Part shown: positions 1-64,000 of the stretch, in pieces
Layout: each line of letters begins with the position of its first letter
How positions within the stretch are numbered: the first letter of the stretch is position 1
The notes under the pieces: model-generated
The model's input: only the letters and a program-made list of their open reading frames with translations
Told to the model about the DNA's origin: nothing
The model's database searches: none
Source of the DNA: Anatilimnocola floriformis
GTDB lineage: Bacteria; Planctomycetota; Planctomycetia; Pirellulales; Pirellulaceae
Direction of reading: 5' to 3'
Length of the DNA: 64,000 nt
Assembly (NCBI RefSeq): GCF_024256385.1
Contig: NZ_JAMLFW010000001.1
Location: 1,178,001-1,242,000, forward strand
Program-made: the position numbers and the translations under genes

Positions 1-1
1 G

Positions 2-346
2 ATCCTGCAGAACATTACTGCGGCAGCGCGAGTGCGACCGCTCGTGATTCAGTCGCTGTTCATGCGCGTGGCTGGTGAGCCGCCGCCGGCAGCGGAGATC
101 GAAGCCTTTTGCGATCGGCTGAATGAAGTTACGACGGCTGGCGGCAAGTTGAGTTTGATTCAGATTTACACGGTGGCCCGCAAGCCGACCGAAAGTTACG
201 TCACTCCGCTGAGCGATGCCGAAGTCGATGCCATCGTGCAGCGCGTGCGCGAGCGAACAGGACTGACGGCTGCGGCTTTTTACGGCGCGAATACGGACGC
301 GATCGAACCTGCCGGGTCCGCGGCGAAAGATGACTCCCATGAATGA
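2..346 (+). CDS. Radical SAM protein, C-terminal fragment
   Basis: The reading frame is open from the first base of the window, so only about the last 114 residues are seen and the start lies outside. The fragment has the pattern IQIYTVARKP...YVTPLS..EVDAI..RVRERTG, which I recognise as the end of a family of radical SAM Fe-S oxidoreductases that act on unknown substrates. The CxxxCxxC cluster motif would be upstream of the window and is not visible, so the family call rests on the tail alone. The stop overlaps the next gene by 17 bases, which suggests translational coupling. Confidence 0.6.
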   Translation: MLQNITAAARVRPLVIQSLFMRVAGEPPPAAEIEAFCDRLNEVTTAGGKLSLIQIYTVARKPTESYVTPLSDAEVDAIVQRVRERTGLTAAAFYGANTDAIEPAGSAAKDDSHE

Positions 347-575
347 AGTGAAGCCCGCGAACTTTCTCCGCCAGTGGATCCACTGGATCATGCTGGGCCT
401 GATCGCCTGGGGCGTGTTTCTCGGATTTGGCGCGTATCTCTACGGCGGCAAATACGCCGGGCTGAAAGCAGTGATCATCGCCGTCTGCGCGATCGTGTTC
501 GTCGAGTTCTGGTGGCTGATGTTGATCGCTCGCGAACGGCGGATGGCGAGGTTGGCTGAGAAAAAAGGTAGTTGA
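330..575 (+). CDS. Small two-helix membrane protein
   Basis: This 81-residue protein has two hydrophobic segments, roughly residues 18-38 (HWIMLGLIAWGVFLGF) and 48-66 (AVIIAVCAIVFVEFWWLML), followed by a basic tail (RERRMARLAEKK). It is therefore probably an inner-membrane protein with the tail in the cytoplasm. The ATG at 330 follows a weak GAAAG; a second ATG at 339 would shorten it by three residues. It overlaps the end of the radical SAM gene and probably shares its transcript. I do not recognise a family and assign no function. Confidence 0.7.
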   Translation: MTPMNEVKPANFLRQWIHWIMLGLIAWGVFLGFGAYLYGGKYAGLKAVIIAVCAIVFVEFWWLMLIARERRMARLAEKKGS

Positions 576-591
576 GCAACTCGCGTTTCCG

Positions 592-645
592 CCCCCTCTC
601 CCCTGCCCTCTTTCCGAAGTTCCGAGGCGAGGGAGTAAGAGAGGT
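592..645. repeat. Dispersed CCCTCTCC...GAGGGAG imperfect palindrome
   Basis: Between two convergent genes there is a C-rich/G-rich imperfect inverted repeat of the type CCCTCTCCC...GGCGAGGGAG. Related copies are seen at 43819-43861 and 44598-44630. It has no T-run, so it is not a standard intrinsic terminator, although its position between converging genes would suit a bidirectional stop. It looks like a small dispersed intergenic element. Confidence 0.45.
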
Positions 646-980
646 TACTTCTTCTTGCAATTCAGCTTCTCATCCGGAATGAGCAGATCCGGAATGATGC
701 GGCCGCCGACGATCGTTTCTTCGACGATGCGCGGCACGTCTTTGACTCGCACACCGCCGTACCAGATGGCTTGCGGGTAGATGACGATGACCGGGCCGAG
801 TTCGCACTGGTCGAGGCAACCGGCTTCGTTGGCGCGGACCTGGGGTTTCAGGCCACGCTTTTCGAGCTCTTTTTTGAAAGCCGATTTCAGCGCTTCATCC
901 CCATCGGGATCACACGAAGCGCGGGAATCTTTTTTGCGTTGATTGCAACAGACGAAAATGTGATGCGTGAAGTGTGCCAT
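645..980 (-). CDS. Thioredoxin-like [2Fe-2S] ferredoxin
   Basis: The 111-residue protein starts with a strand ending in FVCCNQR and later has AGCLDQCELGP and YPQAIWYGGV. This is the pattern of thioredoxin-fold [2Fe-2S] (Shethna-type) ferredoxins, in which cysteines from the first loop and the GC..QC segment bind the cluster. It would act as a soluble electron carrier; the partner is not evident. The lysine-rich tail (NCKKK) is unusual. It lies 28 bases downstream of the YXWGXW-protein gene on the same strand, so co-transcription is possible, although no functional link is obvious. Confidence 0.85.
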   Translation of the reverse strand: MAHFTHHIFVCCNQRKKDSRASCDPDGDEALKSAFKKELEKRGLKPQVRANEAGCLDQCELGPVIVIYPQAIWYGGVRVKDVPRIVEETIVGGRIIPDLLIPDEKLNCKKK

Positions 981-1008
981 GCGGCCATTTTACGCACGGG
1001 CTTCGTCC

Positions 1009-3333
1009 TTAGCGACCACGCTTCTTTTCCTTGTCCTGGTTGCCGCTGTTGTTGTTTTCCTTGGGAGTAGTGGTCCGCGGAGCCGGCGTCGAGTTGCGGG
1101 GCTGCAGATTCTGGATGTTGTTCTGCCGCGACGGTTGGGTCCGTTCCACATTCGGCTTGGGAACGTTGAACGGCTTGGTCTCCTTGTTGCCGCCGAGATT
1201 GATCCCACCGTTGCCGCCAGGGTTCATGCCACTGCCACCGAGGTTGCGCGGTGGATTGGCCTCGCGCTTCGGCACTTCGAACTTCGGCGTGCGATCGACC
1301 TTGGGAGTCGTATCCACTTTCTGAGTCAAATCCACCTTGGGCGTGTTTACTTTGGGAGTTTCAATCGTGCGCGTCGGATTGCCGCCGAGATCAGGACGAG
1401 GCTGACGTGCCTTGTTGATCGCGTCCTGCTGTTGCTGTTTCAGGGCGTCGATCTTTTGCTGCAGCGCATTGTTCGTGGGATTCGCAGCACCGCCGAGGTC
1501 CGGCTTCCGCGGCTCGCGGTTCGTCAGCGGTTTGTCGTTTGGCTTGTCAGTAGGCTTCGTCAACGGAGTGTCGAGGCCGGTGTTTGCCGGCTTATCGACG
1601 GAGGGGACGAGGCCCGGCGGAAGGATGCCGTTGTTCCGGCCTGGCAATCGCGTGGGATCTTTACCATCCGGCTTGTTGCCGTTCACCAGCGGCTTGTCGC
1701 CGACGTTCGTTTTGTCGCCAGGAATACGGTCGATAGGTTTCCGATCCAGCGGATTGCGGTCGCCAGGATTTCGCTCGCCAGGATTGAGATCCAGCGGATT
1801 ACGATCGATCGGCCGGGAAACAACGTTCCGGTCGGGCTTTTCTGGCGCTTCGATCTTCGGTTTGTTGGGCGAAAGGTTCGCCGTCGGCGCCTTCGGCAAA
1901 CGGAACTTGCTCGTAAGCACGTCCTGTGTCGCGGCGATTTTGTCGGCGGGAGTGTCGTTGCCCGGTTTGCCCGGAAGTTTCACGTCAGGTCCCTTGCCCG
2001 GATCACCGATGGCAGGGCCGCGGTTGGGACGATCGCTCGGATCGCGGTCTGGCCGATCGTTGCCGCGGCCTGGCTGATCACGTCCTCCTGGCACGAAGCT
2101 GACGTGCTCTTCCTTGAGTCGCATGTTGTGCAACTCTTTGACTTGCTCGATGGCTTTCTTGTTGTAGTCCTTCGAGACGAGATCTTGCTTGGTCCAACGA
2201 TATTCCGGCTTGCGGACGATGTCCTTCAGGTCTTCGCCGAGCGAAGCCGGGCGCACCTGCGGTCCGCCGTTGGGATTGCGAATGTCGCGGTGATCGTGCT
2301 GATGAGCGATCTGATCGCGCCAGGTATTCGCCGGGCGTTGATCGACGTGGCTCACATAGTGGTTGTGCCAGCCTTGCATCCGCTGGGCGTAGTTAATGCC
2401 CTGGCGGTGATAGTGGACGTTGCAATACGAGAAGAGTGGATCGTGGCAATGCGGCCGCGCATTGTAATTGCACCAGGGCGTGAAGCTGCGGTTCACATAG
2501 GTCGGCCCATAGTAATTGCCGAAGTAGTAGTGGCAGTACGAGTCGCGGACCCACAGGTGGACGAACAGGTTGCTGGTGTTGATCACGCAGCGCGGCGTGT
2601 AGTAGTAAGTTGGCCGAGCGTAGACGACTGGCTGCATGTAGACCGGCGCGAAGATCTGGCCGCGACGTGGCAACCGCCAGTCCCAATAGCCGGCGATGTA
2701 GACATAGCCGCGCGGAGTCCAGACCCAGTGCGGTTGCACGTAGATCCAGTCTTCGCGATAGGGAGCGTAGTAGCCGGCCGACCAAACATAGTCGTTGTTC
2801 ACATAGTTCCAGCTGCCCGGAATATAGAAGTAGTCATCGCCCGGCGAAGCAACCGACGGACCTTGCTCGAGCGAAACCGGCGGCGCGGGCCGATATTGCA
2901 TCTCTTCGATTTGATCGTTGATCCAAAAACCAGAGACCCACTGAAAGCCACCCGGCACTTCGGCCCAGTAGCCCGGCACCCAGCGTTGGCCCGGCGGCGG
3001 ATCGCGCCAAGCACCGCTGATCCAGATGTAGTCGTCGCGGTCTTCATCCCAGGCCCAGTAGCCCGGGAACCACTGCACGTTTTGGCCTTCGGGTTGATAC
3101 TCGGGCGGCTGTTCGCGAATGTCAGCCGGCGGCGGCTTGGGCACCGTGAGCCCCGGCTTGGCATCGGCAACAGCGGGGGCGGCGAACGCTTCGTGCACGG
3201 GACCACGGGTCAACGTTTGCACGCCGTCGGAATCGATCTCCGGCGGCAACTCCTCCTGTGCGGCCGCGAACGCGCCGCCAAGGAGAACCAAGAATGCGAA
3301 CCAAAAACCGCGCACTGACGGATGAACAGTCAT
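1009..3333 (-). CDS. Secreted YXWGXW-repeat protein with long polar tail
   Basis: A 774-residue exported protein. The start at 3333 is preferred over an upstream codon at 3372 because AAGGGGGATGAC lies just upstream and a signal peptide follows (FWFAFLVLLGGAFAAAQ). Residues of about 85-245 carry repeated W-P-G-Y-W units (FPGYWAW, VPGYWAE, VSGFWIN, IPGSWNY, IAGYWDW) typical of the WXXGXW/YXWGXW repeat family. A Tyr/His/Cys-rich segment follows (many Y, plus HCHD and YCNVHYHR). The second half is a low-complexity Pro/Asn/Asp/Arg/Lys region with repeated NPGDRNPLDRK-type units. The family is common in planctomycetes and its function is unknown; a cell-surface or envelope role is inferred. Antisense ORFs across it are shadows. 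Confidence 0.85.
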   Translation of the reverse strand: MTVHPSVRGFWFAFLVLLGGAFAAAQEELPPEIDSDGVQTLTRGPVHEAFAAPAVADAKPGLTVPKPPPADIREQPPEYQPEGQNVQWFPGYWAWDEDRDDYIWISGAWRDPPPGQRWVPGYWAEVPGGFQWVSGFWINDQIEEMQYRPAPPVSLEQGPSVASPGDDYFYIPGSWNYVNNDYVWSAGYYAPYREDWIYVQPHWVWTPRGYVYIAGYWDWRLPRRGQIFAPVYMQPVVYARPTYYYTPRCVINTSNLFVHLWVRDSYCHYYFGNYYGPTYVNRSFTPWCNYNARPHCHDPLFSYCNVHYHRQGINYAQRMQGWHNHYVSHVDQRPANTWRDQIAHQHDHRDIRNPNGGPQVRPASLGEDLKDIVRKPEYRWTKQDLVSKDYNKKAIEQVKELHNMRLKEEHVSFVPGGRDQPGRGNDRPDRDPSDRPNRGPAIGDPGKGPDVKLPGKPGNDTPADKIAATQDVLTSKFRLPKAPTANLSPNKPKIEAPEKPDRNVVSRPIDRNPLDLNPGERNPGDRNPLDRKPIDRIPGDKTNVGDKPLVNGNKPDGKDPTRLPGRNNGILPPGLVPSVDKPANTGLDTPLTKPTDKPNDKPLTNREPRKPDLGGAANPTNNALQQKIDALKQQQQDAINKARQPRPDLGGNPTRTIETPKVNTPKVDLTQKVDTTPKVDRTPKFEVPKREANPPRNLGGSGMNPGGNGGINLGGNKETKPFNVPKPNVERTQPSRQNNIQNLQPRNSTPAPRTTTPKENNNSGNQDKEKKRGR

Positions 3334-3738
3334 GTCATCCCCCTTTTCGAGAACCCGAGCCACAGCCGACATTCGACCACTCTTGCGAGATTAAAGCAAC
3401 TTCAATGCCTAGTAAGGCCACAGGGCGAGTCCAGATCCGCGTCAAGTAATCACCAGCCACAATCAAACCGCGTTGCCGATTGAACTTAAGGATGCTGAGG
3501 AGATGCCGGCAGGGTCCCCTATAATTCTTCGACAGCTTTGCTGGGAGGAGTTCAATCGAAGCCCTATTCGAAGAATATTGCTATCAAGTTGACGACAGAC
3601 TGTGGCGCATATGATTTACAGTCTTGAGCGGTAAAATCGGCGGGTTGCGACGCAGAAGCACGCCGCAGGACCTATGGAGGCGAAACTTCGGGCCGTTGCC
3701 GAGGGTTGAATGGGTATCTCAGACCGAGAGGAACAGCC
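3334..3738. other. Divergent intergenic region
   Basis: About 400 bases separate the divergent YXWGXW gene and the beta-lactamase-fold gene. A perfect TATAAT is at 3520-3525 on the plus strand. No good -35 lies 17 bases upstream, so it is only a candidate promoter element for the rightward gene. No coding frame or RNA gene was recognised. Confidence 0.4.
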
Positions 3739-4839
3739 ATGAAGAATCATCTCACCCGCCGCCACTTCGGCTTGGGCGTTGTCGCCGGTTTCGTTGCCAT
3801 GAATAGCAAGTTTGCCTCGGCTGCGGACGAACCCGCAGTCGACCTCGCCAATCCGAAGCACCACAAGTTGGCCGCCGAATACAGCGCGTCGTGCAAGGGC
3901 ATTAGCATGCTGGTGCGGGTCGACGACAAGGAGCTCTTTTCCGATTATCCGAACAGCGGGAAAAAGGACCGGGCCCATGAACTGGCGAGCGGCACGAAGA
4001 GCTTTTGCGGCGTGCTGGTAGCGGCTGCCATTCAGGACAAGTTGATTTCGTCGTGGGATGAAAAGGTCAGCGACACGCTCAGCGAATGGAAAGAAGACAC
4101 GAAGAAGAAAACAGTCACGCTGCGGCAACTTCTCAGCCTGACGAGCGGTATGGCGGGCGGCGGCATCGGCCGGGTGCCGACCTATGCCGATGCGATGGCG
4201 AGTGAGTTCAAGTTCGATCCTGGTCAGCGCTTTCAATACGGCCCGGCGCCGTTTCAAACCTTTGGCGAAGTGCTCCGCCGCAAACTCGAACCGAAAAAGG
4301 AATCGCCCTACGACTATCTGCAGCGGCGAATCCTCAAGCCGATCGGTTTGCAGGTTGGCTCGTGGAGAAAAGGAGCCGATGGTCAGATTCATTTGCCGTC
4401 GGGGGCCGCGCTCACGGCCACCGAGTGGGCCAAGTTCGGCGAGTTCGTTCGCGCCGGCGGCGTGCATGAGGGCAAAGAACTCCTTTCGTCCGCTGCGCTC
4501 GACGAATGCTTCGTACCTGGCAAAATCAATCCTTCGTACGGCCTGAGCTTTTGGCTGGCGAGCGGCGCGGGGAACACGCGCGAAGCACTCGCGCCAGGCT
4601 TGGCTCGCTTCCGCGGTGGCGGAGAGAAGAAAGACGATCTGCGCGTCCCCGACCTGGTCTTCGCGGCTGGCGCCGGCAATCAGCGACTCTTCATCAGCCG
4701 CAAACTGAAACTGATCGCCATCCGCCAAGCCGATGGCATTCTGGCTGCCCTTGGAGGAAATGATTCGACCGGTTGGAACGACCGAGAGTTTCTTTCGCGG
4801 CTGATGTACGGGACTGATGCGGCGGGCAAGAAGCTGTAG
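3739..4839 (+). CDS. Exported beta-lactamase/PBP-fold serine hydrolase
   Basis: The 366-residue protein starts at the ATG at 3739, placed after GAGAGGAA. The N-terminus TRRHFGLGVVAGFVA resembles a Tat-type signal (RRxFxxG), followed by a likely cleavage near SAA. The S84-G-T-K87 tetrad fits motif 1 (SxxK) of class C beta-lactamase-related enzymes, and LRQLLSLTSGMA is the usual following helix. The second motif, normally Y-x-N, reads Y167-G-P here, and the C-terminal HxG/KTG site reads AAGAGNQ. This suggests an esterase- or peptidase-like family member, or one with altered activity, rather than a resistance enzyme. Its stop is 2 bases from the stop of the convergent nucleotidyltransferase gene. 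Confidence 0.8.
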   Translation: MKNHLTRRHFGLGVVAGFVAMNSKFASAADEPAVDLANPKHHKLAAEYSASCKGISMLVRVDDKELFSDYPNSGKKDRAHELASGTKSFCGVLVAAAIQDKLISSWDEKVSDTLSEWKEDTKKKTVTLRQLLSLTSGMAGGGIGRVPTYADAMASEFKFDPGQRFQYGPAPFQTFGEVLRRKLEPKKESPYDYLQRRILKPIGLQVGSWRKGADGQIHLPSGAALTATEWAKFGEFVRAGGVHEGKELLSSAALDECFVPGKINPSYGLSFWLASGAGNTREALAPGLARFRGGGEKKDDLRVPDLVFAAGAGNQRLFISRKLKLIAIRQADGILAALGGNDSTGWNDREFLSRLMYGTDAAGKKL

Positions 4840-4841
4840 AC

Positions 4842-5588
4842 CTATTTTTGACGATGTGCACGACGCAACCTCTCTAACCGAGCACGGAGTGGGGCCCAGT
4901 AGACGCGGTCTGCTTCTCGCTCCGCATCTTCCTCGCTTCTTAGAGCAGCGATTATTGCTGGATGGTTTGCGCTTTTTGCTGCAATTACGGCTGGGCGAGT
5001 TGCATCCCGCGACTCCGCTGGAAAGCGTTCGACGAGGGCAATAAGCACTTCTGGAGTTCTGCTTTCAGCCAGCCAAAATTCGATCTGACGTAGTGTCGGT
5101 GTTTGAAAATTGACTTTGTAATTCCAATCAACCAGCCGGGTGACCATTGGCCAGTCTTTATCGCGCTGGGTTTTCTTGGCTTGCACCAAGTCGCTGATCC
5201 CCATCACTTCAACTGGCGTTCCGTCTGCCAGTTCTGCGGTTGTTCGCCGATTCCACACTTCTTCGAACTCGGCGACGCCACGCATTCGCGACATGACATC
5301 CACGCGCATGTCATCTGCTTCGGGATGGCGGCAGCGAAAGTGAACGGCAAGACCTTCGTCGAGATACTGAAGTTCAAACGGAGGCACGGCGATTACTTCG
5401 GCCTGCAACTCCTGTAGGGCGGTCTGCAGCCGAGATAAGTTCGACTGTTCCGCAAGAATGGCAAAATCGATGTCGCGACTAAAGATCGCGGACCCGTATA
5501 CAACGCAGGCCTGTCCCCCCATCAACAGGGCGCGAACCTGATGCTTCTGGATCGTAGAAAGGACTTTGCAGATCTGGTTCGGGAGCAA
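4842..5588 (-). CDS. Nucleotidyltransferase-fold protein
   Basis: This 248-residue protein begins at a TTG codon with a very strong TAGGAGG five bases upstream, which decides the start. Near the N-terminus it has the nucleotidyltransferase signature: a GGQA segment, then GS followed by RDIDF, giving the paired aspartates of the pol-beta fold. The middle has RVDVMSRMRG and MGISDLVQAKK, typical of standalone nucleotidyltransferases that include antitoxin or AbiEii-like relatives. The last 80 residues are charged and helical. Its first 110 bases overlap the preceding small ORF in another frame. Substrate unknown. Confidence 0.7.
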   Translation of the reverse strand: MLPNQICKVLSTIQKHQVRALLMGGQACVVYGSAIFSRDIDFAILAEQSNLSRLQTALQELQAEVIAVPPFELQYLDEGLAVHFRCRHPEADDMRVDVMSRMRGVAEFEEVWNRRTTAELADGTPVEVMGISDLVQAKKTQRDKDWPMVTRLVDWNYKVNFQTPTLRQIEFWLAESRTPEVLIALVERFPAESRDATRPAVIAAKSANHPAIIAALRSEEDAEREADRVYWAPLRARLERLRRAHRQK

Positions 5589-5754
5589 GCGAACCTCCTA
5601 ACGCCAGATAATTTGCCAGCTGTTTTCCGCATTCCTCAATTCGCTGCGCAGGAGTCTGCTCGCTGGCCGCGAACCACTCTGGGCCGTACTGGATTTCCCA
5701 GGCTTCAATGACTGCCGAAGGAATGGCAACTAGATTGGGTGAACTCGGTTCCAT
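5479..5754 (-). CDS. Small protein overlapping the nucleotidyltransferase
   Basis: The predicted product is 91 residues if started at the ATG at 5754 (GGAG about 12 bases upstream); an earlier in-frame start at 5826 is possible. The first 70 residues look like a real protein (IPSAVIEAWEIQYGPEWF, then QRIEECGKQLANYL, then PDLQSPFYDPEA). The last 20 residues are read across the start of the next gene and may be fortuitous. The ribosome-binding site of the nucleotidyltransferase lies inside this ORF, so the two are probably translationally coupled. I do not recognise the family. Confidence 0.5.
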   Translation of the reverse strand: MEPSSPNLVAIPSAVIEAWEIQYGPEWFAASEQTPAQRIEECGKQLANYLALGGSLAPEPDLQSPFYDPEASGSRPVDGGTGLRCIRVRDL

Positions 5755-5791
5755 ATCAATAATATAGCTCCAATCCACGAGCATTCCGAGA

Positions 5792-5980
5792 TCATGTTGA
5801 GTCACCGGTGCGAGCACCGAAAACAACTTTTCGCCAGATCCGCGCCGCCCAAGTGAACCCTCGTACGAACTGCCAAATGCTCCAGCAGCACAGCCAAAAC
5901 GCGAACTGAAAGGCCGAGACGAAAAACCAAACGATTGGCGTGATGAGGAATTCGCCGATGAGACTTAAAAGCAGTTCCAT
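5792..5980 (-). CDS. Small aromatic-rich membrane protein
   Basis: A 62-residue protein whose ATG is 5 bases after the stop of the alpha/beta-hydrolase gene. About residues 1-36 are strongly hydrophobic (LLLSLIGEFLITPIVWFFV, FAFWLCCWSIW) and the tail is basic (RIWRKVVF). Short planctomycete membrane proteins of this sort are common, and none has a function I can name. The tight spacing suggests it is the last gene of the hydrolase transcript. Confidence 0.55.
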   Translation of the reverse strand: MELLLSLIGEFLITPIVWFFVSAFQFAFWLCCWSIWQFVRGFTWAARIWRKVVFGARTGDST

Positions 5981-5985
5981 CACAG

Positions 5986-8301
5986 TTACTTCGCCGGCCA
6001 GTTCAAATGCTTGTGCAGGAAAGCAAATGTCCCTTTGCCGTTGATCGTGTGCGGGCCGTCGAAGATTTCCATTTCGCAGCGGTCGCCGATTTTCAGGCGA
6101 TGGCTGTAGTTGTAAAAGACCTTGGCGTATTCGTGGGCGACCCATTCGTCGGTTGACACGCCGTCGGTGTGACCGCGTTCGACCATGAAGGGGCGCGGGC
6201 AGATCAGCGCGGCCATCTCGCTGTAGTTGAACGTGCTGCCGAGGTCGAACTCGAAAATTTCGTACTCTCCGGTCCAGATGTAGCTGAACGGCAGCTTCGT
6301 CGAGGCGTTCTTCGCCACCCATTCGTTGAAATCCGCCGAGCAGATCGACAGGCAGTAATCGGGCACCAGAGGTGGGATGCGCATCGCACTCTTGCCGCCG
6401 TACGACAGGCCATAAAAAGCGATGCGATCCTTGTCGACCATCGGCAGCGTCTTTAGCCAGTTACAAATCTGTTGATGCTGCGGCACCATCACCGAGAACA
6501 GCGTCTTGCCGAGGGGATTGAGTTTTCGTTGTAGCGTGCGGAACTTGTCCTTGCCGATGTAGATGTTCTGCGGCGCGAAGATGATGAAACCTTGCTCGCA
6601 CAACTTCGCCGCGAAGTCGTGATAGGCGTAGTGATCGCCTTGAAACGTATCGGTCGGTCGACCTTCGAGGCCATGCTGACAAACGACCACGGGCCGTTTC
6701 TCGCCCGGCTTTAGATCCTTCGGCACGAGCAGCACGCCGTAGGCGAAGACGTCGGGAAAAACGTCGAGCAGCACTTCGTAGCCGGTCCATTTCTCTTGGT
6801 CGTAGGTTTTTCGTGAACGCGGATCGGCGCGAAGCAGTTTGTGATCGAACCGGCCGATGGCCTCGGTGGCGAATTGCTCGCGAACTGTTTCGACGTTGAC
6901 TTTGTACTCGTCGATATTCTTTGAGGCATATAGCGGCTTCATGAACTCACTGCGAACTTGCGGCGAACTCTGCAGCAACGTTTGCGTGTCGTCGATCAGT
7001 TGCTTCACCAACCGCGCCTGACGTGCGGCAGCATCGGGCAACTGCGCCGTTCGCTCCGGCTTGACTTCCGCCGTGTTCAACCCCGCGTCGTTGCCGATGA
7101 GTTTCACGAGAAATCCCATTCGGATCTTTTCGTCACAGAAAGGTTTGGCCGTTTCGCTGTTAAAGCCCAGTTTTCGTGCGGCAAAGCCCTTCGGCTCGAG
7201 CGGCACTTTGGCGGCGATCTCTTCCAAGCGATTCCATTCGTCATCGATCGCTGCTGACGACGGATATTGGTAGTCGGCAGGCCCGCCCCCTTCGCTGGGC
7301 AACTTGATGCTGGGCCCAGCAGCGCCATCGACCACCAGCGACCGCGGCAGGATCAGACTCGCCACTTCCGCATCGCCGAAAGTGACGACCAAGCCCTGCA
7401 CATTGCGATCGAGTGGTTCCTGCCAAAGATTCTCACGCGGGCCGAAGTAGCCGCTGACGCAGGCGGCGTCGATGCGTTGATCGAGGGCGGCTGCGTAGAG
7501 CGCGATCTGTCCGCCGTCGCCGTAACCGATCACGCCGATCCGCGGATTGCCGCCGCCGGCTTCGCGCGCGAACCAATCGACGCCGGCGAGAACTTGCTGC
7601 ACTTCGTAGCCGAGAATGTGCCGCCCCATTTCGAAGGCAGGCCGATACACGAACTCGCGATCGGTGAGATTTGGGCCGCGATCGCCGCCACCGAAGGAAC
7701 GCTTTTGCATCCGCCGGCTGATCGTAGTGGGAATCAGCACGCGACAGCCACTCTGCGCAAGAAACCGCGGATATTGCGACTCGGCGGCGATCCCTTCCGC
7801 TAGGCCAACCAGTTGCTCCGGCGTTTGCTCAGCCGAGGGAATCGCCACGACATCGGCGACAATCCGGTTGTCCCCTTTCGGCAGCAGCAACAGCCCTTCG
7901 GCTTGGACATCACGAACGACCGGCCAGCGTACGGCGAAGATTTCAAAGTCCTTTCCCTTGCCAATCAGTGCGCTGTGCAAAGTGGTGGCGATTAACTCGG
8001 GCGATTCAAATTCCACACGAGCATCGCGTACTCCCAGAATGTGTGCGAGCCTCTTTCGCTGCGGCTCGATCGATTTCACATAGGCGGCTGAACTGCTGAA
8101 ATCGCGCTGCCACTCCCCTGCCCTCTTTGCCGGCGCTGCAGCGAGTTCCTTCAGCAGAAACTGATCGATCCCTGCGACCATCGTGGCCGCGATGTCGCCT
8201 TGCAGTTCAAGTGGCTTGGTTCCCTCGAGGACAGCGGGTTCGGCAGCAACAACTTCGATTGTCAGCAAACTCAAACCGACCAACAGAGCGCAACGCAACA
8301 T
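5986..8301 (-). CDS. Exported double alpha/beta-hydrolase (acetyl-xylan-esterase-like)
   Basis: A 771-residue protein with a signal peptide (LLVGLSLLTIEVVAA). It contains two alpha/beta-hydrolase domains. In the first (about residues 90-400) the nucleophile elbow reads GYGDGG, with Asp where Ser is expected. In the second (about 480-770) it reads GLSYGG, with CQHGLEG upstream as the oxyanion-loop segment and GPHTING near the end supplying a candidate catalytic His. The second domain resembles planctomycete acetyl-xylan-esterase/dienelactone-hydrolase-like enzymes. The first is either degenerate or uses an Asp nucleophile. The likely site is the periplasm or cell surface and the substrate is probably an acylated polysaccharide; both are inferences. 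Confidence 0.8.
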   Translation of the reverse strand: MLRCALLVGLSLLTIEVVAAEPAVLEGTKPLELQGDIAATMVAGIDQFLLKELAAAPAKRAGEWQRDFSSSAAYVKSIEPQRKRLAHILGVRDARVEFESPELIATTLHSALIGKGKDFEIFAVRWPVVRDVQAEGLLLLPKGDNRIVADVVAIPSAEQTPEQLVGLAEGIAAESQYPRFLAQSGCRVLIPTTISRRMQKRSFGGGDRGPNLTDREFVYRPAFEMGRHILGYEVQQVLAGVDWFAREAGGGNPRIGVIGYGDGGQIALYAAALDQRIDAACVSGYFGPRENLWQEPLDRNVQGLVVTFGDAEVASLILPRSLVVDGAAGPSIKLPSEGGGPADYQYPSSAAIDDEWNRLEEIAAKVPLEPKGFAARKLGFNSETAKPFCDEKIRMGFLVKLIGNDAGLNTAEVKPERTAQLPDAAARQARLVKQLIDDTQTLLQSSPQVRSEFMKPLYASKNIDEYKVNVETVREQFATEAIGRFDHKLLRADPRSRKTYDQEKWTGYEVLLDVFPDVFAYGVLLVPKDLKPGEKRPVVVCQHGLEGRPTDTFQGDHYAYHDFAAKLCEQGFIIFAPQNIYIGKDKFRTLQRKLNPLGKTLFSVMVPQHQQICNWLKTLPMVDKDRIAFYGLSYGGKSAMRIPPLVPDYCLSICSADFNEWVAKNASTKLPFSYIWTGEYEIFEFDLGSTFNYSEMAALICPRPFMVERGHTDGVSTDEWVAHEYAKVFYNYSHRLKIGDRCEMEIFDGPHTINGKGTFAFLHKHLNWPAK

Positions 8302-8327
8302 GGCAAATCAACTCCTCGGAGAGGCGA

Positions 8328-8792
8328 TCAGGAACGGCGCGGCGCGAGCGTTGCGCCGATGACAGGCTCTTCCTTAGGAGAGCGTGGGGTATCGGCATCG
8401 TGGAACGCTCGCCAACTCAGCGCGACGATTGCGAGCAAGTAGAGCGGGATCGTCACGAGCAAGCCGATCAATACGCAAACGAGCGACGATGCGCCACCCT
8501 CGGCGATGTGCCAGGTTTGAATCTTCGTATCGCTAATCGAAATCACCGCGAAGCTGCGGATGATGGAATCGGTGGCACTTGCGAAGCCATAGAGCAACGG
8601 GAGCGGCACGACAGCGAGCAGCACCGCTGTGAGATAGGTTGTTTTGAATCTGGCGATCGCAATTGCGGCGAGTGTCAGAGCCAGTGCAAAGACAAAGAGC
8701 AGCAACACGACAGTGCGCAGCCCTAACGACCCAATGACAAATTGAGAAAGGTGAAGTGTCGCTGGTAGGTCAGCGTGTTCGTGCATCTCCAT
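8328..8792 (-). CDS. Membrane protein, tandem paralog A
   Basis: The ATG at 8792 is chosen because AAAGGAGA sits six bases upstream; a GTG at 8798 is also in frame. The 154-residue product starts with a His/Glu-rich head (MEMHEHAD) and has about four hydrophobic segments, including VVLLLFVFALALTLAAIAI and a segment with VVPLPLLYGF. It lies 12 bases downstream of a gene for a similar protein (MHDHDEMP head, IMPLPLVVGL segment), so the two look like a tandem duplication. The overall shape resembles small channel-like proteins, but no specific family motif was seen. Confidence 0.7.
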   Translation of the reverse strand: MEMHEHADLPATLHLSQFVIGSLGLRTVVLLLFVFALALTLAAIAIARFKTTYLTAVLLAVVPLPLLYGFASATDSIIRSFAVISISDTKIQTWHIAEGGASSLVCVLIGLLVTIPLYLLAIVALSWRAFHDADTPRSPKEEPVIGATLAPRRS

Positions 8793-8804
8793 CGTCACTC
8801 TCCT

Positions 8805-9203
8805 TTAACTCTTCGTTTGGTTGCGAAACCCCAGTACCATCAGCAGCACGAGCGACAGGATTAGTACCGGGCAAAAGCAACTCGTGGCCTGCATGGCCGA
8901 CGTCAGAGCATACGACAAGGACTCTGACGAAACCTGCTCGCCAGCTGCCAAGCCCATTTGGTGGAGATAGTGAATCGTGCCCGCCAAAAAACAGACGAGG
9001 CCGACCACGAGCGGCAGCGGCATGATGAATACGATCGCCGTGGGCACGGCGGGACCACGGCCTCGCCGAAAGAGCGTGACAATCAACACCAGGGCCAGCA
9101 GCATCGCCCCGAAGAGAACGAGCAGAGTCGGTACACCGGTGCTGTCGAGATACCATCGCAAGTACGACTTGGCGACGATCGGCATTTCATCGTGATCGTG
9201 CAT
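8805..9203 (-). CDS. Membrane protein, tandem paralog B
   Basis: The ORF is open far upstream, but the ATG at 9203 gives a plausible 132-residue protein with an acidic/His head (MHDHDEMP) like its downstream neighbour. Three hydrophobic stretches are visible: TLLVLFGAMLLALVLIVTL, AIVFIMPLPLVVGLVCFLAG and CPVLILSLVLLMVLGF. No clear ribosome-binding site precedes this start. Head and PLPL motif are shared with the next gene, which supports both being real. Function unknown. Confidence 0.65.
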   Translation of the reverse strand: MHDHDEMPIVAKSYLRWYLDSTGVPTLLVLFGAMLLALVLIVTLFRRGRGPAVPTAIVFIMPLPLVVGLVCFLAGTIHYLHQMGLAAGEQVSSESLSYALTSAMQATSCFCPVLILSLVLLMVLGFRNQTKS

Positions 9204-9315
9204 GGCTGCGTCGGTACGAGAGTGAGAGGCGACAACAACGCGTTGTAGGTTGCAAGCAAGTAGCGGGTCAAGTAGCGTGCACATTGCAAACCGCTCGATC
9301 CTTACCGAAGCCATT

Positions 9316-9927
9316 ATGAAATCCAGCAACTCGCGTCCCCCGTTCAACCAACCGCCAACGGTCATGCCGCGGTTGATTCGCCTGGTAATCGGCTTGGTGA
9401 TCATGTTGGTGGGGATGTACCTCGCCTGGCAGAAGGCGCAGAACCAGCCGCCGCAGCAACCCGACGATTCGGTGCCGGTGGTGATTGCGCCGGAAGTGAA
9501 GTTGCCGCCAGACGAGTGGCAGAATGAGCCGTCAACTTCGCCCGTGAAAGAGAAGACCGCGCCGGAGGAACGCCCGCCGAGCGTGCGCGCGGAGACAGAG
9601 CGGGCTGTTAAATCGCAGATAAAAAACGCCAAGATTCGGAATCAGGACGGCCGTGTTGTTTTCGAAGGCACCATCGACCTGCGCGACACGCTCGCGCGCA
9701 TCGAGCGGGGCCAGCGCGGCAGCCATGCCAACGACGGCACGGTTTTTCAAAACCGCGAGAAGCGACTGCCGCAGAAGCCGAGCGGCTACTATCACGAATG
9801 GGTTCACCCCACGCCCAATCAGCGCGGCCCCGGTCCGCAGCGAGTCGTGACCGGCGAGAACGGCGAGATCTATTACACGCCCGATCACTACAAGACGTTT
9901 GAACGGCTGGACCAAAAGCAGAAGTGA
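9316..9927 (+). CDS. Membrane-anchored barnase-type ribonuclease
   Basis: A 203-residue protein with an N-terminal hydrophobic segment (about residues 20-42, IRLVIGLVIMLVGMYLAW), a polar Pro/Glu linker, and a C-terminal microbial guanyl-RNase domain. Landmarks are FQNREKRLP and YTPDHYKTF. The barnase catalytic set can be placed on E161, R170, R176 and H191, corresponding to barnase E73, R83, R87 and H102, so activity is expected. The segment is followed by QKAQNQPPQQ with no obvious cleavage site, so the enzyme may stay anchored on the outer face of the membrane. The next gene encodes its barstar-like inhibitor, 16 bases downstream. The start at 9316 is preferred to upstream codons because it gives the anchor at the right depth. 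Confidence 0.88.
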   Translation: MKSSNSRPPFNQPPTVMPRLIRLVIGLVIMLVGMYLAWQKAQNQPPQQPDDSVPVVIAPEVKLPPDEWQNEPSTSPVKEKTAPEERPPSVRAETERAVKSQIKNAKIRNQDGRVVFEGTIDLRDTLARIERGQRGSHANDGTVFQNREKRLPQKPSGYYHEWVHPTPNQRGPGPQRVVTGENGEIYYTPDHYKTFERLDQKQK

Positions 9928-9943
9928 GAAGGCTGAAGGCAAA

Positions 9944-10297
9944 ATGAAGACGGAAGATGGATTTGTGGGCGTTGCTGATCCACATGTTGCAGCGGTTGAA
10001 GCGCGCGGTAGTGGCAAGCTGGTGGTGTGGATTCCTCGCAGCGTACGCAGCAAGGAAAAGTTGTTGGCCGTGTTATCGCAGGGCTTGCGTTTTCCCAGGT
10101 ACTTCGGTGGGAACTGGGATGCGCTGGAAGAGTGTTTGCGAGATCTCTCGTGGCTGCCGGAGAAAGCGTCGATTGCGATTGTGCATGAACAACTGCCGTT
10201 TGGCGATGGCGAGAACCGGCGGACTTACTTCGAGATTCTGCAGGCGGCCGGTCAGCGTAAAGACGGGAGGATGCTGCAAGTGATCGTTCCTGAGTAA
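9944..10297 (+). CDS. Barstar-family RNase inhibitor
   Basis: The 117-residue protein has the barstar core: L-R-F-P-R-YFGGNWDALEECLRDL, which corresponds to the barnase-binding helix of barstar (N-x-D-A-L...C-L, with D35 conserved and D39 replaced by Glu). Barstars bind and block barnase-type RNases in the cytoplasm before secretion. The ATG at 9944 has AAGG about six bases upstream. The gene follows the RNase gene directly on the same strand, so the pair is a toxin/inhibitor-like module. Confidence 0.88.
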   Translation: MKTEDGFVGVADPHVAAVEARGSGKLVVWIPRSVRSKEKLLAVLSQGLRFPRYFGGNWDALEECLRDLSWLPEKASIAIVHEQLPFGDGENRRTYFEILQAAGQRKDGRMLQVIVPE

Positions 10298-10379
10298 GGT
10301 GCGCCGAGAACGCATTCGTCAGTGCCGATGTGCGTTATCTGGCCTACAGAAACTGCTTATTGCCAAACCAGCGATTACG

Positions 10380-10402
10380 GCGAATGATTGAGCTTCATTC
10401 GC
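10380..10402. repeat. Perfect 8-bp inverted repeat, 7-base loop
   Basis: GCGAATGA and TCATTCGC form perfect 8-bp arms around a 7-base loop, between the barstar gene and the next small ORF. No T-run follows, so it is not a clear intrinsic terminator. It could be an operator or an RNA hairpin ending the RNase/barstar transcript. Confidence 0.45.
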
Positions 10403-10433
10403 TCCCCTCACCTGCCGGTCGCTGGAGCCCACC

Positions 10434-10673
10434 GTGATTGTTATCGCTCAGTCGGAGCTGTCCGACTTCGTTTTCTTCTTGCGCATGAAGTGCAAGGTTC
10501 AGCAGCTACTTCAGTTTGCGCCACCGAACGCGACAGGCGAGGTTTTTCGCGCTCAGTCTGGTGAGCATCTGATTTTCGGTTGCCAGACCGAGTCGGGCGA
10601 AATCCAGATTTCGTCGGACGAGTTTTTTGAGGCCCAGGTGTCAAGCTTGTGGCGAGCATTTCGCGAAGGCTGA
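10434..10673 (+). CDS. Small hypothetical protein
   Basis: A 79-residue ORF starting at GTG with GGAG six bases upstream, a good ribosome-binding site. The sequence has a folded-protein look (GEVFRAQSGEHLIFGC then GEIQISSDEFFEAQVSSLWRAF) but no family I recognise. It ends 22 bases before the stop of the convergent methyltransferase gene. Competing ORFs on the opposite strand are less protein-like. The N-terminus could instead be the internal ATG at residue 18. Confidence 0.4.
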   Translation: MIVIAQSELSDFVFFLRMKCKVQQLLQFAPPNATGEVFRAQSGEHLIFGCQTESGEIQISSDEFFEAQVSSLWRAFREG

Positions 10674-10695
10674 TCGGCGTGGACCTCGATCTGGC

Positions 10696-11589
10696 TCAAA
10701 CCTTCGCAGCCACTGCGTACATATTGTCGCTCGTCGGATTGTGATCGAGCCAGTTCATGCGCGCGACTTTCAAGCCAGCCGTTTCGAGCGTTAGCCGCAG
10801 CGTTTTCGGCGTGAAGTAGTTCACATGGTCGGGCCAGCGAAAGCCGCACCAGCGATGGCCTCGCAAATAGCGACTCGCGCAATCGAAATTCGGCACCTTG
10901 ATGACGATTCGGCCGTGCGGACGAAGCGCCTCGCGGCAGTGGCGGAGCGTGGGAAGTGGGTTTGCTTCATGCTCGAGATAGGAACTGAGAATGATGGCGT
11001 CGATCGATTGTGCCCCGAGATTCTCGAGCCCGTGCAGCGCGTTGTCGAAGTAGCAGGTCCCGCCAAAAGGCCGCAATGCTTGGGTTGTCGTGGTCGCCAG
11101 CTTCTTGGAGATCTCAATGCCGACGGGAGTGCAGCGGCTGGCCACTTGGGGCGGCAGCAACTGCATCACGTTCACCAGATTCACACCGTCGCCACAACCT
11201 AGTTCCAGTAGGGTCAGCTGTTGCGAGGGCGAAGCCTGCAACGCATTGGCCGTGAGGGCACCAACCTTGTCTCGTGAGAGATATCGTGTGCGAAAACGCT
11301 TCCAACGGCTTCGCAGAGCGTAAGAGATTGGTTCGACTTGCGACCGGCGTTCCGATTCCAGCCGTTTGGTGACTTCCCAGGCAAAGTTCTCTTCTAACTG
11401 CTCGTACTCGGGTGGATTCTCGAGATAAACCAGCCCAGTTTCGAGGCACTTGCGGAGCACCCAAGGTGCTGGAGCATAGTTCAACTGAATGGTCTTGGTC
11501 GACCGTTCCAGGATGGGACTGACCCGACGCGTCAGTGCCAGTGAATTTAGGAAAGCGGTGTCTTGGAGGCAAGGAATGGCGATTGACAT
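10696..11589 (-). CDS. Class I SAM-dependent methyltransferase
   Basis: A 297-residue protein. The start at 11589 is chosen because CCAGGAAG lies about seven bases upstream. The first 120 residues are helical and of unknown role. The Rossmann methyltransferase domain follows with motif I LLELGCGDGVN, VGIEIS (motif II), DAIILSSYLEHE (motif IV) and HGRIVIKVPNFD. The late YFTPKTLRLTLETAG segment is typical of class I enzymes acting on sugars, lipids or small molecules (Methyltransf_11/23 groups). The acceptor substrate is unknown. It is transcribed away from guaB. Confidence 0.85.
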   Translation of the reverse strand: MSIAIPCLQDTAFLNSLALTRRVSPILERSTKTIQLNYAPAPWVLRKCLETGLVYLENPPEYEQLEENFAWEVTKRLESERRSQVEPISYALRSRWKRFRTRYLSRDKVGALTANALQASPSQQLTLLELGCGDGVNLVNVMQLLPPQVASRCTPVGIEISKKLATTTTQALRPFGGTCYFDNALHGLENLGAQSIDAIILSSYLEHEANPLPTLRHCREALRPHGRIVIKVPNFDCASRYLRGHRWCGFRWPDHVNYFTPKTLRLTLETAGLKVARMNWLDHNPTSDNMYAVAAKV

Positions 11590-11773
11590 CGATTTACTTC
11601 CTGGAAGGGCCACGCTACTCGGGTGGGTTATCTATCGAGATTTTCCTGTGATTTGTGCAGCAATTCGCTCATCGAACGAGTGTCAGCTGGGCATGACAGC
11701 AGAGGGGTACTCCCGTGGAATAGCCCGCTGCGGCATAATACGGGGCTAACCATTTCTTGTTGGGAGAGCATCG

Positions 11774-13258
11774 ATGGAAGACCGCATCGGCAGGCAGGGG
11801 ATTACTTTCGACGACGTGTTGCTCGAACCGCGCTACAGCGACGCCGTGCCAGCTGATGTCAATGTTTCCACGATGCTCACGCGGCGGATTGCGCTGAACA
11901 TTCCCCTCCTCAGCTCCCCCATGGATACGGTGACCGAGCACCAGATGGCCATCGCTCTGGCGAAAGAGGGTGGTCTGGGCATTATCCACAAGAACCTTTC
12001 GATCGAGCAGCAATCGGAAGAGGTCGTAAAGGTCAAGCGCTCGGCCAACGGCATCATTCTCGATCCGGTCACGCTCCGGCCCGATCAGCCGGTGAGCGAA
12101 GCCCAGGCCTTGATGAAGCAGAAGAACGTCAGCGGCTTTCCTATTACCAATGAAAACGGCAAGCTGGTCGGCATTTTGACCCGCCGCGACCTGCGGTTTC
12201 TCGAGAACAGCAGCCAGCCAATCAGTGAGGTAATGACTGCTGCCAATCTGGTGACAGCAAAGGGAAATGTAACGCTTGAGGAAGCTGAGCAGATTTTGAC
12301 GGCAAAAAAGGTCGAGAAGCTGCTGCTGGTTGACGATACATATTGCCTAACCGGAATGATCACCATCCGCGACATCGACATGATGAAGCGGTTTCCCAAT
12401 GCTTGCAAAGACAAGCTAGGGCGACTGCGAGTCGGCGCCGCGGTGGGAGTTTTCGATTACGACCGCGCTCAAACCCTCATCACTGCGGGTGTGGACGTGC
12501 TGGTGGTCGACAGCGCTCACGGGCATAGCCTGAACGTGATCGAGTCGGTGAAAGAAATCAAGAAGCGTTGGGATATTGATGTCGTCGCGGGGAATGTGGC
12601 CACCCGCGAAGGCTGCCGCGACTTGATCGCGGCCGGTGCAGACGCCGTGAAGGTGGGCATCGGTCCGGGATCGATTTGCACGACGCGAGTGATTAGCGGA
12701 GTGGGCGTTCCGCAGATCACGGCCATCATGGAAGCTGCCCAAGTTGCGAAGAGCAGCGGCACACCGATCATCGCTGATGGTGGTGTCCGTTTCTCGGGCG
12801 ACATAACGAAAGCAATCGCTGCCGGCGCTCATGTTTGCATGATCGGCGGGTTGTTTGCGGGCCTGGCCGAAAGTCCGGGCAAAACCATCCTGTACCAGGG
12901 TCGAACCTTCAAAGCCTATCGAGGCATGGGTTCGATGGGTGCGATGGTGAAAGGTTCGAGCGAGCGATATCGCCAGACCGGATCCAATGGGGGGACCGGC
13001 AAGCTGGTGCCCGAAGGGGTTGAGGGACGCGTCCCGTTTAAGGGCGCACTCAGCGACTTCGTGTATCAACTCGTCGGAGGCTTGCGGGCCGGCATGGGAT
13101 ATTGCGGAACGAAAACGATTGAAGAACTGCGAACGGAAGCTCGGTTCATCCAGGTCTCGGCCGCTAGCGTACGAGAAAGCCATCCCCATGACATTGCCAT
13201 CACGCAGGAAGCACCCAACTACAGCCCTGATTACTCGTCCGGCAAAGAAACGGATTAG
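11774..13258 (+). CDS. guaB: IMP dehydrogenase
   Basis: At 494 residues this is standard IMPDH length. The enzyme oxidises IMP to XMP with NAD+, the committed step of GMP synthesis. The N-terminus [12 protein letters not shown] and [12 protein letters not shown] are family hallmarks. Two CBS repeats occupy about residues 95-205 (PVSEAQALM..., [11 protein letters not shown]). VDSAHGHS and the catalytic-loop [11 protein letters not shown] with the active-site Cys follow, then [12 protein letters not shown] and [18 protein letters not shown] precedes the ATG. The 3' end overlaps the next ORF by 71 bases if that gene starts at 13188. Confidence 0.97.
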
Positions 13259-14780
13259 TTTTCTGCTCGGCTGTGCACTTGTCGCCGGAAATGTTCTTTC
13301 CGGCCCGCTCTCCTTCTTATCGGCTCAAGAGTTCGAATCGCCGCCGCCGGTCAGCAATCTGCCGCGACCTGTTCAACTAGGCGGCGCTGCCGAGCAACCA
13401 CTTCGCTGGAAAGCGAAGCCCATCGCTGTCGCCAATAACAACGGCGAAATCCAACAAGCCACCGGCATCTCGCCCATCGGTGGTTCCGCCATCGGCAGCG
13501 GAGTCGTTCACGCCAGCAGCACGGAAGAAGTGAGTCCAGCAAAAACTACTTCGGCCAGCGGCTGGAACAAGATGCGGATCGATACCTACGTCACTCCGGC
13601 GCAGGCCACGCAAGCCCTGCAACCGCCGAAGCCCGATCCGTTTCAGGATCCCTTCAACGATCGTCGCGCCACGCAAGCCGCTGCCAATCTCCAGTTGCAA
13701 CCGCCGGGCGTGAATCAGCCGAACACCAATCAGCCGGGCTTCAACCCTGCTGCTCCCTCGTTCAATCCTGCGGTGCCGCCGGCTCCCGCGCCGAACTTTC
13801 AGCCGTTCCAACCGGCCCCCGGTCCGGCTCCGATGCCGATTCCAAATCCCGCGCCGCCGGCGAACACGCAACCGTTCGAAGCCGAGCCGTTTCCACAAAC
13901 GCAGCCGCGCACGCCGATGTCGAATCCAATGCCCATGCCGCCGCCGAAGGAGCAAGATCCGACGCCGCGCAGCAACTCCGATCGCCCCGGGGACAACGGC
14001 CGCCGCAGCGGTGATGTTCCTTGTGCCGAACGGACCTACGGAACGCTCGGTCTCAACTGCTGCGACTCCGACGACAAGTGCCGGGCATTCATCGAACGCC
14101 TGATGACTGACAAGCTCAACACCATTTCGCTCGACATCTCGCCCCGTCTTGAACCCGAAGAAGACGAAGCCGAGAACAAGACTCGTCGAGCCGACATGAC
14201 ACGTCTCTCCGGCCTGCGTGATTGGCATCGCCGCGGCGTGAAGTTTGCCGATCGCACCACCGACAACCGCATCGCTCGTGGTCGCCTGTCGAACCTGCAG
14301 AACGGCCGCGCCATCATCACCGAAGAAAACGGCAACAGCCGGCAGATTGCTCTCAATCAATTGAGCGAGGACGATCTCTGCTTCATCTCGGGTTGGTGGA
14401 ATCTGCCGCCCGAGTGCGCCATCGCTGGTCATCGCGAAGTCGACATCGACAACCGTAACTGGATGCCGTCGACCGTCGCCTGGCATGCCTCGGCTTTGTG
14501 CCACAAGCCCTTGTACTTCGAACAAGTTCAGCACGAACGCTACGGCCACTCGGCTGGTCCGTTCCGCCAACCGTGGATCGATGGTGCCCACTTCTTCGGC
14601 AGTGCAGTCCTGCTGCCTTACAAGATGGCCCTCGATGCACCTTGGGAATGCGAATACGCCCTGGGTTACTATCGCCCCGGCAGCTGTGCTCCTTACCAAA
14701 TCCCACCCTTCCCGTTCAGCCCGCGTGCCGCCATGGCCCAGGCCGGATTTGTGGTCGGTGGCATCTATGTGATCCCGTAA
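13188..14780 (+). CDS. Exported proline-rich planctomycete protein
   Basis: The first usable ATG is inside guaB at 13188 (GAGAAAG upstream), giving 530 residues. A hydrophobic export signal follows ([24 protein letters not shown]). Residues of about 60-290 are Pro/Asn/Gln-rich and low complexity. The C-terminal 250 residues are structured and contain paired cysteines ([48 protein letters not shown]), so disulfide bonds are likely. The ERYGHS...[12 protein letters not shown] section looks like a conserved planctomycete envelope domain of unknown function. Most of the ORF upstream of 13188 is a shadow of guaB. Confidence 0.75.
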
Positions 14781-14940
14781 GCATGATCGCGTAACACTGC
14801 TCGCATGAGCCAGTCGGCGTTCGGCCTGCAGCGAGCCTGACTTTATCTTTCCGACGGAGTCCGCCACCTGGCGGTACTCCCACCGCATTTGAAGCCTCCC
14901 ACTAGCGAAACATCACGAGTCTCGCGGGAGCGATTGGCGT

Positions 14941-14976
14941 CCAGACGGCGAGTACTTCAATGTACTTGCCGTTTGG
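14941..14976. repeat. 15-bp stem-loop
   Basis: Arms at 14941-14955 and 14962-14976 pair over 15 positions with two G-U pairs in RNA, around the loop TTCAAT. It lies about 160 bases after the exported-protein gene. The T-content after it is low, so it is not a textbook terminator. Confidence 0.45.
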
Positions 14977-15374
14977 CGTTTCTTGACCGCGAAGCCGAGC
15001 TACTCTTCGCAACCGTAGCAGTCTTGAGCCGGCGCGATGGAATATATAACGGGTTATCAAATTTCATGCGATTCTGGCAATGTCCTGGTAGTTAACGACT
15101 TGCGGCAAAATCGCGCTGTTATATCGGGCCCGGGCTATAACCTTTTTATAACCAGCGCCGATCCTTCGGACACAAATCGATCGCCTCCCCGGCAACGCTC
15201 CATTTGACATCCTCCGGCCACTCTCAGCGCGCACCGGTAGCGCAGCGACGACTGTCATTTTCAAAAACATCAACCGAATTGAGAAAGATCACTACTCAAT
15301 TAAATGCAAATGTGGTGACAACTTAGGTCAGAGAAGTGCACAAAAAGGGTAGCCGTTCACGCTGGCGCTGATTT

Positions 15375-15474
15375 CGGGAGGGCGAGGCTCCCGCCGAGCC
15401 GCGCCGGTCGAAAGCAGCCGCCAACGGCCTTTGCAATTTCACCTCGGCGGCTCGGCAGGAGCCTCGCCCTCCCG
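15375..15474. repeat. Inverted repeat with 26-bp arms (REP/MITE-like)
   Basis: Arms at 15375-15400 and 15449-15474 are inverted copies with one mismatch (core GGGAGGGCGAGGCTCC, continuing into a GCCGAGCC end), separated by 48 bases. This is the look of a small palindromic intergenic repeat. A copy number elsewhere cannot be judged; no other copy was seen in the window. Confidence 0.7.
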
Positions 15475-15586
15475 TCGCTCGCCGCGACAGCGACACTGGC
15501 GTGAGGTAACATGCCCGGCTCTGAAATTTGAAGGCTCGCGGTTTCCGCGGTATCTTGGGCGAACCAGCGAGTTAGAAAAGGTTCCC

Positions 15587-16327
15587 ATGAACGCCCAACC
15601 CAATGACGATGAAATCTTGATCGCCGCGGAACTTGCGAGCGGGCCGCCGCCAGCGAAGGTCATCCCGATTGACCAAGATCGCTGGTGGGTCATGCGGCTG
15701 GATGGGAATCGCTTCGGGCCGTTCAGTTGGAAGGAACTGACTCGCTGCGTGACTGCACACATGTTCGGGCCAGACGACCTGGTGCAAGGCGAACAGAATC
15801 CGCGGCGCAGACTGCGCGAGCTGTTTCCCAAGTTCTTCGCCGTGGCCCCGCCGCCGTCGATCGAGATCAGACCCATCGCCTCGCCGATGGAGCAACTGGC
15901 CAGCAATCCCGTCGGCGTGATGCTGCGGGGTTATGAGATGCGTCCGTATGAGAGAACCGATCCGCAAGGCAAGAACACCAGGCGGAACCTCGTCATTCTG
16001 GCAATCCTCGCCAGCGTGTGGGGCGTGGGCATGATTGGGCTGATGATCACGGCCGCGGTTGGTGGCGGCATGTTCGTTCAACACGCCGTCTTCGGCATCG
16101 TGGTTACTTCGTTCTTCTATGGGCTCGGCTATCTGACCTTTGCCGGCGCGCTGTTTGAGTGGGAGATCCTGTTCACCACGAGGCGGGCCAAGAGCTGGCG
16201 GTATTGGTTCGGCGATCGCGCAGCCCGCAAGATTTTCCTCGGCATGGGCGCACTGTTCATGCTCGCCGGTTGCGGGGCCTTCGGCATGTCTTGCTATGAA
16301 ATGCTGAAGTTGACTACTCACCCATGA
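15587..16327 (+). CDS. GYF-like domain membrane protein
   Basis: The 246-residue protein starts at the ATG at 15587 with AAAAGG upstream. Residues of about 30-80 (WWVMRLDGNRFGPFSWKELTRCV...DDLVQGE) match the GYF_2/DUF4339 pattern (WY.....GPfs..el.....i..dtlVw). Three membrane segments follow: LVILAILASVWGVGMIGLMIT, HAVFGIVVTSFFYGLGYLTFAGALF and FLGMGALFMLAGCGAFGM. Such proteins are frequent and mostly uncharacterised; the GYF-like part may bind a partner in the cytoplasm. Its last 14 bases overlap the end of the convergent SDR gene. Confidence 0.75.
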   Translation: MNAQPNDDEILIAAELASGPPPAKVIPIDQDRWWVMRLDGNRFGPFSWKELTRCVTAHMFGPDDLVQGEQNPRRRLRELFPKFFAVAPPPSIEIRPIASPMEQLASNPVGVMLRGYEMRPYERTDPQGKNTRRNLVILAILASVWGVGMIGLMITAAVGGGMFVQHAVFGIVVTSFFYGLGYLTFAGALFEWEILFTTRRAKSWRYWFGDRAARKIFLGMGALFMLAGCGAFGMSCYEMLKLTTHP

Positions 16328-17099
16328 TCGGCAGCGGGAACTGATGGGCGTAGCCGAGCGGCAGGGTCACGCCGGTGATCCAGCGGGCATCTTGGCTGGC
16401 GAGAAAGCAGATCGCGCTCGCACAATCGGCAGCCGTGCCGACGCCGAGTGGATGGCAGGCTTCGAGTTGAGCGCGGACGGCGGGCGTGAGCTTGTCGATG
16501 TGCTTGGTTGCCATCGGCGTGAAGACCAGGCCCGGCGCCACCGCGACCACGCGAATGCCGTCACCGCCAACTTCCCAGGCCAGCGACTGCGTAAAGCCGA
16601 TCATGCCGGCTTTACTCGCGCTGTAGACGCTGAAACCGACGCAACCGGCCAGGCCCAGGGCAGAGGCAACGTTCACAATCACGCCGCCCGGTTTCTTCAG
16701 ATGGGGCAACGCTTCTTTCGACAGCGCGATGCAGCCGTTGAGGTTGACGTCGAGCAGTTGTCGCCATTCCTCGTCGCTCGAATCGACCAACCGGGCCGAA
16801 ACCTCGACGCCGGCGTTGTTCACTAGAATATCGAGCCGTCCGAACTGCTCAACGGCGGTCGCGACGATTTTTTGCACGTTTTCGCGAACCGTGATATCGA
16901 GTTCCAAAAAGACGTGCGGCGTGCCGAGGCGGTCCAACTTTTTCAGCAGCCGCTCGGGCGTGTGCCGCGCGACCAGCACCAGCGAAGCCCCTTCTTCGGC
17001 CATGCGGATGGCGGTCGCGCCGCCAATGCCACGATCGCTGCTACCAGTGATGATGGCGACCTTATCGGCGAACCTCGGCGGGGGAATGGTGTCAGACAT
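16314..17099 (-). CDS. Short-chain dehydrogenase/reductase
   Basis: A 261-residue SDR, close to the usual 250. It shows the NAD(P) motif TGSSDRGIGGA, the NNAG motif (LVNNAGVEV), the catalytic Ser in VASALG, and the YSASK Tyr/Lys pair. ARHTPERL after the second strand suggests NADP preference. It is similar to 3-oxoacyl-ACP reductase-like and glucose-dehydrogenase-like members, and the substrate cannot be told. The start at 17099 gives MSDTIPPPRF just before the first strand; an ATG ten codons earlier is possible. Confidence 0.9.
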   Translation of the reverse strand: MSDTIPPPRFADKVAIITGSSDRGIGGATAIRMAEEGASLVLVARHTPERLLKKLDRLGTPHVFLELDITVRENVQKIVATAVEQFGRLDILVNNAGVEVSARLVDSSDEEWRQLLDVNLNGCIALSKEALPHLKKPGGVIVNVASALGLAGCVGFSVYSASKAGMIGFTQSLAWEVGGDGIRVVAVAPGLVFTPMATKHIDKLTPAVRAQLEACHPLGVGTAADCASAICFLASQDARWITGVTLPLGYAHQFPLPIMGE

Positions 17100-17263
17100 A
17101 TCGGCTGTTTGTGCGGAAGGTGGAGGCAATCCAATACTGTAACGAAAACAGCCGCCGATTGCTCCAAAAAGTCACCCTTCCCAGCCGTAAACGACGAATG
17201 GAGCCAGAAAATTGCGGCCGCGGGGCTTCCTCGGCAGTAGCGCGATTCGATGGCTATGTCCGC

Positions 17264-17292
17264 TGGGCAATGCGGGGCTGGCTGCCTACAAT
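17264..17292 (+). promoter_or_regulatory. Candidate sigma-70-type promoter of tRNA-Lys
   Basis: TGGGCA at 17264-17269 and TACAAT at 17287-17292 are separated by exactly 17 bases and lie 39 bases before the mature tRNA 5' end. Four of six -35 bases and five of six -10 bases match consensus. The position is right for a tRNA promoter. Confidence 0.6.
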
Positions 17293-17331
17293 GTGGGACT
17301 CAATTGGAGAAGCAATTCACCAGTTGTGGTC

Positions 17332-17404
17332 GAGACCGTAGCTCAGTTGGTAGAGCACGGCACTTTTAATGCTGGGGTCGCGGGTTCGAGTCCCGCCGGT
17401 CTCA
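17332..17404 (+). tRNA. tRNA-Lys, anticodon UUU
   Basis: The 73-base sequence folds into a full cloverleaf. The acceptor GAGACCG pairs with CGGTCTC and the discriminator is A. The D-arm is GCTC...GAGC with AGTTGGTA. The anticodon stem CGGCA/TGCTG holds loop CTTTTAA, anticodon TTT. The T-arm is GCGGG-TTCGAGT-CCCGC. CCA is not encoded. The 3' half, from within the anticodon loop on, is repeated exactly at 17843. Confidence 0.97.
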
Positions 17405-17416
17405 TTTCAAACCCCT
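17362..17416. repeat. 55-bp direct repeat, copy 1 (tRNA-Lys 3' half, attL-like)
   Basis: These 55 bases run from the anticodon stem/loop of tRNA-Lys through the tRNA end and 12 bases beyond. An identical copy is at 17843-17897, 481 bases away. This is the signature of an integration at a tRNA 3' end, where the incoming element restores the tRNA and the displaced 3' end marks the other border. Confidence 0.9.
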
Positions 17417-17842
17417 TAGTTAGCACAACTTGCGAGCCTTCCGAATCGGCGGTCGGCTCCGGTTGTTTGGAAGTGTTACCTGTTTTGTGACTTTCTTGGA
17501 GGTTCAACTCATCATGGCTGACACGCAAACGAGGTTACGCGCGGTGATTGTTCATGGCGATGGCACCGTCACTACCGCAGTTGGCGGAAACAGAACAGGG
17601 TATAACCTGGACGACGCTATTCAGAAGGGCGCAAGGATCATTCAGATTACACCGATTGGGACTGGCACTTCGATTATGCTTCTTGTTGAAGAGCCGAAGA
17701 GCTAATCTTTTCAGCAGTGTTACTTGGAATGTTACTTCAGTCGATCATTCCACCTGAATTGTAGCAAATGCTCCTTAGAGACTATCGCGGTGTTTTTCAA
17801 TAACGGGACAACTTCGGGAAACCTTCGGAACAACTCGTTCTG
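17417..17842. mobile_element. Possible 426-bp mini integrative element in tRNA-Lys
   Basis: The stretch between the two 55-bp repeats carries one small ORF and no integrase. By eye it is less G+C-rich than the flanks. The tRNA terminator-like hairpin now lies beyond the second repeat, as expected if a segment had been inserted between the tRNA and its terminator. It may be a non-autonomous satellite, the remnant of a larger island deleted internally, or the product of an unequal local duplication. These alternatives cannot be separated from one sequence. Confidence 0.5.
17514..17705 (+). CDS. 63-residue protein inside the tRNA-Lys repeat pair
   Basis: The ATG at 17514 has a strong TTGGAGG about ten bases upstream, so the start is well supported. 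The product reads as a compact beta-rich protein: LRAVIVHGDGTVTTAVGG, then NLDDAIQKGARIIQITPIG, then TSIMLLVEEP. It has no signal peptide, membrane segment or recognised motif. It is the only plausible gene between the repeats and could be the cargo or a regulator of the element. Family unknown. Confidence 0.6.
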   Translation: MADTQTRLRAVIVHGDGTVTTAVGGNRTGYNLDDAIQKGARIIQITPIGTGTSIMLLVEEPKS

Positions 17843-17897
17843 ACTTTTAATGCTGGGGTCGCGGGTTCGAGTCCCGCCGGTCTCATTTCAAACCCCT
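17843..17897. repeat. 55-bp direct repeat, copy 2 (attR-like)
   Basis: An exact copy of 17362-17416. It lacks the 5' half of the tRNA (no acceptor 5' strand, no D-arm), so it is not a second tRNA gene. Confidence 0.9.
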
Positions 17898-17913
17898 GTG
17901 GTTCCAACACCTG

Positions 17914-17950
17914 GCGAGTCTGGCGAATTTATCGCCGGCTCGCTTTTTTT
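17914..17950 (+). terminator. Intrinsic terminator
   Basis: GCGAGTCTGGCGA pairs with TCGCCGGCTCGC (one imperfection) around a short A/T loop and is followed by seven T at 17944-17950. It is oriented to stop rightward transcription from tRNA-Lys and the mini-element. Confidence 0.8.
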
Positions 17951-17983
17951 GTGGCTTGCTGGGTTGGCTGCGAACCAGGTTGC

Positions 17984-19609
17984 TCATTCTTGAGCGGGTG
18001 GCGGAGGATTTCCGATGCGCACGAGTCGCAAGGATGCGGCGTCGAACCAGGCACGGCCACCACTGGCGCGCAACTCCAGCACGAGTTGCACGTGGCGCTG
18101 ATCTTCGCGAATGGTGAACTCCTCCGTGAGCGGTTTCCAGGCATTCGTGCCGCGGAGGTGGTTCGTTCGTTCCACGCCCGAGATCCCCGCACCAGCGCCG
18201 CCACTTTCGTTGCCATCTGGACTAATTACGCGGTTGGTGCGGACCAGCGCGCGGAGTTCGTACTTGCCGGGACCAAGCAGCACGTCGCGCCGCCAGGAAG
18301 CGACGCAGGGCACTGTTTTGCCGCAAGCGATGGAATAGGTCTCTTTTCGTTCGAGCTTGGGACGCTCGAGCTTGGCATCTTCTGTCTCTAGCTGTTCGTA
18401 CCAGTCGGGGAGCAACTCTTCGCTTTTTTTGTTGGCGAACGCCAGCACTTCGGGATCTGGCTCGGCAAGTTGTGCTCTCAAGTTTTCTGCCCGCGCGACC
18501 AGACGCTCTTTGTATTCCTTGACGCGCTCCACATGCTCGCTGGCGGCCTCCTTGCCGATCGCTTCTAAGGCGGGCTTCAAGCGCTTTTGAATCTCATCCA
18601 CGCGGCGGATCAGGCCATCGGCGGGTGAGAACAGCGGCAACAACTTGGCGACTCGTTCGCGGTAGCGCTGTCGCCATTCGTTGTTCTGCATGACGGCTGC
18701 AGAGATCATGGGCTTGGTGTGATCGAAGAGACCCATGCCTGGATCGCCGAACATCTGATCCATGCCATGCGGAAAGAAGCAGGCCTTGCTGGTGGTGGGA
18801 TCGAAGTAGACCCGATAGTTGTTCATGTTGTTGGCGTAGCCGTCCCAGTGGCAGGTCATCCGTTCGAGCGCCATGAACGTGAGAAACGCATCGATGTCGA
18901 CGAGCGTCGCCAGTTTTCGCCAGCGCGCGGCAGGATCCTCCACAGCCAAAGCCTCGGTGATGGCTCGCAAATCGCTGTGATCGACCGGACCCGCCCCGGC
19001 GTCTTTTTCTAGATCGGCATCGAGATCTTGCAGAAAGCCGCCGTCGTAGAGATTGCCCGTCGGGTCGGCGAAATGCCGTTTGAGAAAGCGCTCGTCGAAA
19101 CCTTCTTTCAGTACATACAAGCCGACATCGCGACCGTTGAGCCAGACGCGAGCATGCGTAACTCGCGCCGCAGGAACTCCGGCCTGGCGAAACAGCTCCG
19201 AGCAAATCAACTCGCTGAGATACGAGTCATCTTGCACGGAGTTGTTCAGATGGAATTTTACGAGCTCGTGAAATTTGCCTTGCTTGTTGAACTTCGTCAT
19301 GTTCAACGTCAGTGCCGGCCGGTCATCCCAGTCGCGATAGCTGCCGGCTGCCCCTTTGAGCTTGAGAGCGACTCCCTGGTACTTCGTTTGGCCGTTCTCT
19401 TCGAGCGCAGCCTTTACATACGACCTCGGCTCGGCTTGTAGTTTGTCGAGATCCTTCTTCTCCACGGTGATTCGCAGTTGCGGGATTTCACTCTGCTGGA
19501 AGAACGTGTCGCTCGCGTCACTGACGCGCGGTGGCGCGGCTTGAGCTGTTGCGCCCGCTACCAGCGAGAGAGACAACAACCCAGCGACCAGGGCCCAGCC
19601 AGTATTCAT
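17984..19609 (-). CDS. Exported CotH-kinase-family protein
   Basis: The 541-residue protein starts at the ATG at 19609, followed by a signal peptide (WALVAGLLSLSLVAGATAQA). Motifs of the CotH family are visible: VKLK-like GVALKLKGAAGSYRD, FHLNNSVQDDSYLSE, VYVLKEG-like VGLYVLKEGFDERFL, and HWDGYANNMNNYRVYFDP...FFPHGMDQMF. In known CotH proteins the equivalent segments bind ATP and Mg. The last 150 residues form a separate beta-rich domain (YELRALVRTNR...VQLVLELRASGGRAWFDAASL) like a carbohydrate-binding module. It lies 32 bases downstream of the DUF1570 gene, in the same transcript. Substrate unknown. Confidence 0.85.
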   Translation of the reverse strand: MNTGWALVAGLLSLSLVAGATAQAAPPRVSDASDTFFQQSEIPQLRITVEKKDLDKLQAEPRSYVKAALEENGQTKYQGVALKLKGAAGSYRDWDDRPALTLNMTKFNKQGKFHELVKFHLNNSVQDDSYLSELICSELFRQAGVPAARVTHARVWLNGRDVGLYVLKEGFDERFLKRHFADPTGNLYDGGFLQDLDADLEKDAGAGPVDHSDLRAITEALAVEDPAARWRKLATLVDIDAFLTFMALERMTCHWDGYANNMNNYRVYFDPTTSKACFFPHGMDQMFGDPGMGLFDHTKPMISAAVMQNNEWRQRYRERVAKLLPLFSPADGLIRRVDEIQKRLKPALEAIGKEAASEHVERVKEYKERLVARAENLRAQLAEPDPEVLAFANKKSEELLPDWYEQLETEDAKLERPKLERKETYSIACGKTVPCVASWRRDVLLGPGKYELRALVRTNRVISPDGNESGGAGAGISGVERTNHLRGTNAWKPLTEEFTIREDQRHVQLVLELRASGGRAWFDAASLRLVRIGNPPPPAQE

Positions 19610-19641
19610 TGGAGCACTCGGCAACGAGGAGGAACCACAGG

Positions 19642-21072
19642 CTACTTGCCCGAAAATTGTTTCGCCCATTGTTCCGCGGCAGCGCGGTTGGGAAAGATGC
19701 GGACGTTGCTGTCGGCGCGAGAGCGAGCGGCTTCGGGCAGCTGGTCGACCGTGTCGCGGATCCACTTTTCGGCGAGTGACGTCGAGTGGAACGTGTTCAC
19801 CATGCGGATCGGGCGTTTGGCGTCGCCAGCTTGGACGGTGGCGACGTAGTGCGGCTGCTGGGCGAAAGGATCGTTGTAGTTTTGCTTTTTCAGATGCAAG
19901 ACGAGGCGGTTTTCGAGCTCGGTCAGGTTTTCGCCGAATTGCATTTGGAAGGTCACGAGGTTTTCGCGCACGAGGCCTGGCTGCACGATGGGGCCGGAGG
20001 TTTCGAGCGGGCCGAGCTGGCTCATCTTTTTGACGTACTCGTTGAACTCGGCGCGTTTGTTCTTGGCCAAGTAGTGCGTCAGGGCCCAGGCCGAGGCGTA
20101 GCCGGTGCTGGTCAGGCGGGCGGCTTGCGTGGTGTGTTCGATCAGTTGGCCGTCGGGCTTTTCGGTGGCGCGACTTTTTACGTATTGCTCTAGCTCGAAC
20201 ATGCGTAGATCGTTGACCTGGCCGGCTCCTTTCCAGCGGAGTCGCTCGCCGGCTTGCGTCGGGGCAAAGTATTCGGCCATTCCTTCGCTGAGCCACATCG
20301 GCCACAGACTCAAGCGTTGCTGCACGCCGATGTTGTGCAGGATTTGGTGCGCTCCTTCGTGAGCAATCGTGGCCAGAGCTTGTTGTACGGCTAGATCGGG
20401 CCGGACGTCGGCCAGCCGCGATTGCTCGTACATGAAGACGCGGTTCGACAGCGTTTGATAGTAAGCCACCACGCCAGGCGGCATCCGTTGGTATTGCTGA
20501 AACTCTGCCTCAGACTTGAACATCACCACGACGAGCGGCAACTGCGGATCTTTGACGTCGATCTGCATGGCCTTACCGTGCAGGATTACGCCCGGAAGCA
20601 TCGTTTCGAGGATGCGGCTCGTGGCGAGGGCGAAATCCTCGCTGGTGTCATAGATATAGAGATAGTGGTTCGTTTGCTTCGTCTTGAAGCCCGGAAACTC
20701 CTCGCGGACGAGCTGCTCGGCCAGGACCTTTTTATCGGCGGGCTCGAACTTCCGATCGGTCGGCGCAAACTCCCCTTTTTTGCGCGCCACGATCTGGCCA
20801 TCGGGGAGCAAGATGAGGGCGCCGGTGCCGATGGCTACATACAGTCGGCCCACGACGGGTTGGGAGTTTTTGTCGTGGGTGGTGACGGCTTCGCCCTTGC
20901 CCTTGGTCATGGGACCGGCGGCCAGCTCGATGCCCATCGATTCGGGCGCGATGCGGACGGGGGCTGGCCAATCGGTGGCGGCACAACCGGCACAAAAGGT
21001 GCGGCCCTCCCCTGCCCCGCTGACGACCAACAGCATGACGGCAGCGACAGCTGTCCACGGGCGCGGAGTCAT
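19642..21072 (-). CDS. Exported DUF1570 protein, metallopeptidase-like
   Basis: A 476-residue protein from the ATG at 21072 (earlier starts have no signal peptide immediately after them). The N-terminus (WTAVAAVMLLVVSGAGEG) looks like an export signal. The core has ATIAHEGAHQILHN, a HExxH zinc motif, and LSEGMAEYFAP downstream, where the Glu may be the third zinc ligand. This is the layout of the planctomycete DUF1570 group. It may be an extracellular peptidase; activity is not known. It precedes the CotH gene. Confidence 0.8.
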   Translation of the reverse strand: MTPRPWTAVAAVMLLVVSGAGEGRTFCAGCAATDWPAPVRIAPESMGIELAAGPMTKGKGEAVTTHDKNSQPVVGRLYVAIGTGALILLPDGQIVARKKGEFAPTDRKFEPADKKVLAEQLVREEFPGFKTKQTNHYLYIYDTSEDFALATSRILETMLPGVILHGKAMQIDVKDPQLPLVVVMFKSEAEFQQYQRMPPGVVAYYQTLSNRVFMYEQSRLADVRPDLAVQQALATIAHEGAHQILHNIGVQQRLSLWPMWLSEGMAEYFAPTQAGERLRWKGAGQVNDLRMFELEQYVKSRATEKPDGQLIEHTTQAARLTSTGYASAWALTHYLAKNKRAEFNEYVKKMSQLGPLETSGPIVQPGLVRENLVTFQMQFGENLTELENRLVLHLKKQNYNDPFAQQPHYVATVQAGDAKRPIRMVNTFHSTSLAEKWIRDTVDQLPEAARSRADSNVRIFPNRAAAEQWAKQFSGK

Positions 21073-21378
21073 CAGCGGCCTCGAATCCTGCGAATTGCCG
21101 ATAGTTCGAAGAGGAGTAGGTTCTGGCTGGCGGTCAGGAACCGTCTCTATCGTATCCTGCTGGCCGTGGCCCGGAAAGCATTCGGGCAAATTCGCTGGAA
21201 CGGTGGCAAATTTTTAAGTACTCTGGAGAGAAGAGTTTATTGCGGCTGCGTTAACTTTTCCGCCCACCTGCTGGCAGCCGCGTCCCGCCGATCGAAACCC
21301 CGCAACCTGCTTGGGGTTAGATTAGCTAACGGATGATTCCGCGGATCGCGAAGACCCTCCATTTGCCGGATTTGCACT
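21073..21378. other. Divergent intergenic region
   Basis: About 300 bases between the DUF1570 gene and the long secretin-N protein gene, which is transcribed the other way. An 8-bp palindrome TTAGCTAA is at 21322-21329 in an otherwise G+C-rich patch. No gene, RNA or convincing promoter pair was found. Confidence 0.4.
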
Positions 21379-24300
21379 ATGGCCCTTTCTACCCGTCTTG
21401 CCTCGTTTGCTTTGGCCAGCTGGGTCCTCAGTTGCTCGCTTCTCACGGCTGCTGCCGCCGACCCGGCGTTTGTCGGTGTCCTGGCGCTGGCCAGTGAGCC
21501 GGCCGTGGCCAAGGAACTGGGGCTGAGTGAGGACTCGCTCAAACAGCTGAACGATCTGATCGGCAAGCGCGAGGACGAGGTCGGCGCCCTGGTGCTGGAA
21601 CTGCCGAAGGACCTGTCGCAGGCTGACAAGGACGCCAAGCTGGCCGATTTCGTCGCCGAGTCGGAAAAGCTGGGCCTGAAACTCCTGACCGCCGAACAGC
21701 AAACCAAGCTGCAGCAAATCCGCATCCGCCGCGTTGGCCCCGTGGCCCTGCTCGAAAAGGGCGTGGGCGAACAGTTGGTCATCACCGAGCGGCAGCGCGG
21801 TCAGCTGAATACGTATCAACAGATGTTCGAGCAGGAAAACGCCGCTGCTCCCGAAGCGGCCAAGGCGAAAGCTAAAGTCGAACTGCAAAAGAAGATGCTC
21901 GAGATCCTCACGCCGGAACAAAAGGCGAAGTGGGAAGCTCTGGAAGGTCGCGGTGGTGGTGAAGTCGCCGTGGCCGATCCCTCCGACAAGCCGATGAAAA
22001 CTGCTCCGGTTACCCCAGACGGCAGTGTGCCGCCGGGTAGCTTGGTACCGGCGGGACGAAATCCGCCGAGCCGCGGCCCAGGTGGTCGCACTCCCGGAGC
22101 AGGCGGTGCTCCCACAGGCAGCACTCCCGCCGGCAACGCCGCCGCAGGCACCACCACAATCAAGCCAGCCCGCGAACCGCTGAAAGCTGTCGATCCCAAT
22201 GCCCAGCTGAAGTTCCAGTTCGCCTACACGCCCTGGAAAGATGTCATTCAATGGTTCGCCGAGCAGGCCGGTTTCTCGCTCGTCACCGATAGCAACTTTC
22301 CGCCCGGAACCTTTAATTACAGCGACAACACTCGCACTTACTCGCCCGCACAGGCGCTCGACCTGCTCAACAAGGTGCTGATCACCAAGGGTTTTCGCCT
22401 CTACCGCAGCGAACGAATGTTGTTCCTGTTGTCGGCGGACGATGAATTGCCCGATACGTTCGCCACCCGCATTGCCGAAGCCGACCTCGACAAGCCGCAC
22501 GGCGATTTCGAAATCGCGCAGTGCCAGTTCCAGCTCAGCAAGATCACCGCCGAAGAAGCCGAAGCCGAAATTAAGAGGCTCCTCGGCCGTGAAGGCAAAG
22601 TCATCATTCTTTCGAAGGCTCGCCAACTGGTGGTGACCGACACCGTCGGTTCGCTCAAGCAAGTTCGCAACGCGATCAAGGCCATCGAAAATCCAGACAC
22701 GCCAAAGGAAGACAACCTCACGATCATCAAGCTGGAGTACGTTCGCCCCAGCGAGTTCATGAACATCGCTCGCGAGCTCGCCGGCATTCCCGGCACGCTC
22801 AACGCACTTCCCGATGGTTCGCTCCGGATTTCGCCCGACGAATTGGGCATGCGCCTGATCGTCACCGGCAAGCCGGAAAAGATCGAGCTGATCGAAAAGC
22901 TGAAATCGAAGATCGACGTCGGTTCCGCGACGACCACTGGTAACGCGGTCATCGAACAACCGCAGCTGGAAGTTTACAGCGTGAACAACGCCGACCCCGC
23001 CGCCGCATTGGCGGTGCTGCAGGCCTTGCTCGCGGGCATTCCTGATGTTCGCATTCAGCTCGATCCCAAGAGCGGCAACATCATCGCTCATTGCCGACCG
23101 GCCCAGCATGCGACGATTGTGGCTTTGCTCGAACAGATGCAAAAAGACGCAACCAAGTTCACCGTCTTCAAGTTGCACAAGAACGATCCGCAAGCGGTCG
23201 CCCTACATATCAATGAGCTTTTTGGCGCCGACAAGGGTGTGCTCAACGCTCCGAAGGTCGTTTCGGATGCCACGAACATGCAGATTGCCGTGCGGGCCAG
23301 TCCAGCGCAGCTCGCGCAGATCGAAGGCCTGCTGAAGGACATGGGCGAACTCGGAGGTGCGGGAGGCGCGATCAATCCTGCTCAGCGCGAACACGTCCGC
23401 ATCATCAGCAACGGCACGGGCCGCTCGGCTCTCGCCGCGGTGGAACAGATCGAACAGATGTGGAAGGCCAGCTCACGGGCCAACAATCTGATCATTCATG
23501 CCCGCAAAAAGAGCGTGCCGGGACAGCTGCAAAATAACCTGGCTCCCGGCGCTGGTTCACCAACCGGCGCTGACAACGGACGTCTGAAGCCACTGGGTGA
23601 AAAAGAACGGCTCGAGCCGTACGAACGTCAGCTGCAAGAAGAGTTTGGTGTCGACCCGCGCGAGCTGCGTGGCGCACCGCCGCGGGCGCCGGCTGCTCCT
23701 GCGCCTCCTCCCGCAGCACAACCGCACGTCAATCCAAAGGCTCCGGCCAATCAAACCGAGCCCACTTCGATCAAGACGCGAACCGAATTCATCAGCCGAC
23801 AGCTTGGTGCTAATTCGCAGGAATCCGCCGAAAAAAAAGCGGAGCCGGCCCCAGCGCCGGCTGGCTCGAAGGGAACTGAAGCGAACGCCGCCGAAGCTCC
23901 TGCTGAAGGCGAAGTCGCCGGCGCTAAGTCGATTCCTGGCGCAGATGTGATCGTTTCGCTCGGCCCGGCCGGCATCATTTTGCAATCCGATGACCTCGAC
24001 GCCCTCGACGATATGGAGCGGCAGCTGCGAGCGATCATCGACGCCACGAATTCCAAGGGGCGTGAGTTCCACATTCTGTATCTGCATCACGCCAAGGCTC
24101 AGGTCGTGGCGGCGTTGCTGCAAGAGCTCCTCAGCGGCGCCTCGAGCAGCAGCGAACCGAGCGGTGGTGGCGGCGGCAGCCTGATGGGCGATCTCGCCGC
24201 AGGGATGATGGGCGACATGTTCGGCGGTTTGCTCGGCGGCATGGGTGGTGGCGGCGGCGGTGGCGCTGCAGTGTCGGCTGGCTCGGCGCAGATCACTGCC

Positions 24301-25143
24301 GATATTCGGTTGAATGCTCTCTACGTTCGTGCGAATGTTCGCGACTTGGAATTGATTGAAGACTTCATTGAAGTGATCGATCAGCCGGAAAACCCGGAAG
24401 GGGTCGCGATGCAGCCCAAGCCGCGGTTCATTCCCGTGAAGCACACCACGGCCGATGCCATTGCCACGGTGGTTCGCCAGGTTTACTCGGGCCGCTTGAC
24501 AGCCGATGCCAACGGCGGCGCTCAGCGTCAGCCTTCGCCGCAAGAGTTCATTCAAGCTCTGCGTGGCGGTGGTCGCGGTGGCCAGCAACAGCAAAACAAA
24601 GGTGAAGAAATCAAGATGACGGTCGGCGTCGATACGCGTACCAACTCGCTGATCGTCGCGGCTCCGGATTATCTCTACAACGAGGTGAAAGCCCTCGTTG
24701 AACAACTCGACGTGTCGGAACTGGCCTCCGATCAAATCGTGCGGGTCTACTCGCTCAAGTCTTCGAACGCCGACCTGCTGACTCGCTCGGTGCAATCGCT
24801 GTATGGCGATAAAGTGACCGTCAGCAAGACTTCGACTGCGGGCACAACTTCGACGACGCGTCCCGGTGGTGCCCAAGGTGCGCGTCCTCCAGGCGGCAAT
24901 CAAGGTCAGCCGCAGCAGCAACGCCCGGGTGGCCAGCAAGGTGGCCCGGTCGTTCAAGGCGCGCCGCAAATGAACATGCAGGACCTCATCAACGCGGCGC
25001 AACGTGGCGGCGGTGGAATGGGTGGTCGTGGTGGCGGCGGCACTGGCGGTTTTGGAGGTGGCGGAGCCGGTGGCTTTGGCGGCGGTGGCCGAGGCGGCGG
25101 CGGAACCGGTGGTTTCGGCGGCGGTGGTCGCGGCGGCCGTTAG
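21379..25143 (+). CDS. Giant exported secretin-N-repeat protein with Gly-rich tail
   Basis: The 1254-residue protein has a signal peptide (FALASWVLSCSLLTAAAA). A helical segment (about 35-190, ending LEILTPEQKAKWEALEG) is followed by a Pro/Gly linker. An STN-like domain (about 272-345, FQFAYTPWKDVIQWFAEQAG) comes next, then several NolW/secretin_N-like repeats of the form IKLEYVRPSEFMNIAREL, VFKLHKNDPQAVALHINEL, LYLHHAKAQVVAALLQELL and VKHTTADAIATVVRQVY. Each repeat is followed by a VDTRTNSLIVAAP-type strand. No C-terminal secretin pore domain is present. Two Gly-rich inserts occur, and the last 45 residues are almost all Gly with Arg and Phe. It is probably an envelope protein derived from secretins. 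Confidence 0.8.
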   Translation: MALSTRLASFALASWVLSCSLLTAAAADPAFVGVLALASEPAVAKELGLSEDSLKQLNDLIGKREDEVGALVLELPKDLSQADKDAKLADFVAESEKLGLKLLTAEQQTKLQQIRIRRVGPVALLEKGVGEQLVITERQRGQLNTYQQMFEQENAAAPEAAKAKAKVELQKKMLEILTPEQKAKWEALEGRGGGEVAVADPSDKPMKTAPVTPDGSVPPGSLVPAGRNPPSRGPGGRTPGAGGAPTGSTPAGNAAAGTTTIKPAREPLKAVDPNAQLKFQFAYTPWKDVIQWFAEQAGFSLVTDSNFPPGTFNYSDNTRTYSPAQALDLLNKVLITKGFRLYRSERMLFLLSADDELPDTFATRIAEADLDKPHGDFEIAQCQFQLSKITAEEAEAEIKRLLGREGKVIILSKARQLVVTDTVGSLKQVRNAIKAIENPDTPKEDNLTIIKLEYVRPSEFMNIARELAGIPGTLNALPDGSLRISPDELGMRLIVTGKPEKIELIEKLKSKIDVGSATTTGNAVIEQPQLEVYSVNNADPAAALAVLQALLAGIPDVRIQLDPKSGNIIAHCRPAQHATIVALLEQMQKDATKFTVFKLHKNDPQAVALHINELFGADKGVLNAPKVVSDATNMQIAVRASPAQLAQIEGLLKDMGELGGAGGAINPAQREHVRIISNGTGRSALAAVEQIEQMWKASSRANNLIIHARKKSVPGQLQNNLAPGAGSPTGADNGRLKPLGEKERLEPYERQLQEEFGVDPRELRGAPPRAPAAPAPPPAAQPHVNPKAPANQTEPTSIKTRTEFISRQLGANSQESAEKKAEPAPAPAGSKGTEANAAEAPAEGEVAGAKSIPGADVIVSLGPAGIILQSDDLDALDDMERQLRAIIDATNSKGREFHILYLHHAKAQVVAALLQELLSGASSSSEPSGGGGGSLMGDLAAGMMGDMFGGLLGGMGGGGGGGAAVSAGSAQITADIRLNALYVRANVRDLELIEDFIEVIDQPENPEGVAMQPKPRFIPVKHTTADAIATVVRQVYSGRLTADANGGAQRQPSPQEFIQALRGGGRGGQQQQNKGEEIKMTVGVDTRTNSLIVAAPDYLYNEVKALVEQLDVSELASDQIVRVYSLKSSNADLLTRSVQSLYGDKVTVSKTSTAGTTSTTRPGGAQGARPPGGNQGQPQQQRPGGQQGGPVVQGAPQMNMQDLINAAQRGGGGMGGRGGGGTGGFGGGGAGGFGGGGRGGGGTGGFGGGGRGGR

Positions 25144-25213
25144 TTCCTAACGGCATTCAAATATTTTCCGCTGTACACACCCCCATCCCTCACTACAATA
25201 AGCCTCGCCTGAT

Positions 25214-25231
25214 AGGAGCCGTTCTGCTCCT
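25214..25231 (+). other. Short hairpin upstream of DUF1559 gene
   Basis: AGGAGC and GCTCCT form a 6-bp stem with a 6-base loop, about 50 bases before the DUF1559 start. There is no U-run. It could sequester an anti-Shine-Dalgarno-like sequence in the leader, but this is weak. Confidence 0.3.
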
Positions 25232-25282
25232 TCCTGCTCAGCCACTTTCCACTCCCCCCTCTAATCCCTGGGAGACTGAAAG

Positions 25283-26245
25283 ATGCGCCCCACAAGGCTC
25301 GCGCGCGGTTTTACGCTAGTTGAATTGCTCGTCGTGATTGCCATCATCGGTGTGTTGGTGGCGCTACTTCTTCCCGCCGTGCAGGCCGCTCGCGAAGCCG
25401 CCCGCCGCACGCAATGTTCGAACAATATGAAGCAGCAAGTCCTGGCGCTGCACAACTGCCATGACACCCATCTCTACATGCCGCAGTTCGGCTACTCCTG
25501 GCCGCGCGGCAGCACCACGCTGACTTCTTCCTCAACGTTCTGGTCGATGCTCCCCTACCTGGAACAGAAAAACCTGTATGAAAAACTGCAGGGCCTGTCG
25601 ACTGTCAGTTCGTTCTTCAATAGTTCGACGTCGACCAACTCCATGGTCACCAAAGTTCCCGCCTACGTTTGTCCTTCGGACAACACCGCTAAGGGAAACG
25701 CGACCGGAACTTCGAATGCCTACAACCTGAATAGCTACAACGTCAACGGCGAGGTCTTTGTCACGGGTGAGTATCCCCGCTTGGCTGACATGACCGATGG
25801 CACCTCGAGCACGGTGATGCTCATCGAGCACATCGCCCTCTGCCGCAGTTCGGCGGGTGGCAATAGCGCGACCGATGGTCGCTCGGTGTGGCCGGCGACG
25901 AACCTGACCACCGGCGATCCGATTTCTTATTGGCCAAATGAAGCAGTCAGCACCACTCTGCCGGCTGGATATCCGTCCGGTGGTTTTGCCACGCAATATT
26001 CCACGGCCAAGATCCCCGACCCTGCTAACGGCAACGTGCAAAGCTGGCGCGTGCCGCAAGCCGCGCCAACGCTGGGCTCGGCAGGAACGTGTTCCCCGCT
26101 GAACGCGAGCTCGTTGCATCCGGGTGTGGTGATTGTGGGCCTCGGCGATGGCAGCGTGCGCGGCATTACGGGCAACATCACGCTCAAGACGTGGAACTCA
26201 GCGCTCACTCAGTCCGACGGTCAGCCCATGGGTGGCGATTGGTAA
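25283..26245 (+). CDS. Prepilin-like DUF1559 protein
   Basis: A 320-residue protein with the type IV prepilin signal: basic head, [23 protein letters not shown], then the invariant [11 protein letters not shown]. The processing site would be after RG, with methylated Phe. The body matches DUF1559 (SBP_bac_10): [16 protein letters not shown], a Trp/Ser-rich middle, and the end [18 protein letters not shown]. These proteins occur in large families in planctomycetes and are probably pseudopilin or surface proteins. GGGAGACTGAAAG precedes the ATG. A lipoprotein gene follows by 5 bases. Confidence 0.93.
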
Positions 26246-26250
26246 AACTC

Positions 26251-26643
26251 ATGAAGCGGTTTCTCTTCGGTTTGTGCTTAGCGGCAATTCTTTGTACCGG
26301 CTGCCGACCGTCGGCAGTCACGCTCGGCGGCACCGTGACGGTCAACGGTCAACCGGTCGAAAAAGGCGTGATCGACTTCGCGTCGCTCGACAGCGCGCCA
26401 GTCAGTCCCTCGCTCGAAATCGTCGGCGGTCGCTACCGCGGCAAGATTTCCGTCGGCATGAAACGGGTTAGCATCTCGGCACCCGTCGTCACCGAACGTC
26501 GCCCCGAACACAACGGCCCCGGGGCTCCGATGCTGGAAGTCACCAAGGAAAGCCTGCCGGCAAAATACAACGCGTCGACGGAACTGACGCTGGAAGTCAC
26601 GCCGGCGTTGCGAGAGAAGAACTATGACCTGACCGTGCCGTAA
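26251..26643 (+). CDS. Lipoprotein following DUF1559
   Basis: The 130-residue protein has the lipobox LCTGC after a short hydrophobic signal (FLFGLCLAAI). The rest is a small beta-sandwich-like domain starting GGTVTVNGQPVEKGVIDF, which is a common planctomycete arrangement with a carboxypeptidase-regulatory-like fold. It lies 5 bases after the DUF1559 stop, so the two are co-translated. A role in surface assembly is inferred only from this pairing. Confidence 0.8.
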   Translation: MKRFLFGLCLAAILCTGCRPSAVTLGGTVTVNGQPVEKGVIDFASLDSAPVSPSLEIVGGRYRGKISVGMKRVSISAPVVTERRPEHNGPGAPMLEVTKESLPAKYNASTELTLEVTPALREKNYDLTVP

Positions 26644-26794
26644 AAAGTATCCTTCCGCTCCGCGAGCCAACGATTCCGCTTTGGCTTCCTGATTCGCTGA
26701 GCATCGCGCTCGACTTGGAATCGAGCTATGAAGAAACCTGTCGTGTGCTGCGACTGGTGAAGTAGCGCGACACTTTCAGGTTGCGAACGGCGCC

Positions 26795-28705
26795 CTACTG
26801 ATTCATCTCCAGCGCCTCTTCCCAGTGCTCATACAGCTTCGGCAGTTTTTCTTCCAGTTCGCTGAGCTCACTTTGAATCTGCTTCACCCGGCCGCCGTCG
26901 CGGAGGATGTCGGGATCGGAATACAGGCCGAGCAGCTCTTGCTGTCGCGCTTCCCGCTGATGGATTTCTGTTTCGATTTCGCCCGGTTTGCGATAGGGGA
27001 ACTTCCGTTTGCGGCGGCCTTCCTTTTCCGTGCGCTGGGCAACAGCGCCGGCTGATTCTTCTTTCTTCTTCTCGGCCGCGACACCAGCGCGGGCGTCGAG
27101 GGCAAAGCCCTGCTTCACCAGGTGCTGATAGGTGTCGTAGTTCCCCTCGATTACGCGAAAGCGATCTGGCTGCACGATGAGGAGCTTCGTGGCGACCTGA
27201 TTAAGAAAGTAGCGGTCGTGGCTGACGAAGATCACCGTTCCATCGAAGGCTTTCAAGGCTTGTTCGAGGGCATCGCGGGCCCACAAGTCGAGGTGGTTCG
27301 TCGGTTCGTCGAGCAGCAGCACGTTGGCATCGAGCGCCGCTAGCCGCGCGAGGGCAGTTCGGTTGCGCTCGCCGCCACTGAGGCTCGATACTTTCTGCAG
27401 CACTGTTTCGCCGATGAGGCCGAAGCGTGCGAGCAGGTCGCGGCGGGCTTGGATCATGAATTCCTTGTGATCGGGCCGCACCGCATCGGCGACTTCGGCG
27501 TTCGGATCGACACTGCTCAGGTGCTGATCGAAGTAGCCGAGCTTCACGCCGCTGCCGATCACGGATCTTCCCGCGTCAGCTGTCGTCTCGCCGACGATGC
27601 AGCGGAGCAGCGTCGTTTTGCCGGTGCCGTTCGGTCCGAGGATGCCCCATTTTTCGCCGCGGAGCACATCGAACGTCAGATTTTTGAACAGCTGCCGGTC
27701 GTACGCTTTGCTGAGGCCTTCGACGCGGAGCACGATGTCGCCCGTGCGCGACGCAGCCGGAAAGCCCATCGGCGGCGACTTAATCTCTCGCGGCGGCGGC
27801 ACGCGCTCGATCCGTTCGAGCTTCTTGCGGCGATCTTCGGCCTGCGTGGCGAGCACGCCGTAGTGGTTCTTGCGGATGAAATCTTCCATCCGCGCGATTT
27901 CTTCCTGCTGCTTCTCGTAGGTCTTCCGCTGAACCTCAAGCCGCTCACTCTTCAGTCGTTTGTACTGCGTGAAATTGCCCGGATACGACTCGACGGTTCC
28001 TTGATAAAGCTCCAGCGTGCGGTTCGTCACGCGATCGAGAAAGTAGCGGTCGTGACTGACCACGAGCATGGCCTGATCGGTCGCCGTGAGATAGTTTTCG
28101 AGCCACTCGGTCGCATCAATGTCGAGATGGTTCGACGGTTCATCGAGCAACAGCAAATCGGGATCGGCCAGTAGCAGTTTGGCGAGGATCAGTCGATTTT
28201 GCTGACCGCCCGAAAGTTGCTCGACGGGCTTTTGCCAGGTCGCCTCGCCAAAGCCAAGCCCTTCCAAAATCTGCTCGATCCGCCGATCGGCTTGATACAC
28301 GTCGTGGCGATGGAGTTGATGTTGAATGAAATCGAACTGCTGCTCGAGCTTCTTGCGCGCCGACGCATCCTGCTCGGTCGCCATCGCCGCGGCAATCCGT
28401 TCGGCTTCGACGGAAAGCTGCAGCAGTTCTTCGAGCCCGCTGCTCGCTTCCTGCCAAACCGTCCGCCCCGCGGCGAACTCGGGTTGCTGTTCCAAATAGC
28501 CAATGCGGGCGCGCGAATGAATTTCGACTCGCCCCGAGTGCGGCTCACTTTGCCCCGCAATGATTTGCATCAGCGTGGTCTTGCCCGCGCCATTCGGTCC
28601 CACGAGCGCAGCCCGTTCGCCAGGCCGTAAATCAAACGTCACGCCGTCGAGCACGGGTTCAGGGCCATAGTGCTTCACGATGTCTTGTACGGAGAGCAGA
28701 ATCAT
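26795..28705 (-). CDS. ABC-F family ATPase
   Basis: A 636-residue protein with two ABC domains and no membrane segment. Domain 1 has GPNGAGKTT, LSGGQQNR and LLLDEPSNHLD. Domain 2 has GPNGTGKTT, LSGGERNR and LLLDEPTNHLD. Between them is the YEKQQEEIARMEDFI linker, the P-site tRNA-interacting motif of ABC-F proteins. The C-terminal 90 residues are a charged coiled-coil (EKEGRRKRKFPYRK...). ABC-F proteins act on the ribosome, in translation or antibiotic protection; this one looks like the Uup/YheS group. Transcribed divergently from the MiaE-like gene. Confidence 0.93.
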   Translation of the reverse strand: MILLSVQDIVKHYGPEPVLDGVTFDLRPGERAALVGPNGAGKTTLMQIIAGQSEPHSGRVEIHSRARIGYLEQQPEFAAGRTVWQEASSGLEELLQLSVEAERIAAAMATEQDASARKKLEQQFDFIQHQLHRHDVYQADRRIEQILEGLGFGEATWQKPVEQLSGGQQNRLILAKLLLADPDLLLLDEPSNHLDIDATEWLENYLTATDQAMLVVSHDRYFLDRVTNRTLELYQGTVESYPGNFTQYKRLKSERLEVQRKTYEKQQEEIARMEDFIRKNHYGVLATQAEDRRKKLERIERVPPPREIKSPPMGFPAASRTGDIVLRVEGLSKAYDRQLFKNLTFDVLRGEKWGILGPNGTGKTTLLRCIVGETTADAGRSVIGSGVKLGYFDQHLSSVDPNAEVADAVRPDHKEFMIQARRDLLARFGLIGETVLQKVSSLSGGERNRTALARLAALDANVLLLDEPTNHLDLWARDALEQALKAFDGTVIFVSHDRYFLNQVATKLLIVQPDRFRVIEGNYDTYQHLVKQGFALDARAGVAAEKKKEESAGAVAQRTEKEGRRKRKFPYRKPGEIETEIHQREARQQELLGLYSDPDILRDGGRVKQIQSELSELEEKLPKLYEHWEEALEMNQ

Positions 28706-28809
28706 GCGGACAAAATCAAATTGCTGTGCCAGGAATTCTCATCATTAGCAAGCAATTGTATCATTCAACCTTCGACTTCGGACAACAGAACCACAATCCA
28801 ATCTCCATC

Positions 28810-29385
28810 GTGTTGAATCTTCAATCCACCACTCCCGACCGCTGGCTGCATCAGGTCGAAGCCAATCTCGAGGAGTTGCTGATCGACCACGCTCATTGCG
28901 AGCGGAAAGCGGCCGCCTGCGCGCTGAGCCTCATCGGCTACTACGTAGAAGATGTCGAACTGGCCGCCGAGATGACGGAGATCGTGCGCGAGGAGCTCGA
29001 GCACTATCACCTGGTGATCAAATTGCTCGAACGCCGCGGCATGAAGTTCCGGCGGATTCACCCCAGCACTTACGGCAACAAGTTGCACGCGCTGGTCAGT
29101 CGCCAGGAACCGCAGCGGGCCGTCGATCGGTTGATCGTCGCTGGTTTGATCGAAGCTCGTTCCTGCGAACGCTTCGGCTTGCTGCGCGATCGACTTGCCG
29201 ATCGCGAATTGGCCGAGTTTTATGGCAGCCTGTTTGAATCGGAAGCCCGGCACCACAGCACCTATGTGCAACTGGCCCGCCGATACACGGATGAAGTATC
29301 GCTCCGGCAACGGCTGCACGAACTGGCCGCAGCCGAAGCGGCGATCCTCGTCGATGGTGATGATTTTCCCCGCATGCACAGCTGA
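28810..29385 (+). CDS. miaE: MiaE-like tRNA-hydroxylase, diiron protein
   Basis: About 191 residues if begun at the GTG at 28810, which gives MLNLQSTTPDRWL, the usual MiaE N-terminus. The frame is open back to 28726 (a GTG), and there is no clear Shine-Dalgarno for either, so the start is uncertain. A ferritin-like four-helix bundle with iron-ligand motifs is seen: LIDHAHCERKAA, MTEIVREELEHYHLV, LIEARSCERFGLL and SEARHHSTYVQL. MiaE hydroxylates the isopentenyl group of ms2i6A37 in tRNA. Two zinc-ribbon paralogs follow at short spacing. Confidence 0.8.
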   Translation: MLNLQSTTPDRWLHQVEANLEELLIDHAHCERKAAACALSLIGYYVEDVELAAEMTEIVREELEHYHLVIKLLERRGMKFRRIHPSTYGNKLHALVSRQEPQRAVDRLIVAGLIEARSCERFGLLRDRLADRELAEFYGSLFESEARHHSTYVQLARRYTDEVSLRQRLHELAAAEAAILVDGDDFPRMHS

Positions 29386-29394
29386 GCGTTCACC

Positions 29395-30537
29395 ATGGCC
29401 GACATCCAGTGGCTCGATGCGGTTGATCACGACGCTCCCGCGCCGCGCGGCAAACCGTGCGAAGCCTGCGGCACTCCGATCGAACCGCTCGACAAATTCT
29501 GCCCCGCATGCGGCACTCCCAATCCAGACTATCAAGCGCCGGTCGCTCCCGCGGCAAAGCAGGCGTCACCGGAAGTTGTCGATGCGCAAGTCGTCGACCA
29601 ATCGCATACGGAACAACCCGAGCAAAAGCACTTCCGCTGCGAAACCTGTGGCGCCGAAGTGGCAACCGATCCGGATCAGCGCAGTTACACCTGCCCGTTT
29701 TGCGATTCGACGTATGTGATCGAACTGCCGCAGCGCGACACCGGCCGGCAGCAACCCGAGTTCGTCATCGGCTTTGCGATTACGCCCGAAGATGCCCAAG
29801 CGAAGTTCAAAGCTTGGCTCGCCGATAACGGTTGGTATCGGCCCGGCGATCTGAAGACTTCTGCTGTCGTCGACAAGATGAAAGGCGTGTATCTGCCGTT
29901 CTGGTCGTTCTCGATGCGGGCCGACAGCAACTGGCAAGCGAGCATCGGCGAGCATTGGTATCGGACCGAGACTTACACCACGACCGATTCCAAGGGAAAC
30001 ACCACCACGCATACGCGGCAGGTGCAAGAGACCGAGTGGTATCCGCTCGCCGGCCGGCATCATCATTACTACAGCGGCTATCTCGTTAGTGGCAGCAAAG
30101 GTTTGCCGCAGGATCAAGCTCTGCGCGTGCAGCCCTATCAACTGCCGGCGCTCAAGCGCTACGCCCCGTGGTTTCTGGCCGGTTGGTTTGCGGAAGAGTA
30201 TTCGGTCTCGCGCGACCGGGCTCTCGAGATTTCGCAACAAGAGTTTTACAACCGCGAGCAAAGCAACGTCGCTGCGTTCCTCCCGGGCGACACGCATCGC
30301 AGCTTGAGCGTGAGCACCAACTTCAGCCAGGTGAATTCCGATCTCTGTCTGCTGCCGATGTACATTGCCAGCTATAAGTATCAGGACAAGCTCTACCGCT
30401 TTCTGCTGAATGGCCAGACGGGACGCATGGCCGGAGATAAGCCGGTGTCGTGGCAGCGAATTGCGATCCTGGTCGGTGTAATTGTCGCGGTGTTGCTTGT
30501 TCTCTTCCTGATCATCGCGGCAATGAACGCGCGGTAA
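29395..30537 (+). CDS. Zinc-ribbon membrane protein, paralog 1
   Basis: The 380-residue protein begins 9 bases after the MiaE-like gene. Two zinc-binding segments are seen: CEACGTPIEPLDKFCPACG (about 19-42) and CETCGAEV...CPFC (about 82-103). A middle region has WYRPGDLKTSAVVDKMKGVYLPFWSFSM and FAEEYSVSRDRALEISQ. It ends with YRFLLNGQTGRMAG and a C-terminal membrane segment (IAILVGVIVAVLLVLFLIIAA). The adjacent paralog shares GVY.P.W.F and NGQTGR. I do not know its function; some relatives carry misleading replication-protein names because of the zinc ribbon. Confidence 0.8.
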   Translation: MADIQWLDAVDHDAPAPRGKPCEACGTPIEPLDKFCPACGTPNPDYQAPVAPAAKQASPEVVDAQVVDQSHTEQPEQKHFRCETCGAEVATDPDQRSYTCPFCDSTYVIELPQRDTGRQQPEFVIGFAITPEDAQAKFKAWLADNGWYRPGDLKTSAVVDKMKGVYLPFWSFSMRADSNWQASIGEHWYRTETYTTTDSKGNTTTHTRQVQETEWYPLAGRHHHYYSGYLVSGSKGLPQDQALRVQPYQLPALKRYAPWFLAGWFAEEYSVSRDRALEISQQEFYNREQSNVAAFLPGDTHRSLSVSTNFSQVNSDLCLLPMYIASYKYQDKLYRFLLNGQTGRMAGDKPVSWQRIAILVGVIVAVLLVLFLIIAAMNAR

Positions 30538-30546
30538 CGAGCAACC

Positions 30547-31533
30547 ATGAGCGAAGTTCTCGAAAAATGCGCCGTTTGCCAGGCCTTGCTCGACGAGGAG
30601 GATCTGTTCTGCGCAAACTGCGGCACCGAAGCGCCGCAGCGAGAGAATACAGGTGGCTCGAATGAGTCGATGATCTCGACACACAACTTTCGCTGCGACG
30701 GCTGTGGCGCGTCGATGAGCTACGACGCCAAGGTGCAGAACCTGCGCTGTCCTTTCTGCGGCGGTGAAAAGCTGCAAGCCGAGAAAGATGTCAAAACACT
30801 CGCGCCGAAATTCGTGGTGCCGTTTCGCATCGAACAGCACGATGCCGTCGCGCGGCTGAAGGCCTGGATGGGGAGCAGCTTTTGGCGTCCCGGCGATCTG
30901 GCGACGTTGTCGATCGTGACGAAGCTAACCGCCGTGTACGTGCCGTACTGGGTCTTCAGCGCGAAAACATTTACGTACTGGACGGCCGACAGTAGCGAAA
31001 CACCGTGGGGCGCGAGTGCCAGTTGGTGTCCGGTTTCGGGAGAGCATCATGGCTCGTACGACGGTCTGTTGATCGGCGCGAGTAGCTCGCTGTCGCCGGC
31101 CGAAACCAGTTCGATCTGTCCGTACGATTTGAGCCAGGCCATTCCCACGGAACGAGCCGATCTGGAAAACGCGCTCTTCGAACAGTTTCAAGTCCAGCGC
31201 AAATACGCCCGGCCTCTCGCGCAGCAAGGGCTCGAAGAATATGAACGTCAGGCCTGTGAAACGCTCGTGCCAGGCCGAGCGCGCAACGTGAATGTCAACG
31301 TCCGCGTCGAAGGTCTGTCGGCCGAACCGGTGCTGTTGCCAGTTTGGATCATGGCGTATTCGTACCGCGAGCAGACTTTTCGCTTCTTGCTGAATGGTCA
31401 GACGGGGCGCTGCACGGGAACGGCGCCGACGTCGTATTTAAAGATTGCTGGTGTCGTCGCGGCGGTGATTGGGGCGATTGTGTTGCTGGTAATCTGCGGC
31501 GGGATTATCGCTGCGATTGCAGGATCGCGATGA
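30547..31533 (+). CDS. Zinc-ribbon membrane protein, paralog 2
   Basis: A 328-residue relative of the gene 9 bases before it. It has a CAVCQALLDEEDLFCANCG ribbon and a CDGCGASM...CPFCG ribbon, then FWRPGDLATLSIVTKLTAVYVPYWVFSA, a SGEHHGSYDGLLIGASS segment and a FRFLLNGQTGRCTG motif before the C-terminal membrane segment (IAGVVAAVIGAIVLLVICGGIIAAIA). The duplicated layout suggests the products work together, perhaps as a complex at the membrane. Function unknown. Confidence 0.8.
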   Translation: MSEVLEKCAVCQALLDEEDLFCANCGTEAPQRENTGGSNESMISTHNFRCDGCGASMSYDAKVQNLRCPFCGGEKLQAEKDVKTLAPKFVVPFRIEQHDAVARLKAWMGSSFWRPGDLATLSIVTKLTAVYVPYWVFSAKTFTYWTADSSETPWGASASWCPVSGEHHGSYDGLLIGASSSLSPAETSSICPYDLSQAIPTERADLENALFEQFQVQRKYARPLAQQGLEEYERQACETLVPGRARNVNVNVRVEGLSAEPVLLPVWIMAYSYREQTFRFLLNGQTGRCTGTAPTSYLKIAGVVAAVIGAIVLLVICGGIIAAIAGSR

Positions 31534-31563
31534 GAAGTGAACGATCCATGTTACGAGGTTGAA

Positions 31564-32148
31564 ATGGAACCGGACGAAGAGCTGCAACGGCTGAAACGCG
31601 AACTCACCGTCTACCTCAGGTACGATATCAACCTGCCGCTCCCGGATCACGCCATTCTAGAATTATTGTCGATCATCCGGCGTACGAGCGCTCACAATTC
31701 GCTGGAGAAATGGAAACACTCTCTCATTTCCATGGGCATCGTTTGCCTCGGCAACCGTATGCGTCCCACACAGTCCGGAGCGCTGACGGCAGCCCAATCA
31801 GAAGCTCTCTTTGCGCTCAACGAATATTCAACTAGTTCGATCCCTGATATTGCAGGCGCGGCAGCACATTCTCTCGGTATGTTGAAACGGCGTGAAGGGA
31901 TTCCAGCAATCCTACGAGTCATCGAAAACGATAGCTTCGTCGACGACCAATCACATCTTATTACCGTGCGCGGGATCGCCTTTCGAGCTCTGCTGCGAAT
32001 CGAACCACAGCTAGCTCGTGAAGCCATTCGTGCCCGCGCCCGTCAAGAATATCTGTGGGCGTCGAAAACTGGCGACGTACAGCCTCCGCAGATTTTCTCC
32101 GTGAACTGGACGAAGAGTTTGCTTTGCTCCATGAGGGGTTGGAGCTAG
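31564..32148 (+). CDS. Hypothetical helical protein
   Basis: The ATG at 31564 has GAGG five bases upstream and gives 194 residues, preferred to the GTG at 31537. The body is helical, with a section (IAGAAAHSLGMLKRREGIPAIL...) that resembles HEAT-like repeats. Two cysteines and no signal peptide are seen. It follows the zinc-ribbon genes closely on the same strand and ends 9 bases from the stop of the convergent purB. Confidence 0.6.
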   Translation: MEPDEELQRLKRELTVYLRYDINLPLPDHAILELLSIIRRTSAHNSLEKWKHSLISMGIVCLGNRMRPTQSGALTAAQSEALFALNEYSTSSIPDIAGAAAHSLGMLKRREGIPAILRVIENDSFVDDQSHLITVRGIAFRALLRIEPQLAREAIRARARQEYLWASKTGDVQPPQIFSVNWTKSLLCSMRGWS

Positions 32149-32157
32149 AGGGTTAAC

Positions 32158-33585
32158 CTAGACCTTCAGTTCCGCACTCAATTGCGCCTGGTTCGCATAG
32201 CGTGCTCGCAGTGGTTCAATCACTTCGGCGATGAATTCATCGACCTGCTCGGGCGCACGACCGACGTATTGCGCGGGATCGAGTGCCGCTTGCAGATCGA
32301 CGCCGGCGAAATCGGCTTCACTGGCGAGGCGCTCGAGTAGGTCGTTTGGCTTGCCTTGTTGCTTCACCACGGCGGCTGCTTCGTGACTGCGCTTGCGGAT
32401 CACTTCGTGCAGATTCTGCCGATCGCCGCCACGCTCGACGGCGGCCATCAGCAGATTTTCGGTCGCCATAAACGGCAACTCTTCTTGCAGGTTCTTCGCA
32501 ACAACTAGCGGATAAACCACCAGACCAGCGCTAATGTTCTGCAGCAGTACCAGGATCGCATCGATCGCGAGGAACGATTGTGGCAAGACCAGCCGGCGAT
32601 TGGCCGAGTCATCGAGCGTGCGTTCCATCCACTGCGTGGCCACGGTGTTGGCAGCACTCGACTGCAGCGAAATTACGAACCGAGACAGCGCGCAAACGCG
32701 TTCGCTCTTCATCGGATTCCGCTTGTAAGCCATCGCGCTGCTTCCAATCTGATCTTCTCCGAACGGCTCTTCCATTTCCTTGCGCGAAGCAAGTAACCTG
32801 ACATCCGTCGCCAGCTTATGGGCCGACTGGGCGATGCCAGAGAGGACGTCGACGATTTGCGAATCGACCTTGCGGGTATAAGTCTGGCCGGTCACCGAGT
32901 AGCTGTCGTCGAAGCCGATTTTCTTGGCCACGAGCTTTTCCAGTTCGCGCACCTTGGCGTGATCGCCGTGAAAGAGGGCAAGGAAGCTGGCCTGCGTGCC
33001 GGTCGTTCCTTTCACGCTGCGAGCCCGCATCTCGGCGATGCGATGTTCGACTTCGTATAGATCGAGCACGAGATCGTAGGCCCACAAGCAAGCACGCTTG
33101 CCAACGGTCGTCGGCTGCGCGGGCTGCAAGTGAGTGAAGCCCAAACAAGCAAGGCTCCGCTGCTGCGCCGCGAACTTAGAAAGCTGATCGATCACGCCCA
33201 TCAACCGCCGCGCGACTAGTTGCAGCCCTTCGCGGAGCAGCAACAGGTCGGCGTTGTCGGTTACGTAACAACTGGTCGCGCCGAGGTGAATGATGCCACG
33301 CGCGGTCGGGCAGACATCGCCGTAGGTATGGACGTGAGCCATCACGTCGTGCCGCAGTTTCTTTTCGTACTTCGCCGCCGCGGCAAAATCGATGTTGTCG
33401 ACCTGACCGCGGAGTTCCGCAATCTGCTCCTCAGTGACCGGCAGCCCCATCTGCCGTTCGGCCTCGGCCAGAATCACCCACAGCCGTCGCCAAGTGCCAA
33501 ACTTCCGCTGCTCGCTCCAAAGCGACGACATTTCGGTAGAAGCGTAACGCGAGATAAGCGGATTTTCGTAACGATCGTGCGACAT
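32158..33585 (-). CDS. purB: Adenylosuccinate lyase
   Basis: The 475-residue protein carries the fumarase/aspartase superfamily signature [14 protein letters not shown], preceded by DQIG. The N-terminal [30 protein letters not shown] and [15 protein letters not shown]-type segments fit the PurB group that also includes the longer eukaryotic-like enzymes. It cleaves succinyl-AMP and SAICAR in purine synthesis. Together with guaB it gives two purine genes in the window, but they are not in one operon. Start chosen at the ATG giving the canonical N-terminus. Confidence 0.95.
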
Positions 33586-33671
33586 GAATCAGCACTTTCC
33601 GAGGCGTTGGAGCGGCGAGGCGGAAAGTGATTGATTTTAGCAAAACGAGAGAATTTGCCGATGGGCCGTGC

Positions 33672-34379
33672 TCATTCCTGCGCCTGATAGTTCAGTTTCT
33701 TGACGAAGGCAGTGTGTTCGTGAGAATCGATGCCATTCTTGAGCGCTTGCGTGACCTTTTTCAGCGAGCCTGCGACCAATGCCGCAGCGTCGAGCCACAG
33801 ACCTGGAAAAACGTGGCTTTTGTAAATTCCTTGTGCATCTGTCTTCAGCGGCACGAATTGATTGTTTTCGAGAATGAACCAATCGATCTCCCGATCCAGG
33901 ACCCGCCAAACGATGTATTCACGAACGCCGCAACGTCGATAGACGTCTTTTTTGGTATTCAAATCGAAGCTCACCGTGCTGGATGAAACTTCAGCAACCA
34001 ATTCGGGCGCGTTCTCGATATAGTCGTCTTCACTGATTTGGCAGTTGCCGCCACACTCGGGCAGTATCAACAGCATGGCGTCTGGTTGCGGCATGTTGTC
34101 CAAATCGAGTCGAGCTGATGTATCATTGCCGCAATCAACACCTGGCGTTTCTTCCACGTAGTCGCCAATCCAATGCGTGAGGTAGCTATGAGGTCGGCCG
34201 TGATTAGAGTACCGAACTGTAGCAGGCATGTAGACCACTCCTTCAATCAGTTCGGCTTTCTTTAAGTTCGGCATCGCGCGGTATCGCCGCTCGAACTCGT
34301 CGCGCGTAAGACGGTCGCCGTTCTCAAGCGGTGGAACCGCAAACGGAATCGGGCCTCGTGGCGGATTGACTGTCGACAT
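33672..34379 (-). CDS. Uma2-family protein (DUF820)
   Basis: A 235-residue protein with the Uma2 pattern: LTRDEFERRYRAMPNLKKAELIEGVVYMP, a PDAMLLI strand with catalytic-type Asp, PELVAEVSSSTVSFD (Glu of the PD-(D/E)xK fold) and KKDVYRRCGVREYIVWR. These features place it in the PD-(D/E)xK nuclease fold. The family is very abundant in cyanobacteria and planctomycetes and its role is unknown. Confidence 0.88.
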   Translation of the reverse strand: MSTVNPPRGPIPFAVPPLENGDRLTRDEFERRYRAMPNLKKAELIEGVVYMPATVRYSNHGRPHSYLTHWIGDYVEETPGVDCGNDTSARLDLDNMPQPDAMLLILPECGGNCQISEDDYIENAPELVAEVSSSTVSFDLNTKKDVYRRCGVREYIVWRVLDREIDWFILENNQFVPLKTDAQGIYKSHVFPGLWLDAAALVAGSLKKVTQALKNGIDSHEHTAFVKKLNYQAQE

Positions 34380-34423
34380 GTCGTTTCTCCTGCCGTACCC
34401 ATCGCAAATTGAGCGATCAACGA

Positions 34424-35512
34424 CTACCTCTGCACCCTGCCACTCGCGTTGCCGCCAAGCAGCGCCTTCACTTCATCCACACTAACATAGTTAAAATCTC
34501 CCTGCACCGAATGCTTCAGGCAGCTTGCCGCGACGGCGAAGGCGATCGCTTTGTCGGGTGACGCCAGGTCGGGCGTGTTGAGTGCGTAGAGCAATCCGGC
34601 GCCGAAGGAGTCCCCTGCCCCGACGCGATCGACAATGTTGCGAATCTCGTAGGGCACGTAGTTACCAGCCGCGTCGGTTGGTGCGAAGCACGCTTTGTCG
34701 GTGGCGACATCGAGCAGCATGGCGCCCCAGTTGTTGTGATCGGCCGAGATGCTTTCGCGCAGCGTGATTGCGACTCGCTTCACGCTGGGGAACTGCGCTG
34801 CGATCTGGCGGGCAACATCTTCGTAGGCCGCAGCGGCGATGTGTCCCTGCAAGACATCGGTTTCGCCGGCGTGAATGCCGAGGACATCGGCGGCATCTTC
34901 TTCGTTGGCGATGACCAGATCGACATGCCGCAGCAAGCGACTCATCGTTTCTTTCGCCAGGTCTTTCGGTTTCGTTCCGGGCCGCCAGTTCCAAAGCTTC
35001 TTGCGGAAGTTGAGATCGCAGGAAACGGTCACGCCGCGAGCATGTGCCAGTTCGACCAGCCTTTGATTTGCCAGCGCTGCTGCTTCGCTGATGGCTGGCG
35101 TGATGCCGGTGACGTGCAGCCAATGAACGTCTTGCAGCGCTCGTTCGAAATCATATTCATCGGCGGCGGCCAGGCTGATGGCGCTGTAGCTGCGATCGTA
35201 GAGAACCGTGCTGCCGCGCTGGTTGGCGCCGACTTCGACAAAATAGAGTCCGAGTCGCCCTTCCTTACGCCAATAGATCTGCGAAACATCGACGCCCAGT
35301 CCACGTAGCGATGTCACCAGCGATTCCGCGACCGGCTGCTTCGGCAGCGCGGTGAGATAACGTGCCGGCAACCCGAACATGGCTAGCGATGCCGCGACGT
35401 TCGCTTCGCCGCCGCCCCAAGTGACTTGAACGGAACCAGGCAGCGACTGCGGCCAACGCAAATGCCCAGGAGGAGCGATCCGGGCCATGACTTCGCCAAA
35501 AGTGAGAAACAT
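34424..35512 (-). CDS. kdgK: 2-keto-3-deoxygluconate kinase (PfkB family)
   Basis: The 362-residue protein starts at the ATG at 35512 (MFLTFGEVMARIAP). PfkB signatures are present: WGGGEANVAASLAMFG near the N-terminus and DRVGAGDSFGAGLLYAL near the end, which holds the catalytic Asp. RLGLYFVEVGANQRGSTVLYDR is the segment typical of KDG kinases. It phosphorylates 2-keto-3-deoxygluconate to KDPG, the last common step of uronate breakdown. The gene follows a GH88-type hydrolase on the same strand with an 81-base gap, consistent with uronate catabolism. Confidence 0.85.
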   Translation of the reverse strand: MFLTFGEVMARIAPPGHLRWPQSLPGSVQVTWGGGEANVAASLAMFGLPARYLTALPKQPVAESLVTSLRGLGVDVSQIYWRKEGRLGLYFVEVGANQRGSTVLYDRSYSAISLAAADEYDFERALQDVHWLHVTGITPAISEAAALANQRLVELAHARGVTVSCDLNFRKKLWNWRPGTKPKDLAKETMSRLLRHVDLVIANEEDAADVLGIHAGETDVLQGHIAAAAYEDVARQIAAQFPSVKRVAITLRESISADHNNWGAMLLDVATDKACFAPTDAAGNYVPYEIRNIVDRVGAGDSFGAGLLYALNTPDLASPDKAIAFAVAASCLKHSVQGDFNYVSVDEVKALLGGNASGRVQR

Positions 35513-35593
35513 GCGCTGCAAAACTCGCTGATGATTGTTGTGGTGCGGCAGACTGTAAACGCCGCAGACAATCTACCAACGCTGCCCTGCGCA

Positions 35594-37633
35594 TCAAGTT
35601 GCCGGCGGGGTCGTGAGTGGCTGAGTGGCCAGAATCTTCGAATAGCGAATCGTCGCCTCGAGCAGATAGTAGTCGCCAAAGACCAGGCTCACGTTATTTC
35701 CCGGATAGTTGCGCGCGCCGTGCAATAGCAGGCCGGGGTGGTCACTCCCCGCCGAGAAATAATCGGGCGAGGTGAGCGACTCCAAAATCCTACCCGCCGC
35801 AGTGAAATATTTCTGCTGGCGAATCGGATCGGTCTCGAGCGTGCTGAGTTCCAGCAAGCCAGACGCCGCGATCGCCGCTGCCGAAGAATCTTTGTGTGCG
35901 ATGTCGGTATAGGTCGAGCTGAAATCGGCCTGCGGCACCATGTCTTCGGGCAGGTGCGAGATGAACCAGTCTGCCGTTTTGCGGGCAGTCTCCAGGAATT
36001 TCACATCGCCCGTTTCGCGATACGTCATCGTGAAGCCATACACCGACCATGCTTGGCCGCGGGCCCAAGTCGTCTCGGTGCTGATGCCGCCGGCGTTCGA
36101 TTTCGACAGCGGTTTGCCGGTCGCCGTGTTGTAGGTCACCACGTGATAAGTGCTGCCGTCGGGGCGCACGTGATTCAACATCGCCTGCGTCGCATGACTC
36201 GCGGCCATGTTGTAAAGGTCTTGCGAGGTTCCACCCTTGGAGGTCGTGCCGCCGTGCTTCGCGGCGTTGAAGAGCAACTCGACGTTCATCATCGAATCGA
36301 TGATCACGCGATTGCTCCCCCAGGAATCGAGCGCGCCATACTTGGGGTTGAAGCGTGCGCTCAGCGAACGCGCCGCGGCGTTCACGACGGCTTGATACGT
36401 CGCATTGCCGGTCAGTCGCGCACCTTGGCCAAAGCTATCCAGAATCATGAACCCTAGGTCGTGATTGCCAGTGTCGTTCTTTTGACCCTCAATGCCTGCC
36501 TGCCACGCTTTGGCTCGCGTGGCCCAAACGGCGTCGCCGGTCGCTTCGTACATTTCCCACAGCATGCCGGGATAGAAACCGCTGACCCAGTTTGCGGCGT
36601 TGGTCGTGGTCCAAGTCGTTGCACTAGCTCCGGCGTCGTTCGGATAGGCAGTCTTGACTACCGAGCGAGCATCGTAGGCCGCCAACTTTGTTGCCGCGGC
36701 CGACAGCACGCCGGCCACGTCAACGACCGGCGGACCCGGAATGACGATCGATGGCGCGGGAGCATATTCGCCGTCTCCAATGATTTCGAAGCCGTCGAGG
36801 TTGTGCGCGGCGAGCCCGATCACACTGCCGTCGAGGAATAGCTTGGGGGCGTAAGTGTTCGTGGTCGTGTTGAACTCAAACACATCTTCGTCGTCGCCTG
36901 CAGCCGTACCGACTTTGAAGGCGCCACTCGTCGACATGTAAAGTTTATCACCTTGCAGATCGATAGCATCGATTTGCTCGGTATAGGTATCGAGCAGGCG
37001 CGCGCTGCCGTCAAAATACAGTCCCCACGAACCGGCCGTTTGTGGACCGAGACCGCCGGGCGACGGCCGGAATAGCAGAATGTCTTCGCCCCAAAAGAAT
37101 GCGCTGAAATTCGGCACGTTGGCGAAGCCGCTGGTCGACAAAATCAAATTGCCGTTCGGTAAAACCGAAACAGCGTCGATGTTCTCGCTGTCCATCGTCA
37201 GCCCGACATCGCTGCCGTCGAAATACAGCGACCATGTCCCTTGAGTCTTGGTGCCGTAGCCGTTCGCGGCTGGCGTGAAACGGAGCAGGTCCTGTTTGTC
37301 GGCGGTCACTCCCGGAACGACTGCCGTGCCGGTGGTCGAAATCACCAGGCTGCCGTCGGGAAGAATGTCGAGCGCGTCGATATCTTCGGCGTCGGTATCG
37401 AGTCCCACGTCGCTGCCGTCGAACAGCATCTGATAACGGTACGATGTAATCGCACCGGTTGCGTTGCGTTCGATGTCGAGTCTGATTACGTCGGAGTCAT
37501 CGAAATCGACCCGCACGCCGTCGCTGCCTGTCACGCTGCCGGCAGCGGCTGTCGAGAAATAACTGATCTCGGCGGCGAGCACGGTACGCGCTTCGAGATT
37601 CTCAATCTGCAATCGGCGGGGTTGTGTCGACAT
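35594..37633 (-). CDS. Extracellular GH88/105-type hydrolase with N-terminal repeat domain
   Basis: A 679-residue protein. The N-terminal IENLEARTVLA is the planctomycete extracellular motif (LExR..L). Residues of about 50-300 contain three or more YFDGSDVGL/FDGS repeats with DAL/DAV turns, perhaps a beta-propeller-like or Ca-binding domain. The C-terminal 380 residues fit an (alpha/alpha)6 barrel of GH88/105: FYPGMLWEMYEATGD, NHDLGFMILDSFGQG, WGSNRVIIDSMMNVELLF, STYHVVTYN and TTWARGQAWSVYGF. GH88/105 enzymes release unsaturated uronic acids from pectin, ulvan or glycosaminoglycan fragments. KDG kinase lies downstream. Family assignment between GH88 and GH105 is not certain. Confidence 0.8.
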   Translation of the reverse strand: MSTQPRRLQIENLEARTVLAAEISYFSTAAAGSVTGSDGVRVDFDDSDVIRLDIERNATGAITSYRYQMLFDGSDVGLDTDAEDIDALDILPDGSLVISTTGTAVVPGVTADKQDLLRFTPAANGYGTKTQGTWSLYFDGSDVGLTMDSENIDAVSVLPNGNLILSTSGFANVPNFSAFFWGEDILLFRPSPGGLGPQTAGSWGLYFDGSARLLDTYTEQIDAIDLQGDKLYMSTSGAFKVGTAAGDDEDVFEFNTTTNTYAPKLFLDGSVIGLAAHNLDGFEIIGDGEYAPAPSIVIPGPPVVDVAGVLSAAATKLAAYDARSVVKTAYPNDAGASATTWTTTNAANWVSGFYPGMLWEMYEATGDAVWATRAKAWQAGIEGQKNDTGNHDLGFMILDSFGQGARLTGNATYQAVVNAAARSLSARFNPKYGALDSWGSNRVIIDSMMNVELLFNAAKHGGTTSKGGTSQDLYNMAASHATQAMLNHVRPDGSTYHVVTYNTATGKPLSKSNAGGISTETTWARGQAWSVYGFTMTYRETGDVKFLETARKTADWFISHLPEDMVPQADFSSTYTDIAHKDSSAAAIAASGLLELSTLETDPIRQQKYFTAAGRILESLTSPDYFSAGSDHPGLLLHGARNYPGNNVSLVFGDYYLLEATIRYSKILATQPLTTPPAT

Positions 37634-37731
37634 GGCTCATCATGGTGCGAGTAACAAGGGAGGGCACCAGTATAATTGGGGTAGAGAATCAGGCTGCCGT
37701 TGCTAACGATTTTTCCAGGAATTCCGCTTTC

Positions 37732-38520
37732 ATGCTGATTACGCTCACTACCGACTTCGGCGTGTCGAGCCCTTACGTCGCCGCGATGAAGGGCTCGCTG
37801 TTGTCGACCAATGCCCACGCGCGAATCGTTGACCTTACTCACAGCATCGCGCCGCAGAACATTCGCCAGGCCGCGGTCGTGCTCGCCGATGTTACGCCGT
37901 TTTTTCCGCAGGGTACTCTGCATCTCGTCGTCGTCGATCCGGGCGTCGGCACCGAGCGTGAAATCATCTATGCCGAATTCGGTGAGCAGCGGTATCTCGC
38001 GCCGGACAACGGTGTGCTCAGTTACTTGGTGCGTTACTCGCGTCCGAATTTTCTATTGAAGGTCACGGAGTCGCGCTATTGGCGAACGGCGGTTAGCAAT
38101 ACCTTTCATGGTCGCGATATTTTTGCTCCTGTCGCCGGCCACTTGTTGGCCGATACTTCGCCGAATGAAATGGGCCGAGTGACGAACCAGATGATCTGGC
38201 TCGATTGGCCCGAACCACATCTGGGGACCGATTCGGCAACGGCCGAAGTTTTGTATATCGATTCTTTCGGCAATGTGATCACCAATCTGACAACGGCCAT
38301 GCTGCGCGGTTGGCTGAGTAGCGCCGAGCCGTTGATTCGCATCGCCGGACGCGAAATCACTGGCCTGCAAACCACCTATGGCCAGCGCGGGGCCGGCGAG
38401 CTGATTGCGCTGGGCGATTCGCAGGGAAGGCTCGAAATTGCCGTGGTCAACGGCAACGCGGCAGCGCAGCTCGGCGTCGAGGCTGGCGACTCCGTGCAAA
38501 TCACCCGAAAAAGTCTTTAG
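37732..38520 (+). CDS. SAM hydroxide adenosyltransferase (DUF62/chlorinase-like)
   Basis: A 262-residue protein from the ATG at 37732. N-terminal domain: TLTTDFGVSSPYVAAMKGSL and VDPGVGTER, the hallmarks of the SAM-hydrolysing DUF62 family. C-terminal beta domain (about 175-260): EVLYIDSFGNVITNL...RLEIAVVNGNAAAQLGVEAGDSVQI. Most members hydrolyse S-adenosylmethionine to adenosine and methionine; a few are halogenases. I do not see the longer loop of fluorinases, so the hydrolase is favoured. It is transcribed toward the next two genes. Confidence 0.88.
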   Translation: MLITLTTDFGVSSPYVAAMKGSLLSTNAHARIVDLTHSIAPQNIRQAAVVLADVTPFFPQGTLHLVVVDPGVGTEREIIYAEFGEQRYLAPDNGVLSYLVRYSRPNFLLKVTESRYWRTAVSNTFHGRDIFAPVAGHLLADTSPNEMGRVTNQMIWLDWPEPHLGTDSATAEVLYIDSFGNVITNLTTAMLRGWLSSAEPLIRIAGREITGLQTTYGQRGAGELIALGDSQGRLEIAVVNGNAAAQLGVEAGDSVQITRKSL

Positions 38521-38663
38521 GAAACGAACGGCCTGCATATCTTGAAAATGTCCTGAGAACCACGGCAGGCCGCTTGGCTCCCCGCTAGCGGCATTTTAGA
38601 ATGCTGCCACGCGAGTACGCATTCTGCAGCTTCTCGCGACTCACTTCAGGGCGGAGTGCAAGA

Positions 38664-38951
38664 GTGCCGGGCAAGATCGAAGGCAAAGTCGTTTCGTACA
38701 GCGAGGCCGGCAACCTCGTTACCGACATTCCCGTGGAGCGACTCCGCACGGTGCCGCACGATCCGTCGGTTTCGGTCATCTGCGACGAGCATCAAACCGT
38801 CGGTCTCTACAAACCCGATCACAAAGAGCCCGAAATGACACTGCTCGCCCTGCTGAGCGACAGCGGCTTTTTGGAGCTGGTGATTGTTGGCGACAGCGCA
38901 AAGATCATGCTCGGCGTGCGCGCGGGCCAGCCCGTCACGGTGCAATGGTAA
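38664..38951 (+). CDS. Stand-alone SAM-hydrolase C-terminal-like domain
   Basis: The GTG at 38664 has GGAG seven bases upstream, giving 95 residues. The sequence follows the C-terminal domain of the SAM hydroxide adenosyltransferase: GKVVSYSEAGNLVTDIPVERLR aligns with the EVLYIDSFGNVITNL...ML segment, and FLELVIVGDSAKIMLGVRAGQPVTV with its RLEIAVVNGNAAAQLGVEAGDSVQI. The N-terminal catalytic half is absent. It lies 143 bases after the full-length gene and overlaps bioA by 7 bases. It may be a subunit or a duplicated relic; an earlier start at 38601 is possible. Confidence 0.6.
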   Translation: MPGKIEGKVVSYSEAGNLVTDIPVERLRTVPHDPSVSVICDEHQTVGLYKPDHKEPEMTLLALLSDSGFLELVIVGDSAKIMLGVRAGQPVTVQW

Positions 38952-40318
38952 AGCCGGATCCGCCGACAGCCGAACAACTGGCCGCCTGGGACCGCGAATT
39001 GGTCTGGCATGCCTTCACGCAGATGGCCGAGCACGAGCCGCTGCTGATCGAACGAGCCGAAGGTTGCACCCTCTACGATGTCGATGGCCGGGCCCTGCTC
39101 GATGGCGTGAGCAGTCTGTGGTGCAATGTGCATGGCCATCGCCATCCGCATATTGATGCCGCGATCCGCGCGCAACTCGACAAGGTCGCGCACGTCACCC
39201 TCCTCGGCATGGCCCATCCGACGACGGTGCAACTCGCACGAAAACTCGTCGATATCGCGCCGGCCGGTTTGCAGCACGTCTTCTTCAGCGATAGCGGTGC
39301 GAGCGCGGTCGAAGTCGCGCTGAAGATGGCCTTTCAATATTGGCAGCAATGTGCCGACTCGAATTTAACCGGGCCGCAGCCGAAGAAAACGAAGTACCTC
39401 GCCTTCGACAACGCCTACCACGGCGACACGCTCGGCAGCGTGAGTGTCGGCGGCGTGGCGCGGTTTCATGAAATGTTCAGGCCGCTGCTGTTCGAAGTCT
39501 TGCGCATCCCCACGCCGAGACTCTTTCGGTTGGCCGCCGGCGTGACGCGCGAAACGGCGGCTCGCTATTTTCTGGAGTGCGTCGAACTCCTGCTGCAAGA
39601 ACGTCACGAGGAAATCGCCGCAATCGTGATCGAGCCGCTCATGCAATGTGCAGCCGGCATGATCCTGCATCCGCCCGGATTTTTGCGTGGCGTGCGTGAG
39701 TTGGCGACAAAGTACAACGTGCTGCTGATCGCCGATGAAGTCGCCGTCGGTATGGGGCGCACGGGCAAGATGTTTGCCTGCGAAAATGAAGGCGTCGAGC
39801 CCGATCTCCTCTGCCTGGCCAAAGGCTTGACCGGCGGCTATCTGCCACTCGCTGCAACGCTCGCGACCGATCGCATCTGGCAGGCGTTTCTCGGCAGCTA
39901 CGAATCGTCGCGGACTTTTTTCCACGGACATACTTACGGCGGCAATCCTCTGGGTGCTGCTGCCGCTGTTGCGACGCTCGAAGTTTTCGAAAACGAACAA
40001 ACGCTCGCCAACTTGCAGCCGAAAATCGCTCGGTTGACAGAGCACCTGCAGCGCATCGCCCAACTGCCGCACGTCGGCGACATCCGGCAGCTTGGTTTCA
40101 TCGCCGGCATCGAACTCGTACGTAGCCGCACGACGAACGAAGCCTTCCCTTGGAGTGAGCGTCGCGGTCAGCAAGTTTGCAATCACGCCCTGACTCGAGG
40201 CGTGTGGTTACGGCCCCTCGGCAACGTCGTGGTGATCCTGCCACCGTTGAGCGTGACACTCGCAGAGCTCGACCAGATTTGCTTGGCCGTGGAAGAAGGG
40301 ATCCGGCAAATCAATTAG
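38945..40318 (+). CDS. bioA: Adenosylmethionine-8-amino-7-oxononanoate aminotransferase
   Basis: The 457-residue PLP enzyme has the BioA opening WHAFTQMAEHEP, SLWCNVHGHRHP, the FFSDSGASAVEVALKMAFQYW segment, LAFDNAYHGDTLGSVSVGG and LLCLAKGLTGGYLPLAATL, where the Lys forms the Schiff base. It makes 7,8-diaminononanoate in biotin synthesis and uses SAM as the amino donor, which is notable next to a SAM-hydrolysing enzyme. The start codon overlaps the previous stop (ATGGTAA), so translation is coupled to the preceding small gene. The other bio genes are not in the window. Confidence 0.93.
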   Translation: MVKPDPPTAEQLAAWDRELVWHAFTQMAEHEPLLIERAEGCTLYDVDGRALLDGVSSLWCNVHGHRHPHIDAAIRAQLDKVAHVTLLGMAHPTTVQLARKLVDIAPAGLQHVFFSDSGASAVEVALKMAFQYWQQCADSNLTGPQPKKTKYLAFDNAYHGDTLGSVSVGGVARFHEMFRPLLFEVLRIPTPRLFRLAAGVTRETAARYFLECVELLLQERHEEIAAIVIEPLMQCAAGMILHPPGFLRGVRELATKYNVLLIADEVAVGMGRTGKMFACENEGVEPDLLCLAKGLTGGYLPLAATLATDRIWQAFLGSYESSRTFFHGHTYGGNPLGAAAAVATLEVFENEQTLANLQPKIARLTEHLQRIAQLPHVGDIRQLGFIAGIELVRSRTTNEAFPWSERRGQQVCNHALTRGVWLRPLGNVVVILPPLSVTLAELDQICLAVEEGIRQIN

Positions 40319-40338
40319 CCTGCCGTCGGCAATCAGTT

Positions 40339-41574
40339 TTATTTTTCCCAGTGGCCATTCGAGATCCACTGCCAGCTTCCTTTGCCGTCGAAGTCGGCTT
40401 TGCCAGATTTCAATAGCCGCATCTTGTGTTTGCGTTCGACACAAAAAAGCTCCACATACTTTTCGTTCCGATCAACTTCGACGTAGTTCAATGTTACTTT
40501 GCCGGTCGTATGCGAAGTCTCGACCCAGCTCCTGCCGACCTTGCGGATTGTGGTTTTATACGTCTCGTTGATCCAAACATTCGAGAAGCCGAAATCTCGC
40601 TCCTTCACGGCCGCTGCGACGTTCGGCGCTGGCGAGTCGGTCGCATCGGGCAGACTCTTCAGCCGGCTCTCGACTTTCGCCTTTGTCAAACCACTGAGCA
40701 TCGGAATCGCGCGGCGGTACCAACTTGCCGCGTGCATCTGCGTTCGTTGTTTGCCGAGGTCTTCGAGCGATTCGGAGACCTTCCACCAGGCGTCGCCAAC
40801 CTTTAGTGAGTCCGGCTTGGCTTCGAGCTCGAGTATCGCTGCTGCCTTGAAATCGTTGTCTGACCCGAGCGCGAGCATCGACACGCCCCGTGGCCAATCG
40901 CCTTTGACACAGCAGAGAAATTTTCCGACCGCCTGGTTCGCTTCGGGATCGGTTGGCTTGGCGTCGAGCGTTTCGCGAGCTTGCTGCACTGCGAGGAAAG
41001 CTGCCGCGATATCGTCGACCTCCTTGGCCTTGAGCGTGGCACGCTTGATCAGCTCGACGCTTTCGGCTCCTCGCGCACAAACGACGGCTAGTTCGGCGAT
41101 TGACTTAGCGTGGGGGTATTGATCGGCGGCGACTGTTTCGTTGACCAGCGACAGGAGTTGCTCCGCGCAAGCCAGCTGGGCTTTCGCAGGCTTCGACGCC
41201 TTGGCTGCCGCCGTAGCGGCATCGACCTTTAGTTGCATGGCATCGACTGTGAATTCGGCGGTGATGCAGCGGACTGCTTCGAGCGCACCTGGCAGATCAC
41301 CCTGCTGCGAGTAGATGTCGCGCGCGATGCGAAACAGCACATACTGGCCGGGCGGGTCGTCCTTAGTCGCCACGCCTTCCGTCAGCAGCTTCTTGGCCAA
41401 CTCTACTTTCGCGGCGGGCGTTTTGGCCTTTTCGTAATCGGCCTTGTAGACCTCGGCCACAACTCGCGCTGACTCAGCTAGGGCCGCTTCGCTCGGCACT
41501 GGTAACTTCGCGCGCGGCTCTTGCGCCCAGGCGGTGGGGTGAAAGAATAGGACTGCGAAGAGCAGGTAACGCAT
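40339..41574 (-). CDS. Exported planctomycete repeat protein
   Basis: A 411-residue protein from the ATG at 41574 with a signal peptide ending at AWA-Q. Its first half is helical with TPR-like spacing (YEKAKTPAAKVELAKKLL, LPGALEAVRCITAEF). It contains the planctomycete signature GDWPRGVSMLALGSD...VGDAWWKVSESLEDL and ASWYRRAIPMLSGLTKAKVESRL, which I recognise from many planctomycete exported proteins, several of them fused to sulfatase or LamG-type domains. The C-terminal 90 residues form a beta-rich domain. It converges on bioA with a 20-base gap. Function unknown. Confidence 0.75.
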   Translation of the reverse strand: MRYLLFAVLFFHPTAWAQEPRAKLPVPSEAALAESARVVAEVYKADYEKAKTPAAKVELAKKLLTEGVATKDDPPGQYVLFRIARDIYSQQGDLPGALEAVRCITAEFTVDAMQLKVDAATAAAKASKPAKAQLACAEQLLSLVNETVAADQYPHAKSIAELAVVCARGAESVELIKRATLKAKEVDDIAAAFLAVQQARETLDAKPTDPEANQAVGKFLCCVKGDWPRGVSMLALGSDNDFKAAAILELEAKPDSLKVGDAWWKVSESLEDLGKQRTQMHAASWYRRAIPMLSGLTKAKVESRLKSLPDATDSPAPNVAAAVKERDFGFSNVWINETYKTTIRKVGRSWVETSHTTGKVTLNYVEVDRNEKYVELFCVERKHKMRLLKSGKADFDGKGSWQWISNGHWEK

Positions 41575-41913
41575 CGCATGCCTCGAAGTACTGGCGGGAC
41601 TTTTGCACGACGATTCGAAGTTTAACACCGCCGAGCTGCAATATCGACGGCGGCGATTGCTGCGAGTGAGGTGTGGCTTTTTGCGGAACATTCTTAAACA
41701 CACTCGCCCTACTCTCATAACAATTCGATCAAATATTTTTTATTTGTGGCGGCGATCTTGATTTCGTATGTTGACCCAATCGCGGTTGGCTTTGATTCTT
41801 GGGTCCTTCTTCCCTGCCCCTGCCCTCCTGTCAGGATCGATCCGTTCAGGTTGCCGCGAGCTCATCTTTTTCGGGACAGGTTTCATTCGGAACAGGTTTG
41901 TGGGAGGCGTACG

Positions 41914-43782
41914 ATGTGTACACGCTGGAGGCGGAAGGGGTTTTCGTTATTATTGATCATGGTGGGAATCGGCGGGATTTTGTTCCTGCCGGCTTACACG
42001 ATTCAGGCAGTCGAGCGGAGCGGCTCGACTAAAGAGTCGTTGCAAAAGTCCGAGAAGCAAGCGACCGAAGCGGTTCGTGAAGCTCTGCAACGCGAAGTCT
42101 ATGGTCTGATGGAAGATCGTGAAAAGCTGCTGTCGGAGGCAGCTCTCGCGGCGCCCGACAATCGAGCGGTGCGCTGGCAGCTGGGTTATGTTCGCACGGC
42201 TGAAGGCGAATGGCTGAACTCTCAAGACCATCCCAGCAAACGGCGTGAAGCGCAGCTCCGTGCTTACGACCAACGGCGGAATAAGGCGGGGGAGAACGCG
42301 CAGGGACAGTTCGAACTAGCCGACTGGTGTGCCAAGCAAGGACTTCGCGATCAGGAGCGGGTTCATCTGCAACGAGTCTGCGAGCTCGAGCCAAATCATG
42401 CCCAGGCCTGGGGACGTCTCGGTTTCGTCCGCGTCGGCAATCGCTGGGTGAGTGGTGCAGAAATCGCTCGCCAGCAGACCGCGGCCAGCGAATCGCAAAA
42501 GGCGCTCGCTTGGTGGACTCCGCGATTGGAAAAGATCGCGGCGAATCTGGCGGCCAACGATGCCGAGCAACGGGCCGCGGCAGTCGCGCAAATTCGGGAA
42601 ATCAAGACCGTCGAAGCGCTGCCCGCTTTGCAACGAGTGATTGCCAGTCGCGGCGAGCAGGCGGAATTGCTCGTCGTCGAAGTGACGGCTGCGATGACCG
42701 ATCCTGCTGCAGTCGCGGCGCTCGCCCGGCATGCGGTGTTCTCGCCTTCGCTCACCGTTCGTAAGGCAGCCGTTGCCAAATTGCAAACCTGCAGCCGCGA
42801 ACAATTTGTGCCGCTGCTCGCTTCTTCGATGTTCACTCCTGTCCGTTCACGCATCGAAGAGATGTCGCTACCGAACGGCCGAATGGGCTATCGTCATGCC
42901 TTCATTCGCGAAGGAGCGGAAGCGCACGAACTGATGGTGCTCGACACGCAGTATCGTCGCATTGCCGCGCCGAACGCCGATCCGGCGGATTCATATCGAC
43001 GGATGGCGCGCGACGCCCAGAGCACCGCGCTCGCCATGGAGCAGGCCGCGGCTGCCCAGAATGCCGCGACCACCGCCCTCAACGACCGCATCGGTTGGGT
43101 GCTGAATCAGGCGACGGCGGCCAACTTGCCCGCCGTTCCTGACGAGTGGTGGTCTTGGTGGCTGAAGGAAAATGAGGTCTACGTCGCTACGGCGAAGAGC
43201 GTGGCGACCATTCAGCATTCGCGCACGGTCTACATCGTCGAACGCGATCCGACGGCAACCGGAGGCGGCGGAAGCGCGCCCGCTGCGCCCGGTCCGCGGC
43301 GCGACGGCCCGATGTTTCCTGCGCATGGTTTTGATTGCCTCGTGGCCGGCACTCCGGTTTGGACGGAACGTGGCGAACTTGCCATCGAAAAAATCCGGCC
43401 CGGCGATCTGGTTCTCTCGCGCGACGTCGACTCCGGTGAACTCGCCTACAAGCCGGTGCTGCGCACCACGGTTCGCCCCGAAGGCTTGCTGGTGAAGATC
43501 TCGGTCGGCAAGGAAGTGTTCGAAACCAGCAGCGGCCATCCCTTCTGGGTTTCGGGCCAAGGTTGGCGCAAGGCGCGCGAACTAGAAGCCGGCATGGTTC
43601 TGAACGGCGCATTCGGTCCTCTCAGCGTCGTGGAAGTCGGCCAATCGCCAGCGGCGCCGACCTACAACTTGATCGTGGCCGATTTCAACACCTACTTCGT
43701 CGGCCACCAGAGACTTCTCTCGCATGACAACACTATGCGGCAACCAACCAAGGCGATCGTGCCGGGGTTGTTGGCTGAGTAG
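41914..43782 (+). CDS. Exported HEAT/TPR-like protein with C-terminal Hint domain
   Basis: A 622-residue protein; the ATG at 41914 follows GGGAGG by seven bases. After an N-terminal membrane segment (LLLIMVGIGGILFLPAYTI), a TPR-like region and HEAT-like helices run to about residue 370. A Gly/Pro linker precedes the Hint domain at about 470-605. The domain has C475-LVAGTPV, IEKIRPGDLVLSRD, the block with SSGHPFWV (H542) and YNLIVADFNTYFVG...LLSHDN. These are the intein-like landmarks used for self-cleavage in polymorphic toxins. Only about 16 residues follow, so no toxin cargo is present. The domain may cleave or be a remnant. Confidence 0.8.
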   Translation: MCTRWRRKGFSLLLIMVGIGGILFLPAYTIQAVERSGSTKESLQKSEKQATEAVREALQREVYGLMEDREKLLSEAALAAPDNRAVRWQLGYVRTAEGEWLNSQDHPSKRREAQLRAYDQRRNKAGENAQGQFELADWCAKQGLRDQERVHLQRVCELEPNHAQAWGRLGFVRVGNRWVSGAEIARQQTAASESQKALAWWTPRLEKIAANLAANDAEQRAAAVAQIREIKTVEALPALQRVIASRGEQAELLVVEVTAAMTDPAAVAALARHAVFSPSLTVRKAAVAKLQTCSREQFVPLLASSMFTPVRSRIEEMSLPNGRMGYRHAFIREGAEAHELMVLDTQYRRIAAPNADPADSYRRMARDAQSTALAMEQAAAAQNAATTALNDRIGWVLNQATAANLPAVPDEWWSWWLKENEVYVATAKSVATIQHSRTVYIVERDPTATGGGGSAPAAPGPRRDGPMFPAHGFDCLVAGTPVWTERGELAIEKIRPGDLVLSRDVDSGELAYKPVLRTTVRPEGLLVKISVGKEVFETSSGHPFWVSGQGWRKARELEAGMVLNGAFGPLSVVEVGQSPAAPTYNLIVADFNTYFVGHQRLLSHDNTMRQPTKAIVPGLLAE

Positions 43783-44188
43783 GAGCGTGATTGTTGTGGG
43801 CGAGTTTCACGCTTCGGCCCCTCACCCTATCCCTCTCCCCGGAGTACCGGGGCGAGGGGACCGGATAGCGCGGCAGCTCTCTGCGAATGGCAGAGCCCTA
43901 GGGGGTGAACCTACGGCCGACGCACGAAGCGCTCGCGATGCGGCCGAAAGAACTCGCGATACCAAAAAGGATAGCCTGCGTGACGCCGAGGTTGCTCTGG
44001 AAGATTGCATAAAGAAAAAGCGGCTATGGAACAGTAATCTCTAAGCCAGCCACAACTGAAAGACAAGGGAGAGGCAATTAACGAGTCGATTATCACTAAT
44101 GCCACTGTATTGCGATATCTATTGAAATGTGCAATTGATGTTCGCTGTGCGCGCCTCTGAGATTTGCGCTCGGTTGGAGGTAGACTAA
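43783..44188. other. Intergenic region after the Hint gene
   Basis: A dispersed palindrome lies at 43819-43861. From 43876 to 44044 one frame reads RDAAERTRDTKKDSLRDAEVALED..., which looks like helical protein sequence but has no start or ribosome-binding site. It may be a decayed piece of a neighbouring coding region. No other feature was seen. Confidence 0.35.
43819..43861. repeat. Dispersed CCTCTCCCCGG...CCGGGGCGAGG palindrome
   Basis: CCTCTCCCCGG and CCGGGGCGAGG form nearly perfect arms around AGTA. A related copy is at 44598-44630 and a degenerate one at 592-645. It resembles the small intergenic palindromes dispersed in planctomycete genomes. Confidence 0.65.
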
Positions 44189-44491
44189 ATGGCGTCAAGT
44201 CCAAAAGAACCCGATTCCATATGTCGATCTGCACCCATTCCTTCGGTTTTTGAAGTGAGCCAAGGAAGGTTGCGCCTCTTCGGAAACATACTTTTTGTAT
44301 TAGCGTTTGTTCCAAATGTAATTATTTTCTACGAACTGCTGCGGTTGAATGATGAAACTGACCTTGCTAGTTTGTGGTCGCGATTTCGCTTTTATGCGAT
44401 CACCGGTTTATGTTTGGGTGCCGTTTCAGCGATCCTTATCGGCATAACAAAATACAGACTGCTAAGGCGAGCGGCTAGTAAGCAAGATTAG
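44189..44491 (+). CDS. Small membrane protein
   Basis: The ATG at 44189 has GGAGG nine bases upstream, giving 100 residues. Two membrane segments are seen (LFGNILFVLAFVPNVIIFYELL and FYAITGLCLGAVSAILIGI), separated by a polar loop, with a basic tail. The sequence is visibly A+T-richer than its neighbours, which hints at transfer. It sits after the Hint-domain gene where polymorphic-toxin loci keep immunity genes, but there is no direct evidence of that role. Confidence 0.65.
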   Translation: MASSPKEPDSICRSAPIPSVFEVSQGRLRLFGNILFVLAFVPNVIIFYELLRLNDETDLASLWSRFRFYAITGLCLGAVSAILIGITKYRLLRRAASKQD

Positions 44492-44597
44492 AACTAAACG
44501 CGGAATAACGGCGGCATTTGGAGGGAGCTTCGATTTCCAGATGGAGCCGTTTCTAGCAGGTCTGCGTTGAACTGCACCGCTCCGATCCCCGTCACCC

Positions 44598-44630
44598 CTA
44601 TCCCTCTCCCCGGAGTTCTGAGGAGAGGGG
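44598..44630. repeat. Dispersed CCCTCTCCCCGGAG palindrome, second copy
   Basis: TATCCCTCTCCCCGGAG is shared with 43829-43844 and the right arm is GAGGAGAGGGG. This copy precedes the ABC transporter genes. It is not followed by T's. Confidence 0.6.
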
Positions 44631-44736
44631 ATCAGGCAACGCGGCAGCTACATTAAGATTGCTGTCACCTCCCCTCAGCAAATCGTCGCTTGGCCGTTAT
44701 CCTGTGTGGTTCCCCTTTTCCGAAAGCGGACCACGC

Positions 44737-45690
44737 ATGACTCTTGCTATTGAATGCCGCCAGCTGAAGAAGACATATCCGGGCAAGCCGCCGGTTGAGG
44801 CGGTGCGCGGGCTTGATCTTGAGGTGAAGCAGGGTGAGTGCTTTGGCTTGCTGGGGCCGAATGGGGCGGGGAAGACCACCACGCTCGAGATTATCGAAGG
44901 GCTGCTCGATGCGACGAGTGGCGATGTGAGCGTGCTGGGGTTTGATTGGAATAAACAGCCGAATGAGATCCGGCAGCGGATCGGGATTTCGCTGCAGGAA
45001 ACGCGGTTCAGCGACAAGCTGAGTGTGCGCGAGACCGTGGTACTGATGCGCAGCTTTTATGCGACGGGGTTGTCGCCCGATGATGCGTTGTCGCGCGTTT
45101 CGCTGGAAGAGAAGGAAAACGCCTGGGTCAGCAAACTTTCGGGCGGGCAAAAACAACGGCTTGCCGTGGCGTGTGCGATTGTCGGTGATCCGCAATTACT
45201 TTTTCTCGACGAGCCAACGACGGGGCTCGATCCGGCGTCGCGGCGGCAGCTGTGGGATGTCATTCGCACAATTCGCGCGAGTGGCCGAACGGTGATGCTG
45301 ACGACGCATTACATGGATGAAGCCGAGCGGCTGTGCGATCGAGTGGCGATTGTCGATCACGGCAAGGTGATTGCCCTCGATACGCCAGCGCGGCTCATTG
45401 CACAGCTGGGTGGCGAGCACATCATTGATTTCAGTTTGACAGACAATTCACCTCCGCTCGTCGATTCGGCCCTCAGTCAGTTGCCATCGGTGCGGACCGT
45501 GCGACACAGCGCCGGCACGGTTAGCTTGGCCGTCGATCAACCGCACATCGCGCTGCCGGCGCTGCTGAACTTGCAACAACAACAAGGGGCGAGCCTGGCG
45601 AATCTGACGACGCGGCACGCGACGCTGGAAGACGTTTTTGTCGCGCTCACGGGACGACACTTGGAGGAGGCAGCCAATGGCCAGTCCTGA
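44737..45690 (+). CDS. ABC transporter ATP-binding protein
   Basis: A 317-residue ATPase from the ATG at 44737. Walker A is GPNGAGKTT, the signature LSGGQKQR, Walker B LLFLDEPTTGLD, and the H-loop TTHYMDEAERL. The closest look is to the DrrA/CcmA-type exporters that pair with ABC-2 membrane subunits. The C-terminal 90 residues are an accessory domain often found in that group. The next gene encodes the membrane subunit and overlaps by 14 bases, so the two form one exporter. Confidence 0.93.
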   Translation: MTLAIECRQLKKTYPGKPPVEAVRGLDLEVKQGECFGLLGPNGAGKTTTLEIIEGLLDATSGDVSVLGFDWNKQPNEIRQRIGISLQETRFSDKLSVRETVVLMRSFYATGLSPDDALSRVSLEEKENAWVSKLSGGQKQRLAVACAIVGDPQLLFLDEPTTGLDPASRRQLWDVIRTIRASGRTVMLTTHYMDEAERLCDRVAIVDHGKVIALDTPARLIAQLGGEHIIDFSLTDNSPPLVDSALSQLPSVRTVRHSAGTVSLAVDQPHIALPALLNLQQQQGASLANLTTRHATLEDVFVALTGRHLEEAANGQS

Positions 45691-46747
45691 AGCAGGCGAG
45701 AATAAGGTGGGACGTTTTACGGCCCTCGGTCAATTGATCCTCACGCGTATTCGCTTGTTCCTGCGCGAACCGGCCGCGATCTTTTGGGTCTACGGGTTTC
45801 CGATCTTGATGCTCGTGGCGCTCGGCATTGCATTTCGCGACAATCCTCGCGAGTCAATCGTGGTCGACCTTGTCGGCGAAGGCAAAGTCGCTGAGTGGAA
45901 GGAATCGCTGGCGGCGGATAAACGTTTCGAAGTGAAGCTCGATACGGCTGATTGGCAAAAGCGGTTGCAATCGGGCAAGACAGACCTGGTGATCGAGTTG
46001 GGAGAAAAGCTGCCGAACGGTTTTCAGCTGTGGGAAGAGCCGCGCCGCGCGGAAAGTCGCTATGCCCGCAGCGCCGTGGAAAATGCGATGCTGCGGCGCG
46101 AACAGCCGTCGTCGGCCGCGCCGGCAGTGAAACAACTGCAACAGGCCGGCTCGCGGTATATCGATTTTCTCCTCCCAGGCATGATCGGTATGGGGTTGAT
46201 GGGTGGCGGCATGTGGGGCGTCGGCTTTGTCGTCGTCGACATGCGCGTTCGCAAACTACTGAAGCTCTATCTGGCCACACCAATGCGGCGGAGCGATTTT
46301 CTCGTCGCCCTGCTCTGCAGCCGGTTGCTGTTCACGCTGGCCGATGTGATTGTGCTGCTGGTCTTCGGCTACTTCGTCTTTGGTGTCGCTTGCCAGGGGA
46401 GCTATCTCGATCTGACGATTGCCACGCTGATTGGCGGCGCGGCGTTTGGCGGCATTGGTTTGCTAGTGGCGAGCCGCGCTCAGACGCTCGAGACGGTGTC
46501 AGGCTTGATGAACCTGGTCATCCTGCCGATGTGGGTGTTCAGCGGCGTGTTCTTTTCCTCGGAACGTTTTCCCGAGGTCGTGCAGCCGATTATTAACTTG
46601 CTGCCGCTCACCGCGCTGAATCAATTGCTGCGCGGCATCATGTTGGAAGATAAATCGCTGGCGATTCTCTGGCCGCAGACATTGCTGCTGTCGGCCTATG
46701 CGATTATTTGCTTCGGCGTGGCGCTGAAGGTGTTTCGCTGGAAGTAA
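45677..46747 (+). CDS. ABC-2 type transporter permease
   Basis: The 356-residue protein has GGAGGAGG before its ATG at 45677, inside the end of the ATPase gene. The N-terminal region has one membrane helix (FWVYGFPILMLVALGIAF), then an extracytoplasmic domain of about 120 residues and a C-terminal block of five helices with MIGMGLMGGGMWGVGF, VALLCSRLLFTLADVIVLL, GLLVASRAQTLETVSGL and LVILPMWVFSGVFFS. This is the layout of ABC-2 permeases with a large N-terminal loop. With the ATPase it probably exports a lipid, drug or polysaccharide-type substrate, which is unknown. Confidence 0.92.
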   Translation: MASPEAGENKVGRFTALGQLILTRIRLFLREPAAIFWVYGFPILMLVALGIAFRDNPRESIVVDLVGEGKVAEWKESLAADKRFEVKLDTADWQKRLQSGKTDLVIELGEKLPNGFQLWEEPRRAESRYARSAVENAMLRREQPSSAAPAVKQLQQAGSRYIDFLLPGMIGMGLMGGGMWGVGFVVVDMRVRKLLKLYLATPMRRSDFLVALLCSRLLFTLADVIVLLVFGYFVFGVACQGSYLDLTIATLIGGAAFGGIGLLVASRAQTLETVSGLMNLVILPMWVFSGVFFSSERFPEVVQPIINLLPLTALNQLLRGIMLEDKSLAILWPQTLLLSAYAIICFGVALKVFRWK

Positions 46748-46777
46748 GCGTGAGGCGAACTCCCCTCCCCTGCCCTG

Positions 46778-47335
46778 CTAGTCGGCCAGGCGGAAGGTGC
46801 CGTTCTTGGTCTTGCCCGATCGGGGTTTGCTCATGAAGAGGTCGCCGCTCGAATCGGCCATGTCGCTAAACATATTGCTGGTGTCTTCGGTAACGATCAG
46901 CCGATCGCCCGAGAGCAAGCCGTAGTCGACTTCGGCAGGGACGCGATGAATGCCGCGGTCATACTCGATCGGCATGCGATGCCAACCGCCGGTCGGCAAC
47001 GGCCGGATAAGCTCGATCTTGATGCGATTGAATTTCTTGATCGCGCCGGCTTGTTGCAAAGCATCGTGCACGCAGATCGGACCGGAGAGGGTGTATTCGC
47101 TCGAGGTCGATTTGCCCTTCGAGTTGCGAATTTCGATGACGTACTTGCCAGCCGGCGCCGCATTGGCAAGCTGACCTTCCTTCACCACTTCGGCGCTCTT
47201 GCCGACGAGTGAGCTTTTGCCCCAACCGAGGTTGGTGTTCGGCAAAGAGGGGAACGAGGCACATCCCGTTGCTGCCGAGGCCACTGCCAGCAAGCAGGTG
47301 ACAGCAGTCAGGTTTCGCAGTTGCCGGGCGTCCAT
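46778..47335 (-). CDS. Lipoprotein, SLBB-like
   Basis: The start at 47335 is decided by GAGGAG eight bases upstream. The 185-residue protein has a signal and lipobox (VASAATGCAS). The body has YTLSGPICVHDALQQAGAIKKF, which resembles a SLBB/soluble-ligand-binding loop, and DYGLLSGDRLIV, which resembles the end of the polysaccharide-export domain (GDxI). The C-terminal 35 residues are polar. It may be an outer-membrane-facing lipoprotein. Convergent to the ABC transporter and downstream of gdhA on the same strand. Confidence 0.65.
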   Translation of the reverse strand: MDARQLRNLTAVTCLLAVASAATGCASFPSLPNTNLGWGKSSLVGKSAEVVKEGQLANAAPAGKYVIEIRNSKGKSTSSEYTLSGPICVHDALQQAGAIKKFNRIKIELIRPLPTGGWHRMPIEYDRGIHRVPAEVDYGLLSGDRLIVTEDTSNMFSDMADSSGDLFMSKPRSGKTKNGTFRLAD

Positions 47336-47469
47336 GCCAAAGCTCCTCAATCAGTCTTGCTAGCGTCGTCAAACTCTTCCCAGGCCGCCAGGTCGCGGCG
47401 TCTGGGGAGGTTATCGGCGCTGGCAGTACGGTCCTTGAGCAAAAATCGACGAAATGCAGAACGAAGAAC

Positions 47470-47490
47470 GCAGAATGCATTTCATTCTGC
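47470..47490. repeat. 8-bp stem with 5-base loop, CATTCTGC repeat
   Basis: GCAGAATG and CATTCTGC form a perfect stem around CATTT, in the gap between gdhA and the lipoprotein gene. AGAATGCAGAAGGCAG words recur at about 48817-48833 upstream of gdhA, so this is probably a low-complexity intergenic repeat flanking gdhA on both sides. Confidence 0.45.
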
Positions 47491-47518
47491 ATTCTGCCTT
47501 CTTACTTCTGCATTTCCA

Positions 47519-48754
47519 TTACCCCATCCCTCCCACTTCGGTCGCCCGTTGCACTCGCCGGATAGCGATCATGTAGGCCGCGGTGCGCAGGCTCACTTTG
47601 TGCTGGCGGGCTTCGGCCCAGACGTCTTCGAAGGCGCGGGTCATGACGGCCTCGAGTTCCTGGCGGACGCGGTTGAGTCCCCACTTGTAGAACTGCAGGT
47701 TTTGCACCCATTCGAAATAGCTGACCGTCACGCCGCCGGCGTTGGCGAGAATGTCGGGCAGAATGGTCGTTCCCTTGGCGTGCAGGATTTCATCGGCATC
47801 GGGCTCGATCGGAGCATTAGCGGCTTCGATGATCAGCGGTGCTTTGATCTTGGCAGCGTTCTGCGAAGTAATCACGCCGCCGAGCGCGGCAGGAATGAGC
47901 AAATCGACGTCGAGCTCCAGCAACTGATCGTGGCCGATCTTTTCGGCGTCGGGATAGCCTTGCAGCGTTCCCTTGTTGGCCAGGGTGTACTTCAGCATCT
48001 TGGGAATATCGAGGCCGGTCGGCGAATAGAACGAAGCCGTGTGATCGCCGACGGCGACTACTTTGTACTCCGATTCGTAGAGATACTTCGCGGCGTGCGA
48101 ACCGACGTTACCAAAGCCCTGCAGCGCGACACGCGTTTGCTGTGGCTTGCGGCTGAGATTGCCGAGCATCTTGTAAGCGAGAATGCCCACGCCGCGGCCT
48201 GTTGCTTCTTCGCGACCCACCGCGCCGTAATCTTCTGCCGGCTTGCCGGTGACGACGGCTGGAGCAAAGCCGTGGTACTTTTCGAACTGGTTGCGAAACC
48301 AGGCCATCTCGCGAGCGCCGGTTCCCATGTCGGGGGCGGGAATATCTTTGTGCGGCCCGATGACATCGTGAATCTGATCGACAAACTTCCGCGTGACGCG
48401 CTCGAGTTCTTTGACGCTCATCTTGCGCGGATCGATCGCGATGCCGCCTTTGGCTCCGCCGTAAGGCAGATCGACGACGGCGGTCTTCCAGGTCATGAGC
48501 GTCGCGAGGGCCCGCACTTCGTCGAGATCTACGTCGTGGTGGTAACGCAAACCACCTTTCATCGGTCCGCGCGAACAGTCGTGCTGCACGCGATAGCCGA
48601 TGAAGGTCTCCAGCCGACCATCGTCCATTTCGACGGCGATTTGCACCTGCACTTCGCGTTCGGGCGTGAGGAGCAACTTGCGGAGCGACTCGGGCAATTT
48701 CAAGATGTCGGCAGCTCGTTCGAAGTACAGCCGAGTCGATTCGAAGGCTTTCAT
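47519..48754 (-). CDS. gdhA: Glutamate dehydrogenase (Glu/Leu/Phe/Val dehydrogenase family)
   Basis: The 411-residue protein starts at the ATG at 48754 with GGAG six bases upstream. GPMKGGLRYHHDV (with the catalytic-pocket Lys), PYGGAKGGI with the second Lys, PDMGTGAREMAWFRNQ, EEATGRG and QGFGNVGSHAAKYL (NAD-binding) are hallmarks, as is IIEAANAPIEPDAD. It interconverts glutamate and 2-oxoglutarate. Length is usual for the family. Confidence 0.93.
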   Translation of the reverse strand: MKAFESTRLYFERAADILKLPESLRKLLLTPEREVQVQIAVEMDDGRLETFIGYRVQHDCSRGPMKGGLRYHHDVDLDEVRALATLMTWKTAVVDLPYGGAKGGIAIDPRKMSVKELERVTRKFVDQIHDVIGPHKDIPAPDMGTGAREMAWFRNQFEKYHGFAPAVVTGKPAEDYGAVGREEATGRGVGILAYKMLGNLSRKPQQTRVALQGFGNVGSHAAKYLYESEYKVVAVGDHTASFYSPTGLDIPKMLKYTLANKGTLQGYPDAEKIGHDQLLELDVDLLIPAALGGVITSQNAAKIKAPLIIEAANAPIEPDADEILHAKGTTILPDILANAGGVTVSYFEWVQNLQFYKWGLNRVRQELEAVMTRAFEDVWAEARQHKVSLRTAAYMIAIRRVQRATEVGGMG

Positions 48755-48926
48755 GGGAACTCCGGGAGAGGGCGATTCTGTCTTCTGGAGGAATTCTAGC
48801 ATTCTGGGAAACGGAGAATGCAGAAGGCAGAACACAGAAGGGAAAACGGCGGGATTTTGTTGCTGTCAGGCAGGCAGTTCGCTACTTTCAAACCGATCCT
48901 TTCCTTCCTTGATTTTCGAGTCGCCC

Positions 48927-49367
48927 ATGCGTAGTTCTCTCCCGTTCGATCTGCGGTGTGGATTTCTCGTTCTTTCGCTGCTCGCCTTGGCCGGATGCGG
49001 CGGTCAGCGAACCTGGCCCGTAAATGGCACGGCGAAACTAAAAAACGGCGGCGATGTCGGCCAGCTAAAGGGGCACACGGTCAGCTTTGAACAAACGGCG
49101 CCTGGCCCGGATGGCAAGACCTCGAGTGCCACCGGAGAAATCGACGCCGATGGCAAGTTTCAGCTGAGTACCAACGCGACGAACGACGGGGCTTTCCCCG
49201 GCAAGTATCGCGTTGCTGTCACGCCGCCGATCGGTCCGGTCGATGGCCCCAAGGCCGCCGCGGTCATCCATCCCAAACACCAGCAATTGGGGACTTCGGG
49301 AATAGAAATCACGATCGAGCCGAAGAGTAATGCTGTGGTGATCGAACTCGAACCGGCTCGGCCGTGA
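48927..49367 (+). CDS. Lipoprotein with beta-sandwich-like domain
   Basis: A 146-residue protein with a hydrophobic signal ending in LAGCGG, a lipobox. The mature part begins with WPVNGTAKLKNGGD and has a TGEIDADGKFQLST turn, a pattern shared by planctomycete lipoproteins of the carboxypeptidase-regulatory-like type. No ribosome-binding site stands out. It lies 132 bases upstream of the pseudokinase gene on the same strand and divergent from gdhA. Function unknown. Confidence 0.75.
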   Translation: MRSSLPFDLRCGFLVLSLLALAGCGGQRTWPVNGTAKLKNGGDVGQLKGHTVSFEQTAPGPDGKTSSATGEIDADGKFQLSTNATNDGAFPGKYRVAVTPPIGPVDGPKAAAVIHPKHQQLGTSGIEITIEPKSNAVVIELEPARP

Positions 49368-49499
49368 CTTTTGGTCCGCCGAATCGGTCCAGACCCCTGC
49401 CCTACCCCGGCATTTGCTAGTCATTCGGCCGCCTCTCAGGTACATTTGAACGGTAGGGGCAGCGGGGCGATGGAACTGAGGTAGGGGAGCATTTCGGAC

Positions 49500-52400
49500 A
49501 TGTCGATTCCGATTCCGGGCTTTTGGACACTCTTGCGCGACAGCCGCTTGCTGGCCCCGGAGCAATGCCAACGGCTGGCGGCCGATTTTGCCAAAGTGAA
49601 GGGCGCCGGCGAGCAAAGCAATTCTCGCACGCTGGCCGAATGGCTCGTTGCGCGGAACGTCCTCAGCCGCTACCAGACGCTGATTCTCTGCGCCGGTCGA
49701 ACCGGGCCGTTCTTCTACGGCGATTACAAGATTTACGACCGCGTCGAAAAAGGTCGCCACGCTGGTTGGTTCCGCGCGTTGCATGGCCCGACGGGGCATC
49801 CCGTGCTGCTGCAGTTCCTTACTGGCGAAGCAATTCACAATCCCACCACTTGGGCCGAAGCGGTTCACAACACGCTCTCGGCGTGTACGGTGCAGTCGCC
49901 GCATGTGCAGCGGTATTTCGAACCGGTCGATCTCACCACGTATCGCTTTGTCGTTTCGGAAGATCTGCAGGGCGTGACGCTCGACGACCGCTTGGGAATG
50001 GGCCGTTATCCGCCGGCTGAAGCTTGCCGCCTGGCGCGGATGGCAGCGATCGGTTTGGCTCAGTTGCATCAAACGGGTCGGCCTCACGGCGACGTTCGAC
50101 CAGCGAATTTGTTTCTCGATACTTCGGTGCCGGGACACCCGGGCGACCTCAAAGTTTTGTTTGAACCGCATGTGGTTCCCGGGCCGATCGATTTCACGCA
50201 GGGCGAAACTCCGAAGCTCGTCGCGATGGCCGATTATCTGGCGCCGGAGCTGATGCATGCCGGTCATGTGCCCGATGCGGTGACCGATGTTTACTCGCTG
50301 GGTTGCACGCTCTACCACATGCTCTCGGGCAATCCGCCGTTTGCGGGTGGCACGGTGATGCAGAAAATGTCTCGGCACGCGAGCGAAGGGATCCGCCCGC
50401 TCGAACCGCTGGGTGTGCCGCCGCCGCTCGCTCAACTCGTCACCTACATGCTGGCGAAAAATCCGCAGGTCCGTTATCAATCGCCGGCGATCGTTGCCGA
50501 ACATCTGGCCCCGTACATCGATCCCGCGCAGCTCTACGCCCCTGCCCCGCAACCCTTGCCCACGCAGGCAGCGTACGAACACAGCGTGCAGCAACGGCAA
50601 GCCGCGATCGCAGCGGCGGCGCAACCGCAGCCAGCACAGCTCGGCGTCGGCCCGGCCGGCTCCGGCAAGCCTGCCGATGGCATTCCCGGCGTGGCATTGA
50701 ACACGGCGGCGAATGCTCCTGGCCCCGCTCGCTTTGTGACGCCTGCTCCGAAGAAAGGTGGCATCAATCAATCGCACCTGGTGCTCGGTGGTCTGGTGGC
50801 GCTGGGTGTGGTTGTGATCTCGCTCCTCTTCGTCGTGATGTCGATGAAGAATGATGATCCCAAGCCCGGCCCGGCGGTAGCGGTGAAAACACCAGATCAA
50901 CCGGCGCAAACATCGCTGGAAGAACTCAAACGCCAGGCCGAGCTGAAGAAGAAAAACGAAGTGCCGGTGAAGCCGGTCAACAACCTTCCCAACCAGGGAA
51001 CGAACAACTCCGGTAACTCGACGACCAAACCGCCGGTCATTCCCGGCAAGACTCCGACGCCCCCCGCCGGCGGGCAAGAAGAAGGCCAGCAAATCGTTCC
51101 CGACGATGGCCAGCTGTTGTGGGCCTCGCCGACTGCCGGCACCACCGCTGTCGATCTGAAGTTCGTGCCGCCGGAAGGGAACATCTTTTACATCGTTCGT
51201 CCCGCCGAAATGCTCCGCAACCCGGAAGGGAGCAAAGTCCTCGAGGCTCTCGGCCCGCAGTTCACCGCGGGCAAGACTGCCTGGGAAGAAGCCGCCGGCG
51301 TGAAGCTGGCCGAGATCGATCAGCTCGTCATCACGATGCACAGCAACGAAGGAAAATTTCCTCGGCTGTCGTACGTGGTGCATTCGAAAGACAAGCTCAA
51401 TCTCAAGGACCTGCTGATGCGCTGGGGCAATCCCACGCCCGGCAAGGAAGGGGATAAGACGATCTATCAGGGGCAGGCGTATGCTTATTACCCGCAGGTC
51501 GCCGAAGATGGCACGAAGCAGTTCGTGATGGGTGAAGCGAACGACATCAAGGAAGTTGCGAAAGCTGATGGCGCTCCGCCGCTGCTGGCCCGCGACATGG
51601 TGCGGCTCCTCAAATCGATCGATGGCGATCGCCATTTCAATTTGTTGTTCAATCCGGGTTACTTCGACAGCGATGGCGATCAGCTCTTCAAGGGAACGTA
51701 CGCCAAGCTGAGGCAGCCGATTAAATCGCTGCTCGGTGAAGAACTCGCCGCTGGTCTCGTCTCGATGCACTTCGGCCCGGCGTTCTATCTCGAAGCTCGG
51801 CTGCAAGGACAACTGAACAAAGACCGCCAAACGATGGTCGGCGATTTCCGCACGCGACTCAACCAGTTGCCCGATTCGATCGAGCAGTTGCTGATTACGG
51901 TCGATGCGCCGGCTTACTGGAAGAAAGTTCACAATCGCTACCGCGGCATGATCGTCGATCTGCAAAGTGCGATCCGCGTCGGCGTCGAAGGTGATCAAGC
52001 CGTCATCAACGCTTACCTGCCAGGCAACGCCGCCCACAACCTGGTGCTCGGGGGCGAACTGCTAGTTTCTTCCACGCCCGGCGCGAGCGCTGGTCCGACC
52101 ACGGCAGTTGGTCCCACCGCGCCGAAGGGGCCGCAGACGATCGACGAAGTTCTCGCGCTCAAAACCAAAATGGAATTTGCCGCTCAGTCGCTCGAATTCG
52201 TGATGGCCGACGTGGTGAAAGATGCTCACGAAATCGCGCGTGGTTCGGCCTTCGGCGCCGGTGGCCCGCAGGAATTCGCGATCAAGATTCTGGGCGAAGA
52301 TCTGCAGCTCGACGGCATCACCCGCAACCAAACGGTGCGCGACTTCAACAAAGCCGGCACGCTCGCGGAAGTTCTCACCGCCATTGTGGTGACGGCCAAC

Positions 52401-52553
52401 TCGAAGAAGCCGCCAGACGACCCCGATCAAAAGCTGATTTGGGTGATCTCGTCGGACCCCGAGAATCCGGCCAAGAAGATGATTCTCATCACTACCAAAG
52501 CGGCGGCCGCGAAGAAGAAGTACACCGTTCCGGCCGTCTTCCAGAAGAAGTAG
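49500..52553 (+). CDS. Transmembrane Ser/Thr pseudokinase
   Basis: The 1017-residue protein has a kinase-like domain at about residues 60-345, a Pro/Ala-rich stretch, one membrane helix (about 427-449, LVLGGLVALGVVVISLLFVVM), a Lys/Pro linker, and a 480-residue extracytoplasmic part. Of the kinase motifs, the glycine-rich loop is not recognisable and the VAxK Lys is Q105. The catalytic loop is HGDVRPAN (D198 kept, Lys changed to Arg) and DFG is replaced by FEP (221-223). YLAPEL (APE) and DVYSLGCTLYHMLSG remain. It is therefore probably catalytically dead and a scaffold or sensor. GGGGAG precedes the ATG. A transmembrane zinc-ribbon gene follows 157 bases later. Confidence 0.85.
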   Translation: MSIPIPGFWTLLRDSRLLAPEQCQRLAADFAKVKGAGEQSNSRTLAEWLVARNVLSRYQTLILCAGRTGPFFYGDYKIYDRVEKGRHAGWFRALHGPTGHPVLLQFLTGEAIHNPTTWAEAVHNTLSACTVQSPHVQRYFEPVDLTTYRFVVSEDLQGVTLDDRLGMGRYPPAEACRLARMAAIGLAQLHQTGRPHGDVRPANLFLDTSVPGHPGDLKVLFEPHVVPGPIDFTQGETPKLVAMADYLAPELMHAGHVPDAVTDVYSLGCTLYHMLSGNPPFAGGTVMQKMSRHASEGIRPLEPLGVPPPLAQLVTYMLAKNPQVRYQSPAIVAEHLAPYIDPAQLYAPAPQPLPTQAAYEHSVQQRQAAIAAAAQPQPAQLGVGPAGSGKPADGIPGVALNTAANAPGPARFVTPAPKKGGINQSHLVLGGLVALGVVVISLLFVVMSMKNDDPKPGPAVAVKTPDQPAQTSLEELKRQAELKKKNEVPVKPVNNLPNQGTNNSGNSTTKPPVIPGKTPTPPAGGQEEGQQIVPDDGQLLWASPTAGTTAVDLKFVPPEGNIFYIVRPAEMLRNPEGSKVLEALGPQFTAGKTAWEEAAGVKLAEIDQLVITMHSNEGKFPRLSYVVHSKDKLNLKDLLMRWGNPTPGKEGDKTIYQGQAYAYYPQVAEDGTKQFVMGEANDIKEVAKADGAPPLLARDMVRLLKSIDGDRHFNLLFNPGYFDSDGDQLFKGTYAKLRQPIKSLLGEELAAGLVSMHFGPAFYLEARLQGQLNKDRQTMVGDFRTRLNQLPDSIEQLLITVDAPAYWKKVHNRYRGMIVDLQSAIRVGVEGDQAVINAYLPGNAAHNLVLGGELLVSSTPGASAGPTTAVGPTAPKGPQTIDEVLALKTKMEFAAQSLEFVMADVVKDAHEIARGSAFGAGGPQEFAIKILGEDLQLDGITRNQTVRDFNKAGTLAEVLTAIVVTANSKKPPDDPDQKLIWVISSDPENPAKKMILITTKAAAAKKKYTVPAVFQKK

Positions 52554-52588
52554 CCGTTCCGAATTCCAGAAGAAGTAGCCGTTCCGAA
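52539..52588. repeat. 25-bp tandem duplication over a stop codon
   Basis: The last codons of the pseudokinase gene, its TAG and 11 following bases are duplicated head to tail at 52539-52563 and 52564-52588. Translation ends at the first TAG, so the second copy is untranslated. It looks like a recent replication slip. Confidence 0.85.
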
Positions 52589-52710
52589 AGAAATAGGCTT
52601 AACGATTCTGCGGCGCGATTAAACGTAAGCTAGAGTTGGTAAATAGCGGAGTCCACTCGGATTCCGCGAGACCTTCATTCTGCGGAATTTCGGAAGAGAG
52701 TCGTCCGCTC

Positions 52711-55071
52711 GTGGAATCCTTTACCCTCACCTGCACGACCTGCAAATCGCGGCTCAAGGTGCGCGATACCGGCGTCGTCGGCCAGATCATGGCCTGCCCC
52801 AAGTGCGGCGGCATGGTGTTGATCAAGCCCGACCCACAGGTTGCTCCCGGCCAATCGTCCGCGCCGCAAAATGCTCGGTCGAATGAAACCGGCGAGACCA
52901 AGCCGGACCTCTCCAACTCACTCCGCTCTCTACCGCCGATCGACACCGCCGCGCCGCTGAAGGCCGATGCCTTTGATGATGTCGATGTGCTGCTCGGCGA
53001 TGTGCCAGCACGCTCGATGGTTCCCACGCCCACCGTTCGACCCGGCGCTGGTCCGGCGGGACACGCGCACGCAGCGCCGCTGCCACCGCCCAAGGGTTCG
53101 ACGCCTGCGACGACGCAGTCCTTCATTCGGCCCGCAGATCAAAATAAATCACCCGACTCGCAAGCGGCAACGCTGTCGCAAAACGATATTCCGACCGCGA
53201 CTAACTCGCAGCAAGCGCCTGCGGCCAAGTCGGTTGTCAAAATCAATTCCGCAGCGCCAACGGCTGCCAACACCAAACAGCCCGAACCACAACGCGTTGC
53301 CGCAGCAGCCATGGTCGCGGCGACTCTGCCGCAACCCGCCGTTACTGCGGCGACGGTTCCCACGCCCGCCGCCGCAGAGTCACCACCAGTTTCCGCCGGC
53401 AGCCCCTGGCAATACTGGGCGATGGTTTCCGCCTCCGGTTTGCTCGGCGTGTTGCTCGCCGTCGGCGTCGTGGCGTTTACCATCTCGTGGTTCAGCAATG
53501 GGAGCGAACCACTGCCGGCTCCTCTCGCGCAAAACACTACTCCCGAAAAACCGGCAGCGCCTGAAGTCCCCGCGTCTCCCGAAAATCCCGCCGCTCCGGT
53601 CGGCCCAGTCGCCATTGTTCCGGCAAATCCCGATAAGCCCATTGATCCCGTCGTGCCGCCGCCGATGCCGACAGATCCGGCGCCAGTGCCGGTGCAGCCT
53701 GTTCCAGCGCCACCGATGCCGTCCACCGAGCGCGATCCGCTGGGCATCACCGATCCAGCGAAGCCCGCACCCGAAAAACCAACACCCGAAAAGCCCGGCC
53801 TCGCAGCCAACGATCCGTTCAACAAGTTCGGCGACATTCTGAACGGTGGTCCTGCCGATCCCGTGCCGCCGCCGGCCAAGCCTGCCGCTGCTCCACCGGT
53901 GATTCCGCCACCGGAAGAAGAGCCCAATCAATCGCCGACGGCTGCCAAGTTGCCCAAGCCGCAGCCCCGGCACATCGATATCGCGGCTCGTCTCGCCGAG
54001 TCGCTCCCGGCCATCGAAGCTCAGAATTCGCCCCTCATCGACTTCCTGCAAGTCATGCAAGAGATGAGCACGGTGCCGATCACGCTGCGGCCCGACGGCC
54101 TGGCCATGGTTCGCATCACCCCCTTCACCGCCGACACGCCCGTCAATTGGAAGGGCGCGTCGACCACGGTGATCGAGGCCATTCAAGGTGGTCTGCAGCC
54201 GCTCGGCCTCGAAGCTAAAGTGGAAGCTGATCAACTGATTGTCGATGTCGCCAATTCGCAACTCGTCACCACGAAGCTGCCGGTCAAGGATCTGACCGAC
54301 AGCGATGAGCGGCGCGCCAACGATCTCGCGGCAGCCCTGATGACCTTTGTCGCACCAGATAGCTGGAGCGATGAAGACAACCAGCCATCCCTCGTCGCGA
54401 CCAAGGATGAACTGACCATTCGGCAAACCCGCCCTGCCCTCGCCGAGTGCGTGGTGCTCATCGAAAAGCTCCGCGTCGCTCGCGGTCTGCGTCCGCTCAC
54501 CAAGTTCGACGCCCGGCTGTTCGAACTCGCCACGCGCAATGAACGAGCCGCTGCCGCTCTCGCGACGCCGCTCACGCTCAACTACAGCATTCCTACGCCT
54601 CTCACGCGCGTGACCGATCGCCTGGGGAAGGAAGCCAAAGTTCGCATCCTCTTCGACTGGCAATCGCTGTCCGCGGCTGGTTGGAATCCCGACGCGGAAG
54701 TTACTCTCACCATCGAGAAGCAAACTTTGGCTGCCGCGCTGAATGATCTCACGCAGCGCATGGATCTCACCTGGCGGGCCGTTGATGCAAAGACCATCCA
54801 AATCCTCTCGCCGCAAACACAGGCCGACCGTACCGAACTCGAGCTCTACGCTGTCGGCGATGTCGCCAAAGACACAACTGCTGGCGCCGCGCTCGTCGCC
54901 AAGATCCGCAACACCCTCGGCGGCCAGGCCTTCCGCGACGCCGGCGGCCGCGGCGAAGTTCGCTTCGATGCCACGGGCAAATGCTTGATCGTTGCCCTGA
55001 CTCAGCCGCAGCAACAACAAGTAGCCACGCTGCTGAAGACACTTCGCGCCGGTGCACCTGCCGGCAAGTAG
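52711..55071 (+). CDS. Zinc-ribbon/transmembrane/secretin-N-like protein
   Basis: A 786-residue protein started at GTG 52711 (GGAAGAGAG upstream; an ORF back to 52636 is possible). It begins with a zinc ribbon, CTTCKSRLKV...ACPKCGGMV. A Pro/Ala-rich region follows, then one membrane helix (about 235-257, MVSASGLLGVLLAVGVVAFTISWF). A very Pro-rich linker (PEKPAAPEVPASPENPAAP type) leads into the C-terminal 380 residues, which contain LAESLPAIEAQNSPLIDFLQVMQEM and VNWKGASTTVIEAIQGGLQPLGLE, like STN/secretin-N segments, repeated later as VTLTIEKQTLAAALNDLTQRM. It follows the pseudokinase gene. Both have cytoplasmic regulatory heads, a single helix and large outer domains, so they may act as partners. 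Confidence 0.75.
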   Translation: MESFTLTCTTCKSRLKVRDTGVVGQIMACPKCGGMVLIKPDPQVAPGQSSAPQNARSNETGETKPDLSNSLRSLPPIDTAAPLKADAFDDVDVLLGDVPARSMVPTPTVRPGAGPAGHAHAAPLPPPKGSTPATTQSFIRPADQNKSPDSQAATLSQNDIPTATNSQQAPAAKSVVKINSAAPTAANTKQPEPQRVAAAAMVAATLPQPAVTAATVPTPAAAESPPVSAGSPWQYWAMVSASGLLGVLLAVGVVAFTISWFSNGSEPLPAPLAQNTTPEKPAAPEVPASPENPAAPVGPVAIVPANPDKPIDPVVPPPMPTDPAPVPVQPVPAPPMPSTERDPLGITDPAKPAPEKPTPEKPGLAANDPFNKFGDILNGGPADPVPPPAKPAAAPPVIPPPEEEPNQSPTAAKLPKPQPRHIDIAARLAESLPAIEAQNSPLIDFLQVMQEMSTVPITLRPDGLAMVRITPFTADTPVNWKGASTTVIEAIQGGLQPLGLEAKVEADQLIVDVANSQLVTTKLPVKDLTDSDERRANDLAAALMTFVAPDSWSDEDNQPSLVATKDELTIRQTRPALAECVVLIEKLRVARGLRPLTKFDARLFELATRNERAAAALATPLTLNYSIPTPLTRVTDRLGKEAKVRILFDWQSLSAAGWNPDAEVTLTIEKQTLAAALNDLTQRMDLTWRAVDAKTIQILSPQTQADRTELELYAVGDVAKDTTAGAALVAKIRNTLGGQAFRDAGGRGEVRFDATGKCLIVALTQPQQQQVATLLKTLRAGAPAGK

Positions 55072-55072
55072 A

Positions 55073-55100
55073 CCCATTGTCGTCTTTCGCTCCGCGAAAG
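55073..55100. repeat. REP-like palindrome, copy 1
   Basis: CCCATTGTCG followed by TCTTTCGCTCCGCGAAAG, an imperfect palindrome with arms CTTTCGC/GCGAAAG and a conserved ATTGTCG foot. The other copies at 58529, 58659 and 59410 flank a RAYT transposase gene. Confidence 0.8.
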
Positions 55101-55184
55101 GCTGATTCGTTCTTCGGAAGTTGAAGGCGGTCCAATTGCCGAGCGCTCACGGCCCTCCTCGCCGTCTGCGGCGTTTGACTCAAG

Positions 55185-55640
55185 TCAGCAACTGGGAGCC
55201 ACCCAATGCAGCGGTTTGCAATTACGCACGCCTGTTGTCGCCAGGAGCACTAACTGATTGAGCATTTCCGGAACGACGGCTCGATTAGGTGCAGGATCGA
55301 AATCGCGGAAGACCGGTTCCCACCTTCCCACTACCGCTTCGAAATCCTTCTCATTCAATTGGGCAAGCGTCTGCTTCACCTCGTCTGGGAAGCGGAACAG
55401 CCACCCGCCGTGCAATTCATCGTAGGTGTAGAGCAATTGGTGATCACGAAGAATGGTGGGGTCGACAGCACCTGGATCAAAATCTTTTTGCCGCAATGCG
55501 TAGCACAGCGCCGCAATTGTTTGGTCGTCCACGCCATACAGTCTCGCCCCAGCGAGTCCATCTGCGGGGACTGCGAGTGCCCCTGTCGCAGCCTCTTCGG
55601 GTGACGCTAGAAACACATTGGGGATTGGATGAGAAATCAT
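55185..55640 (-). CDS. Small hypothetical protein downstream of SUKH gene
   Basis: About 151 residues from the ATG at 55640; an in-frame TTG 12 bases upstream is possible, and no clear ribosome-binding site precedes either. LHGGWLFRFPDEVKQTLAQLNEKDFEAVVGRWEPVF is the best-ordered part and resembles small proteins that accompany SUKH immunity genes. It ends in a Trp/Pro/Ser/Cys tail. It lies 21 bases after the SUKH-like gene, so one transcript is likely. Confidence 0.6.
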   Translation of the reverse strand: MISHPIPNVFLASPEEAATGALAVPADGLAGARLYGVDDQTIAALCYALRQKDFDPGAVDPTILRDHQLLYTYDELHGGWLFRFPDEVKQTLAQLNEKDFEAVVGRWEPVFRDFDPAPNRAVVPEMLNQLVLLATTGVRNCKPLHWVAPSC

Positions 55641-55661
55641 TTTTGGAAGCAAGCACAACTA

Positions 55662-56258
55662 CTACATGGTACCGCCGTTTGCGGCAGCACCCGGCTCGGC
55701 GTGTTCGCGCAGGCCTGTAGACCTTCTACCGTGAGTTGAGGGCGACCGACGGGGTATGAATTCCAATTGATTTTTTGCGAATTCGCATCCCCAAAACTTC
55801 TGATGATCGATGGCGAGTCGATTGGTAGCCATGCGTATTAGGAATTCGACGAGCGAAAGTTTTACCACCTCGTGATGATCCTTAGAATTAAGGCAGACGA
55901 TCGACCACTCCTCTGGTGGGCCCTGGGTGAGCCACAAGAATGTGTTTCCGTTGCCATCGATTGCGAATGGGTAAAGTCCGCCCGATTCCGGGAACACAGG
56001 AAAAATCTGTTTCGACTCTCGCAAGGTTTTGAATTCTCGCTCGACGGACGCTGCGTCAGCAGGTTCAAGTGGATTATTCACCCGGAGTTCGCCGGCAAGA
56101 AAGCTGCCCGAGCCGTAGGTGTATATCACGACGAAGTAGTCTCGCGGAAACCACAGGCCGACGTTCTGCTGGAACTCGTTCCACTCGTTTTCTGAGCCAC
56201 GATTCAGCGGTTCCGCTGGAGGCGGCATCATACGTATGAGATCGTCGATTGTCCCCAT
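55662..56258 (-). CDS. SMI1/KNR4 (SUKH)-family protein
   Basis: The ATG at 56258 gives 198 residues. ENEWNEFQQNVGLWFPRDYFVVIYTYGSGSFLAG is the SUKH core (W..fE...g..lP.Dy..f...yG.G). GGLYPFAIDGNGNTFLWLTQGP and VKLSLVEFLIRMATN complete the fold. In polymorphic-toxin loci such proteins are immunity factors, but many also act in other settings. No toxin gene is next to it; the next gene downstream is a small unknown protein. Confidence 0.75.
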   Translation of the reverse strand: MGTIDDLIRMMPPPAEPLNRGSENEWNEFQQNVGLWFPRDYFVVIYTYGSGSFLAGELRVNNPLEPADAASVEREFKTLRESKQIFPVFPESGGLYPFAIDGNGNTFLWLTQGPPEEWSIVCLNSKDHHEVVKLSLVEFLIRMATNRLAIDHQKFWGCEFAKNQLEFIPRRSPSTHGRRSTGLREHAEPGAAANGGTM

Positions 56259-56489
56259 GCGGTATTTCAAACTCCAACGGTGCCTATGAATTCGAATGTC
56301 TACAGTTAGTTAAGTACGTTCTGCCTCAAGCGTCAATTGCTATCAAGCAATCTCGCCAACAACCATTTAAAAGCTGTACGGAAGCGGCGTGGCCAGCGAA
56401 TTCACGCGCGTCAGCGTGAACCCTTTCTGCTATTTTGCCTCTTGCTCTTCACACGATCACATCCGTGCGGAACAGGCAAAGCAAAATCT

Positions 56490-57548
56490 ATGCTCGAAAT
56501 CGATGGCTCCCGGGGCGAAGGGGGCGGACAGATCATTCGCTCGTCGCTGGCGCTGTCGCTGCTCACTGGCACGCCGGTGAAGCTCACGAATATTCGCGCC
56601 AAGCGAAAGAACTCCGGCCTGGCTCGGCAGCACTTGGTCGCTGTGCAAGCAGTTGCGCAGCTCAGCGATGCGAAAGTCAACGGCGCCGCCCTCGGCTCGT
56701 CGCAGCTGGCGTTTGAACCTGGCGCAGTGAAGCCCGGCGCGTATGAGTTTCGCATCGGCACTGCCGGCAGCGCGTCGCTCGTGTTGCAGACGATTCTGCC
56801 GCCGCTGTTGCTGGCGACGGGCCCATCGACGCTCGTGATCGAGGGTGGCACGCACAACCCGATGGCGCCGCCGGTTGATTTCATCATCCGCAGTTACGCG
56901 CCGCTGATCGAGCGCCTTGGCCCGCGGCTGCAAGTGCAACTCGATCGCCATGGTTTCTTTCCGGGCGGCGGTGGCCGAGTCGTTGTGCATATCGAGCCGG
57001 TGGCGAAGTTCAGCGGCCTGAAGCTGCGCGAGCGCGGCGGGATTTTGAGCAAGCAGGTGCGCGCCCTGGTCGCCAACCTACCGAAGAAAATCGCCGAGCG
57101 CGAATGCCACGAAATCCGCCGCTTGTCGGGGTGGGAGAAAAACAGTTTTCACGCTTTGGAAGTTCCTGCGCACGGCTGCGGCAATGCGGTGCTGATCGAG
57201 ATTGCCAGCGAGCACGTCACCGAAGTCTTCGTCGGCTTTGGCGAGCGCGGCGTATCGGCCGAGCGCGTCGCGGCCAGCACGTGGCAAGAAGCCGACGAAT
57301 ACTTGCAAGCCGAAGTTCCCGTCGGTCCGCACTTGGCCGATCAGTTGATCCTGCCGCTCGCGATCGCTGCGAGTCATGGCGAGTACAGTTCGTTTCGCAC
57401 GCTCGCGCTTACAGGCCATTCGCTCACGCATCTCGAGATCGTGCAACGGTTCCTGCCGGTGCAACTCACGACGAACGAGGTGTCGAAGGGAATCGTCGAA
57501 GTACTCTTCGCGCCGCAACACGACTCCGAATCTCCCGCGACAATTTGA
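56490..57548 (+). CDS. rtcA: RNA 3'-terminal phosphate cyclase
   Basis: The 352-residue protein starts at the ATG at 56490 with the canonical MLEIDGSRGEGGGQIIRSSLALS. GTAGSASLVLQTILPPLL and the FFPGGGGRV loop are RtcA hallmarks. The catalytic His is placed in TGHSLTHLEIVQRFLP, where E. coli has CHLLTN. It uses ATP to convert RNA 3'-phosphate into a 2',3'-cyclic phosphate. No rtcB or rtcR is in the window. The phosphodiesterase gene thpR lies 2 kb away on the other strand. Confidence 0.92.
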   Translation: MLEIDGSRGEGGGQIIRSSLALSLLTGTPVKLTNIRAKRKNSGLARQHLVAVQAVAQLSDAKVNGAALGSSQLAFEPGAVKPGAYEFRIGTAGSASLVLQTILPPLLLATGPSTLVIEGGTHNPMAPPVDFIIRSYAPLIERLGPRLQVQLDRHGFFPGGGGRVVVHIEPVAKFSGLKLRERGGILSKQVRALVANLPKKIAERECHEIRRLSGWEKNSFHALEVPAHGCGNAVLIEIASEHVTEVFVGFGERGVSAERVAASTWQEADEYLQAEVPVGPHLADQLILPLAIAASHGEYSSFRTLALTGHSLTHLEIVQRFLPVQLTTNEVSKGIVEVLFAPQHDSESPATI

Positions 57549-57633
57549 CGCCCGCCCTGCCACAGTATTACGATGCCGTAACATCTGTTTTCGGCAGCGC
57601 AGGCTGAGCCAAACCTGAGGCGGAGTTCGGGCG

Positions 57634-58515
57634 ATGACAAACGGACAGCGGAATCGTGGTTTCACGCTCGTGGAATTGCTCGTCGTGATCGCCATCATCG
57701 GCGTGTTGGTTGCGTTGCTGCTCCCTGCCGTGCAGGCCGCACGCGAAGCAGCGCGGCGGACGCAATGCGTCAACCATCTCAAGCAGATGGGCCTCGCCGT
57801 GCAGAACTTTCACGACACGTATCAGACCATTCCGTATACGCGACTCGATACGCGCGAGACGACGTTCCTCATCATCCTGCCGTTTCTCGAGCAGCGAAAT
57901 CATTATGAAAAATGGGACATGACCAAGATGTTCTATGACCAGACGGCAGCCGTGCGGGAGACTTCGTTCAAGTTTTACTTGTGTCCGTCGCGCGAGAGGT
58001 CGAAACCACTTTATTGCACGGTCGATGTCCAACAAGGGACTTCGAATCCACCTGTTTCTGGAGGAGTCGCCGATTACGCGACGAATGTAGGCACGCCGGT
58101 TGGGCAGGGTGACTATTACATCGGCATGGGTTCGCCAACTCCGGTGACTGAGCCCAATCAAGCGAATGGCCCATTCTGGTACAAGGGACCGCCGATGTTG
58201 CGTTTCGCGAGTGTGAGCGACGGTTTGAGCAATGTGGTATTCATTGGCGAGAAGCACGTTAAGCGTCCCGCGACGAACACTGAAGGCTCGGTTTGGAATG
58301 GAGACCACGGCGGGTCGTTCAAGCAGTTGGGGACAGGCGCCCCGATCGCTCGTGACCTCAACGCTTCCAGCGGACAATTCGGAAGCTGGCATCCCAGCGT
58401 CTGCCAATTCGTCTTCGGCGACGGCTCGGTGAAAGCCCTGCAAGTTTCGACCGATCTCACCACGCTCGACCGCATCGCCAATCGTCACGATGGCGAACCC
58501 GTGACATTGCCTTAG
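57634..58515 (+). CDS. Prepilin-like DUF1559 protein (second)
   Basis: A 293-residue protein with [23 protein letters not shown] and [13 protein letters not shown], as in the first DUF1559 gene at 25283. Typical later elements are [14 protein letters not shown], a [13 protein letters not shown] section and the end [26 protein letters not shown] lies eight bases before the ATG. No lipoprotein follows here; an 80-base gap separates it from rtcA. Confidence 0.93.
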
Positions 58516-58528
58516 ATCGGCGAGTGCC

Positions 58529-58556
58529 CCCATTGTCGTCTTTCGCTCCGCGAAAG
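58529..58556. repeat. REP-like palindrome, copy 2
   Basis: A 28-base match to 55073-55100, same orientation. It lies between the DUF1559 stop and the RAYT gene. Confidence 0.85.
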
Positions 58557-58658
58557 ACCAACCAAGGTGAACGACCAAATAACGTTGAGCTGGCAAGCGT
58601 TAGCAAGTCGGGCTCATTTCGGCCTCCAAGATACAACAGTTGTTCCACCGCAATTTGT

Positions 58659-58684
58659 CTTTCGCGGAGCGAAAGACGACAATG
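58659..58684. repeat. REP-like palindrome, copy 3 (inverted)
   Basis: CTTTCGCGGAGCGAAAG with GACGACAATG is the reverse complement of copies 1 and 2 (26 matching bases). Copies 2 and 3 are therefore a head-to-head pair, like BIME elements, upstream of the RAYT gene. Confidence 0.85.
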
Positions 58685-58721
58685 AGGCCCGACGCCGATT
58701 TACCCAAGCGAAACTTCAAAC

Positions 58722-59372
58722 ATGCTCGGTGAGTGCTTTGATCCGCAAGCGGGTTTGCTAATACATCAGCATCTACGGCCTCATTGGTCACAAGCTGGCG
58801 CGGTTGTCTTCATTACCTTTCGGACTGCCGATTCCATTCCTGCAGAGGTGGTGTTGCGGTGGGAGGCAGAAAAGCAGGATTGGCTCGCGAGGCGAGGTTT
58901 TGCGACCGGCGCGAAGTCCTCCGTTATCGTGTCCAAACTTAACTCAAAAGATCAGGCCGATTTTCAGCGAACCTTTAATCGTTGCCGTGAAGAGTATTTA
59001 GATACTTGCCAGGGAGCATGCGTTCTCAAACGCCCAGAGTTAGCACGGGCGGTTTCCGACTCGTTGCTGCATTTTGACGGACAAAGATACAAGATGGGCG
59101 ACTTTGTCATCATGCCCAACCATGTGCATTTGCTGGCCGTTTTTCCGACCGAACAAGCGATGTTCGATCAATGCGATTCCTGGATGCACTTTACTGCGGT
59201 GCAAATCAACCGCGCACTTGGTTCTCAGGGCAAATTCTGGCAGAGCGAGCCTTTCGATCACTTAGTTCGCACCGCGGAGCAATACGAGTACTTGCGGCAA
59301 TATATTGCCGATAATCCGTTGAAAGCGCAACTTTTGCCAGGTGAGTACATTTATCGCCGATATCCTGGCTGA
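58722..59372 (+). CDS. REP-associated tyrosine transposase (RAYT)
   Basis: The 216-residue protein starts with a divergent head, then HWSQAGAVVFITFRTADSIP, which is usual for this group of RAYTs. The HUH motif is MPNHVHLLAVF, and the Tyr-bearing segment is SEPFDHLVRTAEQYEYLRQYIADNP. It belongs to the Y1 transposase fold (Y1_Tnp). RAYTs act on REP sequences, and REP-like copies stand on both sides here. Length is normal. The gene has no adjoining IS ends, as expected for a domesticated RAYT. Confidence 0.88.
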   Translation: MLGECFDPQAGLLIHQHLRPHWSQAGAVVFITFRTADSIPAEVVLRWEAEKQDWLARRGFATGAKSSVIVSKLNSKDQADFQRTFNRCREEYLDTCQGACVLKRPELARAVSDSLLHFDGQRYKMGDFVIMPNHVHLLAVFPTEQAMFDQCDSWMHFTAVQINRALGSQGKFWQSEPFDHLVRTAEQYEYLRQYIADNPLKAQLLPGEYIYRRYPG

Positions 59373-59409
59373 CAACCTAGCGCCACTGTAAGGGTCGACT
59401 TCGATTGGC

Positions 59410-59438
59410 CTTTCGCGGGAGCGAAAGGCGACAATGGG
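59410..59438. repeat. REP-like palindrome, copy 4 (inverted, variant)
   Basis: CTTTCGCGGGAGCGAAAGGCGACAATGGG differs from copy 3 by one inserted G and one A-to-G change. It lies 37 bases after the RAYT stop, so the RAYT gene is bracketed by REPs. Confidence 0.8.
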
Positions 59439-59439
59439 T

Positions 59440-60015
59440 TCACGCCAACGGGCAATGCGCTAGCGCTTCATACGTCGGGCCGCTGCGGCCGAGGAAGCTG
59501 GCGAAGATCACGGCTTCGTCGACGACGGATAGATCTGCGTCGTAGCTCATGTGCTCGGCGAGTTTCGCGGCGAGCTCGGCCATTCCTTCATCGCTGCCGC
59601 CTTTCACGCGGCCGATGGTCAGGTGCGGGGTGAAGCCGCGGGCTTCCTTGGCAAAGCCCATTTCCTTTTTCAGAGCGTTGTCGATCGCGGCTTGCAGCTC
59701 GCGCAGCTCTTCGTTCCCCTGCTCGATGCCCAGCCACAGTGTGCGGGCGTCGGCAGAACTGGGAAAACCACCGAGGCCGCGGCAAATGATTTCGAACGGC
59801 TCGACGCTGGCCGCGGCTTCGCTCACGACGCGGCAGATTTCGGGGATATCGGCGTCGGTTACGTTGCCGAGAAACTTCAGCGTGAGATGCATCTGCTGCG
59901 GATCGACCCAGTTCACATCGACGCCGGGAGTCTTCAGTTTTTCGATGAGCGCCCGAGCCCGCTTGGTAACACTGCTGGCAATTTCGACGGCGATAAAGGA
60001 ACGGATACGTTGCAT
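59440..60015 (-). CDS. thpR: RNA 2',3'-cyclic phosphodiesterase
   Basis: The 191-residue protein starts at the ATG at 60015 (MQRIRSFIAVEI). The 2H-phosphoesterase superfamily motifs are HLTLKFLG and HLTIGRV, each H-x-T/S. ThpR (formerly LigT) opens 2',3'-cyclic phosphates on RNA ends. It lies near rtcA, which makes such cyclic ends, but on the opposite strand, with RAYT and DUF1559 between, so a shared function is only an inference. Confidence 0.93.
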   Translation of the reverse strand: MQRIRSFIAVEIASSVTKRARALIEKLKTPGVDVNWVDPQQMHLTLKFLGNVTDADIPEICRVVSEAAASVEPFEIICRGLGGFPSSADARTLWLGIEQGNEELRELQAAIDNALKKEMGFAKEARGFTPHLTIGRVKGGSDEGMAELAAKLAEHMSYDADLSVVDEAVIFASFLGRSGPTYEALAHCPLA

Positions 60016-60124
60016 GAGGAGGGGCTGGGATCTGGGGGATGATTTTCTCTGTGAGCCTTCATGTTCGCACTGCCCCGTCGATTTGGACAGTGCCCTGCTC
60101 CTGCCTTTCCCCAGCTCCCAGTTC

Positions 60125-61246
60125 CTAGCCCCCAGCCCCCATCCTCGCAATCGCATCTCGATTCAATTTAATCCCCAGCCCCGGGCCGCTCGGCACTTGC
60201 AACATTCCTTCGGCGTCGAGCTTGAACGGCTCTTCGAGAATGTCTTCGATATAGGGCACGCCCGTTTGATATTCGACCCAGCGAGCCACGGGCATCGCTG
60301 CCGAAAGAGCAAGGTCGGCCGCCACACCGACGGCAGTGTTCCAACCGTGCGGCACGAGGAGCACGCCCTGATCGTAGGCCAGCCAGGCGAGTTTGCGACC
60401 TTCGCTCAAGCCGCCACACTTCGTCAGGTCGGGCTGAATGATGTCGACGGCCCGCTTCAAAAGAAACGGCTGAAAGGCCTGCCGCCGCGTGAGGACTTCG
60501 CCGGTCGAGATCAGTACCGGCGAAGTGGCTTGCAACTGCGCAAAGCCCTCGACGTCGTCCGGCTTGAGTGCTTCCTCAAACCAAGTGATGTTGTAATCGC
60601 CGAGCATCTTCGCCGTTTCGCGAGCCCAATTCACACTGTGCGGCCAGAATTGTTCGCTGCCGCCGGCATCGACCATCAGCTCGACGTCTTCGCCGACCGT
60701 CTCGCGCGCGGTGCGAATCAGCAACTCATCAAGCTGACGACTGACGCGCCCGAACGGCCGCCAACCCATTTTGATCGCGCGAAAGCCGCGCTCCTTTTGC
60801 ACGAGCAGCGCGTCGCGCAGCGGCTCAGGTTGATCGAACAAGATCGAAGCGTACGGCTTGATGCGGTCGCGATAATTGCCGCCGAGCAATTTGGAAACGG
60901 GTTGCTGCAGTGCCTGTCCCCATAAATCCCATAGCGCGATATCAATGCCGCTGATCGCATGTTCGACGCTGCCGCCGCGGCCGAGCCAGAACATGCTCTG
61001 CCGCAACTTCTCACTCACCCGATCCGGCTGATCGGCAGGCTCGCCAATCAAATGGGGCCGGAGCAACTCGAGCGCACCTTCGACGAGTGCCCGCGTCGTG
61101 TAGCAACTGCCGAGCCCGGTGATCCCTTCATCGCTGATCACTTCGACCAGCGTGTTGTATTGCACGTTCGGATCGGTGCCGCCGGGCCAACCGTGATCGT
61201 GCGTAGCGCCACCGAGCGGAATGGTTTTGACTGCGGCGATTTTCAT
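60125..61246 (-). CDS. Enolase-superfamily enzyme (mandelate racemase/muconate lactonizing type)
   Basis: A 373-residue protein begun at the ATG at 61246, with AGGAAG upstream. The N-terminal capping domain is followed by the barrel. KMGWRPFG takes the place of the KxK pair, the metal ligands are in MVDAGG, FEEAL and TGEV, and VPHGWNTAVG supplies the His. This pattern resembles sugar-acid dehydratases. The substrate cannot be told. It could relate to the uronate genes at 34-37 kb, but there is no linkage. Confidence 0.85.
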   Translation of the reverse strand: MKIAAVKTIPLGGATHDHGWPGGTDPNVQYNTLVEVISDEGITGLGSCYTTRALVEGALELLRPHLIGEPADQPDRVSEKLRQSMFWLGRGGSVEHAISGIDIALWDLWGQALQQPVSKLLGGNYRDRIKPYASILFDQPEPLRDALLVQKERGFRAIKMGWRPFGRVSRQLDELLIRTARETVGEDVELMVDAGGSEQFWPHSVNWARETAKMLGDYNITWFEEALKPDDVEGFAQLQATSPVLISTGEVLTRRQAFQPFLLKRAVDIIQPDLTKCGGLSEGRKLAWLAYDQGVLLVPHGWNTAVGVAADLALSAAMPVARWVEYQTGVPYIEDILEEPFKLDAEGMLQVPSGPGLGIKLNRDAIARMGAGG

Positions 61247-61290
61247 GAGGCTTCCTGTCGGCAAGGACGTCGTTCAGCAGATGGCTGAAT

Positions 61291-61977
61291 TTACCGCGCA
61301 GCGATGTCGCCATCAGCAGTAATATCGACATACGACAATTCGCCGACGCAGCCGAAGAGCGTTGGGCCCGCGCGATAGCGCCAATCGCGATGATGATGGC
61401 CGAATAGCCACAGGCGCGGCTGATGAATGGCGAGAAGCTGTTCGAGAAATGTGTTCGTACGTGAAGGAGCGAAGACTTCGCCGCGACGAAGTGGCTGCGG
61501 CGTTTGCTCCCACACGGCTTGTGCGATTTCGGTCGGCGCGTCGTGAGTCAGCATGATCGTTGGGCGAGCTGCGGTGTAAACTGCTGCCGCACTCTGCATT
61601 TGTTCGATAGACAATTCTTCCTCCGCGAACCACAGCGTGCGGCCTAATTCGCGGCCTACGCGGAGAAGCTTTTCGCGATCGGTTGAAGCTGCGCCGCGAA
61701 TGAAGAAGAATTCCACTCCGCCCAGCGCAACCGGCCCGAAATCCCCCAGCGAGTGCGGCGGCAAGCAATGGTAGTGATCGTGATTGCCGGGAAAGAATCG
61801 ATGCCGCGTTGAATCAACTCCGGCGATAAGTTGCTCGTAAGCAATCCCATCTCCCATGTCGCCGATCTGCACCGAGTGCTCCACCTCGGCGATCAGTTCG
61901 AGATACGGTTGCGCGCCGTGCTTCAGCAAATCGTCTGTGCCGATCTGTGCGTGAACGTCACCGATGATACGGAGCAT
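61291..61977 (-). CDS. Metallophosphoesterase
   Basis: The 228-residue protein has the calcineurin-like motifs in order: GDVHAQ, GDMGDG, GNHDHYH, LTHDAP and GHHHRDW, each supplying metal ligands. ATG at 61977 is preferred over an in-frame TTG. It sits 44 bases upstream of the enolase-superfamily gene and 21 bases downstream of the MFS gene on the same strand, so the three may form an operon (MFS, phosphoesterase, enolase-type). Substrate unknown. Confidence 0.92.
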   Translation of the reverse strand: MLRIIGDVHAQIGTDDLLKHGAQPYLELIAEVEHSVQIGDMGDGIAYEQLIAGVDSTRHRFFPGNHDHYHCLPPHSLGDFGPVALGGVEFFFIRGAASTDREKLLRVGRELGRTLWFAEEELSIEQMQSAAAVYTAARPTIMLTHDAPTEIAQAVWEQTPQPLRRGEVFAPSRTNTFLEQLLAIHQPRLWLFGHHHRDWRYRAGPTLFGCVGELSYVDITADGDIAAR

Positions 61978-61998
61978 TTTCAATGCAGTTTCTCGCTG

Positions 61999-63396
61999 CT
62001 AATGCCCCACGCTTGTTTCGCCTGCGCCAAAATCCTTGCCATGCCGGGCCAACAAGACCAGCACCAGCAAGCCGAGCACCATCAAGCCGAGGGCCACTTC
62101 GTAGGGTGCGACGGACGAGACACCCTTGAAGAGCGGAATGGCGAACAGCGGACCGGCGATGCGAGCCAGCGCGCTCACGCCCTGGCTGACACCCATGATG
62201 CCGCCCTGCCGCGCGGGATCGCTCCGCCGGCTGATGAGCGCGCTGAGCGACGGCGTGGTGAAGGCAAACCCGCCGACGGAAACTGCGGTGGCCACCAGCA
62301 GCAGATTCCAGCTGTGCGATTGCGTGGCAAAGATGATTAGCAGAAAACCAGTCGCGGTGAGCGTGAAGCCGATGGCTGCCATCGTCACTTCGTTGAGCCG
62401 CGTCGACAGGCGGCGGACAATGCCGCCTTGAACCAGGCTGAGCGTAATGCCGATGAAGGCAAAGAACAGCGGCACCTGGCCGAACTGCAGGTTGAACCCT
62501 TGCTTCTCATCTTTGAGCAACAGCGCCGCTGTGGTCTCGAAGCCGCCGAAGGCAGTCACGCTGAGAAACGAAGTGAGCAGCAACGCCCCAATGGTTGGCG
62601 TGGAAACGGAGTCCTTGAGCGCGCGGACATCGAACATGCCCATGTGCGTGTGAGAAGTTCCCGGCTTCAAACTTTCGGGCAACAGAAATACGGCGAGCAT
62701 CAGCGCGACGAGCGACAAACCAGCAGCGACGAATCCGGGCAAGGGGCTCGTGGCAACGTGGTCATATTCGCGGAGCTTGGCTTTCTCTTTTTCGGCGGGC
62801 GTCTTCGTTTCATCCGCAAGCGTTGTCGCATTCGCTACGGCGGCAACTTCCGGCGCCTTGTCGGGATTTGGAATTGGCGTGGTCTTCGCCGAAAGAAGCG
62901 CAGCCCAAGCGAGCAACGGCCCGAACGTAAAGCCGAGCCCGAACGAGACGCCGATCAGCGCCATGCCCTTGGCCCGCTTTTCCTTGGTCGTTACATCGGC
63001 GATGTACGCTGCCGCCGTCGAGATGGTCGCGCCGGCAATGCCCGCGCCGAGTCGGCTAAGGAACAGCAGTTCCCAACTCTCTTGAATCGCGGCGATGCCG
63101 AACAGTCCGTAACAAACTACCGAGCCAATGAGCCCAACAATGATCACCGGTCGACGCCCGATTCGATCCGAAACCCGCCCCCACAGCGGCGAGAAGACAA
63201 ACTGCATCATCGAAAAAATGGCCATCAGCAGCCCGAGCTGCCAACCATGCTCGGCCAAGCCGAATTTCTCGGCGTAGAGCGGCAGCAAAGGCAACACCAT
63301 GCCAAAGCCGAGCAGGTCGATGAAGACCGTCAAAAAGATGACGAGGAGCGAACCCTTGCTGGCAGTGGGCTCGATTTTTTCAACAGGTGAGGACAT
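61999..63396 (-). CDS. MFS exporter, DHA1/TetA-like
   Basis: A 465-residue protein with 12 membrane segments in two halves and a charged loop of about 50 residues between them (DKAPEVAAVANATTLADETKTPAEKEKAKL). MFS motif A reads GRVSDRIGRRPV, and ISTAAAYIADVTTKEKRAKGMALIG is typical of the tetracycline-exporter branch. The first helix LLVIFLTVFIDLLGFGMVLPLLP fits the group. The substrate is not known, and TetA-like proteins in environmental bacteria need not be resistance genes. Confidence 0.92.
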   Translation of the reverse strand: MSSPVEKIEPTASKGSLLVIFLTVFIDLLGFGMVLPLLPLYAEKFGLAEHGWQLGLLMAIFSMMQFVFSPLWGRVSDRIGRRPVIIVGLIGSVVCYGLFGIAAIQESWELLFLSRLGAGIAGATISTAAAYIADVTTKEKRAKGMALIGVSFGLGFTFGPLLAWAALLSAKTTPIPNPDKAPEVAAVANATTLADETKTPAEKEKAKLREYDHVATSPLPGFVAAGLSLVALMLAVFLLPESLKPGTSHTHMGMFDVRALKDSVSTPTIGALLLTSFLSVTAFGGFETTAALLLKDEKQGFNLQFGQVPLFFAFIGITLSLVQGGIVRRLSTRLNEVTMAAIGFTLTATGFLLIIFATQSHSWNLLLVATAVSVGGFAFTTPSLSALISRRSDPARQGGIMGVSQGVSALARIAGPLFAIPLFKGVSSVAPYEVALGLMVLGLLVLVLLARHGKDFGAGETSVGH

Positions 63397-63475
63397 TTTT
63401 GATGGATCGGCGGGAGTGGAAGTGGCAAGGTGATTCTACCTAGCAGGTATCAACTTGTGGGCGGGTACAGGCGAT

Positions 63476-64000
63476 TTAAGCTGGTTGCGTCGTCCGCAGT
63501 TTCCAAAGTTGCTCTCCCAGTGACAGCAAATAAGACCGTCCTTGCGAGTGTTCTTCCAGGCATCCCCAAAGTCGTTGGGGTACGCCTTCTAGACCTAACC
63601 GCGCGCCAACTAAGCCACCTGTCATTTCGGCCAACGTGTCGACATCGTCGCCCCGACCGATCGCGCGAGAAATGGCTTGCTCGTAATTATTTGGTGAATC
63701 GGCAAAACACATGATCGAGGTCATGACGGAACGATGCGCCTCGAGCGAATTTCCGAACGAGCGCAAGGATTGAAATGGCTCGAGTTGCAGAGCCAAATCT
63801 ATCTGCCACTGAAACTCCTCCGTCAGTGCGACATCACGCAGTTGCTGAAGGAAGAAGGTGCGATCAAATGTCTTGCCAGCACTACGCGTCGCCAGAGCAG
63901 CCGCGACGGCAAGTAAGCGGGCGCTATCGATGCCGATCGGATGTTGATGCGTAACTTCAGCGCTGCGCTCGGCCTGCTTCGTGACCTGAGTGAGGTCTGC
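63476..64000 (-). CDS. ADP-ribosylglycohydrolase, C-terminal part
   Basis: Only the last 174 residues are in the window; the frame stays open to the right edge and the start lies beyond it. The visible part has a VTHQHPIGIDSARLLAVAAALA segment and, near the end, SPNNYEQAISRAIGRGDDVDTLAEMTGGLVGARLG, the signature with GGDTDT-like metal-binding Asp residues (here GRGDDVDTLA). The family removes ADP-ribose from proteins or nucleic acids using Mg. Whether the upstream part has the other ligands cannot be seen. Confidence 0.85.
   Translation of the reverse strand, partial: ADLTQVTKQAERSAEVTHQHPIGIDSARLLAVAAALATRSAGKTFDRTFFLQQLRDVALTEEFQWQIDLALQLEPFQSLRSFGNSLEAHRSVMTSIMCFADSPNNYEQAISRAIGRGDDVDTLAEMTGGLVGARLGLEGVPQRLWGCLEEHSQGRSYLLSLGEQLWKLRTTQPA

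What the first reader, a model, noticed from the sequence alone, without database searches (positions are those of the whole stretch)
17332..17950. tRNA-Lys with a perfect 55-bp repeat of its 3' half enclosing a one-gene mini-element
The 3' half of tRNA-Lys(UUU), plus 12 bases after it, occurs again without a mismatch 481 bases downstream (17362-17416 and 17843-17897). Between them is a single 63-residue ORF with a strong ribosome-binding site, and the T-run terminator is beyond the second copy. This is the border signature of a tRNA-targeted integrative element, but it is only 426 bp and has no integrase. It would be a satellite mobilised in trans, an internally deleted island, or an unusual duplication. 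The ORF family is unrecognised.
Basis: partly seen in the sequence, partly recalled or inferred. Interest (0 to 1): 0.78.

Follow-up and report, generated by a model that had tools for sequence, protein, structure and literature searches.

The report
Integrase-less one-gene element in tRNA-Lys
A 481-base piece of foreign DNA, one small gene plus a complete integrase docking site but no integrase of its own, sits in a planctomycete-type lysine tRNA gene; it is best read as the stripped-down remnant of a larger genomic island that could still be moved if a matching integrase arrived.

Summary
In detail: tRNA-Lys(UUU) at 17332-17404, and an exact 55-bp repeat of its 3' half (17362-17416, 17843-17897) around a 426-bp spacer with one 63-aa ORF. 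The sister species of the same genus has the identical tRNA in the same synteny with no insert: an empty site. The repeat starts at the anticodon loop, and in other genomes of the order half copies of tRNA-Lys start at the same place, including an intact 7.8-kb integrase-bearing island. The new evidence is that the spacer holds two pairs of TGTKACYT direct repeats, 12 bp apart within each pair and 105 and 107 bp from the two crossover points. This is the layout of integrase arm-type sites, and the intact tRNA-Lys island has the same layout (with different letters). The insert is therefore a complete ~257-bp attP plus one gene, without integrase: a decayed, CIME-like element, smaller than classical CIMEs but keeping a gene, unlike microCIMEs. 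The ORF has no detectable relative anywhere searched. Deletion remnant (favoured) and genuine trans-mobilised mini-element are not separated by the data. Local duplication is rejected. Similar integrase-less short inserts occur at tRNA-Cys and tRNA-Arg of the sister species.

The parts
17264..17292 (+). sigma-70-like promoter of tRNA-Lys (TGGGCA-17-TACAAT), the only promoter-like site found in 17200-18050
   Evidence: consensus match only
17332..17404 (+). complete tRNA-Lys(UUU): 5' part host, 3' part from the anticodon loop on supplied by the element (attL)
   Evidence: ARAGORN; Rfam RF00005 74.4 bits; identical 73/73 in sister genome G001
17362..17416 (+). copy 1 of the 55-bp core repeat (attL), starting at A31/anticodon loop
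17434..17459 (+). degenerate hairpin homologous to the native terminator, no T-run (element-borne copy)
17474..17493 (+). left arm-type doublet TGTTACCT-N4-TGTGACTT, 105 bp from the anticodon loop
17498..17502 (+). GGAGG ribosome-binding site, 11 nt before ATG, 4 nt after the left arm
   Evidence: sequence
17514..17705 (+). 63-aa ORF, no relatives found; predicted beta-beta-alpha-beta-beta
17718..17737 (+). right arm-type doublet TGTTACTT-N4-TGTTACTT, 107 bp from the second anticodon loop, 12 nt after the ORF stop
17843..17897 (+). copy 2 of the core repeat (attR): displaced 3' half of the original host tRNA-Lys
17913..17951 (+). native intrinsic terminator of tRNA-Lys, displaced 481 bp downstream

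Best explanation
A tyrosine integrase once recombined a circular element into the anticodon-loop segment of tRNA-Lys(UUU). Integration rebuilt the tRNA with an element-borne 3' half (attL) and pushed the original 3' half and terminator to the right (attR). What remains today is 481 bp: a complete attP (55-bp core plus a pair of arm-type sites on each side, about 257 bp when circular) and one gene snugly between the arms. The integrase and everything else are missing, most likely by internal deletion of a larger tRNA-Lys island like the 7.8-kb one in G058. It would work like a cis-mobilizable element (CIME): passive in this genome, but able to be excised or carried along if an integrase that recognises tRNA-Lys and these arms arrives. 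The ORF is probably expressed, if at all, by read-through from the tRNA-Lys promoter. Shown: anatomy, empty site, recurrence of the attachment site, arm pairs and their spacing. Inferred: integrase catalysis, origin by deletion, residual mobility, read-through expression.
For: Empty site in the same genus, with the SDR gene upstream and downstream genes syntenic. Joining the flanks restores an intact tRNA-Lys next to a strong terminator. Half copies in G055 (two), G011 and G097 all start at CTTTTAA or a few bases before it. G058 has a complete island: tRNA-Lys, integrase ORF running into the tRNA, resolvase-like and primase-like ORFs and a 54-bp perfect repeat 7803 bp away. Arm doublets in the window score 30 of 32, against 0 of 200 shuffles and 0 of 1500 genomic segment pairs; the exact pattern is absent from the other sequence fetched and has chance expectation 0.00 in the window. 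The two distances are 105 and 107 bp. G058 has the same arrangement, GCGCCAAG-N4-ACGCCAAG at both ends, and G055 has GTGAAGCTTTTT doublets. Integrase-bearing tRNA islands of this genome carry 11-12-bp-spaced doublets next to the tRNA. Pairs of imperfect direct-repeat arm sites on both sides of a core that starts at a tRNA anticodon loop are described for Cluster J mycobacteriophages (PMC3706429). Low G+C spacer.
Against: No larger parent island with these arms or this ORF was found in any genome searched, so the deletion is inferred rather than seen. The ORF lies tightly between the arms with its own RBS, which a random deletion need not give. No integrase of this genome sits at another tRNA-Lys half copy, so a cognate enzyme is not identified. 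The arms are a statistical finding without binding data.
Confidence: 0.68

Rival explanations
1. It is a genuine miniature non-autonomous element (attP plus one cargo or regulatory gene) that arrived at this size and is mobilised in trans by the integrase of other tRNA-Lys elements, as MITEs use transposases.
For: Both arm pairs are complete and nearly symmetric around the core, RBS and stop fit between them to within 4 and 12 nt; the 55-bp repeat is still perfect; integrase-less short inserts also occur at tRNA-Cys (1018 bp, two small ORFs) and tRNA-Arg (53 bp x 3) of the sister species.
Against: No second copy of the unit or the ORF in this genome, the sister genome, the several hundred further genomes of the phylum searched, or phage, plasmid and viral collections; the other short inserts share neither sequence nor clear arm doublets with it.
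Confidence: 0.24
2. Old local duplication of the tRNA 3' half and terminator, with the ORF region in between by chance.
For: Homology extends past 55 bp into the terminator region.
Against: The sister species has no duplicate; the copies are not adjacent; the border falls at the anticodon loop as in other islands; low G+C and arm doublets in the spacer.
Confidence: 0.03
3. It is a current or former integron-type cassette or a transposon (MITE).
For: Single gene, compact unit.
Against: No inverted repeats of 8 bp or more within the spacer, no unusual fold after the ORF (z -0.46), and 55-bp tRNA repeats rather than a short target duplication.
Confidence: 0.02
4. Assembly artefact.
For: None; only that repeats can be mis-assembled.
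Against: The unit lies inside a 6.25-Mb contig of a 17-contig genome of 99.5% completeness; the spacer is unique sequence with structured arms.
Confidence: 0.02

Closest known systems
CIME (cis-mobilizable element) and microCIME, as described for streptococci
   Same: Flanked by attL and attR at the 3' part of a target gene; no integrase or transfer genes; derived by deletion (PMC7563491, PMC5704250). CIMEs at tRNA-Lys(CTT) are common in S. agalactiae (cited in PMC7563491).
   Different: 481-bp unit with one gene: below the reported 1.2-13 kb of classical CIMEs, above the gene-less 130-220 bp microCIMEs; not in tandem with an ICE/IME; the parent could equally be a phage or satellite; not Firmicutes.
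tRNA-targeted genomic islands with tyrosine integrase (Islander type)
   Same: Complete tRNA plus displaced 3' fragment marking both ends.
   Different: No integrase, and under the 2-kb limit; the Islander filters reject such pairs (PMC4383910).
attP of Cluster J mycobacteriophages (tRNA-Leu)
   Same: Core starts in the anticodon loop; a pair of arm-type imperfect direct repeats on each side (PMC3706429).
   Different: Different arm sequence and tRNA; here no integrase and no phage genes.
7.8-kb tRNA-Lys island of G058 (found here, L146)
   Same: Same tRNA, core from the anticodon stem-loop on, 54-bp repeat, doublets with 12-bp spacing at both ends.
   Different: Carries integrase, resolvase-like, primase-like and other genes; arm letters differ (CGCCAAG).

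Membership tests
CIME (cis-mobilizable element) | attL and attR retained | tested here: met
   55-bp exact repeats, arm pairs on both sides
CIME (cis-mobilizable element) | no recombination or transfer genes | tested here: met
   only one 63-aa ORF, no family match; no integrase in the 481 bp
CIME (cis-mobilizable element) | derived from an ICE or IME by deletion | tested here: inconclusive
   no longer relative with these ends found
CIME (cis-mobilizable element) | moves by accretion with an incoming element | not testable with these tools
   needs mating or excision assays
microCIME | 130-220 bp, no gene | tested here: not met
   481-bp unit with an ORF
tRNA-targeted genomic island | complete tRNA and displaced 3' fragment at the ends, empty site in relatives | tested here: met
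tRNA-targeted genomic island | encodes a tyrosine integrase | tested here: not met
   none between the repeats; none of the 28 PF00589 hits lies at this locus
Integron gene cassette | attC hairpin after the gene | tested here: not met
   17703-17842 folds no better than shuffles, z -0.46
MITE / transposon | terminal inverted repeats | tested here: not met
   no inverted repeats of 8 bp or more in the spacer

The most novel reading that the evidence does not exclude
A class of sub-1-kb 'attP plus one gene' elements lives in the tRNA genes of these bacteria, moved in trans by the integrases of larger islands and expressing the gene from the tRNA promoter by read-through; island finders miss the class because they demand an integrase and at least 2 kb.
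Probability: 0.2. Interest if true: 0.72.

Novelty: new variant of a known kind. Interest (0 to 1): 0.5.

Why it matters
It is about the smallest anatomically complete integrative element one can draw: core, both arm pairs, one gene. If it can be moved in trans, genomes hold a hidden layer of tiny integrative elements that standard tools discard by design. If it is a remnant, it still shows that decay can stop with a complete, reusable attP, so that single genes stay on call for the next integrase. The arm-pair rule (12-bp doublets at about 100 bp) gives a simple, testable signature for finding more.

Tried and rejected
ORF relatives: own genome, 199 family, 392 phylum and 397 order genomes, GTDB contigs, IMG/VR, phages, plasmids, Pfam, PHROGs, NCBIfam; only weak chance-like hits inside long unrelated frames. 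DUF4177 (a lead from memory on the fold): no member in this genome and no Pfam hit. Foldseek against PDB and viral models: nothing significant. The exact tRNA 3' half was not found in GTDB contigs or viral contigs. Similarity of the spacer ends to ends of other islands: none. An excisionase role for the ORF was considered because of its size and place by attP; no homology and no winged-helix prediction, so not claimed. Arm doublets in the sister's tRNA-Cys insert: not significant (33 of 200 shuffles as good).

Full report
OBSERVATION. The window (C1:1178001-1242000 of an 8.93-Mb, 17-contig genome) has one tRNA, tRNA-Lys(UUU) at 17332-17404. Its 3' half plus 12 bases recurs exactly 481 bp downstream. 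Between the copies are 426 bp at 48% G+C, in flanks of about 60%, with one ORF of 63 codons and a GGAGG 11 nt before the ATG. The strong terminator follows copy 2 (17913-17951, z -3.2), while copy 1 is followed by a weak hairpin without T-run. Beyond the 55 bp the two copies stay related (2 of 2000 shuffles as good), so the element carried its own, now diverged, copy of the tRNA-Lys 3' end and terminator.

EMPTY SITE. The only same-genus genome drawn (G001, 9.0 Mb, one contig) has the same tRNA-Lys, 73 of 73 identical, in the same neighbourhood: the SDR gene upstream at 74% identity and further syntenic genes downstream. Its terminator comes directly after the tRNA and there is no second copy. 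Joining the window's flanks gives an intact tRNA-Lys with the strong terminator behind it. Copy 2 is no longer needed as tRNA, yet it has no change in 55 positions (upper bound about 5% by the rule of three), against about 26% divergence in the neighbouring gene between the two species; the insertion is recent.

RECURRENT SITE. Half copies of tRNA-Lys occur in other genomes of the order: two in G055, and in G011 and G097. All start at the anticodon loop CTTTTAA or a few bases before it. In G058 the locus is a complete island: tRNA-Lys, a tyrosine integrase whose reading frame runs into the tRNA, a resolvase-like protein, a primase-like protein, an excisionase-like small protein (these three names are my reading of the sequences), and a 54-bp perfect repeat 7803 bp away. 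The window's genome has at least eight tRNA genes with a tyrosine integrase next to them, but no other copy of the tRNA-Lys half.

ARM SITES. The spacer holds TGTTACCT-N4-TGTGACTT at 17474 and TGTTACTT-N4-TGTTACTT at 17718. A joint score for two equally spaced doublets is 30 of 32; none of 200 shuffles and none of 1500 real segment pairs of the same sizes from the two genomes reached it. The degenerate pattern occurs in no other fetched locus and has chance expectation 0.00 in the window. The doublets lie 105 bp and 107 bp from the two anticodon loops. G058 has GCGCCAAG-N4-ACGCCAAG at both ends (0 of 200 shuffles), and G055 has GTGAAGCTTTTT repeats at 12 bp. Next to integrase-bearing tRNAs of this genome, exact 11-12-bp doublets within 160 bp are found in 3 of 8, against 5 of 149 other tRNAs. 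Published Cluster J mycobacteriophage attP sites have the same plan: a core starting in a tRNA anticodon loop and a pair of arm-type direct repeats on either side (PMC3706429). The insert is thus attP (125 + 55 + 77 = 257 bp when circular) plus one gene.

THE ORF. No relative was found in any collection. A single-sequence AlphaFold2 model gives beta-beta-alpha-beta-beta with pLDDT 78.5 and pTM 0.62; an overlapping wrong-frame ORF as control gives one helix, 64.4 and 0.32. Codon usage in its frame beats the other frames and 98.4% of shuffles. These favour a real protein without naming it. No fold match is significant. The only promoter-like site nearby is that of the tRNA, so read-through is the likely way of expression; this is inference.

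HOW COMMON. Among 75 tRNA predictions in the fetched flanks of this genome only tRNA-Lys has such a near half copy (a few predictions are counted twice where loci overlap). Among 69 in the sister genome there are two integrase-less cases: tRNA-Cys with a 1018-bp unit, two small ORFs and a 49-nt 98% repeat that also starts at the anticodon stem, and tRNA-Arg(CCT) with a 53-bp unit three times in tandem. The tRNA-Cys insert shares no sequence with the window's element.

VERDICT. The anatomy is that of an integrase-less integrative element. The closest named class is the CIME: classical CIMEs of 1.2-13 kb carry genes and microCIMEs of 130-220 bp carry none (PMC7563491). This one falls in between, in a different kind of bacterium and with an unknown parent, so I call it CIME-like and do not file it as a CIME. 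Islander requires an integrase and at least 2 kb (PMC4383910), so such elements are filtered out by design. Deletion remnant is favoured on parsimony; a true trans-mobilised mini-element is not excluded.

LIMITS. No strain-level comparison, no cognate integrase identified, no binding or excision data. The arm test was designed after seeing the repeats by eye, so its significance is somewhat optimistic, though the G058 island was an independent confirmation.

Noticed in passing
L168:8957-10049 (G001:C1, tRNA-Cys): Sister species: tRNA-Cys(GCA) with a 49-nt, 98% repeat of its 3' half 1018 bp away, two small ORFs (68 and 65 aa), terminators after both copies, no integrase. A second integrase-less mini-insert starting at the anticodon stem.
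   Followed up: partly
L172:9845-10003 (G001:C1, tRNA-Arg CCT): The 3' half of tRNA-Arg(CCT) is repeated in tandem, 53-bp unit, three copies including the gene; the last copy has a different acceptor strand. Looks like stacked attachment sites without cargo.
   Followed up: no
L168:9414-9477 and 9711-9774; matches across G000 and G001: The two small ORFs of the tRNA-Cys insert share a 64-bp leader that ends at the start codon; the second ORF (..LLLLQVLYVGSYLALVQPEG..) belongs to a dispersed family with about 20-28 DNA matches in each genome.
   Followed up: no
L127:8891-10932 (G000:C1:4042890-4045030) and L139: Tight arrays of tRNA genes (about 17 in 2 kb, including a second tRNA-Lys(UUU)), probably carried by a mobile element; a similar array lies just beyond attR in G058 (L146:10567-11652).
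   Followed up: no
L146:2450-10337: Complete 7.8-kb tRNA-Lys island with integrase, resolvase-like, primase-like, excisionase-like and possibly terminase-small-subunit-like ORFs; resembles a phage satellite.
   Followed up: partly
L021:1000-1163 (G043, tRNA-Arg TCT): 32-bp exact repeat of the tRNA 3' end 61 bp downstream: a still smaller integrase-less scar, with the border in the T arm.
   Followed up: no
L058:9899-10150 (G011) and L145:3795-4124 (G097): The same 210-bp element end plus tRNA-Lys half copy lies next to tRNA-Lys terminator sequence in G097 (with an RHS-repeat gene) but next to unrelated sequence in G011; suggests rearrangement at the attachment site.
   Followed up: no
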